Shown in pieces: positions 1-64,000 of a stretch of DNA of 64,000 nucleotides. Position 1 is the first letter of the stretch. Each line of letters begins with the position of its first letter. Source of the DNA: Mariniphaga sediminis (lineage in GTDB: Bacteria > Bacteroidota > Bacteroidia > Bacteroidales > Prolixibacteraceae); contig NZ_QWET01000004.1 of assembly GCF_003573545.1 (NCBI RefSeq), positions 124,001 through 188,000 of the forward strand, read 5' to 3'. Made by a program: the position numbers and the translations under genes. The notes under the pieces were generated by a model. That model ran no database searches, was not told the origin of the DNA, and worked only from the letters and a program-made list of their open reading frames with translations.

Positions 1-255
1 CTCTCCGGTTAGCGATACAATACCAATATCATGGCCGGGATTGGCTTCAACTGCCACTAAATCTCCGGAAGCAAGCTTCAAGTTGTTTACATTTCGGAAA
101 AAATCTTTGCGGGTATTTTTAAATCGAACTTCAACAATGCCAAAATCATCCCCACCATCAGAAACATCACTTAACCAATCGGTAGCATGCAACTTGGCGC
201 AACTTACCCAGCTACATGTGCAAACTCCCCTGTCAACTGTATCCGCATTTTCCAT
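1..255 (-). CDS. ricT: RicT/YaaT-like PSP1-domain protein (partial, C-terminus cut by window edge)
   Basis: The reading frame is open from an ATG at 255 to the window edge, giving the first 85 residues. Three cysteines at C12, C14 and C19, followed by KL and DW, precede a stretch that reads as the start of a PSP1 domain. This pattern is that of the RicT (YaaT) family. In Bacillus RicT is part of the RicAFT iron-sulfur complex that affects RNA processing; the role in Bacteroidota is not established. It lies 117 bp downstream of holB on the same strand, as yaaT lies near holB in Bacillus, so the pair is probably co-transcribed. The C-terminal part is outside the window. Confidence 0.8.
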   Translation of the reverse strand, partial: MENADTVDRGVCTCSWVSCAKLHATDWLSDVSDGGDDFGIVEVRFKNTRKDFFRNVNNLKLASGDLVAVEANPGHDIGIVSLTGE

Positions 256-372
256 AACAACAATTCAGTTTAATGCTAAAACCTGAAAAGGTATATTAAT
301 CTTTTGGCGTCGCAATGAACAAAAATAATGATAAATAGCAATTTAATGGCGAAACAGCCACAAAAATGAATT

Positions 373-1497
373 TTACCTTTTAATCAGACGCACCATCCGC
401 AGCGCGGTATCAAGGAAAATAATCCTTGGATTTCCGTTCATTGAAATATGTTTTATCCCCCGTTCAAACTCTTTGGCAAACGGGATAATATTCCTTTCAT
501 TGATATAGGGTGCAAAGTTTTTACCCCACATTTTCTCGTCTTCGTTTAAGTAGACCAGTTCCGGTCTTCGCATATTCATAATAAAATACTCGCGAACCAG
601 CCGCAAAGCCAGATAAAAAAAAGCTTTCTGGCGATCGCGTCCCAGGCGGGCCATTTCTTCAGACCATTGTGTTAATTCATACACTTCGCGCTTATAGGCA
701 AATCGCATCATTTCCTGAAACTTTACAAAAAAATAACCGGTATTTTCATCGGGGTTCAGATATTCCACTGCCCGGATAAAATTTCCGTTAGCCAGCCGTA
801 CCGCATCAGCCACCTGTTCCGGGGAAAGTTCTCCTTTGGCTTTCAGGGCAAGGCGCAAAGAATCATTATCTACAAAAGGTACCTTGATACGTTGCGCTCT
901 CGATCGGATCGTGGAAATAACGGCCTCTTCATCTTCCGTTATCAGCAAAAAAAGGGTTTTACTGGGTGGTTCCTCGATCAGTTTTAACAACTTGTTGGAA
1001 CATGCCTGATGCATTTTTTCCGGCAACCAGATAATCATCACCTTATAGTCTGACTCGAAAGATTTCAGGTTCAGTTTCCGCATAATAGAATCACTCTCGC
1101 GCTCGTAAATCAAGCCCTGTGCGTTTTCATTCTCCACAAAACCCAGCCACTGGCTCAGGGTGAAGTAGGGTGTTTTTTTAACCATTTCCCGCCATTTCGG
1201 AAGAAAATCATCGGAAACGGGCTTTTTAAATTCCTTTGTTGGAAATACCGGAAAAACAAAATGCAAATCAGGGTGTGCCAGCTTTTGGTATTTACGGCAT
1301 GAAGGGCATTCGCCGCACGAGTCTGTCTCGCCCCTGTTCCTACAGGAAACATATTGTGCAAATGCGAGAGCCAATGCCAGCTTCCCCGTTCCTTCAGGGC
1401 CCGCCAACATCAAAGCATGACTTATCCGTTGCTCCTTAACCGAACGGACGAGCCTGTCTTTTATCTTTTCCTGACCAACTACATCTTTGAAAAACAT
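373..1497 (-). CDS. holB: DNA polymerase III subunit delta' (clamp loader)
   Basis: This 374-aa AAA+ protein has a Walker A motif GPEGTGK at residues 33-39, a four-cysteine zinc module (C52, C61, C64, C67) and an SRA/SRC-like sensor motif in RSRAQ. These are the marks of the delta' subunit of the replicative clamp loader, which helps load the sliding clamp (dnaN, also in this window) on primed DNA. Length is typical for Bacteroidota. It is divergent from pgk and is followed on the same strand by ricT. The start at 1497 gives the usual N-terminus MFFKDVVGQE. Confidence 0.92.
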   Translation of the reverse strand: MFFKDVVGQEKIKDRLVRSVKEQRISHALMLAGPEGTGKLALALAFAQYVSCRNRGETDSCGECPSCRKYQKLAHPDLHFVFPVFPTKEFKKPVSDDFLPKWREMVKKTPYFTLSQWLGFVENENAQGLIYERESDSIMRKLNLKSFESDYKVMIIWLPEKMHQACSNKLLKLIEEPPSKTLFLLITEDEEAVISTIRSRAQRIKVPFVDNDSLRLALKAKGELSPEQVADAVRLANGNFIRAVEYLNPDENTGYFFVKFQEMMRFAYKREVYELTQWSEEMARLGRDRQKAFFYLALRLVREYFIMNMRRPELVYLNEDEKMWGKNFAPYINERNIIPFAKEFERGIKHISMNGNPRIIFLDTALRMVRLIKR

Positions 1498-1613
1498 ATC
1501 CCAAAAATAATGGTTTTGGGTGGTTATCGGACAGAAGTTCCCTTCATTTGTGAAACATTTTTTAATTTGAAGTTTTCAGGATGCCACCTCCGTTTCCTGC
1601 GAAATTTATTTTC

Positions 1614-1621
1614 TATCTTTG
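1614..1621 (+). promoter_or_regulatory. -7 promoter element of pgk
   Basis: TATCTTTG is an exact match to the Bacteroidota -7 consensus TAnnTTTG. No convincing TTG is seen at the -33 position. Transcription starting a few bases downstream would leave almost no leader before the ATG at 1634, which favours the ATG at 1658 as the pgk start. Confidence 0.55.
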
Positions 1622-1657
1622 GTTGATTTTTAAATGAATCCATTAATAAAGAATAAA

Positions 1658-2851
1658 ATGCAAACAATTCACGACTACAATTTTTCAGGAAAAAAAGCAC
1701 TCATACGTGTTGATTTTAACGTGCCGTTAAACGAAAATTTTGAAATTACCGACGACACCCGTATACGGGCTGCGCTTCCTACCATCAAAAAAGTATTGGA
1801 AGGCGGAGGATCTCCGGTAATCATGTCGCATTTCGGCAGGCCCAAAAGCGGACCGGAAGACAAATTTTCCATGCGCCACCTGATAGATCATTTAAGCAAA
1901 TTGCTGGGCGTTGAGGTAAAACTGGCTCCTGACTGTATTGGAGATGAAGTGAAAAAGATTGCTTCCGAACTGAAACCTGGCGAAGTGCTGATGCTCGAAA
2001 ACCTGCGTTTTCACGAAGGAGAAACAAAAGGAAACGAGGAGTTTGCCAAGCAACTGGCCGAAAACGGTGACTGCTGGATTAACGATGCTTTTGGAACAGC
2101 CCACCGTGCGCATGCTTCCACAGCGGTAATCGCCCAGTTCTTCCCCAACGATAAAATGTTCGGGTACCTCATTGAAAGCGAAGTAAAAAGCCTCGACAAA
2201 GTGGTAAAAGATCCGAAACGCCCGCTAACTGCCATCATGGGTGGCGCCAAGGTTTCCAGCAAAATTACAATTATTGAAAACCTGCTGGGAAAGGTCGACA
2301 ACCTGATCCTGGGCGGCGGAATGACCTACACTTTCGTAAAAGCCAACGGCGGTGAAGTAGGTGACTCTATCTGCGAACCCGACTTTTTGGAAACAGCCAG
2401 AAACATTGAAAAACTGGCCAAAGAAAAGGGCGTGAACCTGATTATGGCAACAGATGTTTTGGCCGCTGACGATTTTAGTGAAAACGCCAACACCCAGACT
2501 GTTCAGGCCAGCCAGATTCCGGAAGGATGGCAAGGACTGGATGCCGGCCCCGAAAGCATTGCCAAATTCAAGGAAGTAATTAAAAACTCAGCTACCATTC
2601 TTTGGAACGGCCCGGTAGGTGTATTTGAGATGGACAAGTTTGCAGCAGGTTCAAAGGCCATTGGCGATGCCATTGTTGAAGCTACCCAAAAAGGTGCTTT
2701 CTCACTGGTAGGTGGTGGTGACTCAGTTGCCTGTGTAAACAAATTCAAACTTGCCGATGGCATGTCGTACATTTCAACTGCCGGCGGTGCCTTGCTCGAG
2801 TACCTGGAAGGAAGAACCTTGCCGGGAGTAGCCGCTGTTCGCGGAGAGTAA
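1658..2851 (+). CDS. pgk: phosphoglycerate kinase
   Basis: The product (397 aa from this start) catalyses ATP formation from 1,3-bisphosphoglycerate in glycolysis. Visible family motifs are RVDFNVP near the N-terminus, [24 protein letters not shown] and the C-terminal GGGDSVA nucleotide-binding segment. An in-frame ATG lies 24 bp upstream at 1634, but the family normally starts at MQTI.DYNF and the -7 promoter element at 1614-1621 also favours 1658. A strong intrinsic terminator follows at 2871, so the gene is probably monocistronic. It is divergent from holB. Confidence 0.97.
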
Positions 2852-2870
2852 ACAAAATACATAATACTTT

Positions 2871-2901
2871 AAAAACCCGGGGCTTTAGTTCCGGGTTTTT
2901 T
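2871..2901 (+). terminator. Rho-independent terminator after pgk
   Basis: A perfect 10-bp inverted repeat, AAAAACCCGG at 2871-2880 and CCGGGTTTTT at 2891-2900, encloses a 10-nt loop. The right arm itself carries the T run, which continues to 2901. Confidence 0.88.
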
Positions 2902-2946
2902 GGTTACGTCTTCTATCCTCAAAAAATTCCTACCTTTAAACAAAAA

Positions 2947-3375
2947 ATGAACAAAAAATCAGCTTTAGTCGAAAAACGTTTCCCTTCTTTCAATTGTGCC
3001 CAAACAGTTTTCAGTTTATTTGCCGATGAACTGGGACTGGACGAGACCACCTCATTAAAAATTGCCAGTGGGTTCGGCGGAGGCATGGCCTGTGCAGAAA
3101 CCTGTGGTGCCGTAACCGGCTCATACATGGTTATTGGATTGAAACACGGACATTCCACACCCAACCCCGAAGCAAAGGCAAGAACAAAAATGCTGATACA
3201 ACGCTTTAACGAAAAATTTAAAGAAAAGCACGGCTCCCTCATCTGCAAGGAGCTTACCGGCTTTGACATTTCCACACCGGAAGGCGCTTCTGAAGCACAC
3301 GAAGAGGAGGTGTTTACCACCCGATGTCCGTTGTTTCTCAAAACAGCATGTACCATTCTGGAGGAAGAATTATAG
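2947..3375 (+). CDS. C_GCAxxG_C_C family protein (putative redox protein)
   Basis: This 142-aa protein has the cysteine pattern of the C_GCAxxG_C_C family: FNCAQ, then CAETCGAVTG, then CKELTGF and a late CPLF...AC. The family is thought to be redox active or metal binding because of its conserved cysteines, but no reaction is established. There is no signal peptide or membrane segment. It stands alone between the pgk terminator and the mannosidase. A weak -7 element, TACCTTTA at 2931-2938, lies just upstream. Confidence 0.85.
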   Translation: MNKKSALVEKRFPSFNCAQTVFSLFADELGLDETTSLKIASGFGGGMACAETCGAVTGSYMVIGLKHGHSTPNPEAKARTKMLIQRFNEKFKEKHGSLICKELTGFDISTPEGASEAHEEEVFTTRCPLFLKTACTILEEEL

Positions 3376-3478
3376 AACTATCGAATCCATTTTAAATACC
3401 CCCGGTACAATATTATTTCCCAAATGAAGGTTTTAGGAGATAAATTGATTTTTGTATTTTCACAAAAAAATAAAGACA

Positions 3479-6067
3479 ATGTCGCCAAAAGTTAGCATGT
3501 TGTTTATTACGACAAGCGCCCTGCTATTTTTATGGGCGTGCCAGACAAAAAACAAAAACCCCCAACTACAAAGCCAACATGAAATAAATAACAACTGGTC
3601 ATTCCGTCAGGTGGGTGAAGATGAATGGCTCCCGGCGAAAGTACCGGGAACGGTACATACCGACTTAATGGAAAACGGAAAAATCGAAAACCCGTTCTAC
3701 CGGCTTAACGAACACGATGTACAATGGATTGACAAAGCTGACTGGGAATATAAAACCACGTTTGAAACAGATGAAAGTGTTTTGCTATACGACAGGGTGC
3801 AACTCGACTTTAAGGGCCTTGACACTTATGCTGATGTATTTGTAAACGGCACCCAGATTTTACAGACCGACAACATGTTCCGTGAATGGAAGGCTGATGT
3901 AAAAGAATTAGTAAAAAAGGGCGCAAACGAATTACGTATCGTATTTCATTCTCCGATTAAAGAAGGTATCAAAAAGTACGATTCACAGGGGTTTGAAATA
4001 CCCGTTTCGGACAATGACCTGGCAAAAATCGGGCAGGTGGAAGATGGCAAAAAAGTAAGTATTTACACCCGAAAAGCCGGTTACCATTTTGGATGGGACT
4101 GGGGGCCCCGACTGGTTACAAGCGGCATTTGGCGGCCGGTTTACCTGAAAGCCTGGGATAAAGCCTGCATCGAAAACCTGCAAATTGTACAACACGAAGT
4201 ATCGAATGAGAAAGCCACATTCACCGCAGTTTTTGAAATTGAAGCTGAAAAACGCAGCAAAGCCACCCTATCGGTTTTAAATAACGGAACCATCCTTGCC
4301 AGCGAAAAAGTACAACTGGAGAAGGGACTGAACAAATATCCGGTCGATTTTAAGATACAAAATCCGCAATTGTGGTGGACAAATGGTTTGGGAGAAGCAC
4401 ATCTTTACAACATCACAGGAGAGCTGAAAACGGGGCAGCGAACATTTTCCGAAGAAACCCGAATTGGAATCCGCACCCTCGAACTGGTGCGCGAAAAAGA
4501 CGAACAAGGCACCTCGTTTTATTTCAAGCTGAACGGACATCCGGTTTTTATGAAAGGCGCCAACATTATTCCCGGCGATGTATTTTTGCCCCGGGTAACA
4601 GCCGAGAAATACCGTACTACCATTGAAACGGCAAAAGAGTCGAATATGAACATGCTGCGCGTGTGGGGCGGCGGAATTTACGAAGACGACACTTTTTACG
4701 ACCTGTGCGATGAAAACGGCATTCTGGTGTGGCAGGATTTTATGTTTGCCTGCGCCATGTTTCCGGGCGACACTGCATTTCTCGAAAATGTAAAACAGGA
4801 AGCCATTGACAATATAAAGCGGCTGCGAAACCATCCGAGTATTGCACTGTGGTGTGGGAATAACGAAATTCTGGCGGCCTGGTATAGCTGGGGCTGGAAA
4901 GAACAGGAAGAAGCCAAAAACAAAGAAAATGCCGGTAAAATCTGGCAGGCATATACAGATATCTTTCATAAAATCCTGCCCGAAATGGTAGAGAAATACG
5001 ATCCGGGGCGCAGTTACTGGGGTTCCAGCCCATCGTCGGGCCTGGGTGTCCCGGCCGATTTGGTGAACGGCGATGAACATTACTGGGGAGTTTGGTGGGG
5101 CAAACAACCGTTTGAAACCTATGCCACTCATCTGGCCCGTTTTATGAGCGAATACGGGTTCCAGTCATTTCCCGAACTTTCTACAGTTCAGGAATATGCG
5201 GAGCCCGAAGACTTTGATATCTTTTCGGATGTGATGAAATCGCACCAGCGGTCTTCCATCGGCAACGGAACCATCGAATATTACATGCTGAAGGAGTACA
5301 AACAACCCAAAAATTTTGAATCATTCCTGTATGTCAACCATATTTTGCAGGCAGAAGGGATCAAGTTTGGGCTGGAAGGGCACCGCCGATCCATGCCATT
5401 CTGTATGGGAAGCCTTTACTGGCAATTGAACGATTGCTGGCCGGTGGCTTCGTGGAGTTCTACTGACTTCTTCCAAAAATGGAAAGCCCTTCAGTACTAT
5501 GTAAAAAAAGGCTTTGAACCGGTGTTGGTGAGCCCATACGTTGACGACCTGAAATTCAAAGTAGGCATTATTAACGACCGTCTGGAAAAAGTAAACGGAC
5601 AGCTTAACCTCAAACTAATGGATTTTGAGGGACAGGTAGTTTGGGAAAAAGCTTCCCTGGTAGAAATCCCGGCCAACTCAAGTGGCGATTACTTCAACGA
5701 AAACAGATATGAATTTTTGTACCGAAAAAATACCCGCAACCTGCTTTTTTATGCCGAACTAGTAGAAAACGGTAAAATAATTTCCAGGAATATTATCTTC
5801 TTCCGTCCGTTTAAAGAACTGGATGTTCCCCACCCCAATGTAGAGTACACCTTTGAAAAAACAGATGCTGGTTTCGACATTCACCTGAAAACAGACAAAC
5901 TGGCCAAAAATGTTTACCTGCAAATTGGCAACGAAAAGGGCTTCTTCTCAGACAATTATTTTGACCTCCTTCCCGGAGGACGGGCAACCGTTCACCTGAA
6001 AACCGGTATTTCGGAAGAAAAACTTGAAGATGTGTTTTCTTTTCGCACACTGGATGATGCGTTTTGA
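3479..6067 (+). CDS. GH2 beta-mannosidase, lipoprotein
   Basis: The 862-aa product is a glycoside hydrolase family 2 enzyme of the beta-mannosidase branch. It has an N-terminal sugar-binding domain, an immunoglobulin-like domain, and a TIM barrel holding the acid/base Glu in WCGNNE and the nucleophile Glu in MSEYGFQ. The N-terminus MSPKVSMLFITTSALLFLWA followed by Cys is a lipoprotein signal, so the enzyme should be membrane anchored, probably removing terminal beta-mannose from oligosaccharides. A TTG at 3452 would add nine residues; the ATG at 3479 fits the signal peptide better. It is not in a polysaccharide utilisation locus here: no susC/susD is adjacent. Confidence 0.9.
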   Translation: MSPKVSMLFITTSALLFLWACQTKNKNPQLQSQHEINNNWSFRQVGEDEWLPAKVPGTVHTDLMENGKIENPFYRLNEHDVQWIDKADWEYKTTFETDESVLLYDRVQLDFKGLDTYADVFVNGTQILQTDNMFREWKADVKELVKKGANELRIVFHSPIKEGIKKYDSQGFEIPVSDNDLAKIGQVEDGKKVSIYTRKAGYHFGWDWGPRLVTSGIWRPVYLKAWDKACIENLQIVQHEVSNEKATFTAVFEIEAEKRSKATLSVLNNGTILASEKVQLEKGLNKYPVDFKIQNPQLWWTNGLGEAHLYNITGELKTGQRTFSEETRIGIRTLELVREKDEQGTSFYFKLNGHPVFMKGANIIPGDVFLPRVTAEKYRTTIETAKESNMNMLRVWGGGIYEDDTFYDLCDENGILVWQDFMFACAMFPGDTAFLENVKQEAIDNIKRLRNHPSIALWCGNNEILAAWYSWGWKEQEEAKNKENAGKIWQAYTDIFHKILPEMVEKYDPGRSYWGSSPSSGLGVPADLVNGDEHYWGVWWGKQPFETYATHLARFMSEYGFQSFPELSTVQEYAEPEDFDIFSDVMKSHQRSSIGNGTIEYYMLKEYKQPKNFESFLYVNHILQAEGIKFGLEGHRRSMPFCMGSLYWQLNDCWPVASWSSTDFFQKWKALQYYVKKGFEPVLVSPYVDDLKFKVGIINDRLEKVNGQLNLKLMDFEGQVVWEKASLVEIPANSSGDYFNENRYEFLYRKNTRNLLFYAELVENGKIISRNIIFFRPFKELDVPHPNVEYTFEKTDAGFDIHLKTDKLAKNVYLQIGNEKGFFSDNYFDLLPGGRATVHLKTGISEEKLEDVFSFRTLDDAF

Positions 6068-6229
6068 ATACTGTCAGATACTAAAGGGGAAAATTTTCCC
6101 TTCAATATAAAATAAAAGATTGAGGCGGCTAAAAAGGTATTTCAGGAATTTTTATGAAAGGTGAAATGTTTCGATTGAATCTACCGTTTTTGCATCAACC
6201 GGAGAACGATGGCATTTTTCTGTAAAAAT

Positions 6230-7081
6230 TTATTCCGGATGGACATAGTGCTTAAGAATTTTTATCCGTATTAAGCCGGTCAATAAATTATACATCGCAA
6301 ATAGTTCCAGTGAAAATGGCAGGTACCCCAGATATCCGGCAAGCGGCATTTCAAAAAGTTTAGGTTCGTTAAGATATGGCAGTTCGTAAATCCATTTGGG
6401 AAAGGAATAATAATTCCACATTTCCCAAAAAAAGCCACATATCAGCACCCCACCCCAAAAGTTCCATACCGGCCGCCAATTCCCTTTTTCCGTGTATTGA
6501 AAAAAAGTATTAAAGCCCAGCCTGTAATTAATCGGCTCAACAATAAAATAGATGGCGACCCAGACCAACGGAAAAAAAACCGCCGGCCACACCAGGAATG
6601 CTACCAGCGTACCCCATCCCAAAACAAAGAATATCAACGGAAGACTTCTCCCGGTTTTCCAGCGAGGCTTCAGAAAACTCTGGCGGATAAAGGTTGCCAC
6701 AAGCTCTGCCGTTTCAAATACGGCAGGAAGTACTGTACTGAAATTCAGTGAAGCGTACAAAATATAAGCTGTATCGCTAAAATATTCCCTGCCTTGGTAC
6801 TGCCAGTTTTGCAACACACTGTTAAAAAGCTCAAATAACCACCAGAAAGGGACAGAAAATACAAACAGAAAAAAAAATCCTTTGGGACTCCTGCTCAGCA
6901 GCGAAGTTCCCTTCCGCATAAAAACCAGGCCGTCAACTGCCAGGATGTAGCCCAGCCAGAGGGGAAAAAATGTAAGGTGCGTGCGCAAACCTCCTGTTCC
7001 CCAATTCAGGAACCAAAAGACAACCACAAGCATCAGTCCCAGCCACCCTTGAAACGGATATTTTCCATTCACCCATCTCAT
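6230..7081 (-). CDS. multi-pass membrane protein of unknown function
   Basis: I do not recognise a function. The protein is very rich in aromatic and hydrophobic residues and shows about seven or eight likely membrane segments. It starts MRWVNGKYPFQGW and contains PVWW-like aromatic motifs between segments. A longer frame reaches an ATG at 7138 (302 aa), but its extra 19 residues look unlike the rest and sit only 10 nt from the terminator of the upstream operon, so I prefer 7081 (283 aa). It is convergent with the mannosidase gene and probably transcribed alone. Confidence 0.7.
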   Translation of the reverse strand: MRWVNGKYPFQGWLGLMLVVVFWFLNWGTGGLRTHLTFFPLWLGYILAVDGLVFMRKGTSLLSRSPKGFFFLFVFSVPFWWLFELFNSVLQNWQYQGREYFSDTAYILYASLNFSTVLPAVFETAELVATFIRQSFLKPRWKTGRSLPLIFFVLGWGTLVAFLVWPAVFFPLVWVAIYFIVEPINYRLGFNTFFQYTEKGNWRPVWNFWGGVLICGFFWEMWNYYSFPKWIYELPYLNEPKLFEMPLAGYLGYLPFSLELFAMYNLLTGLIRIKILKHYVHPE

Positions 7082-7148
7082 ATACGTACGAATAAAGAAG
7101 ATGCAAAAACCTCCATTCAAGTTACAAAATTGCCTCAAGGATAGAAAA

Positions 7149-7179
7149 CAAAAATACCGGGATTTTCCCGGTATTTTTG
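7149..7179 (-). terminator. intrinsic terminator of the carboxyltransferase operon
   Basis: A 14-bp perfect inverted repeat (7149-7162 and 7166-7179, core TACCGGGA and TCCCGGTA) is flanked by A and T runs on both sides, so it can work in both directions. It lies 31 bp beyond the stop codon of the biotin-carrying subunit at 7210. Confidence 0.87.
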
Positions 7180-7209
7180 TTGCACAATTCTTTCAGAAAA
7201 AGTTTCAGG

Positions 7210-9162
7210 CTATGAATCAGCCGGCTCAATAACCATCAGGACATCTCCTTTCGAAACCGAATCACTGGCGTCAAATTTGATTTCCTTTACCACGCCGTCA
7301 ACAGAAGACTCCAGATTGTTCATCATTTTCATTGCTTCGATAACTACTACCGTTTCTCCGGCATTCACTTTATCGCCCACTGCCTTTTTATATTCAACGA
7401 TCATTCCCGGAAGCGGGGCAGTTAAGCTACCCGTTTTTTCCACCTCTTTGATCCCGGTCTTCTTTTTGCGCCGGATGTTTGGAAAAGCAGCCTGAGCTTG
7501 CGTTCCATTCGGATCATTGATTTCAACGGTAAAGGTTTCACCGTCAACTGTCACCTCCAGTTCACGCCCGTTGCCCGTTGATTTTTTCGAAGTTAATTCA
7601 CCTGCCAGCGCTTTACGAACAAGTTCGTCCTCTTTTTTAACCTGTTCCATGGTTTTGGGTTTCACTTCATCCGGCATCTCTTCGAGTCCGTATTTCCATT
7701 TCAGAAAACGTTTCCCGGTTACGGGGTATAAGGCGCAAATCAATTCATCATCATGGTCTTTCGCCAGATCACTGAATTTTTCTTTTACCTCTTTCATTTC
7801 CGGTTCAAGGATCGAGCCCGGGCGAACCATAATTGGTTCTTCCCCACGCGGATAATCCTTCAGCGCTTTCTTTTGTACTTCAGGATTGATGGGTTGCGTA
7901 GTTTTACCATACAGGCCATAACAAAGGTCCTTCACCTCTTTGGTAATCTTTGCATATTCACCTTCATAAGAATCGAAAAGTACATTATTCACCGTTTGTA
8001 CACCTACAATCTGTGATGTTGGCGTTACCAAAGGAATGTTCCCCAAATCTTTCCGCACTTTAGGTAACAACCGGAATACATCTTCCAGTTTATCCAGGGC
8101 ATCCATTGCTTTCAACTGGTTAACAAGGTTCGAAAGCATCCCGCCCGGGGTTTGATGCAGCAACACATTGATATCAGTAACAGCATACTTCGGATTATTA
8201 TCGAGGTGCCGGTATTTCGGAATGTATTTTTCCATCTCGTTGGCAATGGCATTCACTTTATTGATATCCAATCCCGTGTCGCGGTTTGTTCCCAAAAGCG
8301 ACATGATAATGGGTTCCACCGCCGCATGGGATGTGCGGTATGCATAAGGCCCGATGCAGGTATCTACAATATCGACACCAGCCTCTATGGCTTTGAAAAT
8401 AGCAAGATCGCCCATTCCGGAGGTAAAGTGTGTATGCAAATTCACCGGAATATCAGTGATTTTTTTAATCTCACGAACCAGGTTGTAGATATCATAAGGG
8501 GCAATTAATCCTGCCATATCCTTAATGCAGATGGAATCGACTCCAAACGCAACCAGTTCCTTCACTTTACCGATATAATATTCCATATTGTACACCTCCC
8601 CACCCAAACGGGGTTGGTCGAGTGTATAACATACCACGCCCTGAAAATGCTTTTTATTCTCTTTGATAACCTTTGCAGCCGTTCCAAAATTACGAAAATC
8701 GTTTAAAGCATCGAAACAGCGAAAAATATCCATTCCATTGTCTACGGCCCGCTGAACAAAAGACTCAACCACATCGTCGGCATAATTCCGGTACCCCACT
8801 ACGTTTTGTCCGCGCAGCAACATGGAAAACGGCGTTTTCGGCATGTACTTTTTCAGAACACGAAGACGCTCCCAGGGGTCTTCCCCCAAATAGCGGTGCA
8901 TGGTATCAAAAGTGGCTCCCCCCCATGTTTCCACAGCGTTGAACCCAACATCATCAATCATTTCAGCTACCGGGATCATATCCTCCGTACGACCTCGCGT
9001 GGCAAACAATGACTGGTGCCCGTCGCGCAAGCTAACATCGTTTATCCTGACCGGGTTACCGGCCTTTGGACGGTCAGCGTCAAAATTCATGGAAGTCATT
9101 TCTATAACTCCGTGTTTATCGTATTTCATATGATTAAAATTGTTCATTTTCAAAGGTATCAT
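7210..9162 (-). CDS. transcarboxylase 5S-like carboxyltransferase fused to biotin carrier domain (PycB/OadA-like)
   Basis: The N-terminal part is a pyruvate/oxaloacetate carboxyltransferase barrel with RDGHQS, the metal-binding NLHTHFTSG (HxH) and IKDMAGL, whose Lys is normally carbamylated. The last about 75 residues are a biotinyl domain with the biotinylated Lys in EAMKMMNN (about K612). Such proteins are annotated as oxaloacetate decarboxylase alpha or pyruvate carboxylase subunit B. With the upstream 12S-like gene and no membrane beta subunit or biotin carboxylase nearby, a soluble methylmalonyl-CoA:pyruvate transcarboxylase is more likely. The start is uncertain: ATGs at 9162, 9147, 9129 and 9099 all precede the domain. 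It is the last gene of the operon. Confidence 0.88.
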   Translation of the reverse strand: MIPLKMNNFNHMKYDKHGVIEMTSMNFDADRPKAGNPVRINDVSLRDGHQSLFATRGRTEDMIPVAEMIDDVGFNAVETWGGATFDTMHRYLGEDPWERLRVLKKYMPKTPFSMLLRGQNVVGYRNYADDVVESFVQRAVDNGMDIFRCFDALNDFRNFGTAAKVIKENKKHFQGVVCYTLDQPRLGGEVYNMEYYIGKVKELVAFGVDSICIKDMAGLIAPYDIYNLVREIKKITDIPVNLHTHFTSGMGDLAIFKAIEAGVDIVDTCIGPYAYRTSHAAVEPIIMSLLGTNRDTGLDINKVNAIANEMEKYIPKYRHLDNNPKYAVTDINVLLHQTPGGMLSNLVNQLKAMDALDKLEDVFRLLPKVRKDLGNIPLVTPTSQIVGVQTVNNVLFDSYEGEYAKITKEVKDLCYGLYGKTTQPINPEVQKKALKDYPRGEEPIMVRPGSILEPEMKEVKEKFSDLAKDHDDELICALYPVTGKRFLKWKYGLEEMPDEVKPKTMEQVKKEDELVRKALAGELTSKKSTGNGRELEVTVDGETFTVEINDPNGTQAQAAFPNIRRKKKTGIKEVEKTGSLTAPLPGMIVEYKKAVGDKVNAGETVVVIEAMKMMNNLESSVDGVVKEIKFDASDSVSKGDVLMVIEPADS

Positions 9163-9267
9163 ATGGAACTCGCATGTATTTTAATCATCACCCTGGGTGT
9201 AAATATTTTACATACTCGTTTCATTTGTTCCCATTTTTAATTGTTTCCAAGTGTACTCATTCCTACA

Positions 9268-9462
9268 TTACGCCCGGCGCAAAACACGCCCTCTGAGCTG
9301 AATTACCTGGCGCTTGTTCATGGCAATTTCAATTCCGGTACGCGACCATTTGCTTAAACTGGTCATGTTATTTTCCGGTACTGTTGCGTTTGCTTTCTCC
9401 TGTTCGATGTAATAGGTTGCAGCTATTATCGCTGCCTTTTTCTTTTTTTCGTAAGTAGTCAT
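9268..9462 (-). CDS. small protein of unknown function in the carboxyltransferase operon
   Basis: This 64-aa charged protein starts 11 bp after the 12S-like gene stops and is followed by the biotin-carrying subunit. It has a Lys-rich start (MTTYEKKKKAA), a possible short helix, and a basic C-terminus ending RGRVLRRA. It has no membrane segment, so it is not an OadG-type gamma subunit. Its position resembles that of the small epsilon subunits of some acyl-CoA carboxylases, but I cannot show homology. Tight spacing on both sides supports a real gene and a structural or assembly role in the complex. Confidence 0.65.
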   Translation of the reverse strand: MTTYEKKKKAAIIAATYYIEQEKANATVPENNMTSLSKWSRTGIEIAMNKRQVIQLRGRVLRRA

Positions 9463-9473
9463 ATCAGTATATT

Positions 9474-11030
9474 TTAGAATGGAATATTACCGTGTTTTTT
9501 AGCCGGAAGGACTTCTGTCTTCGTTCTCATGGCTTCCAGTGCATCAATTAACCGTATGCGGGTTTCATTCGGAATAATAACCGCATCGATGTACCCGCGT
9601 TGAGCTGCCAGATACGGTATGTTAAATGCTTCCTCGTATTCATCTATTTTTTCCCGGGTTTTGGCTGCTTTGTCTTCGGCCTCATTGATTTCTTTGCGAT
9701 AAGCCGAAATAACTTCAACGGCTCCCTTGGCCCCCATGACCGCAATTTCAGCTGTTGGCCAGGCAAATACCATATCTGCACCCAGTTGTTTTGAGCACAT
9801 GGCCAGGTACGCGCCCCCATAATCTTTGCGTGTCACCACCGTAAATTTTGGAACAGTAGCTTCGGCATAACTCCAAAGTAATTTGGCACCATGCCGGATA
9901 ATTCCGCCCAGCTCCTGCTGGACTCCGGGCAAATAACCGGGTACATCCACAAATGTGATCAAAGGAATATTAAATGCATCGCAGGTACGGACAAAGCGGC
10001 TGATTTTATCCGAAGCATCAATATCGAGACAACCGGCCTGCACTAAAGGCTGGTTAGCAATAATGCCCACCGACCGGTTATTTAAACGTCCAAACCCGAC
10101 AATGCTGTTTTCTGCATAATGCTCGTGCACTTCATAAAAACTCTGTTGGTCAAGCACCGACTCGATGACAGTTTTCATGTCGTACGGTGTTTTAGCATCA
10201 TCCGGAATAATGGTGTCGAGTTCTTCACAAATGCGCGAAGGATCGTCGCCCATGGGCAGAACCGGCGCATCCTCCAAATTGTTGTTCGGAAGGTATCCCA
10301 AAAGTTCAATGATTGACTCAATGGTTTCCTCATCGTTTTCACAGGCGAAATGCGCATTCCCGCTTTTGGTATTGTGCGCCATGGCACCACCCAGTTCCTC
10401 AAATGTAGTTTCTTCTCCTGTAACCGTTTTAATGACATACGGACTGGTAATAAACATGTGGCCTGTTTTCTTGACCATAAAAACAAAATCGGTCATGGCG
10501 GGAGAGTAAACAGCCCCTCCGGCACAAGGCCCCATAATGGCTGAAATCTGCGGAATAACTCCGGAAGCCCTGGAATTTCTCATAAATATTTCACCATATC
10601 CCTTCAGGGCATCTACCCCCTCTTCCACACGGGCTCCCCCCGAATCATTCAATCCAACAACAGGAGCTCCGGCTTTGACGGCAAGGTCCATGATTTTACA
10701 GATTTTGGCAGCATGCATTTCTCCAAGCGATCCTCCCCTTGATGTAAAATCCTGGGAGAAAGCAAATACGGTGCGGCCGTTTACCTTTCCATGCCCCACA
10801 ATAACACCATCAGAAGGGATGTCAACCTTTTCCATCCCAAAGTTTACCGAACGGTGTTTTACAAGCATATCAATTTCACGGAAAGTACCTTTGTCAAACA
10901 ACAAATCAATCCGTTCACGTGCCGTTAGCTTCCCTTTACGGTGCTGGTTGGCCACTCTCTCTTCACCTCCCAAAGCCAAAGCTTCTTCCCTTTTCTTTTT
11001 TAAGAGGTCAATTTTTTCAGATGCTTTCAT
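9474..11030 (-). CDS. mmdA: acyl-CoA carboxyltransferase (methylmalonyl-CoA 12S-type subunit)
   Basis: The 518-aa product is a carboxyltransferase of the propionyl/methylmalonyl-CoA type. Typical elements are the N-terminal RKGKLTARERIDLLFDKGTF, the glycine-rich oxyanion segments SGGARVEEG and GPCAGGAVYSPA, and a second half with VDVPGYLPG and YGGAYLAM. In transcarboxylases the 12S subunit moves CO2 between methylmalonyl-CoA and biotin. It is the first gene of the leftward operon and faces a long control region with two identical palindromes at 11132 and 11401. In this lineage it would serve the succinate-propionate route. Confidence 0.9.
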   Translation of the reverse strand: MKASEKIDLLKKKREEALALGGEERVANQHRKGKLTARERIDLLFDKGTFREIDMLVKHRSVNFGMEKVDIPSDGVIVGHGKVNGRTVFAFSQDFTSRGGSLGEMHAAKICKIMDLAVKAGAPVVGLNDSGGARVEEGVDALKGYGEIFMRNSRASGVIPQISAIMGPCAGGAVYSPAMTDFVFMVKKTGHMFITSPYVIKTVTGEETTFEELGGAMAHNTKSGNAHFACENDEETIESIIELLGYLPNNNLEDAPVLPMGDDPSRICEELDTIIPDDAKTPYDMKTVIESVLDQQSFYEVHEHYAENSIVGFGRLNNRSVGIIANQPLVQAGCLDIDASDKISRFVRTCDAFNIPLITFVDVPGYLPGVQQELGGIIRHGAKLLWSYAEATVPKFTVVTRKDYGGAYLAMCSKQLGADMVFAWPTAEIAVMGAKGAVEVISAYRKEINEAEDKAAKTREKIDEYEEAFNIPYLAAQRGYIDAVIIPNETRIRLIDALEAMRTKTEVLPAKKHGNIPF

Positions 11031-11131
11031 GTCAATCTTCCTGTTTTATATAGTTATCCTGTAGCTGCAAACATTAAAACTCTTTTTCTGTACCCAACCT
11101 CAATATGGAATTATACCCTCTTTTGCTTATT

Positions 11132-11149
11132 TAAAGAAAAAATTCTTTA
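11132..11149. repeat. 18-bp palindrome, copy 1 (candidate operator)
   Basis: TAAAGAAAAAATTCTTTA has 7-bp inverted arms (TAAAGAA and TTCTTTA) around AAAA. It lies 102 bp upstream of the 12S-like gene start. An identical copy is at 11401-11418. Confidence 0.6.
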
Positions 11150-11400
11150 TTAAAGGTCGTCACATCTTATTCCCAAAAAACAATATTGAACGATATCCGA
11201 AAGCCTACCCAAAAACGTTTATACGATGTACTGACCTGTTACACAAAAACAACCAACTTCCCTTTCAATACAGACATTTAACTCCAAAAACCTTTGATCC
11301 TTCATTTTAAATGAGACATTTCAAACGACCACTTTCGTCATAAAACACTTGCCTGTTTCTACCTTTGGTTTTCGATGAACTGCTTTCAAATATTCGGCAA

Positions 11401-11418
11401 TAAAGAAAAAATTCTTTA
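11401..11418. repeat. 18-bp palindrome, copy 2 (candidate operator)
   Basis: This is identical to 11132-11149 and lies 269 bp from it, on the serA side of the region. It is followed two bases later by a further TAAAGAA half-site at 11421. Confidence 0.6.
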
Positions 11419-11578
11419 AATAAAGAAGTATATTTATTATATTTTGAATAAAAGATGAATTTCAGACTAAAAATCTATCCCCCCTTGCAATGCGCAGCAC
11501 ACTAAATACTCATTATCAACACACTACCCATTGTTATCTAAATATTAAAATTTCAGAATGCATTTTTAATAAAAACTC

Positions 11579-11586
11579 TATTTTTG
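11579..11586 (+). promoter_or_regulatory. -7 promoter element of serA
   Basis: TATTTTTG matches TAnnTTTG exactly and lies 17 bp before the ATG at 11604. No clear TTG is seen at -33. The site supports 11604 as start over the upstream ATG at 11490. Confidence 0.5.
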
Positions 11587-11603
11587 TGGAAAATCCTGGT
11601 GAT

Positions 11604-12836
11604 ATGTCAAAAAAACTTTCTCTCGACAAAAAGTACATTAAAGTCCTGCTACTTGAAGGAATCCATCCATCGGCTGTGAATAGCTTCAAAAATGCCGGAT
11701 ACAGCAATATTGAATACCTTAAAACAGCTCTTGATGGCGAAAAACTGGAGCAAAAGCTAAAAGATGTCCACATGTTAGGCATTCGCTCGCGGACACAACT
11801 TACTCCGCAAGTGCTCAAAAAGGCAAAAAAGCTGTTTGCTGTGGGCTGTTTCAGCATCGGGACAAACCAGGTTGAACTGATGGCCGGCAAACAGATGGGA
11901 ATTCCGGTTTTTAATGCTCCTTTCTCCAATACTCGCTCTGTTGCAGAACTGGTCGTTGCCGAAATCATTATGCTCATGCGTGAAGTACCTTCCAAAAATG
12001 CAGCTGCCCACCGGGGCGACTGGCTAAAGAAGGTTGGCAATTCATTTGAAGTTAGGGGAAAGAACCTGGGCATTGTGGGTTACGGGCACATCGGCTCCCA
12101 GGTTTCCATTTTGGCAGAGGCGCTTGGGATGAACGTTCTCTATTTCGACATAGAAAAAAAACTCAGTCTGGGAAAGGCGCTCCCCTGTGAATCGCTTAGC
12201 GAGCTTCTTGGGAAATCGGACGTGGTTACCTTACATGTACCGGAAACACCCGACACCCAAAAAATGATTTCCAGTCAACAACTGGCGCTCATGAAAAAAG
12301 GTTCCCTGCTAATTAACGCCTCCAGAGGATCGGTCGTTGATTACAATTCACTGGCAGAATTTTTGAACAGCGGGCATTTGGCTGGTGCCGCAGCCGATGT
12401 GTTTCCCAAAGAACCTGCTTCAAACACAGAAGAATTCAATTCGCCGCTCCAACAGTTCGACAATGTAATTCTAACCCCTCATATTGGCGGAAGTACACAG
12501 GAGGCCCAGGAAAACATCGGACTGGAAGTATCGGAAAAACTGATTCGCTACAGCGACAACGGCTCAACTGTAGGAGCGGTAAACTTCCCGCAGGTATCCA
12601 TTCAGCCCAACCGCGACAAGCAACGTTTCCTGCATATTCACCAAAACATGCCGGGCCTGCTGAAAGACATCAACTTCGTATTTACCAACAAAGGGATCAA
12701 TATTGCGGCACAATACCTGCAAACCGATGCCGACATCGGGTACGTGATTATTGATGCTGAATGCACCAATTGCGAAAAAATACTGAAGGAGCTGAAAGCT
12801 ATTCCGCATACCATCCGGGCCAGAATATTATACTAA
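11604..12836 (+). CDS. serA: D-3-phosphoglycerate dehydrogenase
   Basis: This NAD-dependent enzyme makes 3-phosphohydroxypyruvate, the first step of serine synthesis. From the ATG at 11604 it has 410 residues, the usual length of the E. coli-type enzyme. Visible are the nucleotide-binding GIVGYGHIGSQ, the catalytic Arg in NASRGSVVD, the Glu in FPKEP and the His in LTPHIGGST, then a C-terminal ACT domain that normally binds serine for feedback control. A 38-residue upstream extension to 11490 carries no family sequence. The gene is divergent from the transcarboxylase operon and shares its palindrome-containing control region. Confidence 0.94.
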   Translation: MSKKLSLDKKYIKVLLLEGIHPSAVNSFKNAGYSNIEYLKTALDGEKLEQKLKDVHMLGIRSRTQLTPQVLKKAKKLFAVGCFSIGTNQVELMAGKQMGIPVFNAPFSNTRSVAELVVAEIIMLMREVPSKNAAAHRGDWLKKVGNSFEVRGKNLGIVGYGHIGSQVSILAEALGMNVLYFDIEKKLSLGKALPCESLSELLGKSDVVTLHVPETPDTQKMISSQQLALMKKGSLLINASRGSVVDYNSLAEFLNSGHLAGAAADVFPKEPASNTEEFNSPLQQFDNVILTPHIGGSTQEAQENIGLEVSEKLIRYSDNGSTVGAVNFPQVSIQPNRDKQRFLHIHQNMPGLLKDINFVFTNKGINIAAQYLQTDADIGYVIIDAECTNCEKILKELKAIPHTIRARILY

Positions 12837-13012
12837 CATTTAGCGGATTTGAAAGGACATACCCTTCTGAATTCCTCCATCCAAAAGCGACCAAGACGTC
12901 ACAAAGCCCCTAACGATAACAAACAGAATGGCTCCAATGAGCCTGCTCTTCCAGGGAGCGAAATACGGAAATAATTATCGAATAACCCGCTGCATTCCTA
13001 TAATGCAAAAAT

Positions 13013-13504
13013 CTACCCCGGAACCCCGGCACGCACTTTTTTGGGGTACTTCCCAAATAATTTCACGAAAAACCGATGGAAATTATGCGGACCTTTAACC
13101 GGGTCAACAAACATGAAGATACACTTTTGATGAATCAGCGGGATGTTTGCCTCCTGAATCATTTTAACCGCTTCGGGTGTGTCCGACATCTGCTGAATCC
13201 AAATCATTTCCATCTTTTTTTCCACCGCTTGCGCAGCTACATCAGAGGTACTTTCTTTTGGTGTTAACATCAGCAAATGCTTTACCTCATCCGGTAATTC
13301 AGCGATCGATTTGAAACACCTAATTCCCTGAATTTCCTCTGCATTGGGATTGACGGGATAAACATCGAATCCCTTTTCTTTTAATTCTTTGATTACCATG
13401 CCGCCAAATTTCTTAGGATTTCTGGAAGCTCCGGCCACAGCCAGTTTTTTGGGCGCAAGAAAATTCTGGATTTGGTCCAGTGAAATGATAGTTTTAGTTG
13501 CCAT
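13013..13504 (-). CDS. CoA-binding domain protein (YccU-like)
   Basis: This 163-aa protein is a stand-alone CoA-binding Rossmann domain: AVAGASRNPKKFGG forms the nucleotide loop, followed by VYPVNPNAEEI and a PLIHQKCIFMF segment near the end. Members bind CoA in crystals but have no established reaction. The gene starts 6 bp after the FAH-family gene ends, so the two are an operon. The 176 bp between its stop and serA holds nothing I can name. Confidence 0.85.
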   Translation of the reverse strand: MATKTIISLDQIQNFLAPKKLAVAGASRNPKKFGGMVIKELKEKGFDVYPVNPNAEEIQGIRCFKSIAELPDEVKHLLMLTPKESTSDVAAQAVEKKMEMIWIQQMSDTPEAVKMIQEANIPLIHQKCIFMFVDPVKGPHNFHRFFVKLFGKYPKKVRAGVPG

Positions 13505-13510
13505 GATTTT

Positions 13511-14125
13511 TTATTTTATCTTAAAGTCAAGTAGTTTTTTATCTTCAAGATAACCTTCCAGGTGGTCGCCAATCTTTACTTGTCCCACTCCGGCAGGTGT
13601 ACCCGTGTAAATCAAATCTCCGATTTTCAGGGTCATATATTTTGACACATGCGAAACAATCTCATCGAATCCAAAAATCATCAGTCCTGAATTTCCTTCC
13701 TGCACACTTCTGTTATTGATGTTCAACTTAAACCTGATGGCTTCGGGATCCGGGAAAACAGGAACCGGTAAAAAAGTACTGCTGATGACAGCCGCCCGGT
13801 CAAAGGCCTTTGCTTTTTCCCATGGCAGCCCCTTTTTTTTCAATTCATTCTGAACGTCGCGGGCTGTAAAATCAACTCCCAGCCCTATTTCGTCATAATA
13901 CCGGTGGGCAAACCGCTTCTCTATATTTTTTCCAAGACGGCAAATACGAAGCACCAGCTCAATCTCGTGATGGACCTCTTTCGTCCACTCCGGAATATAA
14001 AACGGATCGTTATTCCGCAGCAAAGCCGAATCGGGCTTCATAAAAAACACCGGTTCTTCCGGAACTTCATTATTCAGTTCCTCTGCATGTGCCACGTAGT
14101 TTCTCCCAATGCAAATTATTTTCAT
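13511..14125 (-). CDS. fumarylacetoacetate hydrolase family protein
   Basis: The product (204 aa from the ATG at 14125) is a single-domain FAH-family enzyme. The motif GRNY near the N-terminus, the metal-binding EIE in HHEIELVL, the later Asp in VDFTARD, and the C-terminal GDLIYTGTPAGVG are typical. Relatives act as acylpyruvases, oxaloacetate decarboxylases or tautomerases on beta-keto acids; which applies cannot be told here. A TTG start at 14134 would add three residues. It forms an operon with the CoA-binding protein downstream. Confidence 0.87.
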   Translation of the reverse strand: MKIICIGRNYVAHAEELNNEVPEEPVFFMKPDSALLRNNDPFYIPEWTKEVHHEIELVLRICRLGKNIEKRFAHRYYDEIGLGVDFTARDVQNELKKKGLPWEKAKAFDRAAVISSTFLPVPVFPDPEAIRFKLNINNRSVQEGNSGLMIFGFDEIVSHVSKYMTLKIGDLIYTGTPAGVGQVKIGDHLEGYLEDKKLLDFKIK

Positions 14126-14236
14126 TGAAGTCAACCTTTCATGTTGTATCCTGGCGAATCGCCATGGTATTATTCACTGAAGGAGTCCTTCCGCCGAGCG
14201 GAAAAATTTCCCCTCCCGAAGTAGCGGTTTGAAAAC

Positions 14237-14259
14237 CCTGCCCGAATGGGTCAGGCAGG
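14237..14259. repeat. intergenic palindrome, REP-like copy A (may act as terminator)
   Basis: Arms CCTGCCCGA and TCAGGCAGG (one mismatch) enclose ATGGG. On the minus strand the hairpin is followed by GTTTTC and lies just past the exonuclease stop, so it may also end that transcript. A diverged relative lies at 20041. A second small hairpin with arms TTCCGC and GCGGAA sits at about 14194-14208. Confidence 0.45.
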
Positions 14260-14268
14260 CTCCATCCC

Positions 14269-15078
14269 CTATTTTTCCATCATACGCAGCTTGATCTGCG
14301 TCAGTACCTTCTTGGTATAAAGCGGAAATTCGCTATTCATAATCCAACCAAAATAACCGGGCTGCTCTTCCAGTACCTTTTCAACCGGAACGCCTTTGTT
14401 TTTGCCAAAGTTGAATACTTCCACTCCTTTATCATTGTACACAATCCGCCCGACAAAGTCCACATTGTGGTCATAAGCCGAGAATTCGCTCAACTTTTCC
14501 ACATCGTTTACGATAGGCGTCGATTTTTTACCCTTGTTGTCTTCGTACTCTACTCCCTGGTATGTCTCCAACTGAGACTTCAACACTTCGTAAGTGGCGC
14601 GGGTATCGGCCAAAGCGCTGTGAGCATCCGTTAATGGCTTTTTACAATAGAAAAGGTAAGCTGCTGCCAGCGTACGTTTTTCCATTTTGTGAAAAATAGC
14701 CTGCACATCGATAAACTTTCGTTTTTTCATATCGATATCGATATCAGCCCTTAGAAATTCTTCCGCGAGCAGGGGAATATCAAAACGATTGGAATTAAAA
14801 CCAGCCAAATCACATCCTTCGATAAATTTTGCCAGCTTTTTAGCCACTTCTTTGAATTTAGGTTCGTTGGCTACATCTTCATTTGTAATTCCATGTACAC
14901 GGGTAGCTTCTGCTGAAATGGGAATTTCGGGATTCACCCGATAGAGCAACTCCTCTTCTGAACCGTCGAGCTGTACTTTCAACAACGCAATTTCTACAAT
15001 TCGATCTTTTACGATGTCTATCCCTGTAGTTTCAAGGTCGAGAAAAACGACTGGGTTTTTTAATTGTAGCTGCATCAA
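14269..15078 (-). CDS. DnaQ-like 3'-5' exonuclease (DEDDh)
   Basis: The 269-aa protein has the three exonuclease motifs of the DnaQ superfamily: FLDLETTG (Exo I, Asp and Glu), NSNRFDIPLL (Exo II) and HSALADTRATYEVL (Exo III with the His and Asp of the DEDDh type). The C-terminal about 90 residues form an extra region with FGKNKG and GYFGWIM, seen in Bacteroidota homologues annotated as DNA polymerase III epsilon. It starts 6 bp downstream of dnaN, which fits a proofreading or repair role, though the main proofreader may be elsewhere. A start one codon later is equally possible. Confidence 0.88.
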   Translation of the reverse strand: MMQLQLKNPVVFLDLETTGIDIVKDRIVEIALLKVQLDGSEEELLYRVNPEIPISAEATRVHGITNEDVANEPKFKEVAKKLAKFIEGCDLAGFNSNRFDIPLLAEEFLRADIDIDMKKRKFIDVQAIFHKMEKRTLAAAYLFYCKKPLTDAHSALADTRATYEVLKSQLETYQGVEYEDNKGKKSTPIVNDVEKLSEFSAYDHNVDFVGRIVYNDKGVEVFNFGKNKGVPVEKVLEEQPGYFGWIMNSEFPLYTKKVLTQIKLRMMEK

Positions 15079-15084
15079 AAAATT

Positions 15085-16215
15085 TTAGGCATTAATCATC
15101 ATTGGCATCAAAAGCATAAGCACATCTTCCGCCTCTTCTTCAGTTTCGACAGGCAAAAGTAAGCCGGCCCTTGACGGGTCGCTCATTTCCATCCGCACGT
15201 CGCTGGCCGAAATATTGGAAAGTATTTCCAACAGGAAGGTTGATTTGAAGCCGATTTCAATTTCTTCACCGTCGTATTCACAACTCAGCCGTTCAACAGC
15301 AGAAATGGAAAAGTCGATGTCTTGTGCCGAAACCACCAACTGATTATCGTTAATATTGAGTTTTACCAGGTTGCTTGCCTGATTAGAGAAAACCGACACC
15401 CTTTTAACCGTGTTGTAAAATGCCAGCCTGTCTATAATCATTTTATTTGGATTATCCTTCGGAATCACCGAGTTGTAACTCGGATAATTTCCTTCCACGA
15501 GGCGACAAATGAGTTTATAATTGGTAAGGGTAAACATCGCATTTTTGTTGTCGAATTCCAGCTTCACATCATACTCCTCTTTTGGAAGCAGGTTCCGCAG
15601 CAGGCTGGCCGGCTTTTTGGGAAGGATAAACGACGACTCAAACTCAGAGGCAGCATCCGAACGGCGGTAACGTACCAGTTTATGGGCATCTGAAGCCACA
15701 AACCCCATACTTTCGGGTGTGAGTTCTACAAAAATACCATTCATTACCGGGCGCAACTCATCATCGGCAGTAGCAAACAATGTTTTTTCAATGCCGTTCA
15801 GCAAAATTTTTGGACCAATGGTAACCGAAGTAGCTTCCTCCTCACCCATTTCAGGGAGTTCAGGAAAATCTTCACCACTTTGCCCTACAATGCTATACTT
15901 CCCATTATCGGAAAAAATTTCAACACTAAAATTATCGGTGTTAATTTGAAAGGTCAACGGCTGTTCGGGAAATTCTTTCAGGGTGTCAATTAACAACTTT
16001 GCAGGAACGGCGATGACACCCTCACCTTCGGTGTTGTCCAGTTCCATGTGGGTGATTAACGTCGATTCGAGATCGGATGCCGTAATGGTCAGTTCCGCAT
16101 CGGTTAACCCGAACAGAAAATTGTCCAAAATAGGCATGGTGCTTTTGCTGCTGATAACCTTGCTGATAGCTGACAGGTGGCTCAGTAAATCGGTACTTGA
16201 AACAACAAACTTCAT
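15085..16215 (-). CDS. dnaN: DNA polymerase III beta subunit (sliding clamp)
   Basis: This 376-aa protein is the replicative sliding clamp. Its N-terminus MKFVVSSTDLLSHLSAISKV, the PILDNFLF segment and the C-terminus ending VLMLLMPMMINA are typical of DnaN, which has three repeated clamp domains and ends in a P-M-R/M-like tail. It is first in an operon with the DnaQ-like exonuclease. dnaA is not adjacent and I see no cluster of DnaA boxes, so there is no evidence for oriC in this window. Confidence 0.95.
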   Translation of the reverse strand: MKFVVSSTDLLSHLSAISKVISSKSTMPILDNFLFGLTDAELTITASDLESTLITHMELDNTEGEGVIAVPAKLLIDTLKEFPEQPLTFQINTDNFSVEIFSDNGKYSIVGQSGEDFPELPEMGEEEATSVTIGPKILLNGIEKTLFATADDELRPVMNGIFVELTPESMGFVASDAHKLVRYRRSDAASEFESSFILPKKPASLLRNLLPKEEYDVKLEFDNKNAMFTLTNYKLICRLVEGNYPSYNSVIPKDNPNKMIIDRLAFYNTVKRVSVFSNQASNLVKLNINDNQLVVSAQDIDFSISAVERLSCEYDGEEIEIGFKSTFLLEILSNISASDVRMEMSDPSRAGLLLPVETEEEAEDVLMLLMPMMINA

Positions 16216-16382
16216 AGTAAATATTTTATTTTGTTTTTTTCATGTGAACAGATACCTTTCCGGTTCAGGAAATACCTGCTTTTTGTTTGATTCAGCCATT
16301 TGTGAAAAAGGAAAAATCAGGAACGAATATACAAACTTTAATCATTTTTCCCTGTATTGAAAACTTTGATTTTTTCAAGGTT

Positions 16383-18797
16383 TTATGAACGGGCAAACCG
16401 ACGCTGGCGCAGGAAGTTATAAACCATTCCCCACAGACTTACCAAAATCAGCGGCAGCAGCACATTCAGCCATTGCCAGAACATTTCTTGTTCGCGCAGG
16501 CGGACCTTGTCGAGGAGCCTAAGCTTTTGAGTACGGTTGCGCAGGTGCATAATTCCCCGATCGTCGTTCAGGTAATAAACGGAATTCAGTAAAAATTCCC
16601 TGTTGCCAAAGGTTTGACCGGAAACCCGGTCGAATCCCACCTCCTGCACACGTGGCGGGCTCGTCGAATAATCTACCCCGTTCGTAATCATTCCGCCGTC
16701 GGCAATTACCACCATCCGGGTTGGCAGACTTTCGGATATTACCTGCCGGGCCGAAATACCCAGCGCCTCAAGCATCCGGTTTTTAAACACCGAAGTGAAT
16801 GAACCTTCGAGCAGCACTCCTACCGGAATAAACGATTGATTGAACAACTCACGTGCCGGCGGATTATCGATGTTACGCAAGCTGACGGTGGAAGGTGACT
16901 TTACAGTACGGGCAAAAGGCGAGGTAGAAAGAATAACTTCCTTTTTTACATTTGGATCTCCGGAAACAGTATCAACGGAAGATACAAACTCCGTAAATAC
17001 CCGGTTCAAATTCCGGCTGAGCGGATGGCTGTCGGAGGGCACCAGCAGCGGAGAGTAGTACCACGGATGCAGCGTAAACTGAGGAGGGCTACCGGGCAGG
17101 GAGGTATTTACCCGAAGGCGGGCACAATCCACGTCTTGCAACAATTCGTAATTGAGCCGAACACCGTAGCGAAAAAGCTGGTCGTTCAGATTCAAATCCC
17201 GCGGGAATGCCATGGTCAAATGACCTTTCGAAAGGCTATCGAGGCTTACCTGAACCGGATCGATAAGCCAAAGCACCTTGCCGCCCTGCATAATATATTG
17301 GTCGATATAAAATTTGTCCTTCTCCGAAAAAGGGATTTCCGGGTCGGCCACAATTAAAATGTCTGTTTCTTCCGGGTGGGCAAACAGCGAATCGGAAGGG
17401 ATTCTTTTCACCCGGAAATCTTCGGAAAGGGCTGAAGCAAAATCGTATACCTCGAAAGGGCCCGCTTCGCCATGTCCTTCAAGAAATGCTACCGTTGAAC
17501 GCCGGGTGCGCATCAGCTTCTGAAAAGCATTTGCCAGTTCAAATTCCACGCTTTCAGCCGAATGATTAAAATTGGTTTCGTGCGAAAAATCGGGGTTGTA
17601 TTTCAGAAAGTTCACCGCTGTTTCTTTCCCATTATAGCGAATTGTTGCTCCAGGAAAAATAAGTCGGCTGCTCACTCCCTGGTCGGTTTGCTGCCTGAAG
17701 CTGGTGGGCCGGATACCCTTGTTAACCAATTTATCAATAAATTCTTCTCTTTTTTCAGGATTGGTAATACTGTAAGGGTCCGTTATTTTTACCCGAATGT
17801 TTTCGGGAGAATAAACATTAAGAACTGCAATTTTCTCAAATACTTCCTGTTGTAACTTTCGCAGGCCGGGCTCCAGTTTTCCGGCGAGGTAAAATTCTAC
17901 CTCCGCCGGATGTTCCAATCCGGATGCTATTTCAGCACTAACCGAAGAGAGTGAATACCGTTTGTCTGAAGTAAGGTCGAACCGGTACAGAAAATTCCCG
18001 GATGCAATGAACACAACGACAGTCAAAACAAAAAAAACGATTGTTTTCCGGATACTTTTTCTCCTTTTCCATTGACCCTTCCTAAGAAATCCGCGGGTTA
18101 ACCAAAGAAACAGGAATGTCATTCCCAAAAAATAAACAAGATCGCGCAGATCAATGACGCCTCGCGATACCGACAAATAATGGCTGTCGATACTCATCCA
18201 GTCAAGAACCTGTTCGAGCAGATAAGGAATTCCAGCGCTGGCGATAAAACCAAATCCCAGGTAAAAAACAAACGACAACACCATGGCAAAAATGAAAGAA
18301 ATGATTTGGTTGTCGGTTAGCGATGAGGCAAAAATGCCGATGGCCACATAAATGGCAGCCAGGAAGAACAGGCCAAAAAAGGAGCCCCACGTAGCGCCGG
18401 TATCAATACTTCCTACCGGATTTCCAAGCAGGTAAACCGACAAAAACCAAAGCAGGGTGGGAAGAAGTGAAAACGTTACCAGCACCATACCGGCCAAAAA
18501 CTTGGCCAAAATGAGTTGTAAATCGGGAAGCGGACGGGTAAGCAGCACTTCAAGGGTCCCACTGCGCTTTTCATCGGCAAAAAAACGCATGGTAATGGCC
18601 GGAACCAAAAACAGGTAAAGCCAGGGAGCCAGGGCAAAAAAACCTTCAAGCGTAGCATACCCGCTATCGGGAATGTTATAACTACCAGGAAATACCCATA
18701 AAAAAAGCCCCGCAACCAGCAAAAAAACAAGGATAGCCAGGTAGCCAATCAACGAACCAAAAAATGTTTTTATCTCTTTTTTGAATAAACTGTACAT
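16383..18797 (-). CDS. gldFG: fused GldF-GldG gliding-motility ABC transporter protein
   Basis: A single 804-aa frame joins two proteins usually encoded separately. Residues 1 to about 240 are an ABC-2 permease like GldF, with about six membrane segments and FADEKRSGTLEVLLTRPLP. From about 250 on it is GldG-like: a membrane segment, a large extracytoplasmic region containing FLEGHGE and VLWLIDP, and a last membrane segment near 775-797. GldA, GldF and GldG are needed for gliding in Flavobacterium johnsoniae. No gldA ATPase is adjacent. The total length is close to the sum of separate GldF and GldG, so I read this as a clean fusion. Confidence 0.87.
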   Translation of the reverse strand: MYSLFKKEIKTFFGSLIGYLAILVFLLVAGLFLWVFPGSYNIPDSGYATLEGFFALAPWLYLFLVPAITMRFFADEKRSGTLEVLLTRPLPDLQLILAKFLAGMVLVTFSLLPTLLWFLSVYLLGNPVGSIDTGATWGSFFGLFFLAAIYVAIGIFASSLTDNQIISFIFAMVLSFVFYLGFGFIASAGIPYLLEQVLDWMSIDSHYLSVSRGVIDLRDLVYFLGMTFLFLWLTRGFLRKGQWKRRKSIRKTIVFFVLTVVVFIASGNFLYRFDLTSDKRYSLSSVSAEIASGLEHPAEVEFYLAGKLEPGLRKLQQEVFEKIAVLNVYSPENIRVKITDPYSITNPEKREEFIDKLVNKGIRPTSFRQQTDQGVSSRLIFPGATIRYNGKETAVNFLKYNPDFSHETNFNHSAESVEFELANAFQKLMRTRRSTVAFLEGHGEAGPFEVYDFASALSEDFRVKRIPSDSLFAHPEETDILIVADPEIPFSEKDKFYIDQYIMQGGKVLWLIDPVQVSLDSLSKGHLTMAFPRDLNLNDQLFRYGVRLNYELLQDVDCARLRVNTSLPGSPPQFTLHPWYYSPLLVPSDSHPLSRNLNRVFTEFVSSVDTVSGDPNVKKEVILSTSPFARTVKSPSTVSLRNIDNPPARELFNQSFIPVGVLLEGSFTSVFKNRMLEALGISARQVISESLPTRMVVIADGGMITNGVDYSTSPPRVQEVGFDRVSGQTFGNREFLLNSVYYLNDDRGIMHLRNRTQKLRLLDKVRLREQEMFWQWLNVLLPLILVSLWGMVYNFLRQRRFARS

Positions 18798-18871
18798 TGC
18801 AGTTTAAAGTTTAAAGTTCCGGGGTTTCCCTCCGGGAATACTCCTCATTAAATTTTCTGATCTGAACAAAA

Positions 18872-20005
18872 CTAACTGGCTTTAAGCAGGTCTACCATTT
18901 TTTGCGCTGCCCGTTCCGAGGTGCCCGGCTCTCCCATTAATTCATTTAAACGGTTATAATCGTCCATTATTTTCCTCCGGTAGTCTTGTTCGTACAGAAG
19001 CCGGTGCAACTCATTCTTTACATTTTTAAAAGTAAGGTTCACCTGAATATATTCTTTCAACGCTTCTTTATTCAGAATAAGGTTAGGCAATGAGGCCCAT
19101 TCTACTTTCAGGAAAAATTTTTTCATAATTACCTGCGTCAGCCAGCCTCCTTCCACGCGGTACAACACAGTTTGCGGAACGCCAAACAAAGCCGTTTCAA
19201 GAGTTGCAGTTCCGGATGCAACCAGGGCGGAATGTGCATGGTTCAGGATATCATACGTTTGATTGTAAATCACCGGAATAGGAAAACCCTGAAGAATTTT
19301 TTCATACATTCCCGGATCGATGGAAGAAACACCGGCTACTACAAACTGAAATTCAGGATAGCAGGCGGCAGCTTTTTTCATTACAGGCAATGTATTTTTT
19401 ATTTCCTGTTTCCGGCTGCCGGACAGAAGCGCCACAATCGGACGATCGTCAAAATTGTTTTCGTGCAAAAATTGTTCTTTCGGTACCGCTTTTTTTCTGA
19501 AAGAATCAATGGAATCCATCAAGGGGTTTCCAACGAAATGAACCTTTATTCCATGCTTTTCAAAAAAACGGGTTTCAAAAGGAAGAATGGTAAACATTTC
19601 ATCCACAAATGCTTTAATTTTTTTTACCCGGTATTCTTTCCATGCCCAAACTTTTGGTGAAATGTAGTAAAACACGCGAATGTTGTGGCGCTTTGCAAAC
19701 TTGGCCATGCGCAGGTTAAAACCGGGATAGTCTATCAAAATGAGCACATCGGGCCGGTACTCCAGCAAATCCTGCTCACAGATTTTCATGTTTCGTCCGA
19801 TGGTTTTCAAATTGAGCGCCACATTCAGGATTCCCATAAAAGCCATTTCGCGGTAATGCTTTACCAACGTCCCGCCCTCTGCCTGCATCAGGTCGCCACC
19901 AAAAAAGCGAAACCGGGCTTCCGGATCAGCTATTTTCAACGCCCGCATCAGGTTAGAGCCGTGCAAATCGCCCGAGGCTTCTCCGGATATCAGGTAATAC
20001 TTCAT
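18872..20005 (-). CDS. lpxB: lipid-A-disaccharide synthase
   Basis: This 377-aa glycosyltransferase joins UDP-2,3-diacylglucosamine and lipid X to make the lipid A disaccharide on the inner face of the inner membrane. Family motifs are GEASGDLHG at the N-terminus, IDYPGFN, YYISPKVWAW, GNPLMD, LSGSRKQEI and ASGTATLE. It follows surE and a small membrane protein on the same strand, after a 129-bp gap that contains a palindrome; gldFG follows after 74 bp. The start at 20005 gives MKYYLISGEASG, as usual. Confidence 0.95.
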   Translation of the reverse strand: MKYYLISGEASGDLHGSNLMRALKIADPEARFRFFGGDLMQAEGGTLVKHYREMAFMGILNVALNLKTIGRNMKICEQDLLEYRPDVLILIDYPGFNLRMAKFAKRHNIRVFYYISPKVWAWKEYRVKKIKAFVDEMFTILPFETRFFEKHGIKVHFVGNPLMDSIDSFRKKAVPKEQFLHENNFDDRPIVALLSGSRKQEIKNTLPVMKKAAACYPEFQFVVAGVSSIDPGMYEKILQGFPIPVIYNQTYDILNHAHSALVASGTATLETALFGVPQTVLYRVEGGWLTQVIMKKFFLKVEWASLPNLILNKEALKEYIQVNLTFKNVKNELHRLLYEQDYRRKIMDDYNRLNELMGEPGTSERAAQKMVDLLKAS

Positions 20006-20040
20006 CTCATTATAATCGTTAATTTTTATCGACGTTCGAT

Positions 20041-20067
20041 GCCTGCCCGGCTTGCATAGCCAGACAG
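20041..20067. repeat. intergenic palindrome, REP-like copy B
   Basis: The arms CTGCCCGGC and GCCAGACAG (two mismatches) enclose TTGCATA. The outline resembles copy A at 14237 (shared CCTGCCCG and CAG[GA]CAG). No T run follows on the minus strand, so it is a poor terminator. It lies between the small membrane protein and lpxB. Confidence 0.4.
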
Positions 20068-20134
20068 AAAACTTCCAAAAAAATTGGAATCGTACTTCTA
20101 TATGAATAACTATAATTCATGGTCGGTTATGATG

Positions 20135-20440
20135 CTAAAATGCTCTTGATACTAAAACAGCCAGGGCATACAGGATTGTAGCCCCCAGTACGCCCCGCGC
20201 CGACTGGTCGTATTTTAAACGAATGAAACCCATAAATACCAGCAAATTGGCAAATACACACAGGCTGCCCAATTTTACCAGCGCCTGCAGGTGCCAAAGG
20301 TTTTTTATATAGTTATTAAAGGAAACACCCTGCTCTCCGAAGTAGAAAACTGCCAGGAAAACCAAAACCGGGACTAAAAAACCAGTTAAAAATCCGATAC
20401 CCGGAGAATCAAGCGGATGTCTTTTTTTTCGCTGCTTCAA
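20135..20440 (-). CDS. small membrane protein of unknown function
   Basis: The 101-aa product has a basic N-terminus (MKQRKKRHPLDS) and three hydrophobic stretches, at about residues 15-34, 52-71 and 83-99. Its ATG overlaps the surE stop by 4 nt, so translation is coupled. It lies between surE and lpxB, and a role at the inner membrane linked to envelope synthesis is possible, but nothing in the sequence shows a reaction. It is too short for a transporter and has no known catalytic motif. Confidence 0.75.
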   Translation of the reverse strand: MKQRKKRHPLDSPGIGFLTGFLVPVLVFLAVFYFGEQGVSFNNYIKNLWHLQALVKLGSLCVFANLLVFMGFIRLKYDQSARGVLGATILYALAVLVSRAF

Positions 20441-21198
20441 AATGTCCAGTTTTTCAGTTTATCCAGCGTTTTGTAACAGGTAAGGTCAACCGAAACAGGT
20501 ACCACCGAAACAAAATTATTCCGGAGGGCATGAATGTCCGTTTCATCCGAATTTTCTTCAAAGTTTCTAAAATGACCTGCCAGCCAATGGTATTCTCTTC
20601 CGTGCGGGTCAGTGCGTTTTTCAAATTCTTCCATCCACTTGCCGTGGGTTTGTCGGCAAACTTTTATCCCCCGGGGCTTCCCTTTGGGAATATTTACATT
20701 GAGGCAGGTGAAGGGGGCCAGGCCGTTGTCGAGAACACTCTGAAAAACTTTGGCCGCCACAATTTTTGCTTTTGAAAAATCAGCATCCGAATCAAAATCG
20801 TCGAGTGAAAAACCAACGGAAGGTACTCCATGCAGGCTCCCCTCAATAGCAGCACCCATTGTACCGCTGTAAATAACACTAATCGAGGAGTTGGAGCCGT
20901 GGTTAATACCCGAAACCACATAGTCGGGGGTACGATCGAACAGATTGTTGAAGCTTAATTTTACACTATCTACCGGTGTGCCGCTGCTCTTCCATGTAGG
21001 CGCTCCATGAATTTTTTCCACAGGTGTAACACGCAACGGCTGATCGACTGTGATACCACAGGCTTTTCCCGACATTGAAACTTCGGATGAGATCACCACT
21101 ACCTCTCCAAAAAAATGCATCACCTCCACCAGTTCGCGGAGACCTTTAGCATGAATACCGTCATCGTTAGTAACTAATATCAAAGGTTTTTCTGTCAT
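20437..21198 (-). CDS. surE: 5'/3'-nucleotidase SurE
   Basis: The product (253 aa from the ATG at 21198) is a SurE nucleotidase/exopolyphosphatase. The metal-binding NDDG follows directly after the start (PLILVTNDDGIHAKGL), and SGINHGSN carries the second metal-site Asn. A TTG at 21219 would add seven residues, but it is only just downstream of the -7 element at 21217-21224, so 21198 is preferred. Translation is coupled to the next gene by a 4-nt overlap. Confidence 0.94.
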   Translation of the reverse strand: MTEKPLILVTNDDGIHAKGLRELVEVMHFFGEVVVISSEVSMSGKACGITVDQPLRVTPVEKIHGAPTWKSSGTPVDSVKLSFNNLFDRTPDYVVSGINHGSNSSISVIYSGTMGAAIEGSLHGVPSVGFSLDDFDSDADFSKAKIVAAKVFQSVLDNGLAPFTCLNVNIPKGKPRGIKVCRQTHGKWMEEFEKRTDPHGREYHWLAGHFRNFEENSDETDIHALRNNFVSVVPVSVDLTCYKTLDKLKNWTF

Positions 21199-21216
21199 AG
21201 CTTTTTCAACAAAAAA

Positions 21217-21248
21217 CAAAGATAACCCAAAATCCGGAAGAAAAACAA
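21217..21248 (-). promoter_or_regulatory. promoter of surE operon
   Basis: On the minus strand TTG (21246-21248) is followed after 21 nt by TATCTTTG (21217-21224), an exact -7 consensus. The start codon at 21198 is 18 nt further on. Confidence 0.6.
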
Positions 21249-21782
21249 GTAAAAAACGAGACAGAAGATAAATGGCTCAGATACAACAGATATGATCACC
21301 AGAATCCGCCAGCTCTTTTAACATACAGCTACCACATTGTGGCCTTATGGGCAAAACCTGCTTCCGGGAACTCCACTATAATTTTGTATAACCTGTGACA
21401 TCTGCTGCATTGAACGCAGAAGATAGTCTCCTCCATTATTAAAATATACGTTTTTATCAGACCGTCCTTTTTTACGAAACCCCATAAAACCGCCATCCTT
21501 TTTGTGATTGGAAACAAAATTGTTTCATCACTGTAACGAATCCGTCATTCAAGCGTCTCATGTTATAACAGAGCGAATTCCGTTGGAAAGATTAACTTCT
21601 ATCAGATTGACCCGGAAACATCTTTCGGATGAGATGCACAGGAACGGAAAAAGCCTGATTTCACATAAAAAATCAGGGTGTTGATCGAATAAATGAAAGG
21701 ATAGCACAAAAAACCAAGATTTTTATAGTGAATATAAAATTCCACCAACAGGTGGCACGCAAACAGTGAAAACAGAAAAACA
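21249..21782 (+). other. 534-bp stretch without a convincing gene, upstream of the efflux operon
   Basis: Only short frames without family resemblance are present. A hairpin with 8-bp arms CCTGATTT (21654-21661) and AAATCAGG (21670-21677) is visible but is not followed by a T run. The promoter of the efflux operon should lie in the last 150 bp; I cannot pick it out with confidence, and no regulator gene is adjacent. Confidence 0.5.
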
Positions 21783-22508
21783 ATGATTCGTTTAAACAAT
21801 GTACACAAGTCGTACGGTACAGGAAGCAATTCGCTTCATGTGCTTAAAGGAATTAATCTGGAGATAGAAGAGGGCGGATTTGTCTCCATTATGGGCTCCT
21901 CGGGCTCCGGAAAATCTACTCTGCTCAATATCCTCGGTATCCTCGACAATTATGACGAGGGGTCGTATTACCTGAACGGGATGCTGGTGAAAGAAATGTC
22001 GGAGAAAAAGGCGGCGCAACTGCGAAACGAAATGCTGGGATTTGTTTTCCAGTCGTTTAACCTCATCTCTTTTAAAAACGCCATGGAGAATGTGGCCCTT
22101 CCTCTCTACTATCAGGGTGTGAGCCGAAAAAAACGCAATAAAATAGCGCATGAATACCTCGATAAACTGGGGCTACTTTCCTGGGCCGAGCACATGCCCA
22201 ACGAACTTTCGGGCGGACAAAAACAACGCGTGGCCATTGCCCGGTCGCTTATTACCCAGCCAAAGATTATTGTGGCCGACGAACCCACCGGCGCACTCGA
22301 TACCTCCACATCTTACGAGGTAATGGAAATTCTGAAAGAAATCAATGAAGACGGAATCACGGTGGTCATTGTAACGCACGAGCACGACATTGCCGCCATG
22401 ACCCGGCAAATCATCCGCCTGAAAGACGGAATCATTTCAGAAATCATAAAAAACGGAGATCTGAAACAGTGGAAACATCAATACAGCAAAGAACTGGAGA
22501 TCGCATAA
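21783..22508 (+). CDS. MacB-like ABC transporter ATP-binding protein
   Basis: The 241-aa ATPase has Walker A GSSGSGKS, the signature LSGGQKQRVAIARSL, Walker B VADEPTGALDT and a switch His in VTHEHD. The segment after Walker A (LLNILGILD) and the ATGALDT region are typical of the LolD/MacB group. It is the first gene of a five-gene operon with two permeases, a membrane-fusion protein and a TolC-like channel, so it should power a tripartite efflux or export machine. Confidence 0.93.
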   Translation: MIRLNNVHKSYGTGSNSLHVLKGINLEIEEGGFVSIMGSSGSGKSTLLNILGILDNYDEGSYYLNGMLVKEMSEKKAAQLRNEMLGFVFQSFNLISFKNAMENVALPLYYQGVSRKKRNKIAHEYLDKLGLLSWAEHMPNELSGGQKQRVAIARSLITQPKIIVADEPTGALDTSTSYEVMEILKEINEDGITVVIVTHEHDIAAMTRQIIRLKDGIISEIIKNGDLKQWKHQYSKELEIA

Positions 22509-22566
22509 AGAAGTTGACAGTAGTCAGTAAACAGTTGATTTGGGAACTTAAAACTTTCGACAAAGA

Positions 22567-23829
22567 ATGTTCGACATCGACAAATGGCAGGAAATTATTG
22601 CCACTATCAAAAAAAATAAAATGCGCACCTTCCTCACAGGATTTTCGGTGGCATGGGGAATTTTTATGCTCATGATTTTACTGGGATCGGGCAACGGACT
22701 CAGCAACGGTGTGGCCCAGAATTTTATGCGCGATGCCGTAAACGCTATGTGGATGTGGAGCGGGCGCACCAGCATCCCCTACCAGGGAATGAAGGAAAAC
22801 CGTCAAATCAGGTTCACAAACAGTGACTACGATCTGATCAAAAAAATACCGGAAACAGAGTTCGCTTCGGGCAGGTACTACATCTCCGGGAACAGACTTG
22901 CCTACGGTAACGAATTCGGCGAATACACAGCCATCACCTGCCATCCTGAGTTAAAAGAAGTGGAATCTATCGAAATGGTTCAGGGAAGGTTTATCAATGA
23001 GGTGGATATTCTGCAAACCCGAAAATCAGTGGTGCTCGGACAGGATATTTACGATGCCCTGTTTAAAAAACAGGAGGCCATTGGCGAATACATTAAAATA
23101 AACAACGTTCCCTTCAAAGTTGTGGGAATATGTAGGGAAGGCGGTGGCACCCGCCACAGGAATGCCTACATTCCCGTTTCCACAGGCCAAAAAGTTTTTA
23201 ACGGGGCCAACCGGCTGCACAACTTTGCACTTACCATCAATGCCCAATCCATTGAAGAAAGCAAGGCCGTGGAGGAGAAAGTAAGAGCCGCACTGGCGCG
23301 AAAACATAAGTTTGATCCTACTGACCGTGCTGCATTGGGCTCCTACAACAAACTGGAAAACTACCTGCAAACCATGCGGATTTTCCAGGCGATAAAAATA
23401 TTTATCTGGATTATTGGCACCGGGACGTTGATTGCCGGTGTGGTGGGAGTCAGCAACATCATGCTGATTGTAGTAAAAGAGCGTACCAAGGAAATTGGCA
23501 TCCGCAAAGCCATTGGAGCAAGCCCTTCTTCGGTGGTCGGACTTATTCTACTGGAGTCGATACTGATCACAACCGTTGCCGGTTACATCGGACTGGTACT
23601 CGGTACCGGTTTGATGGAAGGACTCAACTTTTTTGTGGAACAACAATACGCCACTGCCGCAGCTTCCAACAACGGAAATGGCGACATCATTTTCCGAAAC
23701 CCCACAGTAAGTCTGAATGTAGCTGCAACGGCCACCATGCTTCTAGTTATTGCAGGGGCTATTGCCGGATACATTCCTGCCAAGCGCGCTGCACGGATTA
23801 AACCTATTGAGGCGTTGCGTGATGAATAA
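22567..23829 (+). CDS. MacB/FtsX-type ABC permease 1
   Basis: The 420-aa protein has the MacB layout: a first membrane segment after KKNKMRTFLTGFSVAWG, a large periplasmic domain (about 50-265), then three membrane segments in the FtsX domain with KEIGIRKAIGASP, ending in RIKPIEALRDE. Unlike E. coli MacB it carries no ATPase domain; that is the upstream gene. It probably pairs with the second permease as a heterodimer. Confidence 0.92.
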   Translation: MFDIDKWQEIIATIKKNKMRTFLTGFSVAWGIFMLMILLGSGNGLSNGVAQNFMRDAVNAMWMWSGRTSIPYQGMKENRQIRFTNSDYDLIKKIPETEFASGRYYISGNRLAYGNEFGEYTAITCHPELKEVESIEMVQGRFINEVDILQTRKSVVLGQDIYDALFKKQEAIGEYIKINNVPFKVVGICREGGGTRHRNAYIPVSTGQKVFNGANRLHNFALTINAQSIEESKAVEEKVRAALARKHKFDPTDRAALGSYNKLENYLQTMRIFQAIKIFIWIIGTGTLIAGVVGVSNIMLIVVKERTKEIGIRKAIGASPSSVVGLILLESILITTVAGYIGLVLGTGLMEGLNFFVEQQYATAAASNNGNGDIIFRNPTVSLNVAATATMLLVIAGAIAGYIPAKRAARIKPIEALRDE

Positions 23830-23880
23830 GTGAATTGAAAAAAAAATAAAAGGAACCTGAAACCCGAAAATTAAACCGAA

Positions 23881-25146
23881 ATGTTTGATTTAGATCTTTG
23901 GAAAGAAATAATTGATGCACTGAAAAAAAACCGGATGCGCAGTTTTATGACTGCCTTTGGGGTTTTTTGGGGGATTTTTATGCTCATCATTATGTCAGGC
24001 GCAGGCAGGGCACTCGAAAACGGCATTATGGACGGGATTAAAGCATTCGCTTCCAACTCTGCCTTTTTCTGGACCGAACGTACCAGCAAACCTTATGAAG
24101 GGTTTCAGCGAGGCAGACGATGGAACTATAAAAATGCCGACATCCAGTACATCAGGGCAAACCTAAACGACCTGGAATACCTTTCGCCACGGCTTTTCGG
24201 CCCTAACTCCTACGGTGGCGACAATACCATAAGAGGAATTAAAACCGGAGCATTCAACATTTATGGCGATTATCCTGACTATTTCAAAATTGATCCATGG
24301 ACTCCCGTAAAAGGGCGGCTGCTGAACGAAATCGATATTCTTCAAAACAGAAAGGTTTGCACCATTGGCGAACGAGTGGCCGAAGTTATGTTTGATGAAG
24401 GCGAAGATCCGATTGGGGAATACCTGAAAATCAATGGCGTTTACTTCCAGGTGGTGGGAGTTATTCATCCGGAAACACGCATCAATATTGGAGGGGGAGA
24501 AAAAAATGAAGCCATCCTGATACCATTCAGTACTATGCAACGAACCTACAACATGGGCGATGTGGTGCATTTTTTCTCGGTAACTTCAGTGCCGGGTGTT
24601 CCGGTAAGTAAAATTGAAGAGCGGCTAAAAGAACTATTGAAAGGGCGTCACCACATTGCCCCGGACGATCTTCAGGCCGTTGGCTCGTTCAATATTGAGG
24701 TGGAATGGAAAAAGTTTAACTCCCTGTTTAACGGCATCCAAATCCTAACCTGGATTGTAGGAACTGGTACGCTGCTGGCCGGCATCATTGGTGTAAGTAA
24801 TATCATGATGGTTATTATCAGGGAGCGCACCCAGGAGATCGGAATCCAGCGGGCCATTGGCGCCACTCCCGGAAAGGTGATGCTGCACATTGTAGCCGAA
24901 AGTGTTTTTCTTACCGTGCTGGCCGGCTACATAGGATTGGCACTGGGTGTGGGATTACTGGAGGCGCTTAACATGGCGCTGGAGGCCGGCGGCGACGAAG
25001 TGTTTTTTCGCCGGCCTGAAATAAGTTTCAGGATGGCGATTTCGGCACTTACCGTACTGATTTTTTCCGGAGTCTTTGCCGGAATGATTCCGGCCCGCCG
25101 GGCGGTCAGGATTAAACCAATTGATGCCATAAGAGAAGAAAAATAG
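23881..25146 (+). CDS. MacB/FtsX-type ABC permease 2
   Basis: This 421-aa protein is a paralogue of the preceding gene: same start pattern (MFDLDLWKEIIDALKKNRMR), periplasmic MacB core domain, three C-terminal membrane segments with QEIGIQRAIGATP, and end RIKPIDAIREEK. The two are clearly related but well diverged, which suggests an old duplication and a heterodimeric transporter. The gap to the first permease is 51 bp and to the membrane-fusion gene 32 bp. Confidence 0.92.
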   Translation: MFDLDLWKEIIDALKKNRMRSFMTAFGVFWGIFMLIIMSGAGRALENGIMDGIKAFASNSAFFWTERTSKPYEGFQRGRRWNYKNADIQYIRANLNDLEYLSPRLFGPNSYGGDNTIRGIKTGAFNIYGDYPDYFKIDPWTPVKGRLLNEIDILQNRKVCTIGERVAEVMFDEGEDPIGEYLKINGVYFQVVGVIHPETRINIGGGEKNEAILIPFSTMQRTYNMGDVVHFFSVTSVPGVPVSKIEERLKELLKGRHHIAPDDLQAVGSFNIEVEWKKFNSLFNGIQILTWIVGTGTLLAGIIGVSNIMMVIIRERTQEIGIQRAIGATPGKVMLHIVAESVFLTVLAGYIGLALGVGLLEALNMALEAGGDEVFFRRPEISFRMAISALTVLIFSGVFAGMIPARRAVRIKPIDAIREEK

Positions 25147-25178
25147 AAAACATTTTATAACAGAAAACAAAAAAGACC

Positions 25179-26303
25179 ATGAAGAAAGCACTCAGGATCA
25201 TAGGAATAGTGATTTTAGCAGGGATATTCGGGGGAACCCTGTTTTTCCTTTATAACAAATCGAAAAAGAAACCGGATGTATTTGAAACCAAAAACCCGTT
25301 TGTCAGTGATGTGATCAACAAAACAGTAGCCACCGGCTCAGTGGTTCCACGGTTTGAAATCGAAATCAAACCGCAGGTTTCAGGGATCATCGACGAACTT
25401 TTTGTGGAAGCAGGAGATAAAGTAGAAAAAAATCAGGTGGTGGCACGGATTAAAATCATTCCAGACATGGTGACGCTTAATGCTGCCGAAACCCGCCTAA
25501 ACCGGGCAAAAATCAATTTTGAAGATGCCAAAACCGATTATGAACGGCAACAAGGTTTATTCGATAAAAATGTGATCTCTTATGAAGAGTTTAAAAATGC
25601 CAAAGTGGTGTACGATTCGCAGAAAGAAGAACTAAACGCTGCGGAGAATAACCTTGAGCTAATAAAAAACGGCGTAACAAAAAAGGCAGAAACCACTACT
25701 AATACACTGGTGCGTTCAACCATTACCGGCACGGTGCTGGATGTACCAGTGAAAGCGGGCAACTCCGTTATTCAGTCGAACACTTTTAACGACGGTACCA
25801 CCATTGCTACCGTTGCCAATATGAATGATATGATTTTTGAAGGAAAAGTAGATGAGACAGAAGTAGGAAAGATTGAGACGGGAATGCCCATCGAACTGGA
25901 AATAGGTGCTATTGAAAAGGAGAAATTCAGCGCAATACTGGAATATATATCTCCGAAAGGGTTGGAAGAAAACGGGGCTATTCAGTTTGAGATAAAAGCC
26001 AGCGTTCAACTCACGAAAGACCAGTTTATCCGCGCCGGATACAGCGCCAATGCCAACATAGTCCTTGACAGGAGAGATAGCGTGCTGGTCATTCCGGAAG
26101 GACTGCTAAAATTTGAACACGACTCATCGTTTGTTGAGGTACAAACCGATATGGATCAACAGTTCGAAAAAAGGTTCGTTCAAACAGGCCTTTCCGACGG
26201 GATTAATATTGAAATCACCTCCGGGTTAAACAAAGACGATAAGGTTAAAGGGGAAAAAATTGATCCCAAAAAATTAAAAGAAGGTAAAACCAGTCAGGGA
26301 TAA
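25179..26303 (+). CDS. membrane-fusion (periplasmic adaptor) protein, HlyD/MacA-like
   Basis: The 374-aa adaptor has one N-terminal membrane anchor (ALRIIGIVILAGIFGGTLFF), a split lipoyl domain (EIKPQVSGIIDELFVEAGDK and later RSTITGTVLDVPVKAGNSV), a helical hairpin at about residues 100-160, and beta-barrel domains. It should bridge the inner-membrane ABC permeases and the TolC-like channel encoded next. The C-terminus is Lys rich. Confidence 0.92.
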   Translation: MKKALRIIGIVILAGIFGGTLFFLYNKSKKKPDVFETKNPFVSDVINKTVATGSVVPRFEIEIKPQVSGIIDELFVEAGDKVEKNQVVARIKIIPDMVTLNAAETRLNRAKINFEDAKTDYERQQGLFDKNVISYEEFKNAKVVYDSQKEELNAAENNLELIKNGVTKKAETTTNTLVRSTITGTVLDVPVKAGNSVIQSNTFNDGTTIATVANMNDMIFEGKVDETEVGKIETGMPIELEIGAIEKEKFSAILEYISPKGLEENGAIQFEIKASVQLTKDQFIRAGYSANANIVLDRRDSVLVIPEGLLKFEHDSSFVEVQTDMDQQFEKRFVQTGLSDGINIEITSGLNKDDKVKGEKIDPKKLKEGKTSQG

Positions 26304-26357
26304 TGCAGGTTAGTCTGGTTTGGTTTATTAATTTAGCCTGCATAAAAACAAAATAAA

Positions 26358-27695
26358 ATGAAGAAAACATTTGCACTTTTTACAGGGATTATATTCATAC
26401 TTTCAGCATTTGTTTCACCGGCACAGGAATCGTGGTCGCTGCAAAAATGCATTGATTATGCCCTGGAAAACAACATCCAGATAAAGCAACAGGGGCTGAA
26501 CACCCAATACAATGAAAACCAGGTGAGCCAGGCAAAGTCAGATCGGTTGCCAAACCTCAATGCAAGCCTTTCCAACCGTTTTAATTTCGGAAGATCGCTC
26601 ACCTACGAGAACACTTATGAAAATGTAAATTCTACACAAATAGACGGCTACCTTGGAACCGAAATTACCCTGTGGAATGGATCCATTCTCAGCAACACCA
26701 TTCGTCAACGCGAGCTTGATCTGCAGGCAGCCATTCAGGATTTGAAAAAAACCAAAGATGATATCATTCTGAATATTGCTGCGGCATACCTCGAAATTTT
26801 GTTTGCCGAAGAACTGGAGCTGATAGCCGAGGCGCAGACAGAAGTAACCAGGCAACAGATTGAACGTACCAAAAAGCTGGTGGATGCCGGGAGTCTGGCC
26901 CGCGGTTCCCTGCTCGAAATAGAAGCGCAACTGGCCCGTGAGGAATTGCAACTGGTAAATGACCAGAACCGGGTACAACTGGCTTATCTCAGCCTGTTTC
27001 AATTCCTGGAACTGCCCGTGGAAAAAAGTTTCAAAATTGAAAAACCTCAACTTCCCGAAATTAAAGCCAACGTTACCATGGCCAACTCATTCGACGTTTT
27101 TAAAAATGCCATGAATGTACGCCCGGAGATCAAAGCGGCCCAGCTCAGGGTGGAAAGCGCCCGGCGACAACTCGACATTGCCAAAGGGAGCCGATTCCCG
27201 AGTCTTAATTTCGGGGCAAGCTACTACAACCTATACAATAATAAGTATGCGGACATGAATGATACAGAAATCAGTTTCAACGACCAGTTGAGCAATAACC
27301 AGCGCTATGCAATGGGATTTTCCCTTGACATACCTATTTTCAACAAGTCTCAGGTAAAAAACGGGATTTCGAATGCCGCACTGAAAATCCAGGATTTTGA
27401 ATACCAGTTGCAAACATCCAGAAACCTGTTGAGAAAAGACATAGAACAGGCATACACCAATGCCCTGGCAGCGCTCAACAAATTTATTTCAAGCGAAAAA
27501 GCTGTAAAATCAACGGAAGAGGCCTTCCGCTATACCGAAGAAAAATTCAATGTAGGAATGATTAACTCTGTCGAATATAACCAAAGTAAAAATTACCTCA
27601 CGGTAGCACAATCGGAACTTCTGCAGGCTAAATACGAATATATTTTTCGTACGAAAATACTGGATTTTTACAACGGGGTTCCCATCGAATTGTAA
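26358..27695 (+). CDS. TolC family outer-membrane efflux protein
   Basis: The 445-aa protein begins with a signal peptide (MKKTFALFTGIIFILSAFVS) and has the two outer-membrane efflux repeats, the first opening SLQKCIDYALENNIQIKQQG and the second around RPEIKAAQLRVESARRQL. It should form the outer-membrane exit channel of this efflux operon. It is the last gene and ends only 4 bp from the convergent amidohydrolase, with no obvious terminator between them. Confidence 0.93.
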   Translation: MKKTFALFTGIIFILSAFVSPAQESWSLQKCIDYALENNIQIKQQGLNTQYNENQVSQAKSDRLPNLNASLSNRFNFGRSLTYENTYENVNSTQIDGYLGTEITLWNGSILSNTIRQRELDLQAAIQDLKKTKDDIILNIAAAYLEILFAEELELIAEAQTEVTRQQIERTKKLVDAGSLARGSLLEIEAQLAREELQLVNDQNRVQLAYLSLFQFLELPVEKSFKIEKPQLPEIKANVTMANSFDVFKNAMNVRPEIKAAQLRVESARRQLDIAKGSRFPSLNFGASYYNLYNNKYADMNDTEISFNDQLSNNQRYAMGFSLDIPIFNKSQVKNGISNAALKIQDFEYQLQTSRNLLRKDIEQAYTNALAALNKFISSEKAVKSTEEAFRYTEEKFNVGMINSVEYNQSKNYLTVAQSELLQAKYEYIFRTKILDFYNGVPIEL

Positions 27696-27699
27696 AAGA

Positions 27700-28764
27700 T
27701 TAATACGCTCCGTACCATCTTTTCACATTGGCGGCATAAATTTTATCCACCACTTCTTTGGGTAATTTTAGCCCACGGAATTCGCCATCAATCAGGGCGC
27801 TGGTCATTTTATGATCTGTAACCAGATACTCCCAGTCATTCAGCCAGGTTTCGTGTAACCTGTTTTGGAAAGACTCCTTTTCACTGCCCCGGTCGATTAT
27901 ATCCGTTCCATACATCAGGCGATCCTGGTACTGAATAAAAAAGTTACGGACTTTTTCACGGTTTTCCACCGTCTGATAGAAAAGCTGTCCCATCCGCGCA
28001 GCCATATCCATAGAGGCATTGGGAAACTGGTCAAGGAACCGGGCCATTTCATCCACACTCCATTCTAAACTGGCCAGGTGGCAACCAATAAAAACCAGTT
28101 CCGGATTTTTCTCCAACATCCGGTCGCGGGCCGCCATTTGTTCTTCATAAGAAGGAAACTCAGGGTGAAGGTACATGTGATACTGCGGGTTCCGGGAAAA
28201 ATATCCGCTGTCATTTTTGGTGGTCATTTCAGCTAAAGGAAGCCAGCAATTTTTAGGTTCACCCAAATGGCCCACTACAGGAATCCCGTTTTCGGCCAAA
28301 TACTGGAAAACCGGATCAAACTGAGCATCATCAATCATTATCAACAGGCTGTCTTTATCCCGAATTTCCATCCCTATATTTTTCCATACCTTCACAGCAA
28401 TAGCGCCATCGGCCACACACTGGTCAATCCATTGGATGGTATTTTCCACCCAGCCCGGCTCATCCCAGCCCTCCAAACAAAAAGTAGTGGTAAATTCAAT
28501 CACTTCGGGCTGCTGTTTCTTTAATGTTTTTAACAACTGATGAGCTTCTATAACCCGTTCGCATCCACCTGAGTAGGTATTAATATTCAGCAACTTAAAA
28601 TTATCTTTCTGCGCCTGTTCCAACGAATTTTCGGTGGAAGAATAGATGTGATAATGTGCATCGATTTTTTCCACTTTTGAAAAATCATCCATTGAGTAAT
28701 AGTTATTTTGGCAGGAGATGATGGCAAAGGCCATAACCAAAAGCAGGAAATAGTGTATTCTCAT
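27700..28764 (-). CDS. amidohydrolase-2 family lipoprotein
   Basis: The 354-aa protein has a lipoprotein signal ending AIISC (lipobox Cys at residue 18) and a metal-dependent hydrolase barrel: DAHYHIY (HxH), VVGHLGEP, FIGCHLASLEWS and a late YGTDIID Asp. This order fits the amidohydrolase-2 (PF04909) group, whose members include decarboxylases and lactonases. The substrate is unknown. It should be anchored on the periplasmic or outer membrane. It is transcribed alone, convergent with the efflux operon. Confidence 0.85.
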   Translation of the reverse strand: MRIHYFLLLVMAFAIISCQNNYYSMDDFSKVEKIDAHYHIYSSTENSLEQAQKDNFKLLNINTYSGGCERVIEAHQLLKTLKKQQPEVIEFTTTFCLEGWDEPGWVENTIQWIDQCVADGAIAVKVWKNIGMEIRDKDSLLIMIDDAQFDPVFQYLAENGIPVVGHLGEPKNCWLPLAEMTTKNDSGYFSRNPQYHMYLHPEFPSYEEQMAARDRMLEKNPELVFIGCHLASLEWSVDEMARFLDQFPNASMDMAARMGQLFYQTVENREKVRNFFIQYQDRLMYGTDIIDRGSEKESFQNRLHETWLNDWEYLVTDHKMTSALIDGEFRGLKLPKEVVDKIYAANVKRWYGAY

Positions 28765-28857
28765 TTTAATATATTTTAATTCACAGGGATGAAAATAAAA
28801 AAAATCTTCAACCTGTTCATTTTATCTTCACATTTTCTTAAAAACCGCGGAGTTCTC

Positions 28858-28865
28858 TACTTTTG
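28858..28865 (+). promoter_or_regulatory. -7 promoter element of the nitroreductase gene
   Basis: TACTTTTG matches TAnnTTTG exactly, 22 bp before the ATG at 28888. The -33 position holds TTTTC rather than TTTG. Confidence 0.5.
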
Positions 28866-28887
28866 CAAAAAATAAAAACCAAAAAGA

Positions 28888-29406
28888 ATGATTGAGATTC
28901 TCAGAGACAGAAGAAGCATCCGAAAATATACGGAACAGCCAGTTGAACCGGAAAAGCTGGAGCTATTGAAAGAGGCAGCATTACGTTCTCCTTCATCCAA
29001 AAACATCAATCCATGGGAATTCATTTTTGTGGAGGATGCTGAAGTTATTGGAAAGCTGAAAGATTGTAAGCTGCACGGAACAGCTCCCTTGTCAACGGCC
29101 CCTCTGGCAATAGTGGTGTGTGCGGACGAAACCAAAAACGATGTGTGGATTGAAGATTGTTCCATTGCTTCCATTCTGCTACAACTCACTGCCCAGTCGC
29201 TGGGATTAGGAAGTTGCTGGGTTCAAATCCGTAACCGGAAATATTCCGAAACAGTTTCGTCTGAGAAATACATTCAGAATTTGCTGCATATCCCTGAAAA
29301 CTTCAGAGTGCTCAGTATCATTACGGTGGGATATCCTGCTACTACCCGGACCGGCAAACCTTTCACGGATCTTCCTTTTGATAAAATCAGGATGAACAAA
29401 TTCTGA
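28888..29406 (+). CDS. nitroreductase family protein
   Basis: This 172-aa flavoprotein has the FMN-binding pattern RDRRSIRKYTEQPV, followed by SPSSKNINPWEF and, later, LQLTAQSLGLGSCWVQIRNR. It probably reduces nitro, quinone or enone compounds with NAD(P)H; the real substrate is not evident. It is single, with its own promoter, and convergent with the PBP1A gene. Confidence 0.9.
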   Translation: MIEILRDRRSIRKYTEQPVEPEKLELLKEAALRSPSSKNINPWEFIFVEDAEVIGKLKDCKLHGTAPLSTAPLAIVVCADETKNDVWIEDCSIASILLQLTAQSLGLGSCWVQIRNRKYSETVSSEKYIQNLLHIPENFRVLSIITVGYPATTRTGKPFTDLPFDKIRMNKF

Positions 29407-29411
29407 ACTCC

Positions 29412-29445
29412 GGAGAATACTATCACAGTTACATAGTATCTCTCC
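29412..29445. repeat. long hairpin between convergent genes
   Basis: The left arm GGAGAATACTAT (29412-29423) pairs with ATAGTAT plus TCTCC (29433-29445), with one bulged base and a 9-nt loop. No T run follows on either strand. It may still stop or stabilise the convergent transcripts of the nitroreductase and PBP1A genes. Confidence 0.4.
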
Positions 29446-29523
29446 TGTTACCCTATTTTACAAGAGAACTTCAGCATAAAAAGTCAGAGAAAAATCCCTA
29501 ATTTCTACCGATTCGTGCCTTTT

Positions 29524-31872
29524 CTAGAAAAAATCTTCAAAATTGGAAGGAGTGTTTTGCTCTTCCTCGTCGCAGTCAAGGTTTATATTAAAATTCTCCG
29601 GTTTTTTAAAACTCATATCCTCGGTGTATCCCAAGGCAGGATCAGCCAGTACCTTCTTATAGAAATAGCCCCAGATGGGCAACGCCATGTTGGCACCCTG
29701 ACCGGAAGCAATGGTACGAAAGTGGATACTTCGCAGGTCGGCACCGGTCCAGACACCTGCTGTAAGCCGGGGTGTAACTCCGATAAACCAACCGTCAGAG
29801 TGGTTCTGTGTTGTTCCCGTTTTACCGGCAATAGGCATTTTAAATTTCCCGTAACCATCCCTGTTGCGTAACCTGATTCCGGTGCCCCAATCAATAACCC
29901 CTTGCAGCAGGTTAACCATCAGGTAGGCAGTCTGTTCGTCAAAAGCCTCATGCCGTTCAGGTTGAAAGGTTGCAATAACATTTCCGTAGCGATCCTCAAT
30001 GTGCGAGACAAAATAAGGTTTCACAAATACTCCCTGGTTGGCATATGTATTAAACGCTCCTACCATTTCGTATAGAGTAATATCGGAGGTACCCAAAAAC
30101 AATGACGGCACCGGGTCGATCGGACTATACACTCCCATACGCTTCATCACTTCGGTAACTGCACGCGGGTTGAACTGTTTCATTACCCAGGCCGAGATTT
30201 TATTTCGCGATTGGGCAAGCCCCCATTTTAAGGTCACCAGCTTTCCTTCATTTTCTTCATCGTAATCGGCATCTTTGGGTTCCCAAATGGTGCCGTCAGG
30301 CATTTGAAATTGCTGGCTTACATAGGGCACTTTCGTACAAGGTGTCAGACCGTTTTGCATGGCCAGGGTATAGAGGAAAGGCTTCACGGTAGAACCCACC
30401 TGGCGTTTCCCTCCCTTCACCATGTCATACATAAAATATTTATAATTAGGACCGCCCACATACGCTTTCACTTTCCCCGAATGAGTTTCCATTGCCATAA
30501 ACGAAGACCTGAAATAACGGAGGTACCATTTTATTGAATCCATGGGTGACATAACAGTATCTATTTCACCCTTCCAGGAAAAAATGGTCATGTCGACCGG
30601 CTTCCTGAAATTTTCCTTGATCTGACTAAACGTTTTTCCCTGATTGTTCAGTACCCTGTATCGCTCACTGCGCCTGATTTCACGGTTAAGAAGATCCTCC
30701 GTCTGATCCGGAGTCATGTTATTGGCAAAAGGAGGATTGTTGAGGTACTTCATACTCCCGTCAAACTCAGGCTGAAGATCATCTTTCAGGTGATGCTCCA
30801 CCGACTCCACAGCATATCGCTGCATACGGGAATCGATCGTAGTAAAAATCCGCAGCCCGTCGGTATACAAATCGTAATGTTGTCCGTCGGGTTTCACATT
30901 TTTATTACACCAGCCATACAAAGGGTTGGTTTCCCAATCCACTGAGTCTTCTTTAAACTGTTGCATTTGCCAGGAAGGGTAATTCTTTCGTTCGGGTTTT
31001 TTCGCTGTAAGCGTAAGCCGTAAATACTCACGCAAATAAGGTGCCGGCCCACTTTTATAATCCACCCGCTGAAAATTAAGATCGAGAGGCAGTTGCTTTA
31101 CAGAGTCCCGCACCTCCCGGGGGATGTAACCATACTTTGCCATTTGATTCAGCACTACGTTCCGTCGCTGCATTACCAGTTCAGGACGTCGCACCGGGTT
31201 ATACAACGACGAATTCTTAGCCATTCCCACCAGCATGGCAGACTGATGCAGCTTAAGTGAATCGGGCGGAATACTGAAATAGACACCGGCAGCCGACTTG
31301 ATACCCACAGCAAGGTTCAAAAAATCATACTTATTCAAATACATTAAAAGAATCTCTTCCTTGGTATAACTACGCTCCAGCTTTACAGCAATAACCCATT
31401 CCTTGAATTTTCGAAGTACCAGTTCCATCTTACTCTCTAAATTCTCGCGCGGAAAAAGCATTTTTGCCAACTGCTGACTAATGGTACTCCCCCCACCCGA
31501 ACTGGTATCTCCGGTAACAATACCTTTTGCCACACGGGCAAGGCCTCTGAGGTCGATACCCGAATGGCGAAAAAACCGGACATCTTCGGTAGCAATCAAA
31601 GCTTCGATTAAATGAGGCGGTAAATTTTCGTAGTTAACGAAGGTGCGATTTTCCCGGATAAAATATTTATCGAGAATGGTTCCATCCTCCGAAAAAATTT
31701 CTGAAGCCAGAATATTAGGAGGATTCTCCAACTCCTCAAAAGTGGGCATAAAACCAAGGTTGCCTTTGGCTATCAGTACAAATAGCAGCACTACACTGGC
31801 AATTCCCAAAAGGAATAACGACCAAAAGACAATAATGTATTTTTTCCAATTCTTATTCTTTTCTTCCGTCAT
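29524..31872 (-). CDS. class A penicillin-binding protein (PBP1A-type)
   Basis: The 782-aa protein builds peptidoglycan. It has an N-terminal membrane anchor (residues about 13-35), a GT51 transglycosylase domain with ATEDVRFFRHSGID (catalytic Glu) and GGSTISQQLAK, and a transpeptidase domain with the nucleophile Ser in GSTVKPF, SRN in the second motif, and GKTGTTQ. A Bacteroidota-type inter-domain region lies between them. The C-terminal tail is acidic (DCDEEEQN). It has its own promoter at 31897 and is divergent from topA. Confidence 0.94.
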   Translation of the reverse strand: MTEEKNKNWKKYIIVFWSLFLLGIASVVLLFVLIAKGNLGFMPTFEELENPPNILASEIFSEDGTILDKYFIRENRTFVNYENLPPHLIEALIATEDVRFFRHSGIDLRGLARVAKGIVTGDTSSGGGSTISQQLAKMLFPRENLESKMELVLRKFKEWVIAVKLERSYTKEEILLMYLNKYDFLNLAVGIKSAAGVYFSIPPDSLKLHQSAMLVGMAKNSSLYNPVRRPELVMQRRNVVLNQMAKYGYIPREVRDSVKQLPLDLNFQRVDYKSGPAPYLREYLRLTLTAKKPERKNYPSWQMQQFKEDSVDWETNPLYGWCNKNVKPDGQHYDLYTDGLRIFTTIDSRMQRYAVESVEHHLKDDLQPEFDGSMKYLNNPPFANNMTPDQTEDLLNREIRRSERYRVLNNQGKTFSQIKENFRKPVDMTIFSWKGEIDTVMSPMDSIKWYLRYFRSSFMAMETHSGKVKAYVGGPNYKYFMYDMVKGGKRQVGSTVKPFLYTLAMQNGLTPCTKVPYVSQQFQMPDGTIWEPKDADYDEENEGKLVTLKWGLAQSRNKISAWVMKQFNPRAVTEVMKRMGVYSPIDPVPSLFLGTSDITLYEMVGAFNTYANQGVFVKPYFVSHIEDRYGNVIATFQPERHEAFDEQTAYLMVNLLQGVIDWGTGIRLRNRDGYGKFKMPIAGKTGTTQNHSDGWFIGVTPRLTAGVWTGADLRSIHFRTIASGQGANMALPIWGYFYKKVLADPALGYTEDMSFKKPENFNINLDCDEEEQNTPSNFEDFF

Positions 31873-31896
31873 GAAAAACAGGATTTATTATTGCGA

Positions 31897-31926
31897 CAAA
31901 GATATATGTTTCCATGGTGGCAACAA
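31897..31926 (-). promoter_or_regulatory. promoter of the PBP1A gene
   Basis: On the minus strand TTG (31924-31926), a 19-nt spacer and TATCTTTG (31897-31904) match the Bacteroidota promoter consensus in both boxes and in spacing. Confidence 0.65.
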
Positions 31927-32018
31927 TTATACAAACGGTTGATGCTCATGTAATATTTTATTTTTTAAAAATAAATAAATCATTTTCAAACATATAGATT
32001 AAAAATAAACGAATTAAA

Positions 32019-32051
32019 TTTTGAACTTAGCGTTTCATTTTCGTTAATTTG
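32019..32051 (+). promoter_or_regulatory. promoter of topA
   Basis: TTTTG (32019-32023) is followed after 20 nt by TTAATTTG (32044-32051), one mismatch from TAnnTTTG. The ATG at 32084 is 32 nt downstream. Confidence 0.5.
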
Positions 32052-32083
32052 CAAAAATTTTTTCAAAAAAGGAAGTTAAAAAG

Positions 32084-34420
32084 ATGCAGGAAAACCTTGT
32101 GATAGTAGAGTCGCCGGCAAAAGCAAAAACGATTGAGAAATTTTTGGGGAAGGGATACACCGTTACCTCGTGTATGGGGCATATCCGCGATTTACAGAAA
32201 AAAGATTTTGGAATCGACCTGGAAAAAAATTACCAGCCTAAATACGTAATAACCCCGGATAAAAGAAAAATTGTTACCGAACTGAAAAAACTGGCAAAAG
32301 AAGCCCAAACAGTCTGGCTCGCATCCGATGAAGACCGTGAAGGAGAGGCCATTGCCTGGCACCTGAAAGAAGTACTGAAACTCGATCCCCAGAAAACAAA
32401 GCGGATTGTTTTTCATGAAATTACAAAAGAAGCCATCCAAAAAGCCATCGAAAACCCCCGTTCGATCGACGAAAACCTGGTGAACGCTCAACAGGCAAGG
32501 CGCGTACTCGACCGTATTGTTGGTTTTGAAGTGTCGCCGGTGTTATGGAAGAAAGTCAAGCCGGCCCTTTCCGCAGGCAGGGTACAGTCGGTGGCCGTTC
32601 GGCTGATTGTGGAACGCGAACGTGAAATTATCAACTTCAAGGGTGAAACTTGGTATCGCGTTAACGGTACATTTATAGTGACCGATGAAGACGGACAGCC
32701 TACTGAACTGAAAGCCGAACTGAACAAACGTTTTTCAACAAAAAAAGAAGCGACCGATTTTATAGAAAAATGCCGCTCGGCTGAATTCTCTGTTGCTGAT
32801 GTAGTAAAAAAACCAGCCAAGCGCTCACCGGCCCAACCTTTCACAACATCGACGCTACAACAGGAAGCCAGCCGGAAGCTGGGGTTTTCAGTTTCCCAAA
32901 CGATGGCTGTTGCCCAACGCCTTTACGAAAGCGGTAAAATTACTTACATGCGTACCGACTCGGTGAACCTGTCGGGGCTGGCCATCAATACTGCCAAACA
33001 AAAAATAATTGAACTGCACGGTGAAGAATATGTAAAAATCAGAAAATACCACACCAAATCCAAAGGGGCTCAGGAGGCGCATGAAGCCATCAGGCCTACA
33101 TACATGAATACCGAAATGGTGGAAGGATCCGCGCAGGAACAACGCCTGTATGAACTTATCTGGAAGCGCACAATGGCTTCGCAGATGGCCGATGCAAAAC
33201 TCGAAAAAACAACAGTAACCATTTCCGTTTCAACTGCTGCCGAAGCATTCACAGCATCGGGCGAAGTGATCATCTTTGACGGATTCCTTAAAGTTTACAT
33301 GGAATCGACCGATGAGGAAAACGGGAACAACACTTCGGGACAGGTGATTATTCCGCCGTTGAAGGCAAAAGATGTATTGGAAATGGCATCGATTGTAGCT
33401 ACCCAACGTTTCTCCCAGCGCCCGCCCCGTTACACGGAGGCCTCCCTGGTAAAAAAACTTGAAGAGCTGGGAATCGGCAGGCCATCCACATACGCGCCTA
33501 CCATTACCACTATTCAAAACCGGAACTATGTGGTAAAAGAGGATCGGCCCGGTATTGAGCGGAAATTTGATATGGTGACCCTGAAAAACAATAAAATTTC
33601 GGAACAGACAAAAACCGAAACGACAGGTACTGAAAAATCAAAACTTTTCCCCACCGATGTCGGAATGGTAGTGAATGATTTTTTAGTGGCGAATTTTGAT
33701 CAGATAATGGATTTCAATTTCACGGCCAATGTCGAAAAAGAATTTGATGATATTGCAGACGGAGAAAAGGTTTGGAATGAAATGATTGATAAATTCTACC
33801 GGCCGTTTCATGGGAAAGTAGAAGATGTTCTGGAAAATTCGGAACGTTCCAAAGGAGAACGAATATTAGGAGACGATCCCAAGACCGGGAAACAGGTTTC
33901 TGTAAAAATCGGCCGCTACGGCCCGGTGGCTCAACTGGGCGAAGCATCGACAGAAGAGAACAGTGAAAAGCCACAGTTCGCCAGCCTTCGGGCAGGACAG
34001 CATTTGGAAACCATTACCCTCGAAGAGGCGCTTGAGTTATTTAAGCTTCCACGCGAACTCGGCGAATACGAAAACAAAAAAGTTACTGTGAGTATTGGCC
34101 GTTTTGGTCCTTACGTGCGCCACGACAATAAATTTGTATCGCTCGGGAAAGAAGATCCGTTTAGTGTTGACCTAGACCGTGCTGTTGAACTAATTGAAGC
34201 CAAACGGGAAAAAGACCGGAAAGCCGTTATCCAAATTTTTGAGGAGGAGCCTGAATTAAGGGTATTGAACGGCAGATGGGGGCCTTACATTTCCTATAAA
34301 AAGAAAAACTATAAAATCCCTAAAAAAATGAAAGCGGAAGAGCTTTCACTAGAAGATTGCAGAAAAATTATTGACGATGCTCCGGACCCAAAATCGAAAC
34401 GGGCACGGAATAAGAAATAA
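32084..34420 (+). CDS. topA: DNA topoisomerase I (type IA)
   Basis: This 778-aa enzyme relaxes negative supercoils. The N-terminal TOPRIM domain starts LVIVESPAKAKTIEKFLG and has the DEDREGEAIAWHL motif; the active-site Tyr is in ITYMRTDS. The C-terminal part carries three topoisomerase repeats, each around IGRYGP, IGRFGPYV and RWGPYISY, and no Cys4 zinc fingers, as is usual in Bacteroidota. The next gene starts 13 bp after the stop, so topA and the arginase-fold protein are probably co-transcribed. Confidence 0.95.
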   Translation: MQENLVIVESPAKAKTIEKFLGKGYTVTSCMGHIRDLQKKDFGIDLEKNYQPKYVITPDKRKIVTELKKLAKEAQTVWLASDEDREGEAIAWHLKEVLKLDPQKTKRIVFHEITKEAIQKAIENPRSIDENLVNAQQARRVLDRIVGFEVSPVLWKKVKPALSAGRVQSVAVRLIVEREREIINFKGETWYRVNGTFIVTDEDGQPTELKAELNKRFSTKKEATDFIEKCRSAEFSVADVVKKPAKRSPAQPFTTSTLQQEASRKLGFSVSQTMAVAQRLYESGKITYMRTDSVNLSGLAINTAKQKIIELHGEEYVKIRKYHTKSKGAQEAHEAIRPTYMNTEMVEGSAQEQRLYELIWKRTMASQMADAKLEKTTVTISVSTAAEAFTASGEVIIFDGFLKVYMESTDEENGNNTSGQVIIPPLKAKDVLEMASIVATQRFSQRPPRYTEASLVKKLEELGIGRPSTYAPTITTIQNRNYVVKEDRPGIERKFDMVTLKNNKISEQTKTETTGTEKSKLFPTDVGMVVNDFLVANFDQIMDFNFTANVEKEFDDIADGEKVWNEMIDKFYRPFHGKVEDVLENSERSKGERILGDDPKTGKQVSVKIGRYGPVAQLGEASTEENSEKPQFASLRAGQHLETITLEEALELFKLPRELGEYENKKVTVSIGRFGPYVRHDNKFVSLGKEDPFSVDLDRAVELIEAKREKDRKAVIQIFEEEPELRVLNGRWGPYISYKKKNYKIPKKMKAEELSLEDCRKIIDDAPDPKSKRARNKK

Positions 34421-34433
34421 CGAATAAACCAAC

Positions 34434-35564
34434 ATGAATCTGGCCGATTACTTTGAACCGGTTGATTTTTCCCGTTTCACAACCGGGAATCCTTTGGGGA
34501 AATATGCGCTGGGGCCGGTTATTGAAAAAAGCAGCGAAAGAATTTCAGATGATGCCTTTCAAAAATTGGACGCAGTCATCCTGGGAGTTCCTGTTGAAAA
34601 CGGGAAACCACAGAAAAAAGGGACTTCAGCACCTGATAAAATCAGAAATGAGTTATACCGGTTGGCGGCGTTGGCCCAAAACCTGAACATTGCTGATTTA
34701 GGGAACCTGAAACCCGCAACAAGCCCCAAAGGAACTTACCTGGCCTTACGCGATGTAGTAGAATATCTGCGTGAGTTAAAAGTAGTTGCCATCATTTTGG
34801 GAGGGAGCCAGGATTTAACCCTGGGAATAGCCGAAGCATTTAAGAATGACCGGTTTTTCTGGCTGTCGGTTGTAGATGCCGTGCTTGATGTAAAAAAGGG
34901 GACTGAAACATTTGATTCAACCAACTATCTAACCCGGCTTTTCAAAAACTTACCCAACCTGTTTCATTTTAGCCTGATTGGATACCAAAATCATCTGGTT
35001 GGCGAGAAACTGATCCATAAAACAAACGGCATTAGCGAGCACCTTCGTCTGGGACAGTTGCGGGACGACATATCACAAACCGAGTTTCTGCTCCGGAATT
35101 CCGATGTACTGTCGTTCGATATGGGGTCGATAAAATATACTGAAGCTCCTTCCTCCCGGCAAAAGAACCCTAACGGGTTGCGTGGCGAAGAAGCCTGCCA
35201 ACTGGCCCGTTATGCCGGATTAAGCCCGCAATTAGGCACTTTCGGACTCTTTGAAACAGGAAATGAACATCCAATTTCGGCAAGCCTTGCGGCAGAAATT
35301 ACATGGTATTTTCTCGAAGGTCTTTTACACCGAAAACCCTGGGGGGAAAGAACCGTGTACAAGGCGGAAATTGATGGATTGGATCACCCGGTAGTTTTCC
35401 TGCATGAACCGGAATCGGGCAGGTGGTGGTTCAAGGTGAAATCTGTTTCAGGTGAAGTCTGTGAAATTGCCTGTTCCGAAGAGGAATACCGAAAGGCTTC
35501 TGAAAATGAGATACCCGGCCGGTGGCTAAAATTTATTCAGGAAATGGACGACTTATCAAAATAA
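34434..35564 (+). CDS. arginase-fold protein with degenerate metal site (often annotated formimidoylglutamase)
   Basis: The 376-aa protein follows the arginase/ureohydrolase fold, but its metal ligands are mostly replaced: GGDHS is GGSQD, DAHLD is DAVLD, and SFDxDxxDP becomes SFDMGSI. A dinuclear Mn enzyme is therefore unlikely. A C-terminal extension of about 80 residues (from about YKAEIDGL) is Trp and Glu rich and unlike arginases. From memory, orthologues lie between topA and the gld/T9SS genes in other Bacteroidota, and here it is followed by porP-gldKLMN. A non-enzymatic role connected with the T9SS is an inference. Confidence 0.82.
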   Translation: MNLADYFEPVDFSRFTTGNPLGKYALGPVIEKSSERISDDAFQKLDAVILGVPVENGKPQKKGTSAPDKIRNELYRLAALAQNLNIADLGNLKPATSPKGTYLALRDVVEYLRELKVVAIILGGSQDLTLGIAEAFKNDRFFWLSVVDAVLDVKKGTETFDSTNYLTRLFKNLPNLFHFSLIGYQNHLVGEKLIHKTNGISEHLRLGQLRDDISQTEFLLRNSDVLSFDMGSIKYTEAPSSRQKNPNGLRGEEACQLARYAGLSPQLGTFGLFETGNEHPISASLAAEITWYFLEGLLHRKPWGERTVYKAEIDGLDHPVVFLHEPESGRWWFKVKSVSGEVCEIACSEEEYRKASENEIPGRWLKFIQEMDDLSK

Positions 35565-35685
35565 TAAAAAAAGACATGCGTTCTTTGCATACCAGGTTAA
35601 CAGAAGAAGTTTGTTACAAACAACATTTTTTTATTTCTTTAACCTTGATTGGAAAATTAATTTTATGCCGCATCCAAATAGGAGT

Positions 35686-36633
35686 ATGAAAAAAGTTATT
35701 TCTTTTCTATATTTGCTGTTAATTATAATAATGGAGGCTTTTGGGCAGCAGGATCCGCAGTTTACAAACAATATGTATTATAAATTGGGAGTAAACCCTG
35801 GTTTTGCAGGTGCCGAAAATGCGTTAAGCGGACTAATTTTAAATCGTTATCAATGGGAAGGTATGACAGGGGCTCCAAAAACACTGGTGTTTAGTGTGGA
35901 TGCAGCAATAGATGCATTGGGTGCTCCCGGCGGCGTTGGGTTAAATATAGTCAGCGATCAGTTGGGTTTTGCAAAAAACATACTCGCCAATGTTAATTAT
36001 GCCTACAAAATTGATTTAGGTGTTGGCAACCTGGGAATCGGGGTGTCACTGGGCTTTTATAATCAAAGCATTAACGGGGAATGGAAGACACCTGATGACC
36101 AGACACTCTATACTCCTCCCGGCTCCGATCTATCTGTTCCGCAAGGAGAGGTAAGCCAAATGGCTTTTGACATAGGTGGTGGTCTTTATCTTTCTTCTCC
36201 CAACTATTTTCTGGGAGTCTCGGCAACCCATATAAATGAACCGGTCATTGAATACGACGAACAGGCAAGTTCGTATTTATCAAGACATTATTATTTAATG
36301 GGAGGATACAATATAAAATTAGCCGATCCGTTATTTGAGTTGCGGCCTTCGTTCTTATTCAAATCGGACCTTGCCGGATGGCAGGTGGATATAAATACTA
36401 ATGTGGTATTTGACGACAGGTTTTGGGGAGGTATTTCCTACAGGGTAAACGATGCTGTTGCCCTCCTGATGGGGCTTGAACTAGTCAATGGGTTAAAAGT
36501 GGGATATTCGTTCGATTTGGTTACCTCGGCCATTGGTTATTATGGATTTGCCTCCCATGAAATTTTTGTTAGTTATTCAGTAAATTTGGAACGAAACAGA
36601 AACCAGAAATATAAAAGTATAAGATTTTTATAA
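35686..36633 (+). CDS. porP: PorP/SprF family T9SS outer-membrane protein
   Basis: From the ATG at 35686 the product has 315 residues with a signal peptide (MKKVISFLYLLLIIIMEAFG) and then QQDPQFTNNMYYKLGVNPGF, the typical start of the PorP/SprF group, followed by an outer-membrane beta-barrel pattern. These proteins anchor T9SS cargo or gliding components at the surface. The first ATG of the frame at 35611 gives an implausible N-terminus; 35686 has AGGAG close by. It heads the gldKLMN operon with a 21-bp gap. Confidence 0.88.
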   Translation: MKKVISFLYLLLIIIMEAFGQQDPQFTNNMYYKLGVNPGFAGAENALSGLILNRYQWEGMTGAPKTLVFSVDAAIDALGAPGGVGLNIVSDQLGFAKNILANVNYAYKIDLGVGNLGIGVSLGFYNQSINGEWKTPDDQTLYTPPGSDLSVPQGEVSQMAFDIGGGLYLSSPNYFLGVSATHINEPVIEYDEQASSYLSRHYYLMGGYNIKLADPLFELRPSFLFKSDLAGWQVDINTNVVFDDRFWGGISYRVNDAVALLMGLELVNGLKVGYSFDLVTSAIGYYGFASHEIFVSYSVNLERNRNQKYKSIRFL

Positions 36634-36654
36634 AGAAAGCCATATATTTGAGCT

Positions 36655-37995
36655 ATGAAAAAACTTCTTTTAATTGCGACGACGCTTCTAATCTTGTTCA
36701 GCTTTAGCGGATGTAAGACCTCCGGGAACGGAGAGTTGACAGGTGTGCAAGACAGACCCAAATGGCGTGAAACCCAACCTTACGGCATGGTATATGTCCG
36801 GAGGGGGAGTTTTAACATAGGTCCCAGCGATCAGGACCCGGCTATGGCCGCCATACCTACCAAAACCGTTTCACAAGAAGCTTTTTGGATGGATGATACT
36901 GAAATTACAAACAACGAATACCGCCAGTTTGTGCATTGGGTGAGAGATTCCATTGCACGTAGAATGCTGGGTGACCAGTATCCTGAGTTTCTGATTACAG
37001 AAGACAGGGAAGGAACTCCAATTGATCCCCCAAGGATTAACTGGCGTGAAAAAATTGACTGGAGTGATCCTGATTTTCAGATGGCCATGCAGGATTTATA
37101 TGTTCCTGAGAATGAACGATTCTTTGGAAAAAAAGAGATCGATTCAAGGAAGTTGGTTTATGAATATTGGTGGATTGACTTACAACAGGCAGCCAAGCGC
37201 TCCAATAGCTATAATTATGAGACTCAGCGTTACGAAGGTAACGTTTACGACAGCAATGGCGAATTAAGGCCTATTGAAAACAGGTCGGATTTTATTATGA
37301 ACGACCAGGTGCATGTATACCCCGATACCCTTACATGGATACGGGACTTCACCTATTCGTACAATGAGCCCTGGGCAACACGTTATTTCTGGCACCCCGG
37401 GTTCGATGAATACCCTGTAATAGGTGTGACCTGGAAACAGGCCATGGCATTTTGCAACTGGAGGACAAAAATACAGACCGATTACCTGACTAAAAGAGGG
37501 CAACCTTCTCTTCAGTCATACAGGCTCCCTACCGAGGTGGAATGGGAATATGCAGCCCGGGGAGGAAAAGACTTCTCCATGTATCCATGGGGAGGTTATT
37601 ATGCCCGCGATGAGGATGGAGTATTCCTGGCCAATTTCAAACCCTTAAGAGGAAACTATGTGGAAGATGGCGGCATCTCGACCATGAAAGTGGGAAGTTA
37701 TGAACCCAACGAATATGGAATTTACGATATGTCAGGGAATGTGGCCGAATGGACGGAAACTGCTTACGATGAAGCAGGGTACAATTATTTTAGTGATTTA
37801 AACCCAACCTTTACATACAATGCCCAACCCGATGACCCACCGGTGATGAAAAGAAAAGTGGTTCGGGGTGGCTCATGGAAAGATATCGCTTACTTTACCC
37901 AGGTTTCTACCCGGAACTTTGAATACCAGGATACAACCAAATCCTATATCGGGTTTCGCTGTGTGCGGTCAACCTTTGGTGAAGAGTTTAAATAA
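36655..37995 (+). CDS. gldK: T9SS ring lipoprotein GldK (PorK)
   Basis: The 446-aa lipoprotein has a signal ending FSGC and an FGE-sulfatase-like fold: YGMVYVRRGSFNIGPSDQDP, FWMDDTEITNNEYRQFV, YRLPTEVEWEYAARGG, GNVAEWT and YIGFRCVR. GldK with GldN forms the periplasmic ring of the T9SS and is anchored in the outer membrane. It is followed by gldL after 28 bp. A close paralogue lies at 41588. Confidence 0.95.
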   Translation: MKKLLLIATTLLILFSFSGCKTSGNGELTGVQDRPKWRETQPYGMVYVRRGSFNIGPSDQDPAMAAIPTKTVSQEAFWMDDTEITNNEYRQFVHWVRDSIARRMLGDQYPEFLITEDREGTPIDPPRINWREKIDWSDPDFQMAMQDLYVPENERFFGKKEIDSRKLVYEYWWIDLQQAAKRSNSYNYETQRYEGNVYDSNGELRPIENRSDFIMNDQVHVYPDTLTWIRDFTYSYNEPWATRYFWHPGFDEYPVIGVTWKQAMAFCNWRTKIQTDYLTKRGQPSLQSYRLPTEVEWEYAARGGKDFSMYPWGGYYARDEDGVFLANFKPLRGNYVEDGGISTMKVGSYEPNEYGIYDMSGNVAEWTETAYDEAGYNYFSDLNPTFTYNAQPDDPPVMKRKVVRGGSWKDIAYFTQVSTRNFEYQDTTKSYIGFRCVRSTFGEEFK

Positions 37996-38023
37996 AAATG
38001 ACTAATCTTTTACCTTTTTAGCA

Positions 38024-38992
38024 ATGAATATTGGTGAATTATTTAAAACAAAACGCTGGAAAACATTCATGGGATATGTCTATGGATGGGGTGCGTCAAT
38101 CGTTATGCTGGGTGCATTGTTCAAACTTCAGCATTGGCAGTATTCCGGCCTTTTTCTAACCATAGGTCTGGTCACAGAAGCATTTATTTTCTTTTTATCT
38201 GCTTTTGAACCGCCGCTTGAAATGCCTGAATGGGCAAAAGTGTACCCTGAACTTCGTGACGATTACGAAGTAATGGAACTGGACGAATACAACCGGAAAG
38301 GGAGTGGGATGAATCCATTATTTGCTTCTTCCGAATTGACTCCGGAGTTGCTCGACAAGGTTGGGAAAAGCCTGAATGATTTATCATCGACGGCACGTGG
38401 CATCAGCGACATCTCTTCGGCAACACTTGCCACCGATATGTACGTAAAGAACCTTAGTTCCGCATCCGAGTCAATGAACACTTTTGCAGAGGTAAACAAA
38501 CGGGCCAATGAAACGGTAAACTCCTCCATTGAAAAGCTGGCAGAATCTTATTTACATGCTTCAAATCAGCTTTCCGAAACAGGTGCAGGTTCTATTGAAA
38601 AGTTGAACAAAAGCAGTGAGGAATTTTCAGCAAAATTATCTGAAACCGGGCAAAAACTGGCCGAAACGATTAACGGAGCTGCCGGTTCTTTCTCTTCGGA
38701 ATTACAAACAATTGGCGCAAGTTCCAAAGAATATTCCGGGAACCTGGAAAAGCTGAATGTTAAAATAAATGCACTCAATGAGAGTTTTGAATCCCAGTTG
38801 CAAGGAACCAAAACTCAATTTGAAGCCAGCCGGAAGTTCAGCACTGATTTGAATCAGATGAACGAATTGCTCGCATCCTCAGTTTCTGAATTGCAAAAAT
38901 ATAAAGAAAACGCCGAGCAGTTGAACAAACAGTTGGAAGCGCTCAATACGATTTACGGGAACATGTTGGGAGCTTTGAGTTACAAAAAGTAA
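38024..38992 (+). CDS. gldL: T9SS motor protein GldL (PorL)
   Basis: The 322-aa inner-membrane protein has two membrane segments near its N-terminus (about residues 14-33 and 40-58) and then a long Ser/Glu-rich helical cytoplasmic tail. GldL pentamers with the GldM dimer form the proton-driven motor of the T9SS and gliding. The second segment contains the Glu of TEAFIFFL that is expected in the proton path. The gene sits between gldK and gldM. Confidence 0.95.
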   Translation: MNIGELFKTKRWKTFMGYVYGWGASIVMLGALFKLQHWQYSGLFLTIGLVTEAFIFFLSAFEPPLEMPEWAKVYPELRDDYEVMELDEYNRKGSGMNPLFASSELTPELLDKVGKSLNDLSSTARGISDISSATLATDMYVKNLSSASESMNTFAEVNKRANETVNSSIEKLAESYLHASNQLSETGAGSIEKLNKSSEEFSAKLSETGQKLAETINGAAGSFSSELQTIGASSKEYSGNLEKLNVKINALNESFESQLQGTKTQFEASRKFSTDLNQMNELLASSVSELQKYKENAEQLNKQLEALNTIYGNMLGALSYKK

Positions 38993-39012
38993 AAAACCTG
39001 AAGTAACTAATT

Positions 39013-40623
39013 ATGGGTGCAAAAAATTGTCCGGAAACCCCGCGGCAAAAAATGATAAACATGATGTACATTGTCCTCACCGCAATGTTGGCACTTAACG
39101 TTGCGGCAGAGGTACTCGAAGCTTTTAAAGTAGTAGACATTAGTCTGCTTGAAACCTTCAGGACAGTGGACATGAAAAATGCCCAGATTTATGCACAATT
39201 TGAGCAGGCTTATGCCGAAAACGAAACCAGAGTAGGTGAATGGAAAGGGAAAGCAGACCTTGTTCGGGAAAAAACTGACAACCTCATTGCCTTTATTACC
39301 GCGACAAAAGAAGAGATGGTAAAAAGAACAGGAGGTACCCCGGTAAGTGAAGAAGATCCACTCACTACCGATGACTTTTATTTTGTAACTCCCACTGAAG
39401 ATACCCTGAAAATTCCAAAAGCTGACGATCTGAATATTCCTTCAGAATTTATGATTACGCAAAAAAGGGCCACCGAACTAAAGGAAAGAATAGCAGGATT
39501 TCGCGATACGCTCACTTCCTTGGTCGATGAATCAGATGTCGATTTACGCGCTACAATCAACAGCGCGCTGGACACTTCCAATCCTCGTGTAGATCTGAAG
39601 GAGGGAGGCGAAAGCAAATCGTGGGAAACTGAACGTTTCCTCGACAAACCACTGGTCGCTGTTTTAGCCCTTCTCTCAAAAATCCAGATTGATGTCAAAA
39701 ATTCGGAAGCGAACGTTATCAACTATCTTTTTTCGCAGATTGATGCCGGTTCATTCCTTTTCAATAAACTCGGGGCACGGGTAATACCGAACTCCAGTGT
39801 GGTATTGCAGGGAGACGAATATGTGGCAGAAGTATTCCTGGCCGCTGAAGATACTACCCAACAACCCGAAATTTTTATTAATAACCGTCCGGCTTCTGTT
39901 CATGATGGTAAAGCCACCTACCGGGTGAAAACCTCGGAACCGGGCATATTTAGCTGGAGTGGCCTTATCAAATACAAAACACCGGCAGGCGTCATTAAAA
40001 ACTATCCTTTTAAACAGGAATATCAGGTAACCCAACCCAGCGTTACCATGTCTGCAACCCGGATGAACGTATTTTACCGTGGCCTCAACAATCCGTTTGA
40101 TGTAGGTGGCGGGGGTATTCCGAAGGAAAATCTTCAGATAACAATGACCAATGGAACTGTGTCCAAACAGGGAGATTCTTTTATCATTCAACCCGATGAG
40201 TTAGATGAAATGGGCAACCGCACCAAAGTATCGGTGTATGCCAATATCGGGGGTGAAAAGCGCTTACTGGGCACCACCAACTGGCGTGTAAAAAAGGTAC
40301 CCGATCCTGTTGCACAGGTTGCAGGTCAATCCGGCGGAAACATCCGAAAAGAACGTCTTATGATAGAGGACGGGGTTCTTGCTGTTCTGGAAGATTTTGA
40401 TTTCAATTTTAAATATACCGTGACCCAGTTTAGGCTAGAAATTTCAGGACCAGGCGGGTACGTGAATGTCTGGGAAAGTAACTCTAACCGGTTCACCAGT
40501 GATCAAAAGGAACAGTTTAGAAGACTTAACCCGAATAGTTTAATTTATATTGCAAATATTAAAGCGGTTGGAGATGATGGCACTACGCGCGATCTTGATC
40601 CAATCACATTCAAAATACAATAA
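39013..40623 (+). CDS. gldM: T9SS motor protein GldM (PorM)
   Basis: The 536-aa protein has one N-terminal membrane helix (MINMMYIVLTAMLALNVAAE) and a long periplasmic part that folds as four domains in known structures. It transmits the motion of the GldL motor to the GldKN ring. Lengths and the start MGAKNCPETPRQKMINMMY match the family. gldN starts 2 bp after the stop, so translation is probably coupled. Confidence 0.95.
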   Translation: MGAKNCPETPRQKMINMMYIVLTAMLALNVAAEVLEAFKVVDISLLETFRTVDMKNAQIYAQFEQAYAENETRVGEWKGKADLVREKTDNLIAFITATKEEMVKRTGGTPVSEEDPLTTDDFYFVTPTEDTLKIPKADDLNIPSEFMITQKRATELKERIAGFRDTLTSLVDESDVDLRATINSALDTSNPRVDLKEGGESKSWETERFLDKPLVAVLALLSKIQIDVKNSEANVINYLFSQIDAGSFLFNKLGARVIPNSSVVLQGDEYVAEVFLAAEDTTQQPEIFINNRPASVHDGKATYRVKTSEPGIFSWSGLIKYKTPAGVIKNYPFKQEYQVTQPSVTMSATRMNVFYRGLNNPFDVGGGGIPKENLQITMTNGTVSKQGDSFIIQPDELDEMGNRTKVSVYANIGGEKRLLGTTNWRVKKVPDPVAQVAGQSGGNIRKERLMIEDGVLAVLEDFDFNFKYTVTQFRLEISGPGGYVNVWESNSNRFTSDQKEQFRRLNPNSLIYIANIKAVGDDGTTRDLDPITFKIQ

Positions 40624-40625
40624 AA

Positions 40626-41477
40626 ATGAAAAGATTAATCGTCTATATCGGAATAGTGATATTTGTTTTGGCCGGTTCAGGTCAAATTACGCAGGCGCAG
40701 ATTATTAACGGGGCGTATCAAACAACCGATAAATACCAGAAAAAACCGATGCCTTTGCCTACGGTGAGGGAAGCAGATGTATTCTGGTCAAAGACAATCT
40801 GGCGCATTATCGATTTACGCGAAAAGATGAACCTGCCGCTTTATTATCCTTCTACCGATCTGGAGGGAAGAACGAACCTTATCAACCTCTTGCTCGAAGG
40901 AATTAAAAACGGGCAGATTACACCTTACGATGCCCGTTATGACGATGACTTCAAGATACCGATGACGTATGAGCAGGTACAGGGAGCTTTTGGGGCTGAA
41001 GAAAGTACGGAAGAAACCATCGACTTTGACACAGGCGAACGTAAAACAGTTACCATCCAGGGGGATATAAGACCCGGAGAGATAAAACAGTACATGATTA
41101 AAGAGGAATGGTATTTCGACAAACAGGCCTCTACATTAAATGTAAGAATTATAGGTATCTGCCCTATCCGCGAATTTGTTCGTGAGAACGATACTTCCGG
41201 TCAGGTACAACGCCAACAAGTATTTTGGGTGTATTATCCCGAAATGCGTGATTTACTGGCAACAAACCTCGTATTGAACCCATACAATGAAGCACAATCA
41301 ATGTCTTTTGATGACCTTTTTATCAAACGGTTCTTCAACAGTTATGTGGTAAAAGAGTCGAATGTTTATAATAATCGAAACATTAGCGCTTATTTAAGTG
41401 GAAAAGAAGCGATGCTCGAATCGAAAAGAATTGAAAGCGAAATATTCAATTTTGAGCAAGACCTTTGGGAATATTAG
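40626..41477 (+). CDS. gldN: T9SS ring protein GldN (PorN)
   Basis: The 283-aa periplasmic protein has a signal peptide ending near GQITQAQ and the GldN pattern: ADVFWSKTIWRIIDLREKMN, LPLYYP and IKEEWYFDKQ. It forms the ring with GldK. A clear terminator at 41500 ends the operon, and a second gldK-like gene follows it. Confidence 0.94.
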   Translation: MKRLIVYIGIVIFVLAGSGQITQAQIINGAYQTTDKYQKKPMPLPTVREADVFWSKTIWRIIDLREKMNLPLYYPSTDLEGRTNLINLLLEGIKNGQITPYDARYDDDFKIPMTYEQVQGAFGAEESTEETIDFDTGERKTVTIQGDIRPGEIKQYMIKEEWYFDKQASTLNVRIIGICPIREFVRENDTSGQVQRQQVFWVYYPEMRDLLATNLVLNPYNEAQSMSFDDLFIKRFFNSYVVKESNVYNNRNISAYLSGKEAMLESKRIESEIFNFEQDLWEY

Positions 41478-41499
41478 ACCCATTTAAAACTATTTCCGG

Positions 41500-41538
41500 G
41501 GGGATGCATCAAAAAAGTGTTGATACATCCCCGTTTTT
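41500..41538 (+). terminator. Rho-independent terminator after gldN
   Basis: The 13-bp arms GGGGATGCATCAA (41500-41512) and TTGATACATCCCC (41520-41532) differ at one position and are followed by GTTTTT. Confidence 0.87.
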
Positions 41539-41587
41539 GATTTAACCACAATATTCTGGAAACGCAAAAAACATCGATTCAATAAGC

Positions 41588-42940
41588 ATGAGAAAAGCAA
41601 CAATCTATATCATAGTAGCCGCTGGTTTGCTTTTCCATTCATGCAAAAACGAAATCGTACAATTTCTTCCGGGAGGTGAACGGAACTCAAAAAACTGGTT
41701 TGAGCCATCTCCATACGGAATGGTTTATATCCCGCGTGGTTCTTATGTTGTTGGCCCTTCCGACGAGGAAGTGTCAAAATTCGGGGAGAAATCCAAAAGG
41801 GTTTCGGTAGAATCATTTTGGATGGATGATACAGAGATTACCAATAATGAATACCGTCAGTTTGTTTACTGGGTGCGCGACTCCATTGCGCGAAAACTGT
41901 TAGGGCAAACCTATCCTGAATTTTTAATTGCAGAAGACAACCGGGGCACTCCATTAGATGAGCCCGTTATAAACTGGCGCGAAGAAATAGAATGGAAAGA
42001 CCCGGACTACCGAATGGCTATGGATGAACTTTATATCCCGGAAGAAGAACGGGAAAAATTCCGTAAAGAAGTGGATCCCCGAAAACTTATTTATAATTTT
42101 TCATGGGTTGATTACAAGCAGGCTGCGCGGGGAAAAAACAGATATAATTTCGAAACCCAAAAATACGAGGGGACTGTGGTTAACCAACAGGGAGAGACGG
42201 TTCCGGTTACCAACCGCAGTTCTTTCCTGATGCAGGAAATGGTTCCGGTTTATCCGGATACTCTCTGCTGGATACGTGACTTTACTTACACTTACAACGA
42301 ACCTTTCACTTTGAAATACTTCTCGCATGTGGCATTTGATGATTATCCCGTTGTGGGTATTACCTGGAAACAGGCCCGGGCTTTTTGCGACTGGCGAACC
42401 AACCTTCACAAGGAATTCAGCAGCCGCCTGAATGAAGCAGCCGCACATGACTACCGGTTACCCACTGAAACAGAATGGGAGCTGGCAGCACGGGGAGGTC
42501 TCAATAACACAATCTACCCGTGGGGAAGCTACTACACCCGAAGTGACCAGGGTTGTTTTGTTGCCAATTTTAAACCATTAAGGGGCAACTACGTGGCCGA
42601 CAGTCCTACAACTACTACTGCCATGAGAACGGGCACATTCGACCCCAATAATTATGGATTATATGATATGGCAGGGAATATAGCAGAATGGACAAGCAGC
42701 GCTTATTACGAAGCAGCCTATGATATTGTCAGTGATCTGAACCCTGAAATTGAATACGATGCACGGCCCGATGACCCACCCGTTATGAAAAGGAAGGTTA
42801 TCCGGGGAGGCTCTTGGAAAGATATAGCTTATTTTATACGCACTTCTACCCGCACTTTCGAATACCAGGACTCTGCAAAATCATATATCGGATTCCGGTG
42901 TGTCAGAACCTCTTTTAAAAATGAGCTTCACAACAGGTAA
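41588..42940 (+). CDS. second GldK-like lipoprotein (GldK paralogue)
   Basis: This 450-aa protein has a lipoprotein signal (FHSC) and the same FGE-sulfatase-like fold as GldK. Long stretches are identical, such as FWMDDTEITNNEYRQFV, WVRDSIAR and DDPPVMKRKV. N-terminal and central loops differ. It lies behind the gldN terminator, so it has its own transcript. It may be an alternative ring subunit or a GldK partner such as a GldJ-like role; GldJ itself is usually longer. The stop is 13 bp from the convergent enolase-superfamily gene. Confidence 0.88.
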   Translation: MRKATIYIIVAAGLLFHSCKNEIVQFLPGGERNSKNWFEPSPYGMVYIPRGSYVVGPSDEEVSKFGEKSKRVSVESFWMDDTEITNNEYRQFVYWVRDSIARKLLGQTYPEFLIAEDNRGTPLDEPVINWREEIEWKDPDYRMAMDELYIPEEEREKFRKEVDPRKLIYNFSWVDYKQAARGKNRYNFETQKYEGTVVNQQGETVPVTNRSSFLMQEMVPVYPDTLCWIRDFTYTYNEPFTLKYFSHVAFDDYPVVGITWKQARAFCDWRTNLHKEFSSRLNEAAAHDYRLPTETEWELAARGGLNNTIYPWGSYYTRSDQGCFVANFKPLRGNYVADSPTTTTAMRTGTFDPNNYGLYDMAGNIAEWTSSAYYEAAYDIVSDLNPEIEYDARPDDPPVMKRKVIRGGSWKDIAYFIRTSTRTFEYQDSAKSYIGFRCVRTSFKNELHNR

Positions 42941-42953
42941 CCGGGAATTATCC

Positions 42954-44252
42954 TCATGACAAGTCGAACATTTTTGCGTAATGTTCTGATTCTGTTAATA
43001 TTCCACCGCTCTGAGAATAGAAAGTAGAATCCAGGTCAAAAACCCCTCCTTTGGTTTGACGCCAGGGAGCATTTTCCAACGGATGGCAGGATTCCATCTC
43101 ATGCCAGTTTTTGTAGTTCTGATGACCATTTGTCTCAAGCAAACCGGTTCCCAGTCCCGGGAAAGGGCTGAGACGCGCAGCCACATTTTTGTTCCAGTCA
43201 ACAAGAATCGGATTAACAGTTAAGTCGGCACAAAAACAAGGCACCTCCATTTGAGCTGCCACCCTGGCAATCTTCAGTGTCATACTCAGTGTTTTTGCAA
43301 TGGCCTTTAACGCGATGGCGCGGTACCCCATTTGAATGCGGGCCAGGGCATCGGTGTCGGTATGTGCACTTTCGTCGGCTGCAAGCCTCACCGGAATATC
43401 GGAAACATCCACTTCCATCTCCTCCGGGAATGGCTCTTCAATAAGAGCTATCTGATCAAATGCCCCAATTTTTTTTGCATGATCGAGTAACCGGAGTAAT
43501 GTTTCCTTCTTCTCATATCGTCCATTTGCATCAAAGTAATAAGGCAACTTCCCATCTTCCGAATGCTTTGTACGGTAATGACCTATGGCCCCGTGTATTT
43601 CGGTTAAACGTGCTTTGTCTTTTTCCAGCATCTCTTCCTGCGTTCCCGGCTGTCCAATCTTTATTTTCATAAAAAAGTATCCATCTTCAACCGCCTGTTT
43701 TATTTCAGAAACCGGAATGGAATACGCCATTAAAGGTATACTGGCAATTTTTTCGTGCCGGTAAGAAAGTGCACTACGATATTGTTCCGGTATCATTTCG
43801 TCAAAAGTAGTCAGGCCATTTTCACACGCATAAAGCACCCAGGCTGCATTATCCACGCCAACCAGCGCATTCAATGCAAAAGTTTTCCGCAGATTTGGAT
43901 TACCGGTTACTTTTTTCCCATAGTCGAATACATCCTGAAGAATATTATCGAGCAAATCAACCGGGGTGCTGAATTCCATTTCCCTGGCTCGCATCAGGGC
44001 AAATTCAGTTATGGCATACATCAGCGCATTCCCGCCACTCTCCGAAAACCGGTTGAAAATAGAAGCATCAGACCATAATACACTTTGAGAGCAAAGGCCT
44101 GTGCCATAACTTCCGGAAGCCGACTTCAGCATAGCCACTGTTTGCCAGATTTCCCGCATGTATCCTCCTTTAAAACCGAATGGACGGATTAATGGCTGTC
44201 GCTCAAAATTTGAATCTGTTCCCGATATTTTTATTCGTTTTTGATTTTCCAT
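42954..44252 (-). CDS. enolase-superfamily enzyme (mandelate racemase/muconate lactonizing type)
   Basis: The 432-aa protein carries the barrel residues of the superfamily in order: KIKIG (Lys pair), metal ligands in YFDANGRY, LIEEPF and AADES, and a late LKAIAKT Lys. The Kx(K) and opposite Lys arrangement fits the MLE/dipeptide epimerase branch, but the substrate cannot be named. No signal peptide is present. It is transcribed alone between the GldK paralogue and the TIM-barrel isomerase. Confidence 0.83.
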   Translation of the reverse strand: MENQKRIKISGTDSNFERQPLIRPFGFKGGYMREIWQTVAMLKSASGSYGTGLCSQSVLWSDASIFNRFSESGGNALMYAITEFALMRAREMEFSTPVDLLDNILQDVFDYGKKVTGNPNLRKTFALNALVGVDNAAWVLYACENGLTTFDEMIPEQYRSALSYRHEKIASIPLMAYSIPVSEIKQAVEDGYFFMKIKIGQPGTQEEMLEKDKARLTEIHGAIGHYRTKHSEDGKLPYYFDANGRYEKKETLLRLLDHAKKIGAFDQIALIEEPFPEEMEVDVSDIPVRLAADESAHTDTDALARIQMGYRAIALKAIAKTLSMTLKIARVAAQMEVPCFCADLTVNPILVDWNKNVAARLSPFPGLGTGLLETNGHQNYKNWHEMESCHPLENAPWRQTKGGVFDLDSTFYSQSGGILTESEHYAKMFDLS

Positions 44253-44350
44253 TTTTCACGTATTAAAATCGATTTCAGGCTAAACAGTAAAAAGCCTTCT
44301 GTTCGCCCTTGAAATGTATAAGAATGATGCCGTAAAAGGCATTTCACTTC

Positions 44351-45310
44351 TTATAAGTTGAATTGTTGAAATTGTTTTTTTAGAAACTGCAAATCCTTTT
44401 TCAGACAGGAAAAAATTTCCTCGCGGGACATTTTTGGATCCAGATGGCCATGTTCAGCTCCCCCTAAATCGTATTCGTAATGAATGGAAACCGGCGCCTC
44501 AATATCCAGCGATTTATATAATTCAAAATAGGCCTTAAAATCTACCATTCCTTCGCCTAAGGGAACATTTTTAATTTTCCAGGTGCCTTTCTCATTCTTT
44601 TCCCATATAAAATCTTTGATATCGGTGGTTTTAATCCAGGGTGCCAGTAATTTCATCCCGATCGGCCAGGAAATGGCCCCTTCGACTGTTGCATGCCGAA
44701 TATCGTACTGAACTCCGATAAATTCAGGATCACGGTCTTTCAGCAAAGTATATAAATCCCAGACCGGCCCTCCTACCCTTCGGCCTGAATGATTCTGATA
44801 ACCGCCATGCACTCCGAATTCCCGGTTTACCTTCTCCAATTTCTCAAAAGTAGATTTGTGCGCCTCCAGGTTTTCTGAAATGGTTTTAGAGTTATTATAG
44901 TCCAGATACCCCATTCTGTAATATCTGATACCCAACTCAGCCATCGTTTTCAGGATGGAGCGAGTCAGCTTGTCGTCAGGATTGTTAATGCTGGTGGTTA
45001 TCATATAAGAATTGACCCCGGCATCTCTCAACGCTTTTACCGCTTTCGGCAGATCAGTCGCCACGTTTTCAGGCAAAACCTGGCCTCCCGGGCGAACGGT
45101 TAAATCCGCGCCATCAAATCCGTGTATGGCCAGTAACTCTGCAATTTCCTGATAATTTAAAAACTGTAAACACTTTGTAAAAACATGGATTGGCCGAACC
45201 GGTTTCGATTTCGTCCCAAATAATTCCGAGGCAAAAACGTTGCCCGAAACCCCGGTTGCTGCAATCCCTGTCACCCCTGTTTTGATAAAATTCCTCCTTG
45301 AATACATCAT
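44351..45310 (-). CDS. Tat-exported sugar phosphate isomerase/epimerase family protein
   Basis: The 319-aa protein begins MMYSRRNFIKTGVTGIAATG, a twin-arginine signal. The mature part is a xylose isomerase-like TIM barrel: GFDGADLTVRPGG, VHGGYQNHSG, and late VSIHYEYDLGG, which supply likely metal ligands. Family members isomerise or epimerise sugars and related compounds; the substrate is unknown. Export by Tat suggests a folded metal cofactor. Starting one codon later (45307) is equally possible. Confidence 0.87.
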   Translation of the reverse strand: MMYSRRNFIKTGVTGIAATGVSGNVFASELFGTKSKPVRPIHVFTKCLQFLNYQEIAELLAIHGFDGADLTVRPGGQVLPENVATDLPKAVKALRDAGVNSYMITTSINNPDDKLTRSILKTMAELGIRYYRMGYLDYNNSKTISENLEAHKSTFEKLEKVNREFGVHGGYQNHSGRRVGGPVWDLYTLLKDRDPEFIGVQYDIRHATVEGAISWPIGMKLLAPWIKTTDIKDFIWEKNEKGTWKIKNVPLGEGMVDFKAYFELYKSLDIEAPVSIHYEYDLGGAEHGHLDPKMSREEIFSCLKKDLQFLKKQFQQFNL

Positions 45311-45366
45311 ATCTTAATGTACTTTATCTACGGGGCTGAAATTAAGAAAAAGAATGCCAAATGCCC

Positions 45367-47211
45367 TTAAAAACCGATATTTATTCCGGAAAAAACGGTA
45401 GCTCCCGGCATGGTATAATAACGATTTACCTGGTATTCTTCATTCAGCAGGTTTTCACCACTTACATACCATTTCAGGTGCTTATTGATAGTATAGACAG
45501 CTTTCGCTTTCAGAAGCGTATAATTTTCGCTGGTTACGATAGCCGACGGATCGTTATCCAAATTACTGATTTGCTGTAAACTCCCGGTTAGCTGAAATTT
45601 TTTCCACTGATAGCGCGCACTAAGGTACACATGATGTTCCGGGGTGGCATATACCGGAGTTTTCATGTTGATATAACTGTAAGTTCCTTCCAAACTAAGT
45701 TTGCTGGAAGGGTGTACATGCATTAAAACTTCGATTCCTTTGTTGTCAATTTTCCCGGCATTTCGCAAACCTTCCATTGGAATCGTAATTATCAGGTTAT
45801 CACCTTTTACTGAAAACAGGGTCATTTCAGCCTTCATCATTCCATTAAAAAAGGTGTTAGAAATCCCCGTTTCATAGTTTAAAATGGTTTCCGGGTCTAA
45901 AGCCGGATTAGGTCCCCACAGAAACAACTCGCGAATAGTGGGACTGCGAAACCCTTTTGAGACGTTTCCCTTCCACGTAGCCAAACCAGCAAACTGCCAC
46001 GCAAAACCGGCCGAAGGCACCCAATGCCCCCCGTAAACACTGTGATTCTGGTAACGTAACCCGGCGTTGAGTATCAGCTTTTCGCGAAAAGTTTGCTGCG
46101 TAAAACCATATACTCCTGTTTCATTAACAGTTGTATCAGCAAATACAATCCCGTTCCCGTTCATGGCTTTCAGGTTCTCTGCCATTCCCCCGTAATTCAT
46201 ATGATCCACGCCAAGGGTAATGGTATTTCCTTCAAACAGTTTAAGGGACTCATAAAAGTTTAGCCCGTAGTTATGATCTTTTGAATGAAAACCATCGGTA
46301 ATATCATGTTCTCCAAAATTGTAAAAGAGCTGGAGGGAACCCGTTAGTTTTTCAAATTCATTTTGAACGGCAAATGCCCAGTAGCCGCGGGTAATGTCAA
46401 TCTTTTCTCCCGGAGAGGCATTCAAAGTGTCGGGGCCGGGGTCAGCTGCGTCAAAAACAGCAAGGCTCAGATCGGTGCTTACACGAAGATTTCGGTTGAT
46501 GTCATAAGCCAGTTTTGCATAACCGTTGCTGATTTTAAATTCAGAATCTTCGCGGTGACCGTCAGTATTATCGTGGTTTGCAGAAATAAAAGCGCTGAAT
46601 TTTTCCTTTTTATAACCAGCTGACCCCATATATTTTTGGGTATTGAACGAGCCGTAAGTAAACCTTGCGTTCCCGTTAACCCCTTCATTTGTTTGCTTTT
46701 TCGTGATAATATTAATAACACCTCCCATGGCATTTGAGCCGTAAAGAATGGAAGCCGGGCCACGGATTATTTCCACCCTTTCGGCATCTGACGCCACATA
46801 AGAATCCGGAAGCGGATGCCCCATAATTCCCATAAACTGCGGATGCCCGTCGATGAGCATTAGCACACCGGTAGTGGGAGAACCTCCTATTCCCCGAATG
46901 GATATCTGCCCTGCCGAGCCTGCGGCCACGCCAAATCCCGTCACCCCGCGCTCGGTGACAAACAGCCCCGGAACCTTTCCGTTCAAAACCGGAAGCAACG
47001 CCGACTCATCGCTCTCCTCAATCCGGGCTTTGTTGATTACCGAAACAGCCATGGGAACATTATTGCGGTGCACCCTGACCGGCGACCCTGTCACCACTAC
47101 TTCTTCAATTTCCAGGCTATCAACTATATCATCCTGCCCCACACCCCAAAAAGGGGAAAATATCATTGCGAAAAAAAATATTCCGGCTAAAAGGTTTTTA
47201 AAACGACTCAT
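45367..47211 (-). CDS. TonB-dependent outer-membrane receptor
   Basis: This 614-aa receptor has a signal peptide, a TonB box (IEEVVVTG), a plug domain with IRGPASILYGSNAMGGVINI and a beta-barrel ending in Phe. It lacks the N-terminal carboxypeptidase-like domain of SusC proteins and is of BtuB size, which suggests a metal, chelate or cofactor rather than a glycan. The plug loop GHPQFMGIMGHPLPD is rich in His and Met. A NikR-family gene lies 59 bp upstream on the same strand, and a candidate operator lies between them, so control by that regulator is likely. Confidence 0.92.
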   Translation of the reverse strand: MSRFKNLLAGIFFFAMIFSPFWGVGQDDIVDSLEIEEVVVTGSPVRVHRNNVPMAVSVINKARIEESDESALLPVLNGKVPGLFVTERGVTGFGVAAGSAGQISIRGIGGSPTTGVLMLIDGHPQFMGIMGHPLPDSYVASDAERVEIIRGPASILYGSNAMGGVINIITKKQTNEGVNGNARFTYGSFNTQKYMGSAGYKKEKFSAFISANHDNTDGHREDSEFKISNGYAKLAYDINRNLRVSTDLSLAVFDAADPGPDTLNASPGEKIDITRGYWAFAVQNEFEKLTGSLQLFYNFGEHDITDGFHSKDHNYGLNFYESLKLFEGNTITLGVDHMNYGGMAENLKAMNGNGIVFADTTVNETGVYGFTQQTFREKLILNAGLRYQNHSVYGGHWVPSAGFAWQFAGLATWKGNVSKGFRSPTIRELFLWGPNPALDPETILNYETGISNTFFNGMMKAEMTLFSVKGDNLIITIPMEGLRNAGKIDNKGIEVLMHVHPSSKLSLEGTYSYINMKTPVYATPEHHVYLSARYQWKKFQLTGSLQQISNLDNDPSAIVTSENYTLLKAKAVYTINKHLKWYVSGENLLNEEYQVNRYYTMPGATVFSGINIGF

Positions 47212-47224
47212 CTACTTTTCTTTT

Positions 47225-47252
47225 GTGTTACTAATTCTATATTTCGTGTTAC
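47225..47252 (-). promoter_or_regulatory. candidate NikR-family operator before the TonB receptor
   Basis: On the minus strand GTAACAC, 14 nt and GTAACAC form a 28-bp repeat that starts 14 bp upstream of the receptor ATG. It follows the same GTnnCAC-N14-GTnnCAC plan as the site at 47674-47701, including GAA after the first half-site. Confidence 0.6.
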
Positions 47253-47270
47253 CATTAAGGCAAAAAAATT

Positions 47271-47672
47271 TTATTCTGCTTTGCTCATAACCAATTTTCC
47301 GTGCTGGATTCCCTTAATACTGATTAACCGATCCGAGATTTCAGTGAGTCGTTTGGAAGGACCTTTCACAGCGACAATCTCAAGGTAGTTTTGTTCGTTC
47401 AGATAAAACCCCTGGGAAGAGAGTACAACATCCCTGTAATCGAATTGTATTTCGGAAGATTTTTTTAAAATATCGGCCTTCTCATGATTGAAAACCAGCA
47501 CAACCGCACCCGCCACAATATTGTCGCACTTCCATTTTTCTTCCACCAGATTCTTTTCAATCAAATGGCGAATAGCCTGAGAACGGTTGGCAAACCTGTT
47601 TTCAGCAACGTAATCGTCAAGAGCATGTAAAAGTTCTTCATCAAGTGAAACACCAAAACGGGTGACTGGCAT
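47271..47672 (-). CDS. nikR: NikR-family ribbon-helix-helix regulator with altered metal site
   Basis: The 133-aa protein matches NikR in length and layout: an N-terminal ribbon-helix-helix (TRFGVSLDEELLHALDDYV) and a C-terminal ACT-like metal domain. An ungapped alignment of the metal domain to E. coli NikR shows all four nickel ligands replaced: H76 by F77, H87 by G88, H89 by Y90 and C95 by Y96. It therefore probably does not sense nickel in the known way. It lies directly before a TonB receptor gene and has a candidate operator over its own start. The partner ligand is unknown. Confidence 0.88.
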   Translation of the reverse strand: MPVTRFGVSLDEELLHALDDYVAENRFANRSQAIRHLIEKNLVEEKWKCDNIVAGAVVLVFNHEKADILKKSSEIQFDYRDVVLSSQGFYLNEQNYLEIVAVKGPSKRLTEISDRLISIKGIQHGKLVMSKAE

Positions 47673-47673
47673 T

Positions 47674-47701
47674 GTGACACATTTTTAAAAATTCGTGGCA
47701 C
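47674..47701 (-). promoter_or_regulatory. candidate NikR-family operator before nikR-like gene
   Basis: On the minus strand GTGCCAC, 14 nt and GTGTCAC form a 28-bp repeat ending one base before the ATG at 47672. Half-sites are spaced 21 bp, as in the site at 47225-47252. E. coli NikR sites are also 28 bp (GTATGA-N16-TCATAC). Confidence 0.6.
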
Positions 47702-47723
47702 GAAGATACGAAAAGATCAGAAA

Positions 47724-49673
47724 TTAAGAATGTCCTTTCTGTATTTTCTTTACTATTGTTCTTTTGGAGGTACTGATTTCCATCAGATAAAAACCTTCGG
47801 GAAGGTCTGAAAAGTTAAAAATAGTTTGATCGCCCTGAAATCTCTGTAACAATACGCCTTCAGAAGAAAATAAACGCACCTCGCGTAACGTCTCCGATCC
47901 CGGAACAGAAACAGCTAACCTGCCAGTGAAAGGGTTCGGAAATACTGCAACTTCCTTCAAGTCCCGGACAAAAGAAACCTGAACCGTTTTGGCCGTTTCA
48001 GAAACAATTTGGTAATCGGGGTCGATTTTAATTTCAGCTACATCAAATCCGGGGTCAACCAGAAACTCCTGATTATTATGAAGGTGAACCAGCCTGAAAT
48101 CGACCGAATCAGTTCTCCCTTCAGAATAGGCCCTGACCGGAACAGGCATCTCGAAAAAACCAACCGAAGAATGCGATGTAGTTTGGGAAAGTACAATTTT
48201 CATCATTTGATTGCCTGCCTGCATAAATTCGAGGGAGTAAACAGGGTATCCTTCACCATAATACCAATCGTTAAAAAACTCAGTAAGGGAGGTGTCGCCT
48301 GCTGCTTCAAAGTGAGCGACAACCTGTTCGTGGCGGGCAAAACCATTGGCAACTTCAGGATCCTTGAAGTAATTTCTCAGTCCTTCGAAAAAAGCTTCGT
48401 CTCCTAAAACCCAACGCAACATGTGCAACAGGTAGGCTCCTTTGTAGTATGAAAGCCTTCCATTAAAAACCCTCGCAATACTTGTAGTATCCGGCACAAA
48501 AACCGACCCGTCGGGTTCGCTTATAATACTTTGAACATTCAATTGTTTCCATCGGGGCCACCACACTCCTTCCTGGAGATGTTCATAAGACAAGCCGGTA
48601 AGGTATGTGGCAAAACCTTCATTTAACCAAATATGCTGCCAGCTAGCCAATGTAATATGATTTCCAAACCACTGATGCGCCAGTTCGTGTGCGATAAGCT
48701 CAAAACTGAATCCCCCCATAAAACTCATCGTCTGGTGTTCCATTCCACCTCTCCACCCAAATTGTGCATGCCCGTATTTCTCTGCGGCGAATGGGTACTC
48801 CCCGATTAAATCATCATACAACGCCATCACTTCCACCGTCAATGGAGTGTTTTCCCTGGCACTCTCCAGATCCTCCGGATATACAAAATTCAGAATTTCA
48901 ATTTTACGGCCATCTTCCATTTCCAAAAAATCGGAGTAATCGACATAATTTGTAACGGCAATGGCAACCAGATATGTTGCAATCGGATAGCGATGTTTCC
49001 AATGCATGATCCGTTCTCCTCCTGTTACTGTTTCAGAAACAAGAATTCCGTTACTGGCCGTTCGGTGAATTTCGGGGGTAGTAACAATCACATCTATGGA
49101 GTCAATTTTGTCAGAAAGCGACTGCTTGCAGGGCCACCATTCAAAAGCCCCGTATGGTTCGGAAAGTGTCCAGATAACTGGCACCCCGTTATGCGTCCCT
49201 TTGAAAAAAGAGCCAAATCCACTCCCAGTAGGTTCGCCCTGATAAAAAACAGACACCGAATCAATACCATTATTGCCGAGCGATTGAGACAATTGGATTG
49301 AAAGTTTATCCTCCGTTCTGGTATAATTTATATTGCTACTTCCCTGCCGCACAGAATCGACCTGCATGGAATGCTCCAGGTCGAATTCAATGACTTCCAA
49401 ACCATCGGTTCTGCTTTTAATATACGATGTTATTTTACCACGAATGTATTTTATACCCGGGTTGATTTCCCATTCCATGCGCTGGTAAATCAAATCGTAT
49501 GAAGCATAGCCCGGGGATTCAGTAAACTCCGCTTTTTTTAGAAGGCGGCTGCCTTCAGCCTTTGCTATTTTATCCACAAAAAAAATATCGGGTTCCTGCG
49601 CTGTACCTTCCGTAAGCAAGGCAGAAATAAAAAATGATATTAAAACAAACCGAATTATTCTTTTAAGGTACAT
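47724..49673 (-). CDS. secreted M1-family metallopeptidase with T9SS sorting domain
   Basis: The 649-aa protein has a signal peptide, an M1 aminopeptidase domain with HELAHQWF, a downstream NEGFATY Glu, and a GGMEH variant of the GxMEN substrate motif. The last about 75 residues (from VFPNPFTGRL) are a T9SS type A sorting domain. It is therefore a predicted cargo of the T9SS whose core is encoded at 35.7-41.5 kb, and should be released or attached at the cell surface, where it would trim peptides. Confidence 0.93.
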   Translation of the reverse strand: MYLKRIIRFVLISFFISALLTEGTAQEPDIFFVDKIAKAEGSRLLKKAEFTESPGYASYDLIYQRMEWEINPGIKYIRGKITSYIKSRTDGLEVIEFDLEHSMQVDSVRQGSSNINYTRTEDKLSIQLSQSLGNNGIDSVSVFYQGEPTGSGFGSFFKGTHNGVPVIWTLSEPYGAFEWWPCKQSLSDKIDSIDVIVTTPEIHRTASNGILVSETVTGGERIMHWKHRYPIATYLVAIAVTNYVDYSDFLEMEDGRKIEILNFVYPEDLESARENTPLTVEVMALYDDLIGEYPFAAEKYGHAQFGWRGGMEHQTMSFMGGFSFELIAHELAHQWFGNHITLASWQHIWLNEGFATYLTGLSYEHLQEGVWWPRWKQLNVQSIISEPDGSVFVPDTTSIARVFNGRLSYYKGAYLLHMLRWVLGDEAFFEGLRNYFKDPEVANGFARHEQVVAHFEAAGDTSLTEFFNDWYYGEGYPVYSLEFMQAGNQMMKIVLSQTTSHSSVGFFEMPVPVRAYSEGRTDSVDFRLVHLHNNQEFLVDPGFDVAEIKIDPDYQIVSETAKTVQVSFVRDLKEVAVFPNPFTGRLAVSVPGSETLREVRLFSSEGVLLQRFQGDQTIFNFSDLPEGFYLMEISTSKRTIVKKIQKGHS

Positions 49674-49862
49674 TTTTTTGTATTAACAGAAACAAACAAT
49701 TTATGTGGCAACTCAATATCCATTCGTCAGTTTTGCAAACGAACGTATTCATCTCATAAAAAAAAACTTAATTGATATCCGGCTCTAATAATATTCGAAC
49801 CGATTCAATACCTAAAGATCGCAAAAACCAATGAATTCTCTTCACCGGAAAGTTACAACAAT

Positions 49863-49892
49863 AAAAAAAGCGGACCGTATTTAAAATCCGCT
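49863..49892 (-). terminator. Rho-independent terminator after the ROK kinase gene
   Basis: On the minus strand AGCGGA pairs with TCCGCT across a 12-nt loop and is followed by TTTTTT. It lies 26 bp past the stop at 49918. Confidence 0.7.
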
Positions 49893-49917
49893 CTTTCAAA
49901 ACTCTATTATAAAATTT

Positions 49918-50898
49918 TTACTTTCCCAGTTCTTTCCACACCAGAGCACTGGCTCCTACAATGGCTGCATCGCCGGCTTTAAGTTTGGATGGTAAGATTG
50001 GTACCTTATCTTTATAAATGGGAAGCAAATGTTTTTCCATGTGCTCCTTTGTTGGTTTAAAAATGTAATCACCTGCTGCAGTAGGTCCACCAAAAAGGAA
50101 AATAGCTTCCGGGCTAAGGTAGTGGACAGTGTCTGCCAATCCCTGTCCAAGCCATGCACCCGTTTTCTCAAATACCTCCAATGCAATTTTATCGCCTTCC
50201 ACTGCTGCTTCGTAGATCATTTTCGAGTCCAACTCATTGAATGATTTGCTGGCAAGCAAGCTATCGGTGGCATTATATTGGGCCAGTAGTTCAAAAGCAG
50301 TACGCTTCATTCCAGGCGCCGAACAGTATGCTTCGAGATGCCCCAACGCTCCGCAACCACATCTGCGTCCGTCGGGAATAAGAATAGTATGTCCGCATTC
50401 TCCGGCAAAGCCATCACTTCCATACACCAAATCTCCATTAACAATCAGCCCGCTTCCAACACCTGTTCCAAGAGTATACATTACAAAGTTCTTCATGCCT
50501 TTAGCCCCTCCGTAAATCATTTCGCCAAGTGCGGCAGCATTGGCATCATTCGTCAAAGCCATTGCTTCCATTTTTGGAAAATGATTGCGCAACAACTCCA
50601 CAAGGCGAACCACTCCTCTAAAAGAAAGGTTTGGCGCATATTCAATTGTCCCACTGTAATAATTCCCGTTTGGTGCACCAATTCCGATGCCGGGAAATTC
50701 CAAATCTTTGTTAAGAAGTTTCACTGATTTCATCAGCTCATCTATTGCCAGAGCCAAATCAGAAATATACTTGTCAATATCTCCGTGCGAAGGAGTAGGA
50801 ATATTGTCTTTTACCATTACATTCCCTTCGGGATCAACAATTCCAATCGCCGTATTCGTACCGCCGATATCCACTCCGATTGCAACTTTCTTCGTCAT
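49918..50898 (-). CDS. ROK family sugar kinase (glucokinase-like)
   Basis: The 326-aa kinase has the phosphate motif GVDIGGTNTAIGIVD, an Asn-Asp pair in TNDANAAALGE, and the ROK zinc motif region CGCGALGHLE. In the usual CxCGxxGCxE pattern the third Cys is replaced by His here, which could still bind zinc. Such enzymes phosphorylate glucose or related sugars in Bacteroidota. It starts just downstream of what looks like the remnant of a sugar transporter gene. Confidence 0.87.
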   Translation of the reverse strand: MTKKVAIGVDIGGTNTAIGIVDPEGNVMVKDNIPTPSHGDIDKYISDLALAIDELMKSVKLLNKDLEFPGIGIGAPNGNYYSGTIEYAPNLSFRGVVRLVELLRNHFPKMEAMALTNDANAAALGEMIYGGAKGMKNFVMYTLGTGVGSGLIVNGDLVYGSDGFAGECGHTILIPDGRRCGCGALGHLEAYCSAPGMKRTAFELLAQYNATDSLLASKSFNELDSKMIYEAAVEGDKIALEVFEKTGAWLGQGLADTVHYLSPEAIFLFGGPTAAGDYIFKPTKEHMEKHLLPIYKDKVPILPSKLKAGDAAIVGASALVWKELGK

Positions 50899-50909
50899 TC
50901 TCTTATGTT

Positions 50910-51170
50910 TTAAAAATTAATAGTATCGAAACTTATGCCCTCCCGTGTATCTTTCCTCTTCACCGGATATAGTATAGAAGCATTACAATGCCGGGACAAT
51001 GAATGCCCGGATGCAATTAAACTATCGCCGGAAGGTAAATTTAACCTTTTAAAAATAGCTTTTACTGGGGCACTTAATGGAATAATGAACGTGGTTGCAA
51101 AACTGCAAATAAAAAAAAGGGCACTGAAAGTGACCAAACCAACCACTAAATTGTTACTATTTTTTTCCAT
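50910..51170 (-). pseudogene. probable N-terminal fragment of an MFS sugar transporter
   Basis: The frame encodes MEKNSNNLVVGLVTFSALFF and continues ICSFATTFIIPLSAPVKAIF, which reads like the first segment of FucP-type sugar/proton symporters. After about residue 40 the family resemblance stops and the remaining about 45 residues look random. Such transporters commonly sit next to ROK glucokinases in Bacteroidota, which lies 12 bp downstream. I infer a truncated relic; a small real protein cannot be excluded. The frame and the rest of 50899-51355 hold no other gene I can support. Confidence 0.35.
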
Positions 51171-51184
51171 TATTATTTGGTTCT

Positions 51185-51202
51185 GGTTGAATAAATTCAA
51201 CC
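51185..51202. repeat. 18-bp perfect palindrome (candidate operator)
   Basis: The arms GGTTGAAT and ATTCAACC flank AA. It lies 15 bp upstream of the start of the transporter fragment (minus strand) and so may be an operator for the former transporter-kinase operon. Confidence 0.4.
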
Positions 51203-51273
51203 TTAACTATTGTTACTATGCAGGTATGGCAAATTTATAAATATTATGCAATTCTATCGGAAATTCACTCATT

Positions 51274-51300
51274 TTTGGCTCAATTTATTACGGAGCCAAA
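51274..51300. promoter_or_regulatory. inverted repeat, candidate metal-regulator site upstream of yidD-znuACB
   Basis: Perfect 8-bp arms TTTGGCTC (51274-51281) and GAGCCAAA (51293-51300) enclose 11 nt. A -7-like TACTTTTA lies at 51321-51328, so the right arm covers the place where the -33 box should be. Confidence 0.5.
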
Positions 51301-51355
51301 TAATAACAGGTAATAATTCTTACTTTTACTGAAAACAGAAGCTTTTGAATAAAAT

Positions 51356-51637
51356 ATGATACGACAGATAATTAAATATTTACTAAAAGCAATCGGTTGG
51401 ATTTTGCTTTTGCCGGTGTATTTTTATAAGTATGCCATTTCACCTCTCACACCTGCTTCATGCCGGCATGTACCCTCTTGTTCTGAATATGCTGTACAAG
51501 CCATAAAAATCCATGGCCCCTTCAAAGGCTTTTGGCTTGCCACCCGGAGAATCTCGAAATGCCATCCCTGGGGAACTCATGGGTACGATCCTGTTCCGCC
51601 AAAAAATAAAATCAAAGTAAAAAAAATGAAAGGATAA
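51356..51637 (+). CDS. yidD: YidD membrane protein insertion efficiency factor
   Basis: The 93-aa protein has an N-terminal hydrophobic stretch followed by the YidD core with [23 protein letters not shown], and the late [10 protein letters not shown]. YidD proteins help insertion of membrane proteins with YidC and associate with the inner face of the membrane. It is followed by a metal ABC transporter after 37 bp, and a shared transcript is possible. Confidence 0.92.
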
Positions 51638-51674
51638 AACTAATTTTGCAGATTAATGTTTAGAAAATAAAAAC

Positions 51675-52550
51675 ATGAACAAGATTTTAGTGATTTTTAC
51701 CGTTGCGATTTTTCTGTTTTCATGCAACTCAAATAAAAAGAAAAACGATAATCAGAAGAAGCCGGTAATTACGGTAAGTATTTTACCTCAAAAGACTTTC
51801 GTGGAAAAAATTGCGGGTGATGATTTTGATGTACAGGTGCTGGTACCCCAGGGGGCAAGCCCTGAATCTTATAACCTTCTTCCTTCCCAGCTACAAAAAA
51901 TTTCCCATTCAGCGGTATGGTTTCGTATCGGGCACATCGGCTTTGAATTATCCTGGATTAATAAAGTGAAAGAACTTAATCCCGAAATGCAGGTTGTCGA
52001 TCTTTCAGAAGGACTTGAATTAATTGTTGGTGAAGAGGAGCAACATGGCGACCATGTGCATGTGGGAGGAGTCGACCCGCACACCTGGCTCTCGCCCAAA
52101 CGGGTGAAACAAATGGCTGAACGAATTACAGATATTTTGACAGGACTGAATCCTGAAAAAAGCGCTGAATACAAAGCCAACTATCTGAAATTTACGAAAG
52201 AGATCGATCAGTTAGATATAAAAATCCGCAATGCGTTAAAAGATTACAAAGGCCGGACCTTCATCACTTTTCACCCAAGCCTCTCCTACTTTGCCCATGA
52301 TTATGAGCTAGTGCAATACCCGCTTGAATTGGAAGGGAAAGAGCCCACTCCGCAGCACATGGCAGAAGTGGTTGAAAAAGCCCGCAAAAAAAATATCCGT
52401 GTTGTGTATATTCAAAATGAATTTGACAAAGAGCATGCCCGCGTGTTTGCGGAAGAAATTAAAGGGGAGGTAATTGAAATTTGGCCGCTCAATCCTGATT
52501 GGGAATCGAACCTGCTGGAACTAACCAACCTTTTTATCGACAATTTTTAA
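51675..52550 (+). CDS. znuA: zinc/manganese-type ABC transporter substrate-binding lipoprotein
   Basis: The 291-aa protein has a lipoprotein signal ending LFSC and the cluster A-I metal-binding fold. Likely ligands are the His in IGHIGFE, in DPHTWLSP and in TFHPSLSYFAHDY, with a His-rich loop EEEQHGDHVHVGGV before the second. The position where manganese-type proteins usually have Asp near DPL reads WPL here, which favours a three-His zinc site; this is inference. The ATPase gene overlaps its stop by one base. Confidence 0.88.
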   Translation: MNKILVIFTVAIFLFSCNSNKKKNDNQKKPVITVSILPQKTFVEKIAGDDFDVQVLVPQGASPESYNLLPSQLQKISHSAVWFRIGHIGFELSWINKVKELNPEMQVVDLSEGLELIVGEEEQHGDHVHVGGVDPHTWLSPKRVKQMAERITDILTGLNPEKSAEYKANYLKFTKEIDQLDIKIRNALKDYKGRTFITFHPSLSYFAHDYELVQYPLELEGKEPTPQHMAEVVEKARKKNIRVVYIQNEFDKEHARVFAEEIKGEVIEIWPLNPDWESNLLELTNLFIDNF

Positions 52551-53305
52551 TGGAGCCACTGATTAAAATAAAAGACCTGACCCTGGGATACGACAGGGAA
52601 CCGGTGTTACACAAGGTAAACCTGGAAATATTTGAAAAAGATTTTGTCGGGGTTATCGGGCCAAACGGTGGGGGGAAAACGACTCTGCTGAAAGCCGTTC
52701 TGGGATTACTAGCCCCCATGAGTGGAAAAATAATTTTCAGAAAGGACATCAACAAACAGAAAAAGCCAATCGGGTACCTTCCACAGGTAAAACACATCGA
52801 TCGCAATTTTCCTATTACCGTATTCGAGGTGGTACGTTCGGGCGCCATCATGCAAAGCCCGGCTGATATTACCAACGCTGAAATCAGAAAAAGAGTTGAA
52901 GATTTGCTCGTTGAAATGGGAATCTCTCACATCCGGAATAAAGCAATAGGAGAACTTTCGGGAGGACAAATGCAGCGGGTTTTTTTATGCCGGGCATTGC
53001 TCAGCGATCCCAAAGTCCTCATTCTTGATGAACCCGATACATTTGTCGACAATCATTTTGAAGGGGAATTATATGAGAAACTAAAACAGCTGAATAAAGA
53101 AAAAGCCATTATCCTGGTTTCACACGATGTGGGAACTATTTCGAGCTACGTAAAAACCATTGCCTGCGTAAATGGTGAACTGCATTACCACCCCGATAAT
53201 ATTATTACCCAGGATCAACTGAACAGTTACAATTGCCCCATCAAACTCATTACCCACGGGGAAATTCCTCACACTGTATTAAAACACCATCATCAACATG
53301 AGTAA
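52550..53305 (+). CDS. znuC: metal ABC transporter ATP-binding protein
   Basis: The ATPase (251 aa from the ATG at 52550) has Walker A GPNGGGKT, the signature LSGGQMQRVFLCRALL, Walker B LILDEPDTFVD and the switch His in VSHDVG. The ATG overlaps the TAA of the binding-protein gene, which supports this start over an upstream one at 52499. The C-terminus ends in His-rich LKHHHQHE. It is coupled to the permease gene by an 8-nt overlap. Confidence 0.92.
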   Translation: MEPLIKIKDLTLGYDREPVLHKVNLEIFEKDFVGVIGPNGGGKTTLLKAVLGLLAPMSGKIIFRKDINKQKKPIGYLPQVKHIDRNFPITVFEVVRSGAIMQSPADITNAEIRKRVEDLLVEMGISHIRNKAIGELSGGQMQRVFLCRALLSDPKVLILDEPDTFVDNHFEGELYEKLKQLNKEKAIILVSHDVGTISSYVKTIACVNGELHYHPDNIITQDQLNSYNCPIKLITHGEIPHTVLKHHHQHE

Positions 53306-54110
53306 CTTTATAGACCTTTTTTCTTACGCATTTTTTCAAAAGGCATTTCTTGCAGCTGTTTTTGCCAGCATTTCATGTGGAATTGTTGGCAGCTACATTG
53401 TAGCACGGCGTATTGTATTCATTAGCGGAGGAATTACACACGCTTCCTTTGGCGGTATCGGACTGGCATTTTTGATGGGCTTTAACCCCCTTGTAGGCGC
53501 CGTAATTTTTGCGGTTGGAGCGGCCCTTGGAATCCAGTTTTTCACGAAAGTGGCACGGGTCCGTGAAGACTCCTCCATTGCCATTTTCTGGTCATTCGGC
53601 ATGGCGCTCGGCATTATTTTCGTTTTTATGACTCCCGGCTACACACCGAACCTGATGAGTTATTTGTTCGGGAATATCCTCACCGTCACTATTTCTGAGC
53701 TTTGGTGGATGTTCATCCTGAATGTAGTGGTCATTTTGTTCTTTTCCGTTTTCTTTCGTAAAATACTGTACATTGCTTTCGATGAAGAATTTGCGCGCGC
53801 AGCAGGACTGCCCGTCTCCCTTTTTAATTACCTCACCATTACCCTGGTGGCTTTAACAGTAGTTTTGAATATCCGCGTGGTGGGAATCATTTTAATCCTT
53901 TCACTTTTAACTATTCCCCAGGCCGCAGCCAACCTTTTCACCAAAGATTTTAAGCACCTACTCATCCTCTCTTCTGTTTTTGCATTCATAGGAACCCTGG
54001 CCGGATTGTTCATTTCCTATTTTATGGATATTCCGTCGGGCGCTACCATCATATTCACATTAGTGGTTATGTTTGGACTGCTTCGGTTGTATAAACAATT
54101 TTTCAGATGA
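53298..54110 (+). CDS. znuB: metal ABC transporter permease
   Basis: The 270-aa inner-membrane protein has about eight hydrophobic segments and matches the ZnuB/ABC-3 family, with IVSGGITHASFGG-like ISGGITHASFGGIGLAF near the start and VVGIILILSLLTIPQAAA later. It moves the metal delivered by the binding protein. Its stop overlaps the start of the small zinc-ribbon gene by 4 nt, and its start overlaps the ATPase gene by 8 nt. Confidence 0.93.
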   Translation: MSNFIDLFSYAFFQKAFLAAVFASISCGIVGSYIVARRIVFISGGITHASFGGIGLAFLMGFNPLVGAVIFAVGAALGIQFFTKVARVREDSSIAIFWSFGMALGIIFVFMTPGYTPNLMSYLFGNILTVTISELWWMFILNVVVILFFSVFFRKILYIAFDEEFARAAGLPVSLFNYLTITLVALTVVLNIRVVGIILILSLLTIPQAAANLFTKDFKHLLILSSVFAFIGTLAGLFISYFMDIPSGATIIFTLVVMFGLLRLYKQFFR

Positions 54111-54295
54111 TTGGGGGCAAAAAAAAGGAAAAATTATATCCCTGTAAAAACTGTGGGTTCATCTTCTCGAACCTCGATGCCGAAAGGGTTTGCAGTAACT
54201 GCTTTGCCTGCACCGGATGTGAAATATACAACTGCCCTTCATGCGGAGAAGAGGTGGTTGTCAAACCGATAAAAGCCGCCTCCTTTGACAAATAA
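54107..54295 (+). CDS. 62-aa eight-cysteine zinc-ribbon protein coupled to the metal transporter
   Basis: The small protein has four CxxC knuckles: C13/C16, C29/C32, C35/C38 and C43/C46, enough for two zinc sites. It starts within the last codons of the permease gene (4-nt overlap) and so is made in step with it. I do not recognise a named family. It could be a metallochaperone or zinc store for the imported metal, or a small regulator. Lys at the start (MIGGKKKEKL) and at the end gives it a basic character. Confidence 0.78.
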   Translation: MIGGKKKEKLYPCKNCGFIFSNLDAERVCSNCFACTGCEIYNCPSCGEEVVVKPIKAASFDK

Positions 54296-54347
54296 ACCCT
54301 TTGTGATGTTTCTGCTGCAATAAGCGAATTAAATGATTGGCCGGAAC

Positions 54348-56354
54348 CTAATCCGTAAAGGTTCCATCCTGTTTTCCTGTTAGTTCCTTCAGGCGACCGG
54401 ATAACCGGCTGTACAATGCCTCCGTTTTTTCCGATTCTTGTTTCAGCCCCAAAACAAAACTGTTTGATTCATATTTCCCCCTGATGTTTTCAAAATCGTC
54501 CAATTGTTCCTTTTCATCTCCGTCATTGCCAAATCCAATCCGGCTGAGCTGATCAAACTCTTTTTCGGCATCCTTTAAAATCATGTTGTTGAGTTTTAAT
54601 GAATTGTTTTTCCACTCTTCTAAAACCTCAAGCAACAACGGAATGGAAAGGCTCTCCAAATCAAAATCTTTCCACTCTTTTAAGATTGCCAAACACCAGC
54701 TCCATGATTTTTCCTCGTACTCCTCATAAATCGCCTGAAGCCGGGAGACAAGAATATCAAGGGATGTTATTTCCCCTGAAACAACTGAATCCATAAGATA
54801 TTCCACACTTTTCTTCTCTGCAAACATCCCGGCCAGGTCAACCCATTTTTCCTGTACCGGGGTGAAACGAGGCTGTAATATCTTTTTTATTCCGGGCAAT
54901 GATTTGAATTCCGCAGTTTCCAAACGTTTTACTAACTGTCCGGTCAGATAAACCACCAATGCCAACTCATAATAACGCTTTGAAGTTCGCAGCATCAACC
55001 GGTTAATAAAGACACCTTTATACAAAACAAATTCACGACTTTTAGGGGTATCAGCATGTAACCGTTCAAGTAATTTAATTCCATTCAATATTTTCTGAGC
55101 CGTAAACGGACTCAGGATATCAAAATGAATCAGGTCCAGCTTCTCTGTATCTTTCCGGCGGTCGCGGGCCGGCCATTTCCCGCTGTCGCGCGCTGTCCCA
55201 ACCGTAAAAAGGTTCATGGCCGGCGTTAATACACTTTTGCCATTTTCCACAGAAATGTAAGAAAACGGCAAATCCGTCGTATCAAAATTTCCCGCATGTT
55301 TGTCCATTACTACTGAAAACGCTCCCACACGGCAAGGCCACAGCATATAAGAAAACGAACCGGTTTTTGCTCCTCTTTCAATAATTCCCTGGTGCACAGG
55401 CCCCAGTTTATACATGTGGTTGCTTTGATTGGTCCCGCTTCCGGCATTATAGAACGAAAACAAACCGGCTATCAACAGTGTCGATCGGTGATGCGTTACG
55501 GTGTAAGGCCCGGCAAAAATACTGCATGCCTCACTGTGAAAAGCCTCACAATTGGCAAAAAAGGCAGAGTTTTCAGCAGAGAACTGTCTGCCAATCTGAA
55601 CGCCTTGCCCCACAAAAGTGGAGGAAATAATGGCTCCATCTTTAATTACCGACCCCGAAAGAACAATAAAACGGGAAGCAGAAACATCTTCGCCAATAAA
55701 TACCGGGGCCAACTGGTTACTGCCCACAGTGCCTTCTTCCAAAAGGGAGGCGCCCCTGATATTGGCAAAGGCACCGATTCGGACATTATGAATCGTTTTA
55801 ACATCCCGTATTTTTGAACCTTTCCCAATGGTACCGATTTCGGACGCCCGGGTTCTTACATAACGGTCTATGATAGATTTAAGGGTGTCAGAGAATTTCC
55901 TGCTATGACGGTAAATTACCAACAGGTAGGCCAGCTGTGCAGAAAGCCGGTCAAAAACAGGCAATTCCCGACCACCCCCTTCATTCAAAATTTCTATTTC
56001 ATGCCCGTTTCCAAAGGTTGACACTCCTGAAACTACAAGAACACCAACATTTTCAATAAATACATCCTCTTCAATTGTATAGTTGGCAAGGGTCCCTATA
56101 TTCGACAAATAAACGTTGTCCCCAACAATACAATTCCGGATGTCACAATTAAAAATCCCGGACGGTTTAAAAAAAGTCCCGTTAAAATCTGTCTTTCCGT
56201 TATTTTTACCTAACCTGATTTTCCCGGAAAATCTTACATTTCTGAGCCGTTCCGGTAAAAAAGTATCCTTTACTTCAACAGTGTTCCACGTGTCCGCTGA
56301 ACAACCCCGAAGTTCGAGGATTTCAATTTCTTTGTCGGAAAGACAACGGTACAT
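54348..56354 (-). CDS. DUF4954 family protein with left-handed beta-helix repeats
   Basis: The 668-aa protein reads as a DUF4954 member. Its first half consists of hexapeptide-like repeats of a left-handed beta-helix (for example IGEDVSASRFIVLSG and VGQGVQIG), as found in sugar acyl- and nucleotidyl-transferases. Conserved blocks NQSNHMYKLGPVHQG and MLWPCRVGAFSVVMDKHAG follow. The C-terminal about 230 residues are helical and charged. Its ATG overlaps the nagB stop by one base. The reaction is unknown; a sugar-related one fits the context. Confidence 0.82.
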   Translation of the reverse strand: MYRCLSDKEIEILELRGCSADTWNTVEVKDTFLPERLRNVRFSGKIRLGKNNGKTDFNGTFFKPSGIFNCDIRNCIVGDNVYLSNIGTLANYTIEEDVFIENVGVLVVSGVSTFGNGHEIEILNEGGGRELPVFDRLSAQLAYLLVIYRHSRKFSDTLKSIIDRYVRTRASEIGTIGKGSKIRDVKTIHNVRIGAFANIRGASLLEEGTVGSNQLAPVFIGEDVSASRFIVLSGSVIKDGAIISSTFVGQGVQIGRQFSAENSAFFANCEAFHSEACSIFAGPYTVTHHRSTLLIAGLFSFYNAGSGTNQSNHMYKLGPVHQGIIERGAKTGSFSYMLWPCRVGAFSVVMDKHAGNFDTTDLPFSYISVENGKSVLTPAMNLFTVGTARDSGKWPARDRRKDTEKLDLIHFDILSPFTAQKILNGIKLLERLHADTPKSREFVLYKGVFINRLMLRTSKRYYELALVVYLTGQLVKRLETAEFKSLPGIKKILQPRFTPVQEKWVDLAGMFAEKKSVEYLMDSVVSGEITSLDILVSRLQAIYEEYEEKSWSWCLAILKEWKDFDLESLSIPLLLEVLEEWKNNSLKLNNMILKDAEKEFDQLSRIGFGNDGDEKEQLDDFENIRGKYESNSFVLGLKQESEKTEALYSRLSGRLKELTGKQDGTFTD

Positions 56355-57169
56355 TACCCTTTAAACTCTGGTATTTTTTTTAATTCTTCTTTCTCAATGT
56401 CTTTATAATATTTTACGGTTCCCACTTTCAGTTCGAGTGTAGCATCTTCGTCACAAACAATCATTCCTTTGGGATGAAGTTGTAATACTGAAACCGTCCA
56501 CATGTGATTAATTCCTTCTTCTACCACTTTTTGCAGTGCACGGGCTTTGTTGTAACCGTTGATAATAATTACCACTTCATCTGCCTGCATTACCGTATCC
56601 ACACCAACAGTAAGGGCTGTTTTGGGAACTTTCTTAACGTCGTTGTCAAAAAACCGTGAATTAGCAAGAATGGTGTCGTATGTTAACGTTTTAATACGTG
56701 TTTTCGATTTCAGTGAGGAACCGGGCTCGTTAAATGCAATATGCCCGTCGGGGCCAATCCCCCCCATAAAAAGGTGAATACCTCCTACGCTCTCAATTTT
56801 CTTTTCATAGTCTTCACATTCCTTCTCCAGATCCGGGGCATTACCATTTAAAATATTGATGTTTTCCCTCGGAATATCAATGTGGTTAAACAGATGCTTG
56901 TCCATAAAATAATGATAGCTCTGGGGATGGTCTTCGGGAATACCCACATATTCATCCATATTAAAAGTAACTACATTCTGAAATGACAATCTTCCTTGCT
57001 TAACAAGTTCAATCAGTTCAGTGTACACACCAACAGGTGAAGAACCAGTTGGCAAACCCAAAACAAAAGGTTTTTCAGGGGTTGGATTAAACGCTGCAAT
57101 TTTGTTTGCAATATGATAAGCCGTCCACTTGCTTAGTTGTTGGTAATTTTCATGAATCAGAATTCTCAT
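56354..57169 (-). CDS. nagB: glucosamine-6-phosphate deaminase
   Basis: The 271-aa enzyme turns glucosamine-6-phosphate into fructose-6-phosphate and ammonia. It has [12 protein letters not shown], the catalytic Asp in NMDEYVG, and [16 protein letters not shown] with the Asp, His and Glu of the active site. Length and motifs match E. coli NagB. It lies between the ADP-forming acyl-CoA synthetase (25-bp gap) and the DUF4954 gene (1-nt overlap). A second NagB-like protein, fused to a PIG-L domain, is at 59839. Confidence 0.95.
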
Positions 57170-57194
57170 AACTTATCCTTTTATATTTTACATA

Positions 57195-59333
57195 TTAGTT
57201 TTCCAAAATTATCTTTGCATCAGCCACATAACATCCCCGACCTTCTTCCAGCACAATCAAAGGATTTATATCCAGCTCTTTAATTTGCGGGCAATCAATA
57301 GCAAGAAATGACAGTTTTACAATGGCTTCTGCTATTGCATCAACATCCCGCAATTGGGTACCGCGTACTCCGGAAAGAAGCTCAGATGATTTAATCTCCC
57401 GTATCATTTGAAGGGCCGTTGATTTGCCAACCGGAGCAACCCTGAAACTTACATCCCTGAAAATTTCGACAAATATACCACCAAATCCAAACATGATGAC
57501 AGAACCAAACGAAGGATCTTTTTTTATTCCCAGAATAACCTCCACTCCATTCTGAATTTGTTTGGACACCTGAACTCCCCTAATCTTTGCACCGGGCATT
57601 TTTTCTTTTACACTCTCCGTAATAGTGCGGAATGATTCTTCTGCTTCTGTTTCAGATGAAATGTTCAATACAACTCCTCCCACGTCAAACTTATGGAACA
57701 CATCGTCTGAAATCACTTTCAGAACCACCGGAAAACCCATTTCAGCAGCCAATTTGCCGGCTTCACCTGCCGACGTTGCCATCCTTTTTTCAACCACCGG
57801 CAACCGGTAGGCTTCCAGTACCAGGGAAGCATCGTATTCATTCAAATACTTTCGATTCTCCTCAATTGCTTTTTCCAGCAACTCCTTTGCAACAAGATTT
57901 GGAGGATGACCGGAAACAAAAACTTCAGGCTCCTCATTATGAATAAACCGGTTAAAATTATATACGGTATGAAAAGGTTTACACATTGATTCCGGTAAGA
58001 TGTAATGCGGGATATTATTGCGCTCCAGGATTTTTATTCCGCTCGCAACATCTGCCTCACCCATAAAGGAAGTGTACACAGGCTTGTCAAACTGATCTGC
58101 TACCCGGGCAATTTCTTTGGCAATAGAATCGATATCGGTCATTGATTGAGGAGTGAGTATGACAAAGACCCCGGCCACATTCTCATCTTTAAAAACGGCA
58201 GAGATAGCCGCAACATATCTGTCGGCCCGGGCATCTCCAATCACATCAACCGGATTTTTTATATTGGCTGTAGTGGGCAGACTTTTTTTGAGGCTTAAAG
58301 TGGTTTTCTCGCTAAACCGGGCGAGCTCCAACCCTTCTTTTACAACAGCATCGGTTGTTAAAACTCCCGGCCCTCCTGCATTGGTAACAATGGCCACACG
58401 TTTCCACTCCGGATAAGGCTGGTAAACAAAGGCAATGGCAATGTTGAACATCTCCTCAATATCCTCGCAGCGGATAATCCCTGCTTGCTTAAATGCTGCA
58501 TCGCAAATTTCATCTTTCCCGGCCAGCGAACCGGTATGTGATGCAGCAGCCGAAGCTCCTTCTTCTGTTCTGCCTGATTTTAATATCAGCACTGGCTTGT
58601 GACTTTTCATTATCACATCCCTGGCTGCCCTCATGAGTCCGGGACCATCTGAAATTTCTTCAAGATAAAGCAGGATCACTTTCGTTTTAGGATCATCCAT
58701 TAAATAATAAAGCAGTTCGATTTCAGATATGTCAGCTTTATTTCCAAAACTTACAAACTTGGAAAATCCGATATTTTTAGCCCGCGCATAATCAAGCACT
58801 GCAGTACACAACGCCCCACTTTGCGACAGGAAGGCAATATTCCCTTCCGCCGGGTATTTTCGGGCAAAGGAAGCATTCAGTCGGGAAATGGGATCGGTAT
58901 TTATTACCCCAAGACAATTGGGACCAATAAAAGAAATACCATACTGTTCTGCGATTTCAAGCAGTTCCTTTTCTTTTGCCAGTCCTTTTTCCCCTACTTC
59001 GCGAAAACCTGCCGAGATAATAATAACTGATTTAATCCCTTTCTGTCCGCACTGTTCGAGTGCAAGTTTACAAACGGAACTTGGAAAAACAATAACGCCT
59101 AAGTCGACCTCATCCGGAATATCAATAACATATTTGTAGGCTTTCAGGCCACCAATAGATTTTTCGCGGGGACTTACCGGATAAATAATACCCTGGAAAC
59201 CAGATTGCAAAATATTAACAAAAATATCTCCCGGCACCGACCCCCTTACCTTATTGGTTCCAATAACCGCTACCGACCTCGGATAAAAAACAGTGTGCAG
59301 GTTCTTTCTGTGAAGTTCACCCCGATGATTCAT
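57195..59333 (-). CDS. ADP-forming acetate/acyl-CoA ligase (fused alpha-beta)
   Basis: The 712-aa protein has the CoA-binding domain (SVAVIGTNKVRGSVPG), the succinyl-CoA ligase-like domain with the phosphohistidine in ASHTGSLAG, and an ATP-grasp beta domain (VVLKVISDDVFHKFDVGGV). Enzymes of this type make ATP from acyl-CoA, ADP and phosphate, or the reverse. The substrate here is open. It starts 35 bp after the acyl carrier protein gene, which is an unusual neighbour. Confidence 0.9.
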   Translation of the reverse strand: MNHRGELHRKNLHTVFYPRSVAVIGTNKVRGSVPGDIFVNILQSGFQGIIYPVSPREKSIGGLKAYKYVIDIPDEVDLGVIVFPSSVCKLALEQCGQKGIKSVIIISAGFREVGEKGLAKEKELLEIAEQYGISFIGPNCLGVINTDPISRLNASFARKYPAEGNIAFLSQSGALCTAVLDYARAKNIGFSKFVSFGNKADISEIELLYYLMDDPKTKVILLYLEEISDGPGLMRAARDVIMKSHKPVLILKSGRTEEGASAAASHTGSLAGKDEICDAAFKQAGIIRCEDIEEMFNIAIAFVYQPYPEWKRVAIVTNAGGPGVLTTDAVVKEGLELARFSEKTTLSLKKSLPTTANIKNPVDVIGDARADRYVAAISAVFKDENVAGVFVILTPQSMTDIDSIAKEIARVADQFDKPVYTSFMGEADVASGIKILERNNIPHYILPESMCKPFHTVYNFNRFIHNEEPEVFVSGHPPNLVAKELLEKAIEENRKYLNEYDASLVLEAYRLPVVEKRMATSAGEAGKLAAEMGFPVVLKVISDDVFHKFDVGGVVLNISSETEAEESFRTITESVKEKMPGAKIRGVQVSKQIQNGVEVILGIKKDPSFGSVIMFGFGGIFVEIFRDVSFRVAPVGKSTALQMIREIKSSELLSGVRGTQLRDVDAIAEAIVKLSFLAIDCPQIKELDINPLIVLEEGRGCYVADAKIILEN

Positions 59334-59368
59334 ATTTTTATTTTGAAAATCTTCGAAATTTCCCTGAC

Positions 59369-59608
59369 CTACAAGTATTCAGCTATAAAATCAACGGCTC
59401 CTCCAATGGTTTGTACTTCCTGAGCTTTTTCGACGTCCATCTCGATATCAAATTCTTCTTCAAAAGCCGCAATCAACAACATGCTTTGCATCGAATCAGC
59501 CCCTAAGTCAAAAATAAAATTAGCATCCTGTGTTATTTCTTCTTCATCCAGCTTTAACACATGAGCTACTACTTTTTTTATACGGCTTTCAATTTCTTTT
59601 TTTTCCAT
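59369..59608 (-). CDS. acyl carrier protein (specialised)
   Basis: The 79-aa protein has the acyl carrier fold and a phosphopantetheine Ser in GADSMQS. Housekeeping ACPs usually read GADSLDTVE, so this looks like a specialised carrier. It heads an operon with the ADP-forming ligase, nagB and DUF4954. No fatty acid synthesis gene is near. Charged residues are mostly acidic, as is typical of carriers. Confidence 0.88.
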   Translation of the reverse strand: MEKKEIESRIKKVVAHVLKLDEEEITQDANFIFDLGADSMQSMLLIAAFEEEFDIEMDVEKAQEVQTIGGAVDFIAEYL

Positions 59609-59675
59609 GATTCCGACTTTTTTACATTGACCGAATGATGTTTTAAAAAAAATTCTTATTCCGGAATTATCTTTT

Positions 59676-59707
59676 TAAATTTATTAAATCTTGGTCAGAA
59701 ATACAAA
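59676..59707 (-). promoter_or_regulatory. promoter candidate of the acyl carrier protein operon
   Basis: On the minus strand TTTG (59704-59707), 20 nt and TAAATTTA (59676-59683, one mismatch to the -7 consensus) fit the Bacteroidota pattern. The ACP start is 67 nt downstream. Confidence 0.4.
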
Positions 59708-59838
59708 TCATCCATCTATTTAGAAAGATTCTATCTTTTTTGTAAAATTGAGACAATACGATTCAGGACAGACAATAAAAACCTGTCGGATAACCTTTTG
59801 CAAAAAATGAGAAATATTCGAATAAATGAATGGAGCGA

Positions 59839-62157
59839 TTAAAATCCCTCCATTGATTTACCCAAATTGGAAGCTTCTTCCAGAAATTGTTCCACATTCA
59901 GTTCGCGCAGATAAACCATTCCATGCGTTGCCCTTAACAAAGGCGAGGCATTTTGATAAAAATAATTTTTACCAAGCAACAGCTGAATCTGTTTATGCTG
60001 TTCAAGCCATATTCTTTGGGTTAGCTCACTAAATTTCCCGTCATGCTGATAACTGGGGAACGAAGCATTTACCTGTGTTACATAGCACTCAGAAAATGAT
60101 TTATCGAGCGTAGCCAAAGCATTGAGAGAAACAGGTACGATCACTTCCACATCCCAGGGGTTATATCTGAACCACACATTCCGGTATCCCACAATACGCA
60201 AGTTGCTCAAATCTTCTTCCTTGTTCCACTCTTCTACGGCGCTTGCAATGGCCTGTAATACTTTATAATGCGTATCTGGGCCGCTACCTTGCGGATCCAT
60301 AGCCAGGCTGATAACCGTAGGTTTATATTTCCTGAAATCTTCTAAAATGGGCAATACATCTTTCTCCATGTCGGGTTTACTTCCCATCACGTTATTCTGA
60401 TAGAACCCGAGCCGAAGGTGATGTACATTTTTTACCATTATGCCGTAATGCGCCCAAACCAGTTCTTCCTCAAACTCCCGAATCATCCCTTTTAGCTTCT
60501 GTGTTTTGGGAGGATTCTTGCTGCCACTGTAACTGTTTTTCAGGGAAACCAGCACTTCATATATAACTTCGATTAACCCTTCTTTGTCTTTAATATTCCA
60601 GATTGAAGCAAGGGCACGGACGAGCCTGTGACATACTCCGCGTCGCTTTTCTTCCGGGCTTTGTGCCGCAATATTGTCGAGATAATGATAAACGTCTTTA
60701 TCCCATTTGTATTTATACCCTTCCCTGAAAAAATCAGGATAGTCAATCATTTCAATTTTACCTTTGCTGATCAGATCTTTCGTATCCAAAAGCAGATCAG
60801 AAAGAAACTGATTCGTAACCGCAGTGTATCCGGAAGTTAAAACCGAAAAATGAAGCTCGTTGCTGGCATCGCGCGACTGCCGGTTGGTAACAGGCATAAT
60901 ACCCAGCATAATATCATCGTGATGCGGACCGGTGTGGTAATACACCTGGTTGACTTCCTTTTGCATCCCTTTCAGAATCTTTGCCTCTATTGAATCAATA
61001 ACCGACTGCACAGTATTTTCATTCAGTCCCGGAATCTGACTGCAATATTTATCCGCTTTCAAATCATCCAAAGTAAGCTTGCTGCCAAACTTGTTGATTT
61101 TTTTACACAGATCCATTACCGCCCGCTCCGTCTTCTGATGATTCCAGGGAGTACACGAATAATAGCAATCAACTGCATCTTCCAGTTTTACAGCAGCTCC
61201 ATCTGTCAGGTAAAAACGGGCATTTTTCAATTTTTGCAACGAGGTAGCCGGGTAAACCACACTGGGCTTACTTTCCAACGAATGTCTGATGGTATCAGCA
61301 ATTGCCTCTCCTGCAGCAAAAATAATGGCTTTATTGTCGGCATTAAAACCGATAGTTCCCAATCCAATTGTAATGACCAGCCTTTTACTCGACACTTCAA
61401 TTCCACCGAGGTCGGTGGCCGTCATTGCCTGCGTTTCGAAATTGGTTTGTGTTAACCGGGTGGAAGAAAAATGATCGGAGCCACGCGTGTTAAAGGCAAT
61501 GTGCCCATCAGGACCAATACCTCCCAAGAAGAAGCCGATCCCTCCTTTTTCTCTAATCCGGTTCTCATATTCCGTACACCAATGGTCAATATTAAAAATT
61601 GACTGTTGCTGCAACTGCTCCTGCTGTGTTTTAGCTTCACGGTACCGGAGGGTCAGATCGATCTGGGAATCCGGAAAGACTTCTGAAAAATGCTTCCCTT
61701 CGGCCAGTTTAATCTCTTCGGAGTTTATCAACAAAGCTTTTGCCGGATCAAAACCAAAGCCTTCAAGATAACTGTTCTGAACAAAATTATACAAGCTGTT
61801 GTGCTGTTCAGAGTTAATCGGGTAGAATTCTCCCTGCTGCACCAGTTGCAAATCTTTTAACGATGGTTTTTTTACTCCGGACAACCCGTATTTCTCACGT
61901 ATATCTTTTCCCTTTTTATTATCCCAGTTATCAAGCAACAAGTGAGTAAACTGAAGGAAATACTGCGCTGTTTTCCCTGTAGGTAAACTTACTACTCCGT
62001 TCGGATTTTCTGATGCCCATTCCAGAAAGCTTAAAGAAGACAGTAATCCCAGCTTGGGGAAACCGTCCACTGCAATATAAGGCATCCGTGTAGTTATCTC
62101 CTGTAATTTCGATTCCTTAAAAAACTCCCGCTCTACCTTTGATAAATTTAACTCCAT
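59839..62157 (-). CDS. NagB-like domain fused to PIG-L deacetylase-like domain
   Basis: The 772-aa protein joins a NagB-type domain (residues about 50-330, with [18 protein letters not shown]) to a PIG-L N-acetylglucosamine deacetylase-like domain (from about 400, with the metal motif PHHDDI). In the NagB part the catalytic Asp of FNMDEY corresponds to Asn in PINSEQ, and the Glu after AFN is Thr, so classic deaminase activity is doubtful. Such large fusions are known in Bacteroidota. It follows the ROK repressor by 39 bp, which is likely to control it by an amino-sugar ligand. Confidence 0.82.
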   Translation of the reverse strand: MELNLSKVEREFFKESKLQEITTRMPYIAVDGFPKLGLLSSLSFLEWASENPNGVVSLPTGKTAQYFLQFTHLLLDNWDNKKGKDIREKYGLSGVKKPSLKDLQLVQQGEFYPINSEQHNSLYNFVQNSYLEGFGFDPAKALLINSEEIKLAEGKHFSEVFPDSQIDLTLRYREAKTQQEQLQQQSIFNIDHWCTEYENRIREKGGIGFFLGGIGPDGHIAFNTRGSDHFSSTRLTQTNFETQAMTATDLGGIEVSSKRLVITIGLGTIGFNADNKAIIFAAGEAIADTIRHSLESKPSVVYPATSLQKLKNARFYLTDGAAVKLEDAVDCYYSCTPWNHQKTERAVMDLCKKINKFGSKLTLDDLKADKYCSQIPGLNENTVQSVIDSIEAKILKGMQKEVNQVYYHTGPHHDDIMLGIMPVTNRQSRDASNELHFSVLTSGYTAVTNQFLSDLLLDTKDLISKGKIEMIDYPDFFREGYKYKWDKDVYHYLDNIAAQSPEEKRRGVCHRLVRALASIWNIKDKEGLIEVIYEVLVSLKNSYSGSKNPPKTQKLKGMIREFEEELVWAHYGIMVKNVHHLRLGFYQNNVMGSKPDMEKDVLPILEDFRKYKPTVISLAMDPQGSGPDTHYKVLQAIASAVEEWNKEEDLSNLRIVGYRNVWFRYNPWDVEVIVPVSLNALATLDKSFSECYVTQVNASFPSYQHDGKFSELTQRIWLEQHKQIQLLLGKNYFYQNASPLLRATHGMVYLRELNVEQFLEEASNLGKSMEGF

Positions 62158-62196
62158 ATTACTTTTTCTTTTTCGTTTTCTACTGTTACAACTATG

Positions 62197-63414
62197 TTAC
62201 TTTGAAGCAATCCTGTCAAGCGCATAGGCTGCCGCTCCAAGTGGGCCGGCTTTTTGACCAAGTACCGAAAATTCAATTTCTGTATCATTACTGATATCGC
62301 GATTACTAAATGTGTAAATAGCCTGTTGAATCGGTGCAATAACAAACTGGCTCGCTTCGGCAACCCTTCCCCCTAAAACAATTAGTTCAGGATTAAAAAT
62401 CTGAATCAGGTACACAATACCTTTCCCCAGCCAGTAGCCCACATCCGAAAATATGGAAATGGCAAACTGATCGCCAAGGTTGGCCGCTTCGATAATTATG
62501 GAAATGTCAATTTTTTCAAGATCATCATGAACCAGCTCTTTGATTAAGGATGATTTGCCGTTTTGAATTCCCTGTTTTGCGATCCGCGCAATAGCAGTTG
62601 CCGAAACAATGGTTTCCAGGCAGCCCTGCTTTCCGCAACTGCAAAGCACCCCGTTATCGACAATTGGCAAATGCCCAAACTCGCCCGAATAACCTGATTT
62701 GCCGGAATAAAGTTTCCCGTTAAGAATAATTCCAAGTCCAAGTCCCCAATCTACCTGAAGCAATAATACATTCTTCCGGTTTTTAGCCAATCCAAACTGT
62801 TGCTCGGCAAAAGCCCGCAATTTCGAATCGTGACTAATAAATACCGGCATGCCAAAAATTCGCTTCAATTCACCCGATAAATTATTGATGGTCGGGAAAT
62901 AGGTTTTGTTTACATCCTGTTTTTGGTTGATGAGGCCGGGAAGTTCAATCCCAACAGCCAAAACCTTGCTTTTTTCAATATGCTTGTTTTTAAGAATCTT
63001 CTCTATTTCTTCATTCACCTGAGAGAAAATCTTAAAATCCGGTTGCACTTTTATTGGAGAAAACTGTGGTTCACCCACTTCCTTATTGTTGCTGTTAAAA
63101 ACGGAAATAATGGTGCGGTTAATATTAATAGTAATACCTATCACATAAAACCCATCCTCCACAAGACCGTAAATATTGGGACGCCTGCCCCCGCTCGAAT
63201 CACCCCTGCCCAGTTCCACAACCAGTCCTTCTTCAATAAGCTCAACCAACAGGCTGTTAATTTTAGGTGTACTCAGTTTGATAAGCTTCGATAACTCAGA
63301 GTTAGACATCGCCCCCCTGAAATAGAGCATTCTCAAAATTTGTTTTTTGTGTAAAACCTTCTTCTGCTCTACTCCCTGGCTTTGATTTCCTGTATTTTTA
63401 AAAAGGTTCTCCAT
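62197..63414 (-). CDS. ROK-family transcriptional repressor (NagC/Mlc-type)
   Basis: The 405-aa protein has an N-terminal winged helix (about residues 26-72: KQILRMLYFRGAMSNSELSK and following) and a ROK sugar-binding domain with GIELPGLI and the zinc motif CSCGKQGCLET intact. It is expected to respond to an amino sugar or a phosphorylated sugar. It heads the operon with the NagB/PIG-L protein and has a good promoter at 63430. Confidence 0.9.
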   Translation of the reverse strand: MENLFKNTGNQSQGVEQKKVLHKKQILRMLYFRGAMSNSELSKLIKLSTPKINSLLVELIEEGLVVELGRGDSSGGRRPNIYGLVEDGFYVIGITININRTIISVFNSNNKEVGEPQFSPIKVQPDFKIFSQVNEEIEKILKNKHIEKSKVLAVGIELPGLINQKQDVNKTYFPTINNLSGELKRIFGMPVFISHDSKLRAFAEQQFGLAKNRKNVLLLQVDWGLGLGIILNGKLYSGKSGYSGEFGHLPIVDNGVLCSCGKQGCLETIVSATAIARIAKQGIQNGKSSLIKELVHDDLEKIDISIIIEAANLGDQFAISIFSDVGYWLGKGIVYLIQIFNPELIVLGGRVAEASQFVIAPIQQAIYTFSNRDISNDTEIEFSVLGQKAGPLGAAAYALDRIASK

Positions 63415-63429
63415 AATTTATTTGTTCAG

Positions 63430-63461
63430 CAAAGATCAGGATATTTTTCAATTAAAGCAAA
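63430..63461 (-). promoter_or_regulatory. promoter of the ROK repressor operon
   Basis: On the minus strand TTTG (63458-63461), 20 nt and GATCTTTG (63430-63437, one mismatch) fit the consensus; the ATG at 63414 is 15 nt downstream. Confidence 0.5.
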
Positions 63462-63616
63462 CATCTTTTTAATTTTTTTAAAAAGAGCGCACTGTTTTTG
63501 ATAAAATTAATCATTAATAAATAAATTAAAAATATTTAATGGAGGTGATTATTGTCGGTTCATGAAAAAAGCAGATATTTAAGAACCAAATTGAAGAAAG
63601 TAAAAACCACTTTGAG

Positions 63617-64000
63617 ATGCGATTAAAAATATCTGTTGTTGTACTTCTTTTCTTTTCTGTAACCCTCTATTCGTCTGGGCAGTCAAGAAAAATCATCCAC
63701 ATTCCCGACATTCCCGGATACAAAACATTAAAATGCGATTTTCACATACACACTGTTTTTTCAGATGGAACAGTTTGGCCTACTGTAAGAGTAGAGGAGG
63801 CCTGGCAGGAAGGGCTGGATGCCATTGCCATTACGGATCATATTGAATACCGGCCTCATTCAAAAGACGTGGTGGCTGACCACAACCGTTCGTACGAAAT
63901 TGCCGAACCTCTGGCGAAAAACCGGAATATCCTGCTCGTACGAGGTGCCGAAATCACCCGAAACATGCCTCCGGGACATTTAAATGCGTTATTTATCAGG
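63617..64000 (+). CDS. secreted PHP-domain phosphoesterase-like protein (partial, C-terminus cut)
   Basis: The frame is open from the ATG at 63617 to the window edge (128 residues). A signal peptide (MRLKISVVVLLFFSVTLYSS) is followed by CDFHIHTVFSDGTVWP and ITDHIEYRP, the first two metal-binding motifs of the PHP fold, and by GAEITRNMPPGHLNAL. PHP proteins act as phosphoesterases, such as histidinol phosphatases or TrpH-like nucleotidases. Substrate and C-terminus are not visible. Confidence 0.82.
   Translation, partial: MRLKISVVVLLFFSVTLYSSGQSRKIIHIPDIPGYKTLKCDFHIHTVFSDGTVWPTVRVEEAWQEGLDAIAITDHIEYRPHSKDVVADHNRSYEIAEPLAKNRNILLVRGAEITRNMPPGHLNALFIR

Follow-up and report, generated by a model that had tools for sequence, protein, structure and literature searches.

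NikR-like regulators without the canonical nickel ligands seem to retain NikR operators and targets in the Bacteroidales

The window, the 64-kb stretch of DNA analysed here, encodes a NikR homologue in which all four canonical nickel ligands have been replaced. Our preferred reading, to which we assign a probability of roughly 55%, is that this protein is a functional NikR-derived repressor that has kept the NikR operator and regulon while its input is no longer the canonical square-planar Ni(II) site. More broadly, in one order of bacteria (Bacteroidales) the signal to which the NikR switch responds seems to have been altered on more than one occasion, because the nickel-holding residues were lost while the apparent DNA targets, a nickel-cofactor pathway and an uptake receptor of the metal type, look unchanged. 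The features of the window on which this reading is built are as follows.

47271..47672, minus strand: NikR homologue without the four nickel ligands (F77, G88, Y90 and Y96), 133 aa, ATG start; ribbon-helix-helix (RHH) domain at about residues 5-40 and NikR_C domain at residues 54-129
47674..47701, minus strand: NikR-box-like operator GTGCCAC-N14-GTGTCAC directly 5' of the nikR start codon, matching the consensus half-sites at 11/14 positions
47225..47252, minus strand: NikR-box operator GTAACAC-N14-GTAACAC directly 5' of the TonB-receptor start codon, 14/14
45367..47211, minus strand: TonB-dependent receptor, 614 aa, the immediate downstream neighbour of nikR

The plus strand across 47271-47672 contains stops in the same frame. 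The protein matches Pfam NikR_C at 74 bits (cut-off 22) and RHH_1 at 23.9 bits (cut-off 20.5), the latter in agreement with the preliminary description of an intact ribbon-helix-helix. It also scores 131 bits (cut-off 105) against the NCBIfam equivalog NF003381, "nickel-responsive transcriptional regulator NikR", which means that this database name is assigned to proteins without a nickel site. In a phmmer search against PDB sequences, the closest solved relative is P. horikoshii NikR (2bj1, E=3.2e-30), followed by H. pylori NikR and E. coli NikR (1q5v, E=1.5e-13), and the alignments to 2bj1 and 1q5v are gap-free from the shared H-E/D-x region through LE(I/V)..KG. The high-affinity ligands of E. 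coli NikR, named in an excerpt of PMC7055735 as His76, His87, His89 and Cys95, fall in the columns of F77, G88, Y90 and Y96, confirming the earlier claim that all four are lost. A register shift, raised earlier as a way in which the ligands might merely be displaced, was rejected as unlikely because relatives retain the canonical H or C in precisely these four columns, in varying partial sets (IHHC, HSHC, SHFY, AIHC, NCHC and others). The E. coli low-affinity site Glu30/Asp34 is absent as well, with Q32 and H36 in its place; Q32 is undiagnostic, since 56/62 intact relatives also carry it. Since these ligands are a defining feature of NikR, the protein is better described as NikR-like. No other NikR_C gene was found in the window's genome (5.83 Mb in 70 contigs), and the nearest named relatives of this one among the best 80 of 446 matches belong to Mariniphaga, Maribellus and Draconibacterium.

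NikR_C was present in 91/120 genomes of the family sample (Prolixibacteraceae), 71/295 of the order sample and 71/395 of the phylum sample (Bacteroidota). The first alignment of 147 sequences contained 62 with an intact HHHC set and 85 without. A non-redundant set of 161, from which nine duplicate proteins had been removed, comprised 60 intact homologues and 101 lacking at least one ligand, proportions biased towards the variant because the search was queried with an alignment of ligand-less proteins and its best 80 of 446 matches were kept. Among these 101, none of the four ligands is kept in 52, one in 38, two in 9 and three in 2. Four weak NikR_C matches (loci L064-L067, E about 1e-4) were left out of the alignment, and some loci in the alignment, neighbourhood and receptor-box counts represent the same genome from two collections. 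In the phylum sample, the main matches of the 69 NikR_C genomes outside the order score 91.8-117 bits, like intact proteins, and the two from within it (G000, the window's genome, and G105) score 74.7 and 81.7 bits. All 19 homologues read outside the order, from 19 of the 69 genomes, are HHHC, so in this sampling ligand loss appears to be limited to the order. Three draft genomes (G329, G366 and G372) each carry an intact NikR_C gene and a second, low-scoring one, which may be an artefact because these drafts carry 5-6% contamination.

We computed trees with the ligand columns removed, which left about 126-129 columns and weakly resolved topologies. The larger tree (112 rows) needs six changes, at least three of them forced by well-supported branches, and a single ligand-less clade occurs in 0/200 of its bootstrap trees, although such a clade remains acceptable under the AU test (p=0.215). 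A second tree (74 rows) needs four changes, at least two of them forced, and there the AU test rejects one clade (p-AU=0.0207); it took in added lar-linked sequences and leaves out two odd rows (QRIV and IHFC), the QQYC-type group, near-copies, six intact rows on long branches and most of the distant intact rows. The ligands have likely, if not provably, been lost recurrently, several times on the best trees. The suggestion in the preliminary description that the variant might form one clade co-occurring with this receptor was not supported, given the forced changes, the bootstrap result and the split AU tests, and given that ligand-less NikRs also head larECB operons.

The consensus of the boxes at these loci is identical to the NikR signal described for delta-proteobacteria, GTGTTAC-[N13/14]-GTAACAC with varied half-site orientation (as given in an excerpt of PMC545781). 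In the window, the score of the site before nikR was reached by 4/1000 dinucleotide shuffles of the 51-nt stretch and that of the site before the receptor gene by 0/1000, the latter being the only site of at least 12/14 in the whole 64 kb. A box of at least 11/14 lies between nikR and the receptor gene in 51/52 ligand-less and 22/26 intact loci (3/390 shuffles). Directly 5' of nikR, a box was found in 55/68 ligand-less loci, with the QQYC-type group left out, and in 37/57 intact loci (10/685 shuffles); the QQYC-type group has none (0/12 members). Because the sites occupy the starts of transcription units, their placement suggests repression. The window receptor groups with receptors that adjoin intact NikRs in a clade of 37 rows (29 beside ligand-less and 8 beside intact NikRs) with a support of 100 in a FastTree tree that carries long-branch warnings.

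Box patterns alone were too noisy to define a genome-wide regulon (26 matches versus 17 for a reversed-pattern control). A stricter pattern gave no more sites beyond the nikR locus than the control in four Draconibacterium-type and three NikR-less genomes; in the four former, which lack LarC, it marked the nikR locus and at most one more site each, the control level. A perfect GTGTTAC-N13-GTAACAC dyad in the window's genome (G000:C45:7049-7075, locus L165), between a gene for a secreted protein of 389 aa and one for a protein of 296 aa, may be a chance occurrence or an extra target. At three loci of the VQNC type (L103, L112 and L115), the gene for a ligand-less NikR comes first in a cluster for MacB/HlyD-like ABC export that contains no receptor or lar genes, and the upstream box is degenerate (7-8/14). 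Within the window, a metal ABC transporter comprising a ZnuA/MntC-like binding protein with a His-rich loop, an ATPase and a permease lies 4 kb from nikR (51675-54110, plus strand), in a synteny kept in several relatives; no box of at least 12/14 was found there. Just upstream of nikR is an M1-family peptidase gene with a T9SS sorting domain (47724-49673, minus strand), which is kept in that position in 27 ligand-less loci. The window gave no Rfam match to a cobalamin riboswitch or any other known RNA.

The second apparent target is the lar operon. In many relatives, larE lies directly behind the ligand-less nikR, followed by larC, larB and often a gene for a DsbD_2/UreH-like membrane protein. 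Of the NikR loci next to a larE cluster, 17 are ligand-less and none is intact; roughly half of the intact loci in this count span just ~3 kb, with the next gene still visible. Among genomes of the order sample with LarC and a NikR of known type, the regulator heads the lar operon in 6/7 ligand-less versus 0/16 intact cases (Fisher p=7e-5, uncorrected for kinship, with two intact genomes that have only weak partial LarC matches omitted). LarC occurs in 53/120 genomes of the family sample and by coordinates adjoins NikR in 24 of these 53; the 25 lar-adjacent NikR ORFs that were read, from 19 genomes, are all ligand-less and mostly belong to an E77-R88 lineage.

In the window's genome, larE-larC-larB lies on another contig (G000:C12, locus L152), and a box GTGTTAT-N14-GTGTCAC (12/14, 0/1000 shuffles) is located 55 bp before larE. 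A genome of the same genus (G301) has GTGTTAT-N14-GTGTTAC before larE (13/14, 0/1000 shuffles). Among lar loci with nikR elsewhere and readable DNA upstream of larE, a box of at least 11/14 was found in 4/7 and none in G310, G375 and G394. From these sites, the regulon in the window's genome probably also includes larECB. The same genome has LarC and two strong LarA homologues, with no 12/14 box near the two LarA genes. Urease and NiFe hydrogenase, looked for as nickel users in this genome, gave no match and were ruled out.

No LarC was found in G320 or G343, which are two of four genomes sampled from the window's genus and both have NikR, in many Draconibacterium-type genomes (genus code g3) with a window-type NikR and receptor, or in the QQYC-type group of the order sample. 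Among nine genomes that match LarA (Lar_N) strongly, five (G295, G298, G300, G366 and G398) gave no match to LarC; LarA in such genomes may need an imported cofactor or none. Most of the 120 family genomes, whether or not they have LarC, encode a protein of about 430 aa that is weakly related to Lar_N (E around 1e-7). In two genomes, larC is present as two overlapping frames (G219:C4:245932-247163 and G016:C402:3103-4217) and is possibly frameshifted.

Loss of the ligands might simply reflect a decaying gene, the nickel system being no longer needed and the regulator drifting, as several carrier genomes without LarC and the lack of hydrogenase and urease matches in the window's genome could suggest. 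We regard this as most improbable. In 6/6 pairs of four close Draconibacterium genes, dN/dS is 0.012-0.039 (dS is saturated in most comparisons with the window gene itself); the gene is therefore under strong purifying selection and maintained. The operators are retained, and RHH and linker residues are invariant. Mean entropy of the RHH is lower in ligand-less than in intact homologues (0.82 versus 1.25) and that of the C domain slightly higher (1.32 versus 1.08). The columns gaining most entropy in the ligand-less (80) relative to the intact (58) sequences are 77, 63, 88, 90, 64 and 96, then 62, 93 and 94; what changed is the metal site and its surroundings. With the ligands gone, the gene under purifying selection and boxes before both nikR and the receptor gene, the earlier reading, in which a regulator derived from NikR responds to another signal or to none and still controls a TonB receptor, gains support at the sequence level.

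Between another signal and none, the former metal site gives mixed evidence. The protein could be an apo-active repressor, or an autoregulator, that binds DNA independently of any ligand, so that receptor level is set by the amount of regulator only. We consider this somewhat unlikely, and yet the ligand columns are hypervariable across the ligand-less homologues, position 77 being the most variable of the protein, and the window-type group shows no new conserved His/Cys/Asp/Glu cluster in the 161-row alignment. Such hypervariability also fits a site without any ligand and in this respect counts against a changed input. The replacing residues are nevertheless non-random in two clades, consistent with a re-specialised pocket or a packed core. 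In the window clade (16 tree rows), G88 is found in 14, Y90 and Y96 in 13 each, and position 77 is F or Y in 13. The QQYC-type clade (10 tree rows) has Q88 in 8 rows and C96 in 9. These residue counts on tree clades were used instead of subgroup entropies, which are partly circular because two of the columns had defined the groups. The clade-wise partial fixation argues against pure drift at the site and names no ligand. It would also be odd for a constitutive repressor to retain its whole sensor domain repeatedly. Alternatively, a response to nickel, or to cobalt, could persist through other residues, such as linker Cys49 with its neighbours, His63 or His124. Cys49 is present in 101/101 and His124 in 99/101 ligand-less homologues, Trp47 in 85/85 (147-sequence alignment), and the regulon, with its lar genes, remains nickel-related. 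However, Cys49 (29/60 intact homologues) and His124 are common to intact relatives and hence do not amount to a substitute site, no more than 24/101 ligand-less homologues retain His63, and the window group has no added conserved ligand set. We therefore hold a displaced metal site to be unlikely.

In the preferred reading of a repressor with a changed input, the NikR homologue would most likely bind the boxes at its own, the TonB-receptor and the larECB promoters and repress all three. The signal entering the former metal pocket would no longer be a nickel ion held by His/His/His/Cys. At least where the regulator heads larECB, our first candidate would be a molecule made by the nickel pathway, for instance the nickel-pincer nucleotide or one of its precursors. 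Such a pincer-cofactor signal cannot apply throughout, because LarC is missing from many of the genomes that carry a window-type NikR and receptor. A more specific proposal, which we find rather doubtful, is that NikR was converted independently in several lineages from a Ni(II) sensor to a sensor of the nickel-pincer nucleotide or its precursor, with feedback to larECB and to a TonB receptor importing nickel chelates or the cofactor itself. In that case, E77 and R88 in one lar-linked lineage and the aromatic F/Y77-Y90-Y96 in the window lineage might replace the intersubunit nickel bridge or line a new pocket.

LarR, the regulator of the Lactiplantibacillus lar operon, is of the Crp/Fnr type. 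Our literature search found no publication tying NikR to larB, larC, larE or the nickel-pincer nucleotide, nothing joining nickel-pincer to TonB, nothing on NikR in Prolixibacteraceae and no regulator responding to the nickel-pincer nucleotide cofactor. The ligand-less NikRs point to a candidate regulator for nickel-pincer nucleotide synthesis. NikR is described, in an excerpt of PMC7055735, as the sole ribbon-helix-helix regulator under metal control, and natural variants that lack the metal site and keep the DNA targets could separate its DNA binding from the nickel switch.

The window protein shares with the NikRs of E. coli, P. horikoshii and H. pylori the RHH and NikR_C architecture, full-length homology, the NikR box and an adjoining uptake receptor, but unlike them lacks all four high-affinity nickel ligands. 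The operator sequence, spacing and variable half-site orientation resemble those of the delta-proteobacterial NikR regulons described in the excerpt of PMC545781; the targets there are nikMNQO-type transporters and hydrogenase, whereas here they appear to be a TonB receptor and larECB. With the known lar operon (LarB, LarC and LarE), these loci share larE-larC-larB, placed with the DsbD_2/UreH-like membrane protein behind many of the ligand-less NikRs.
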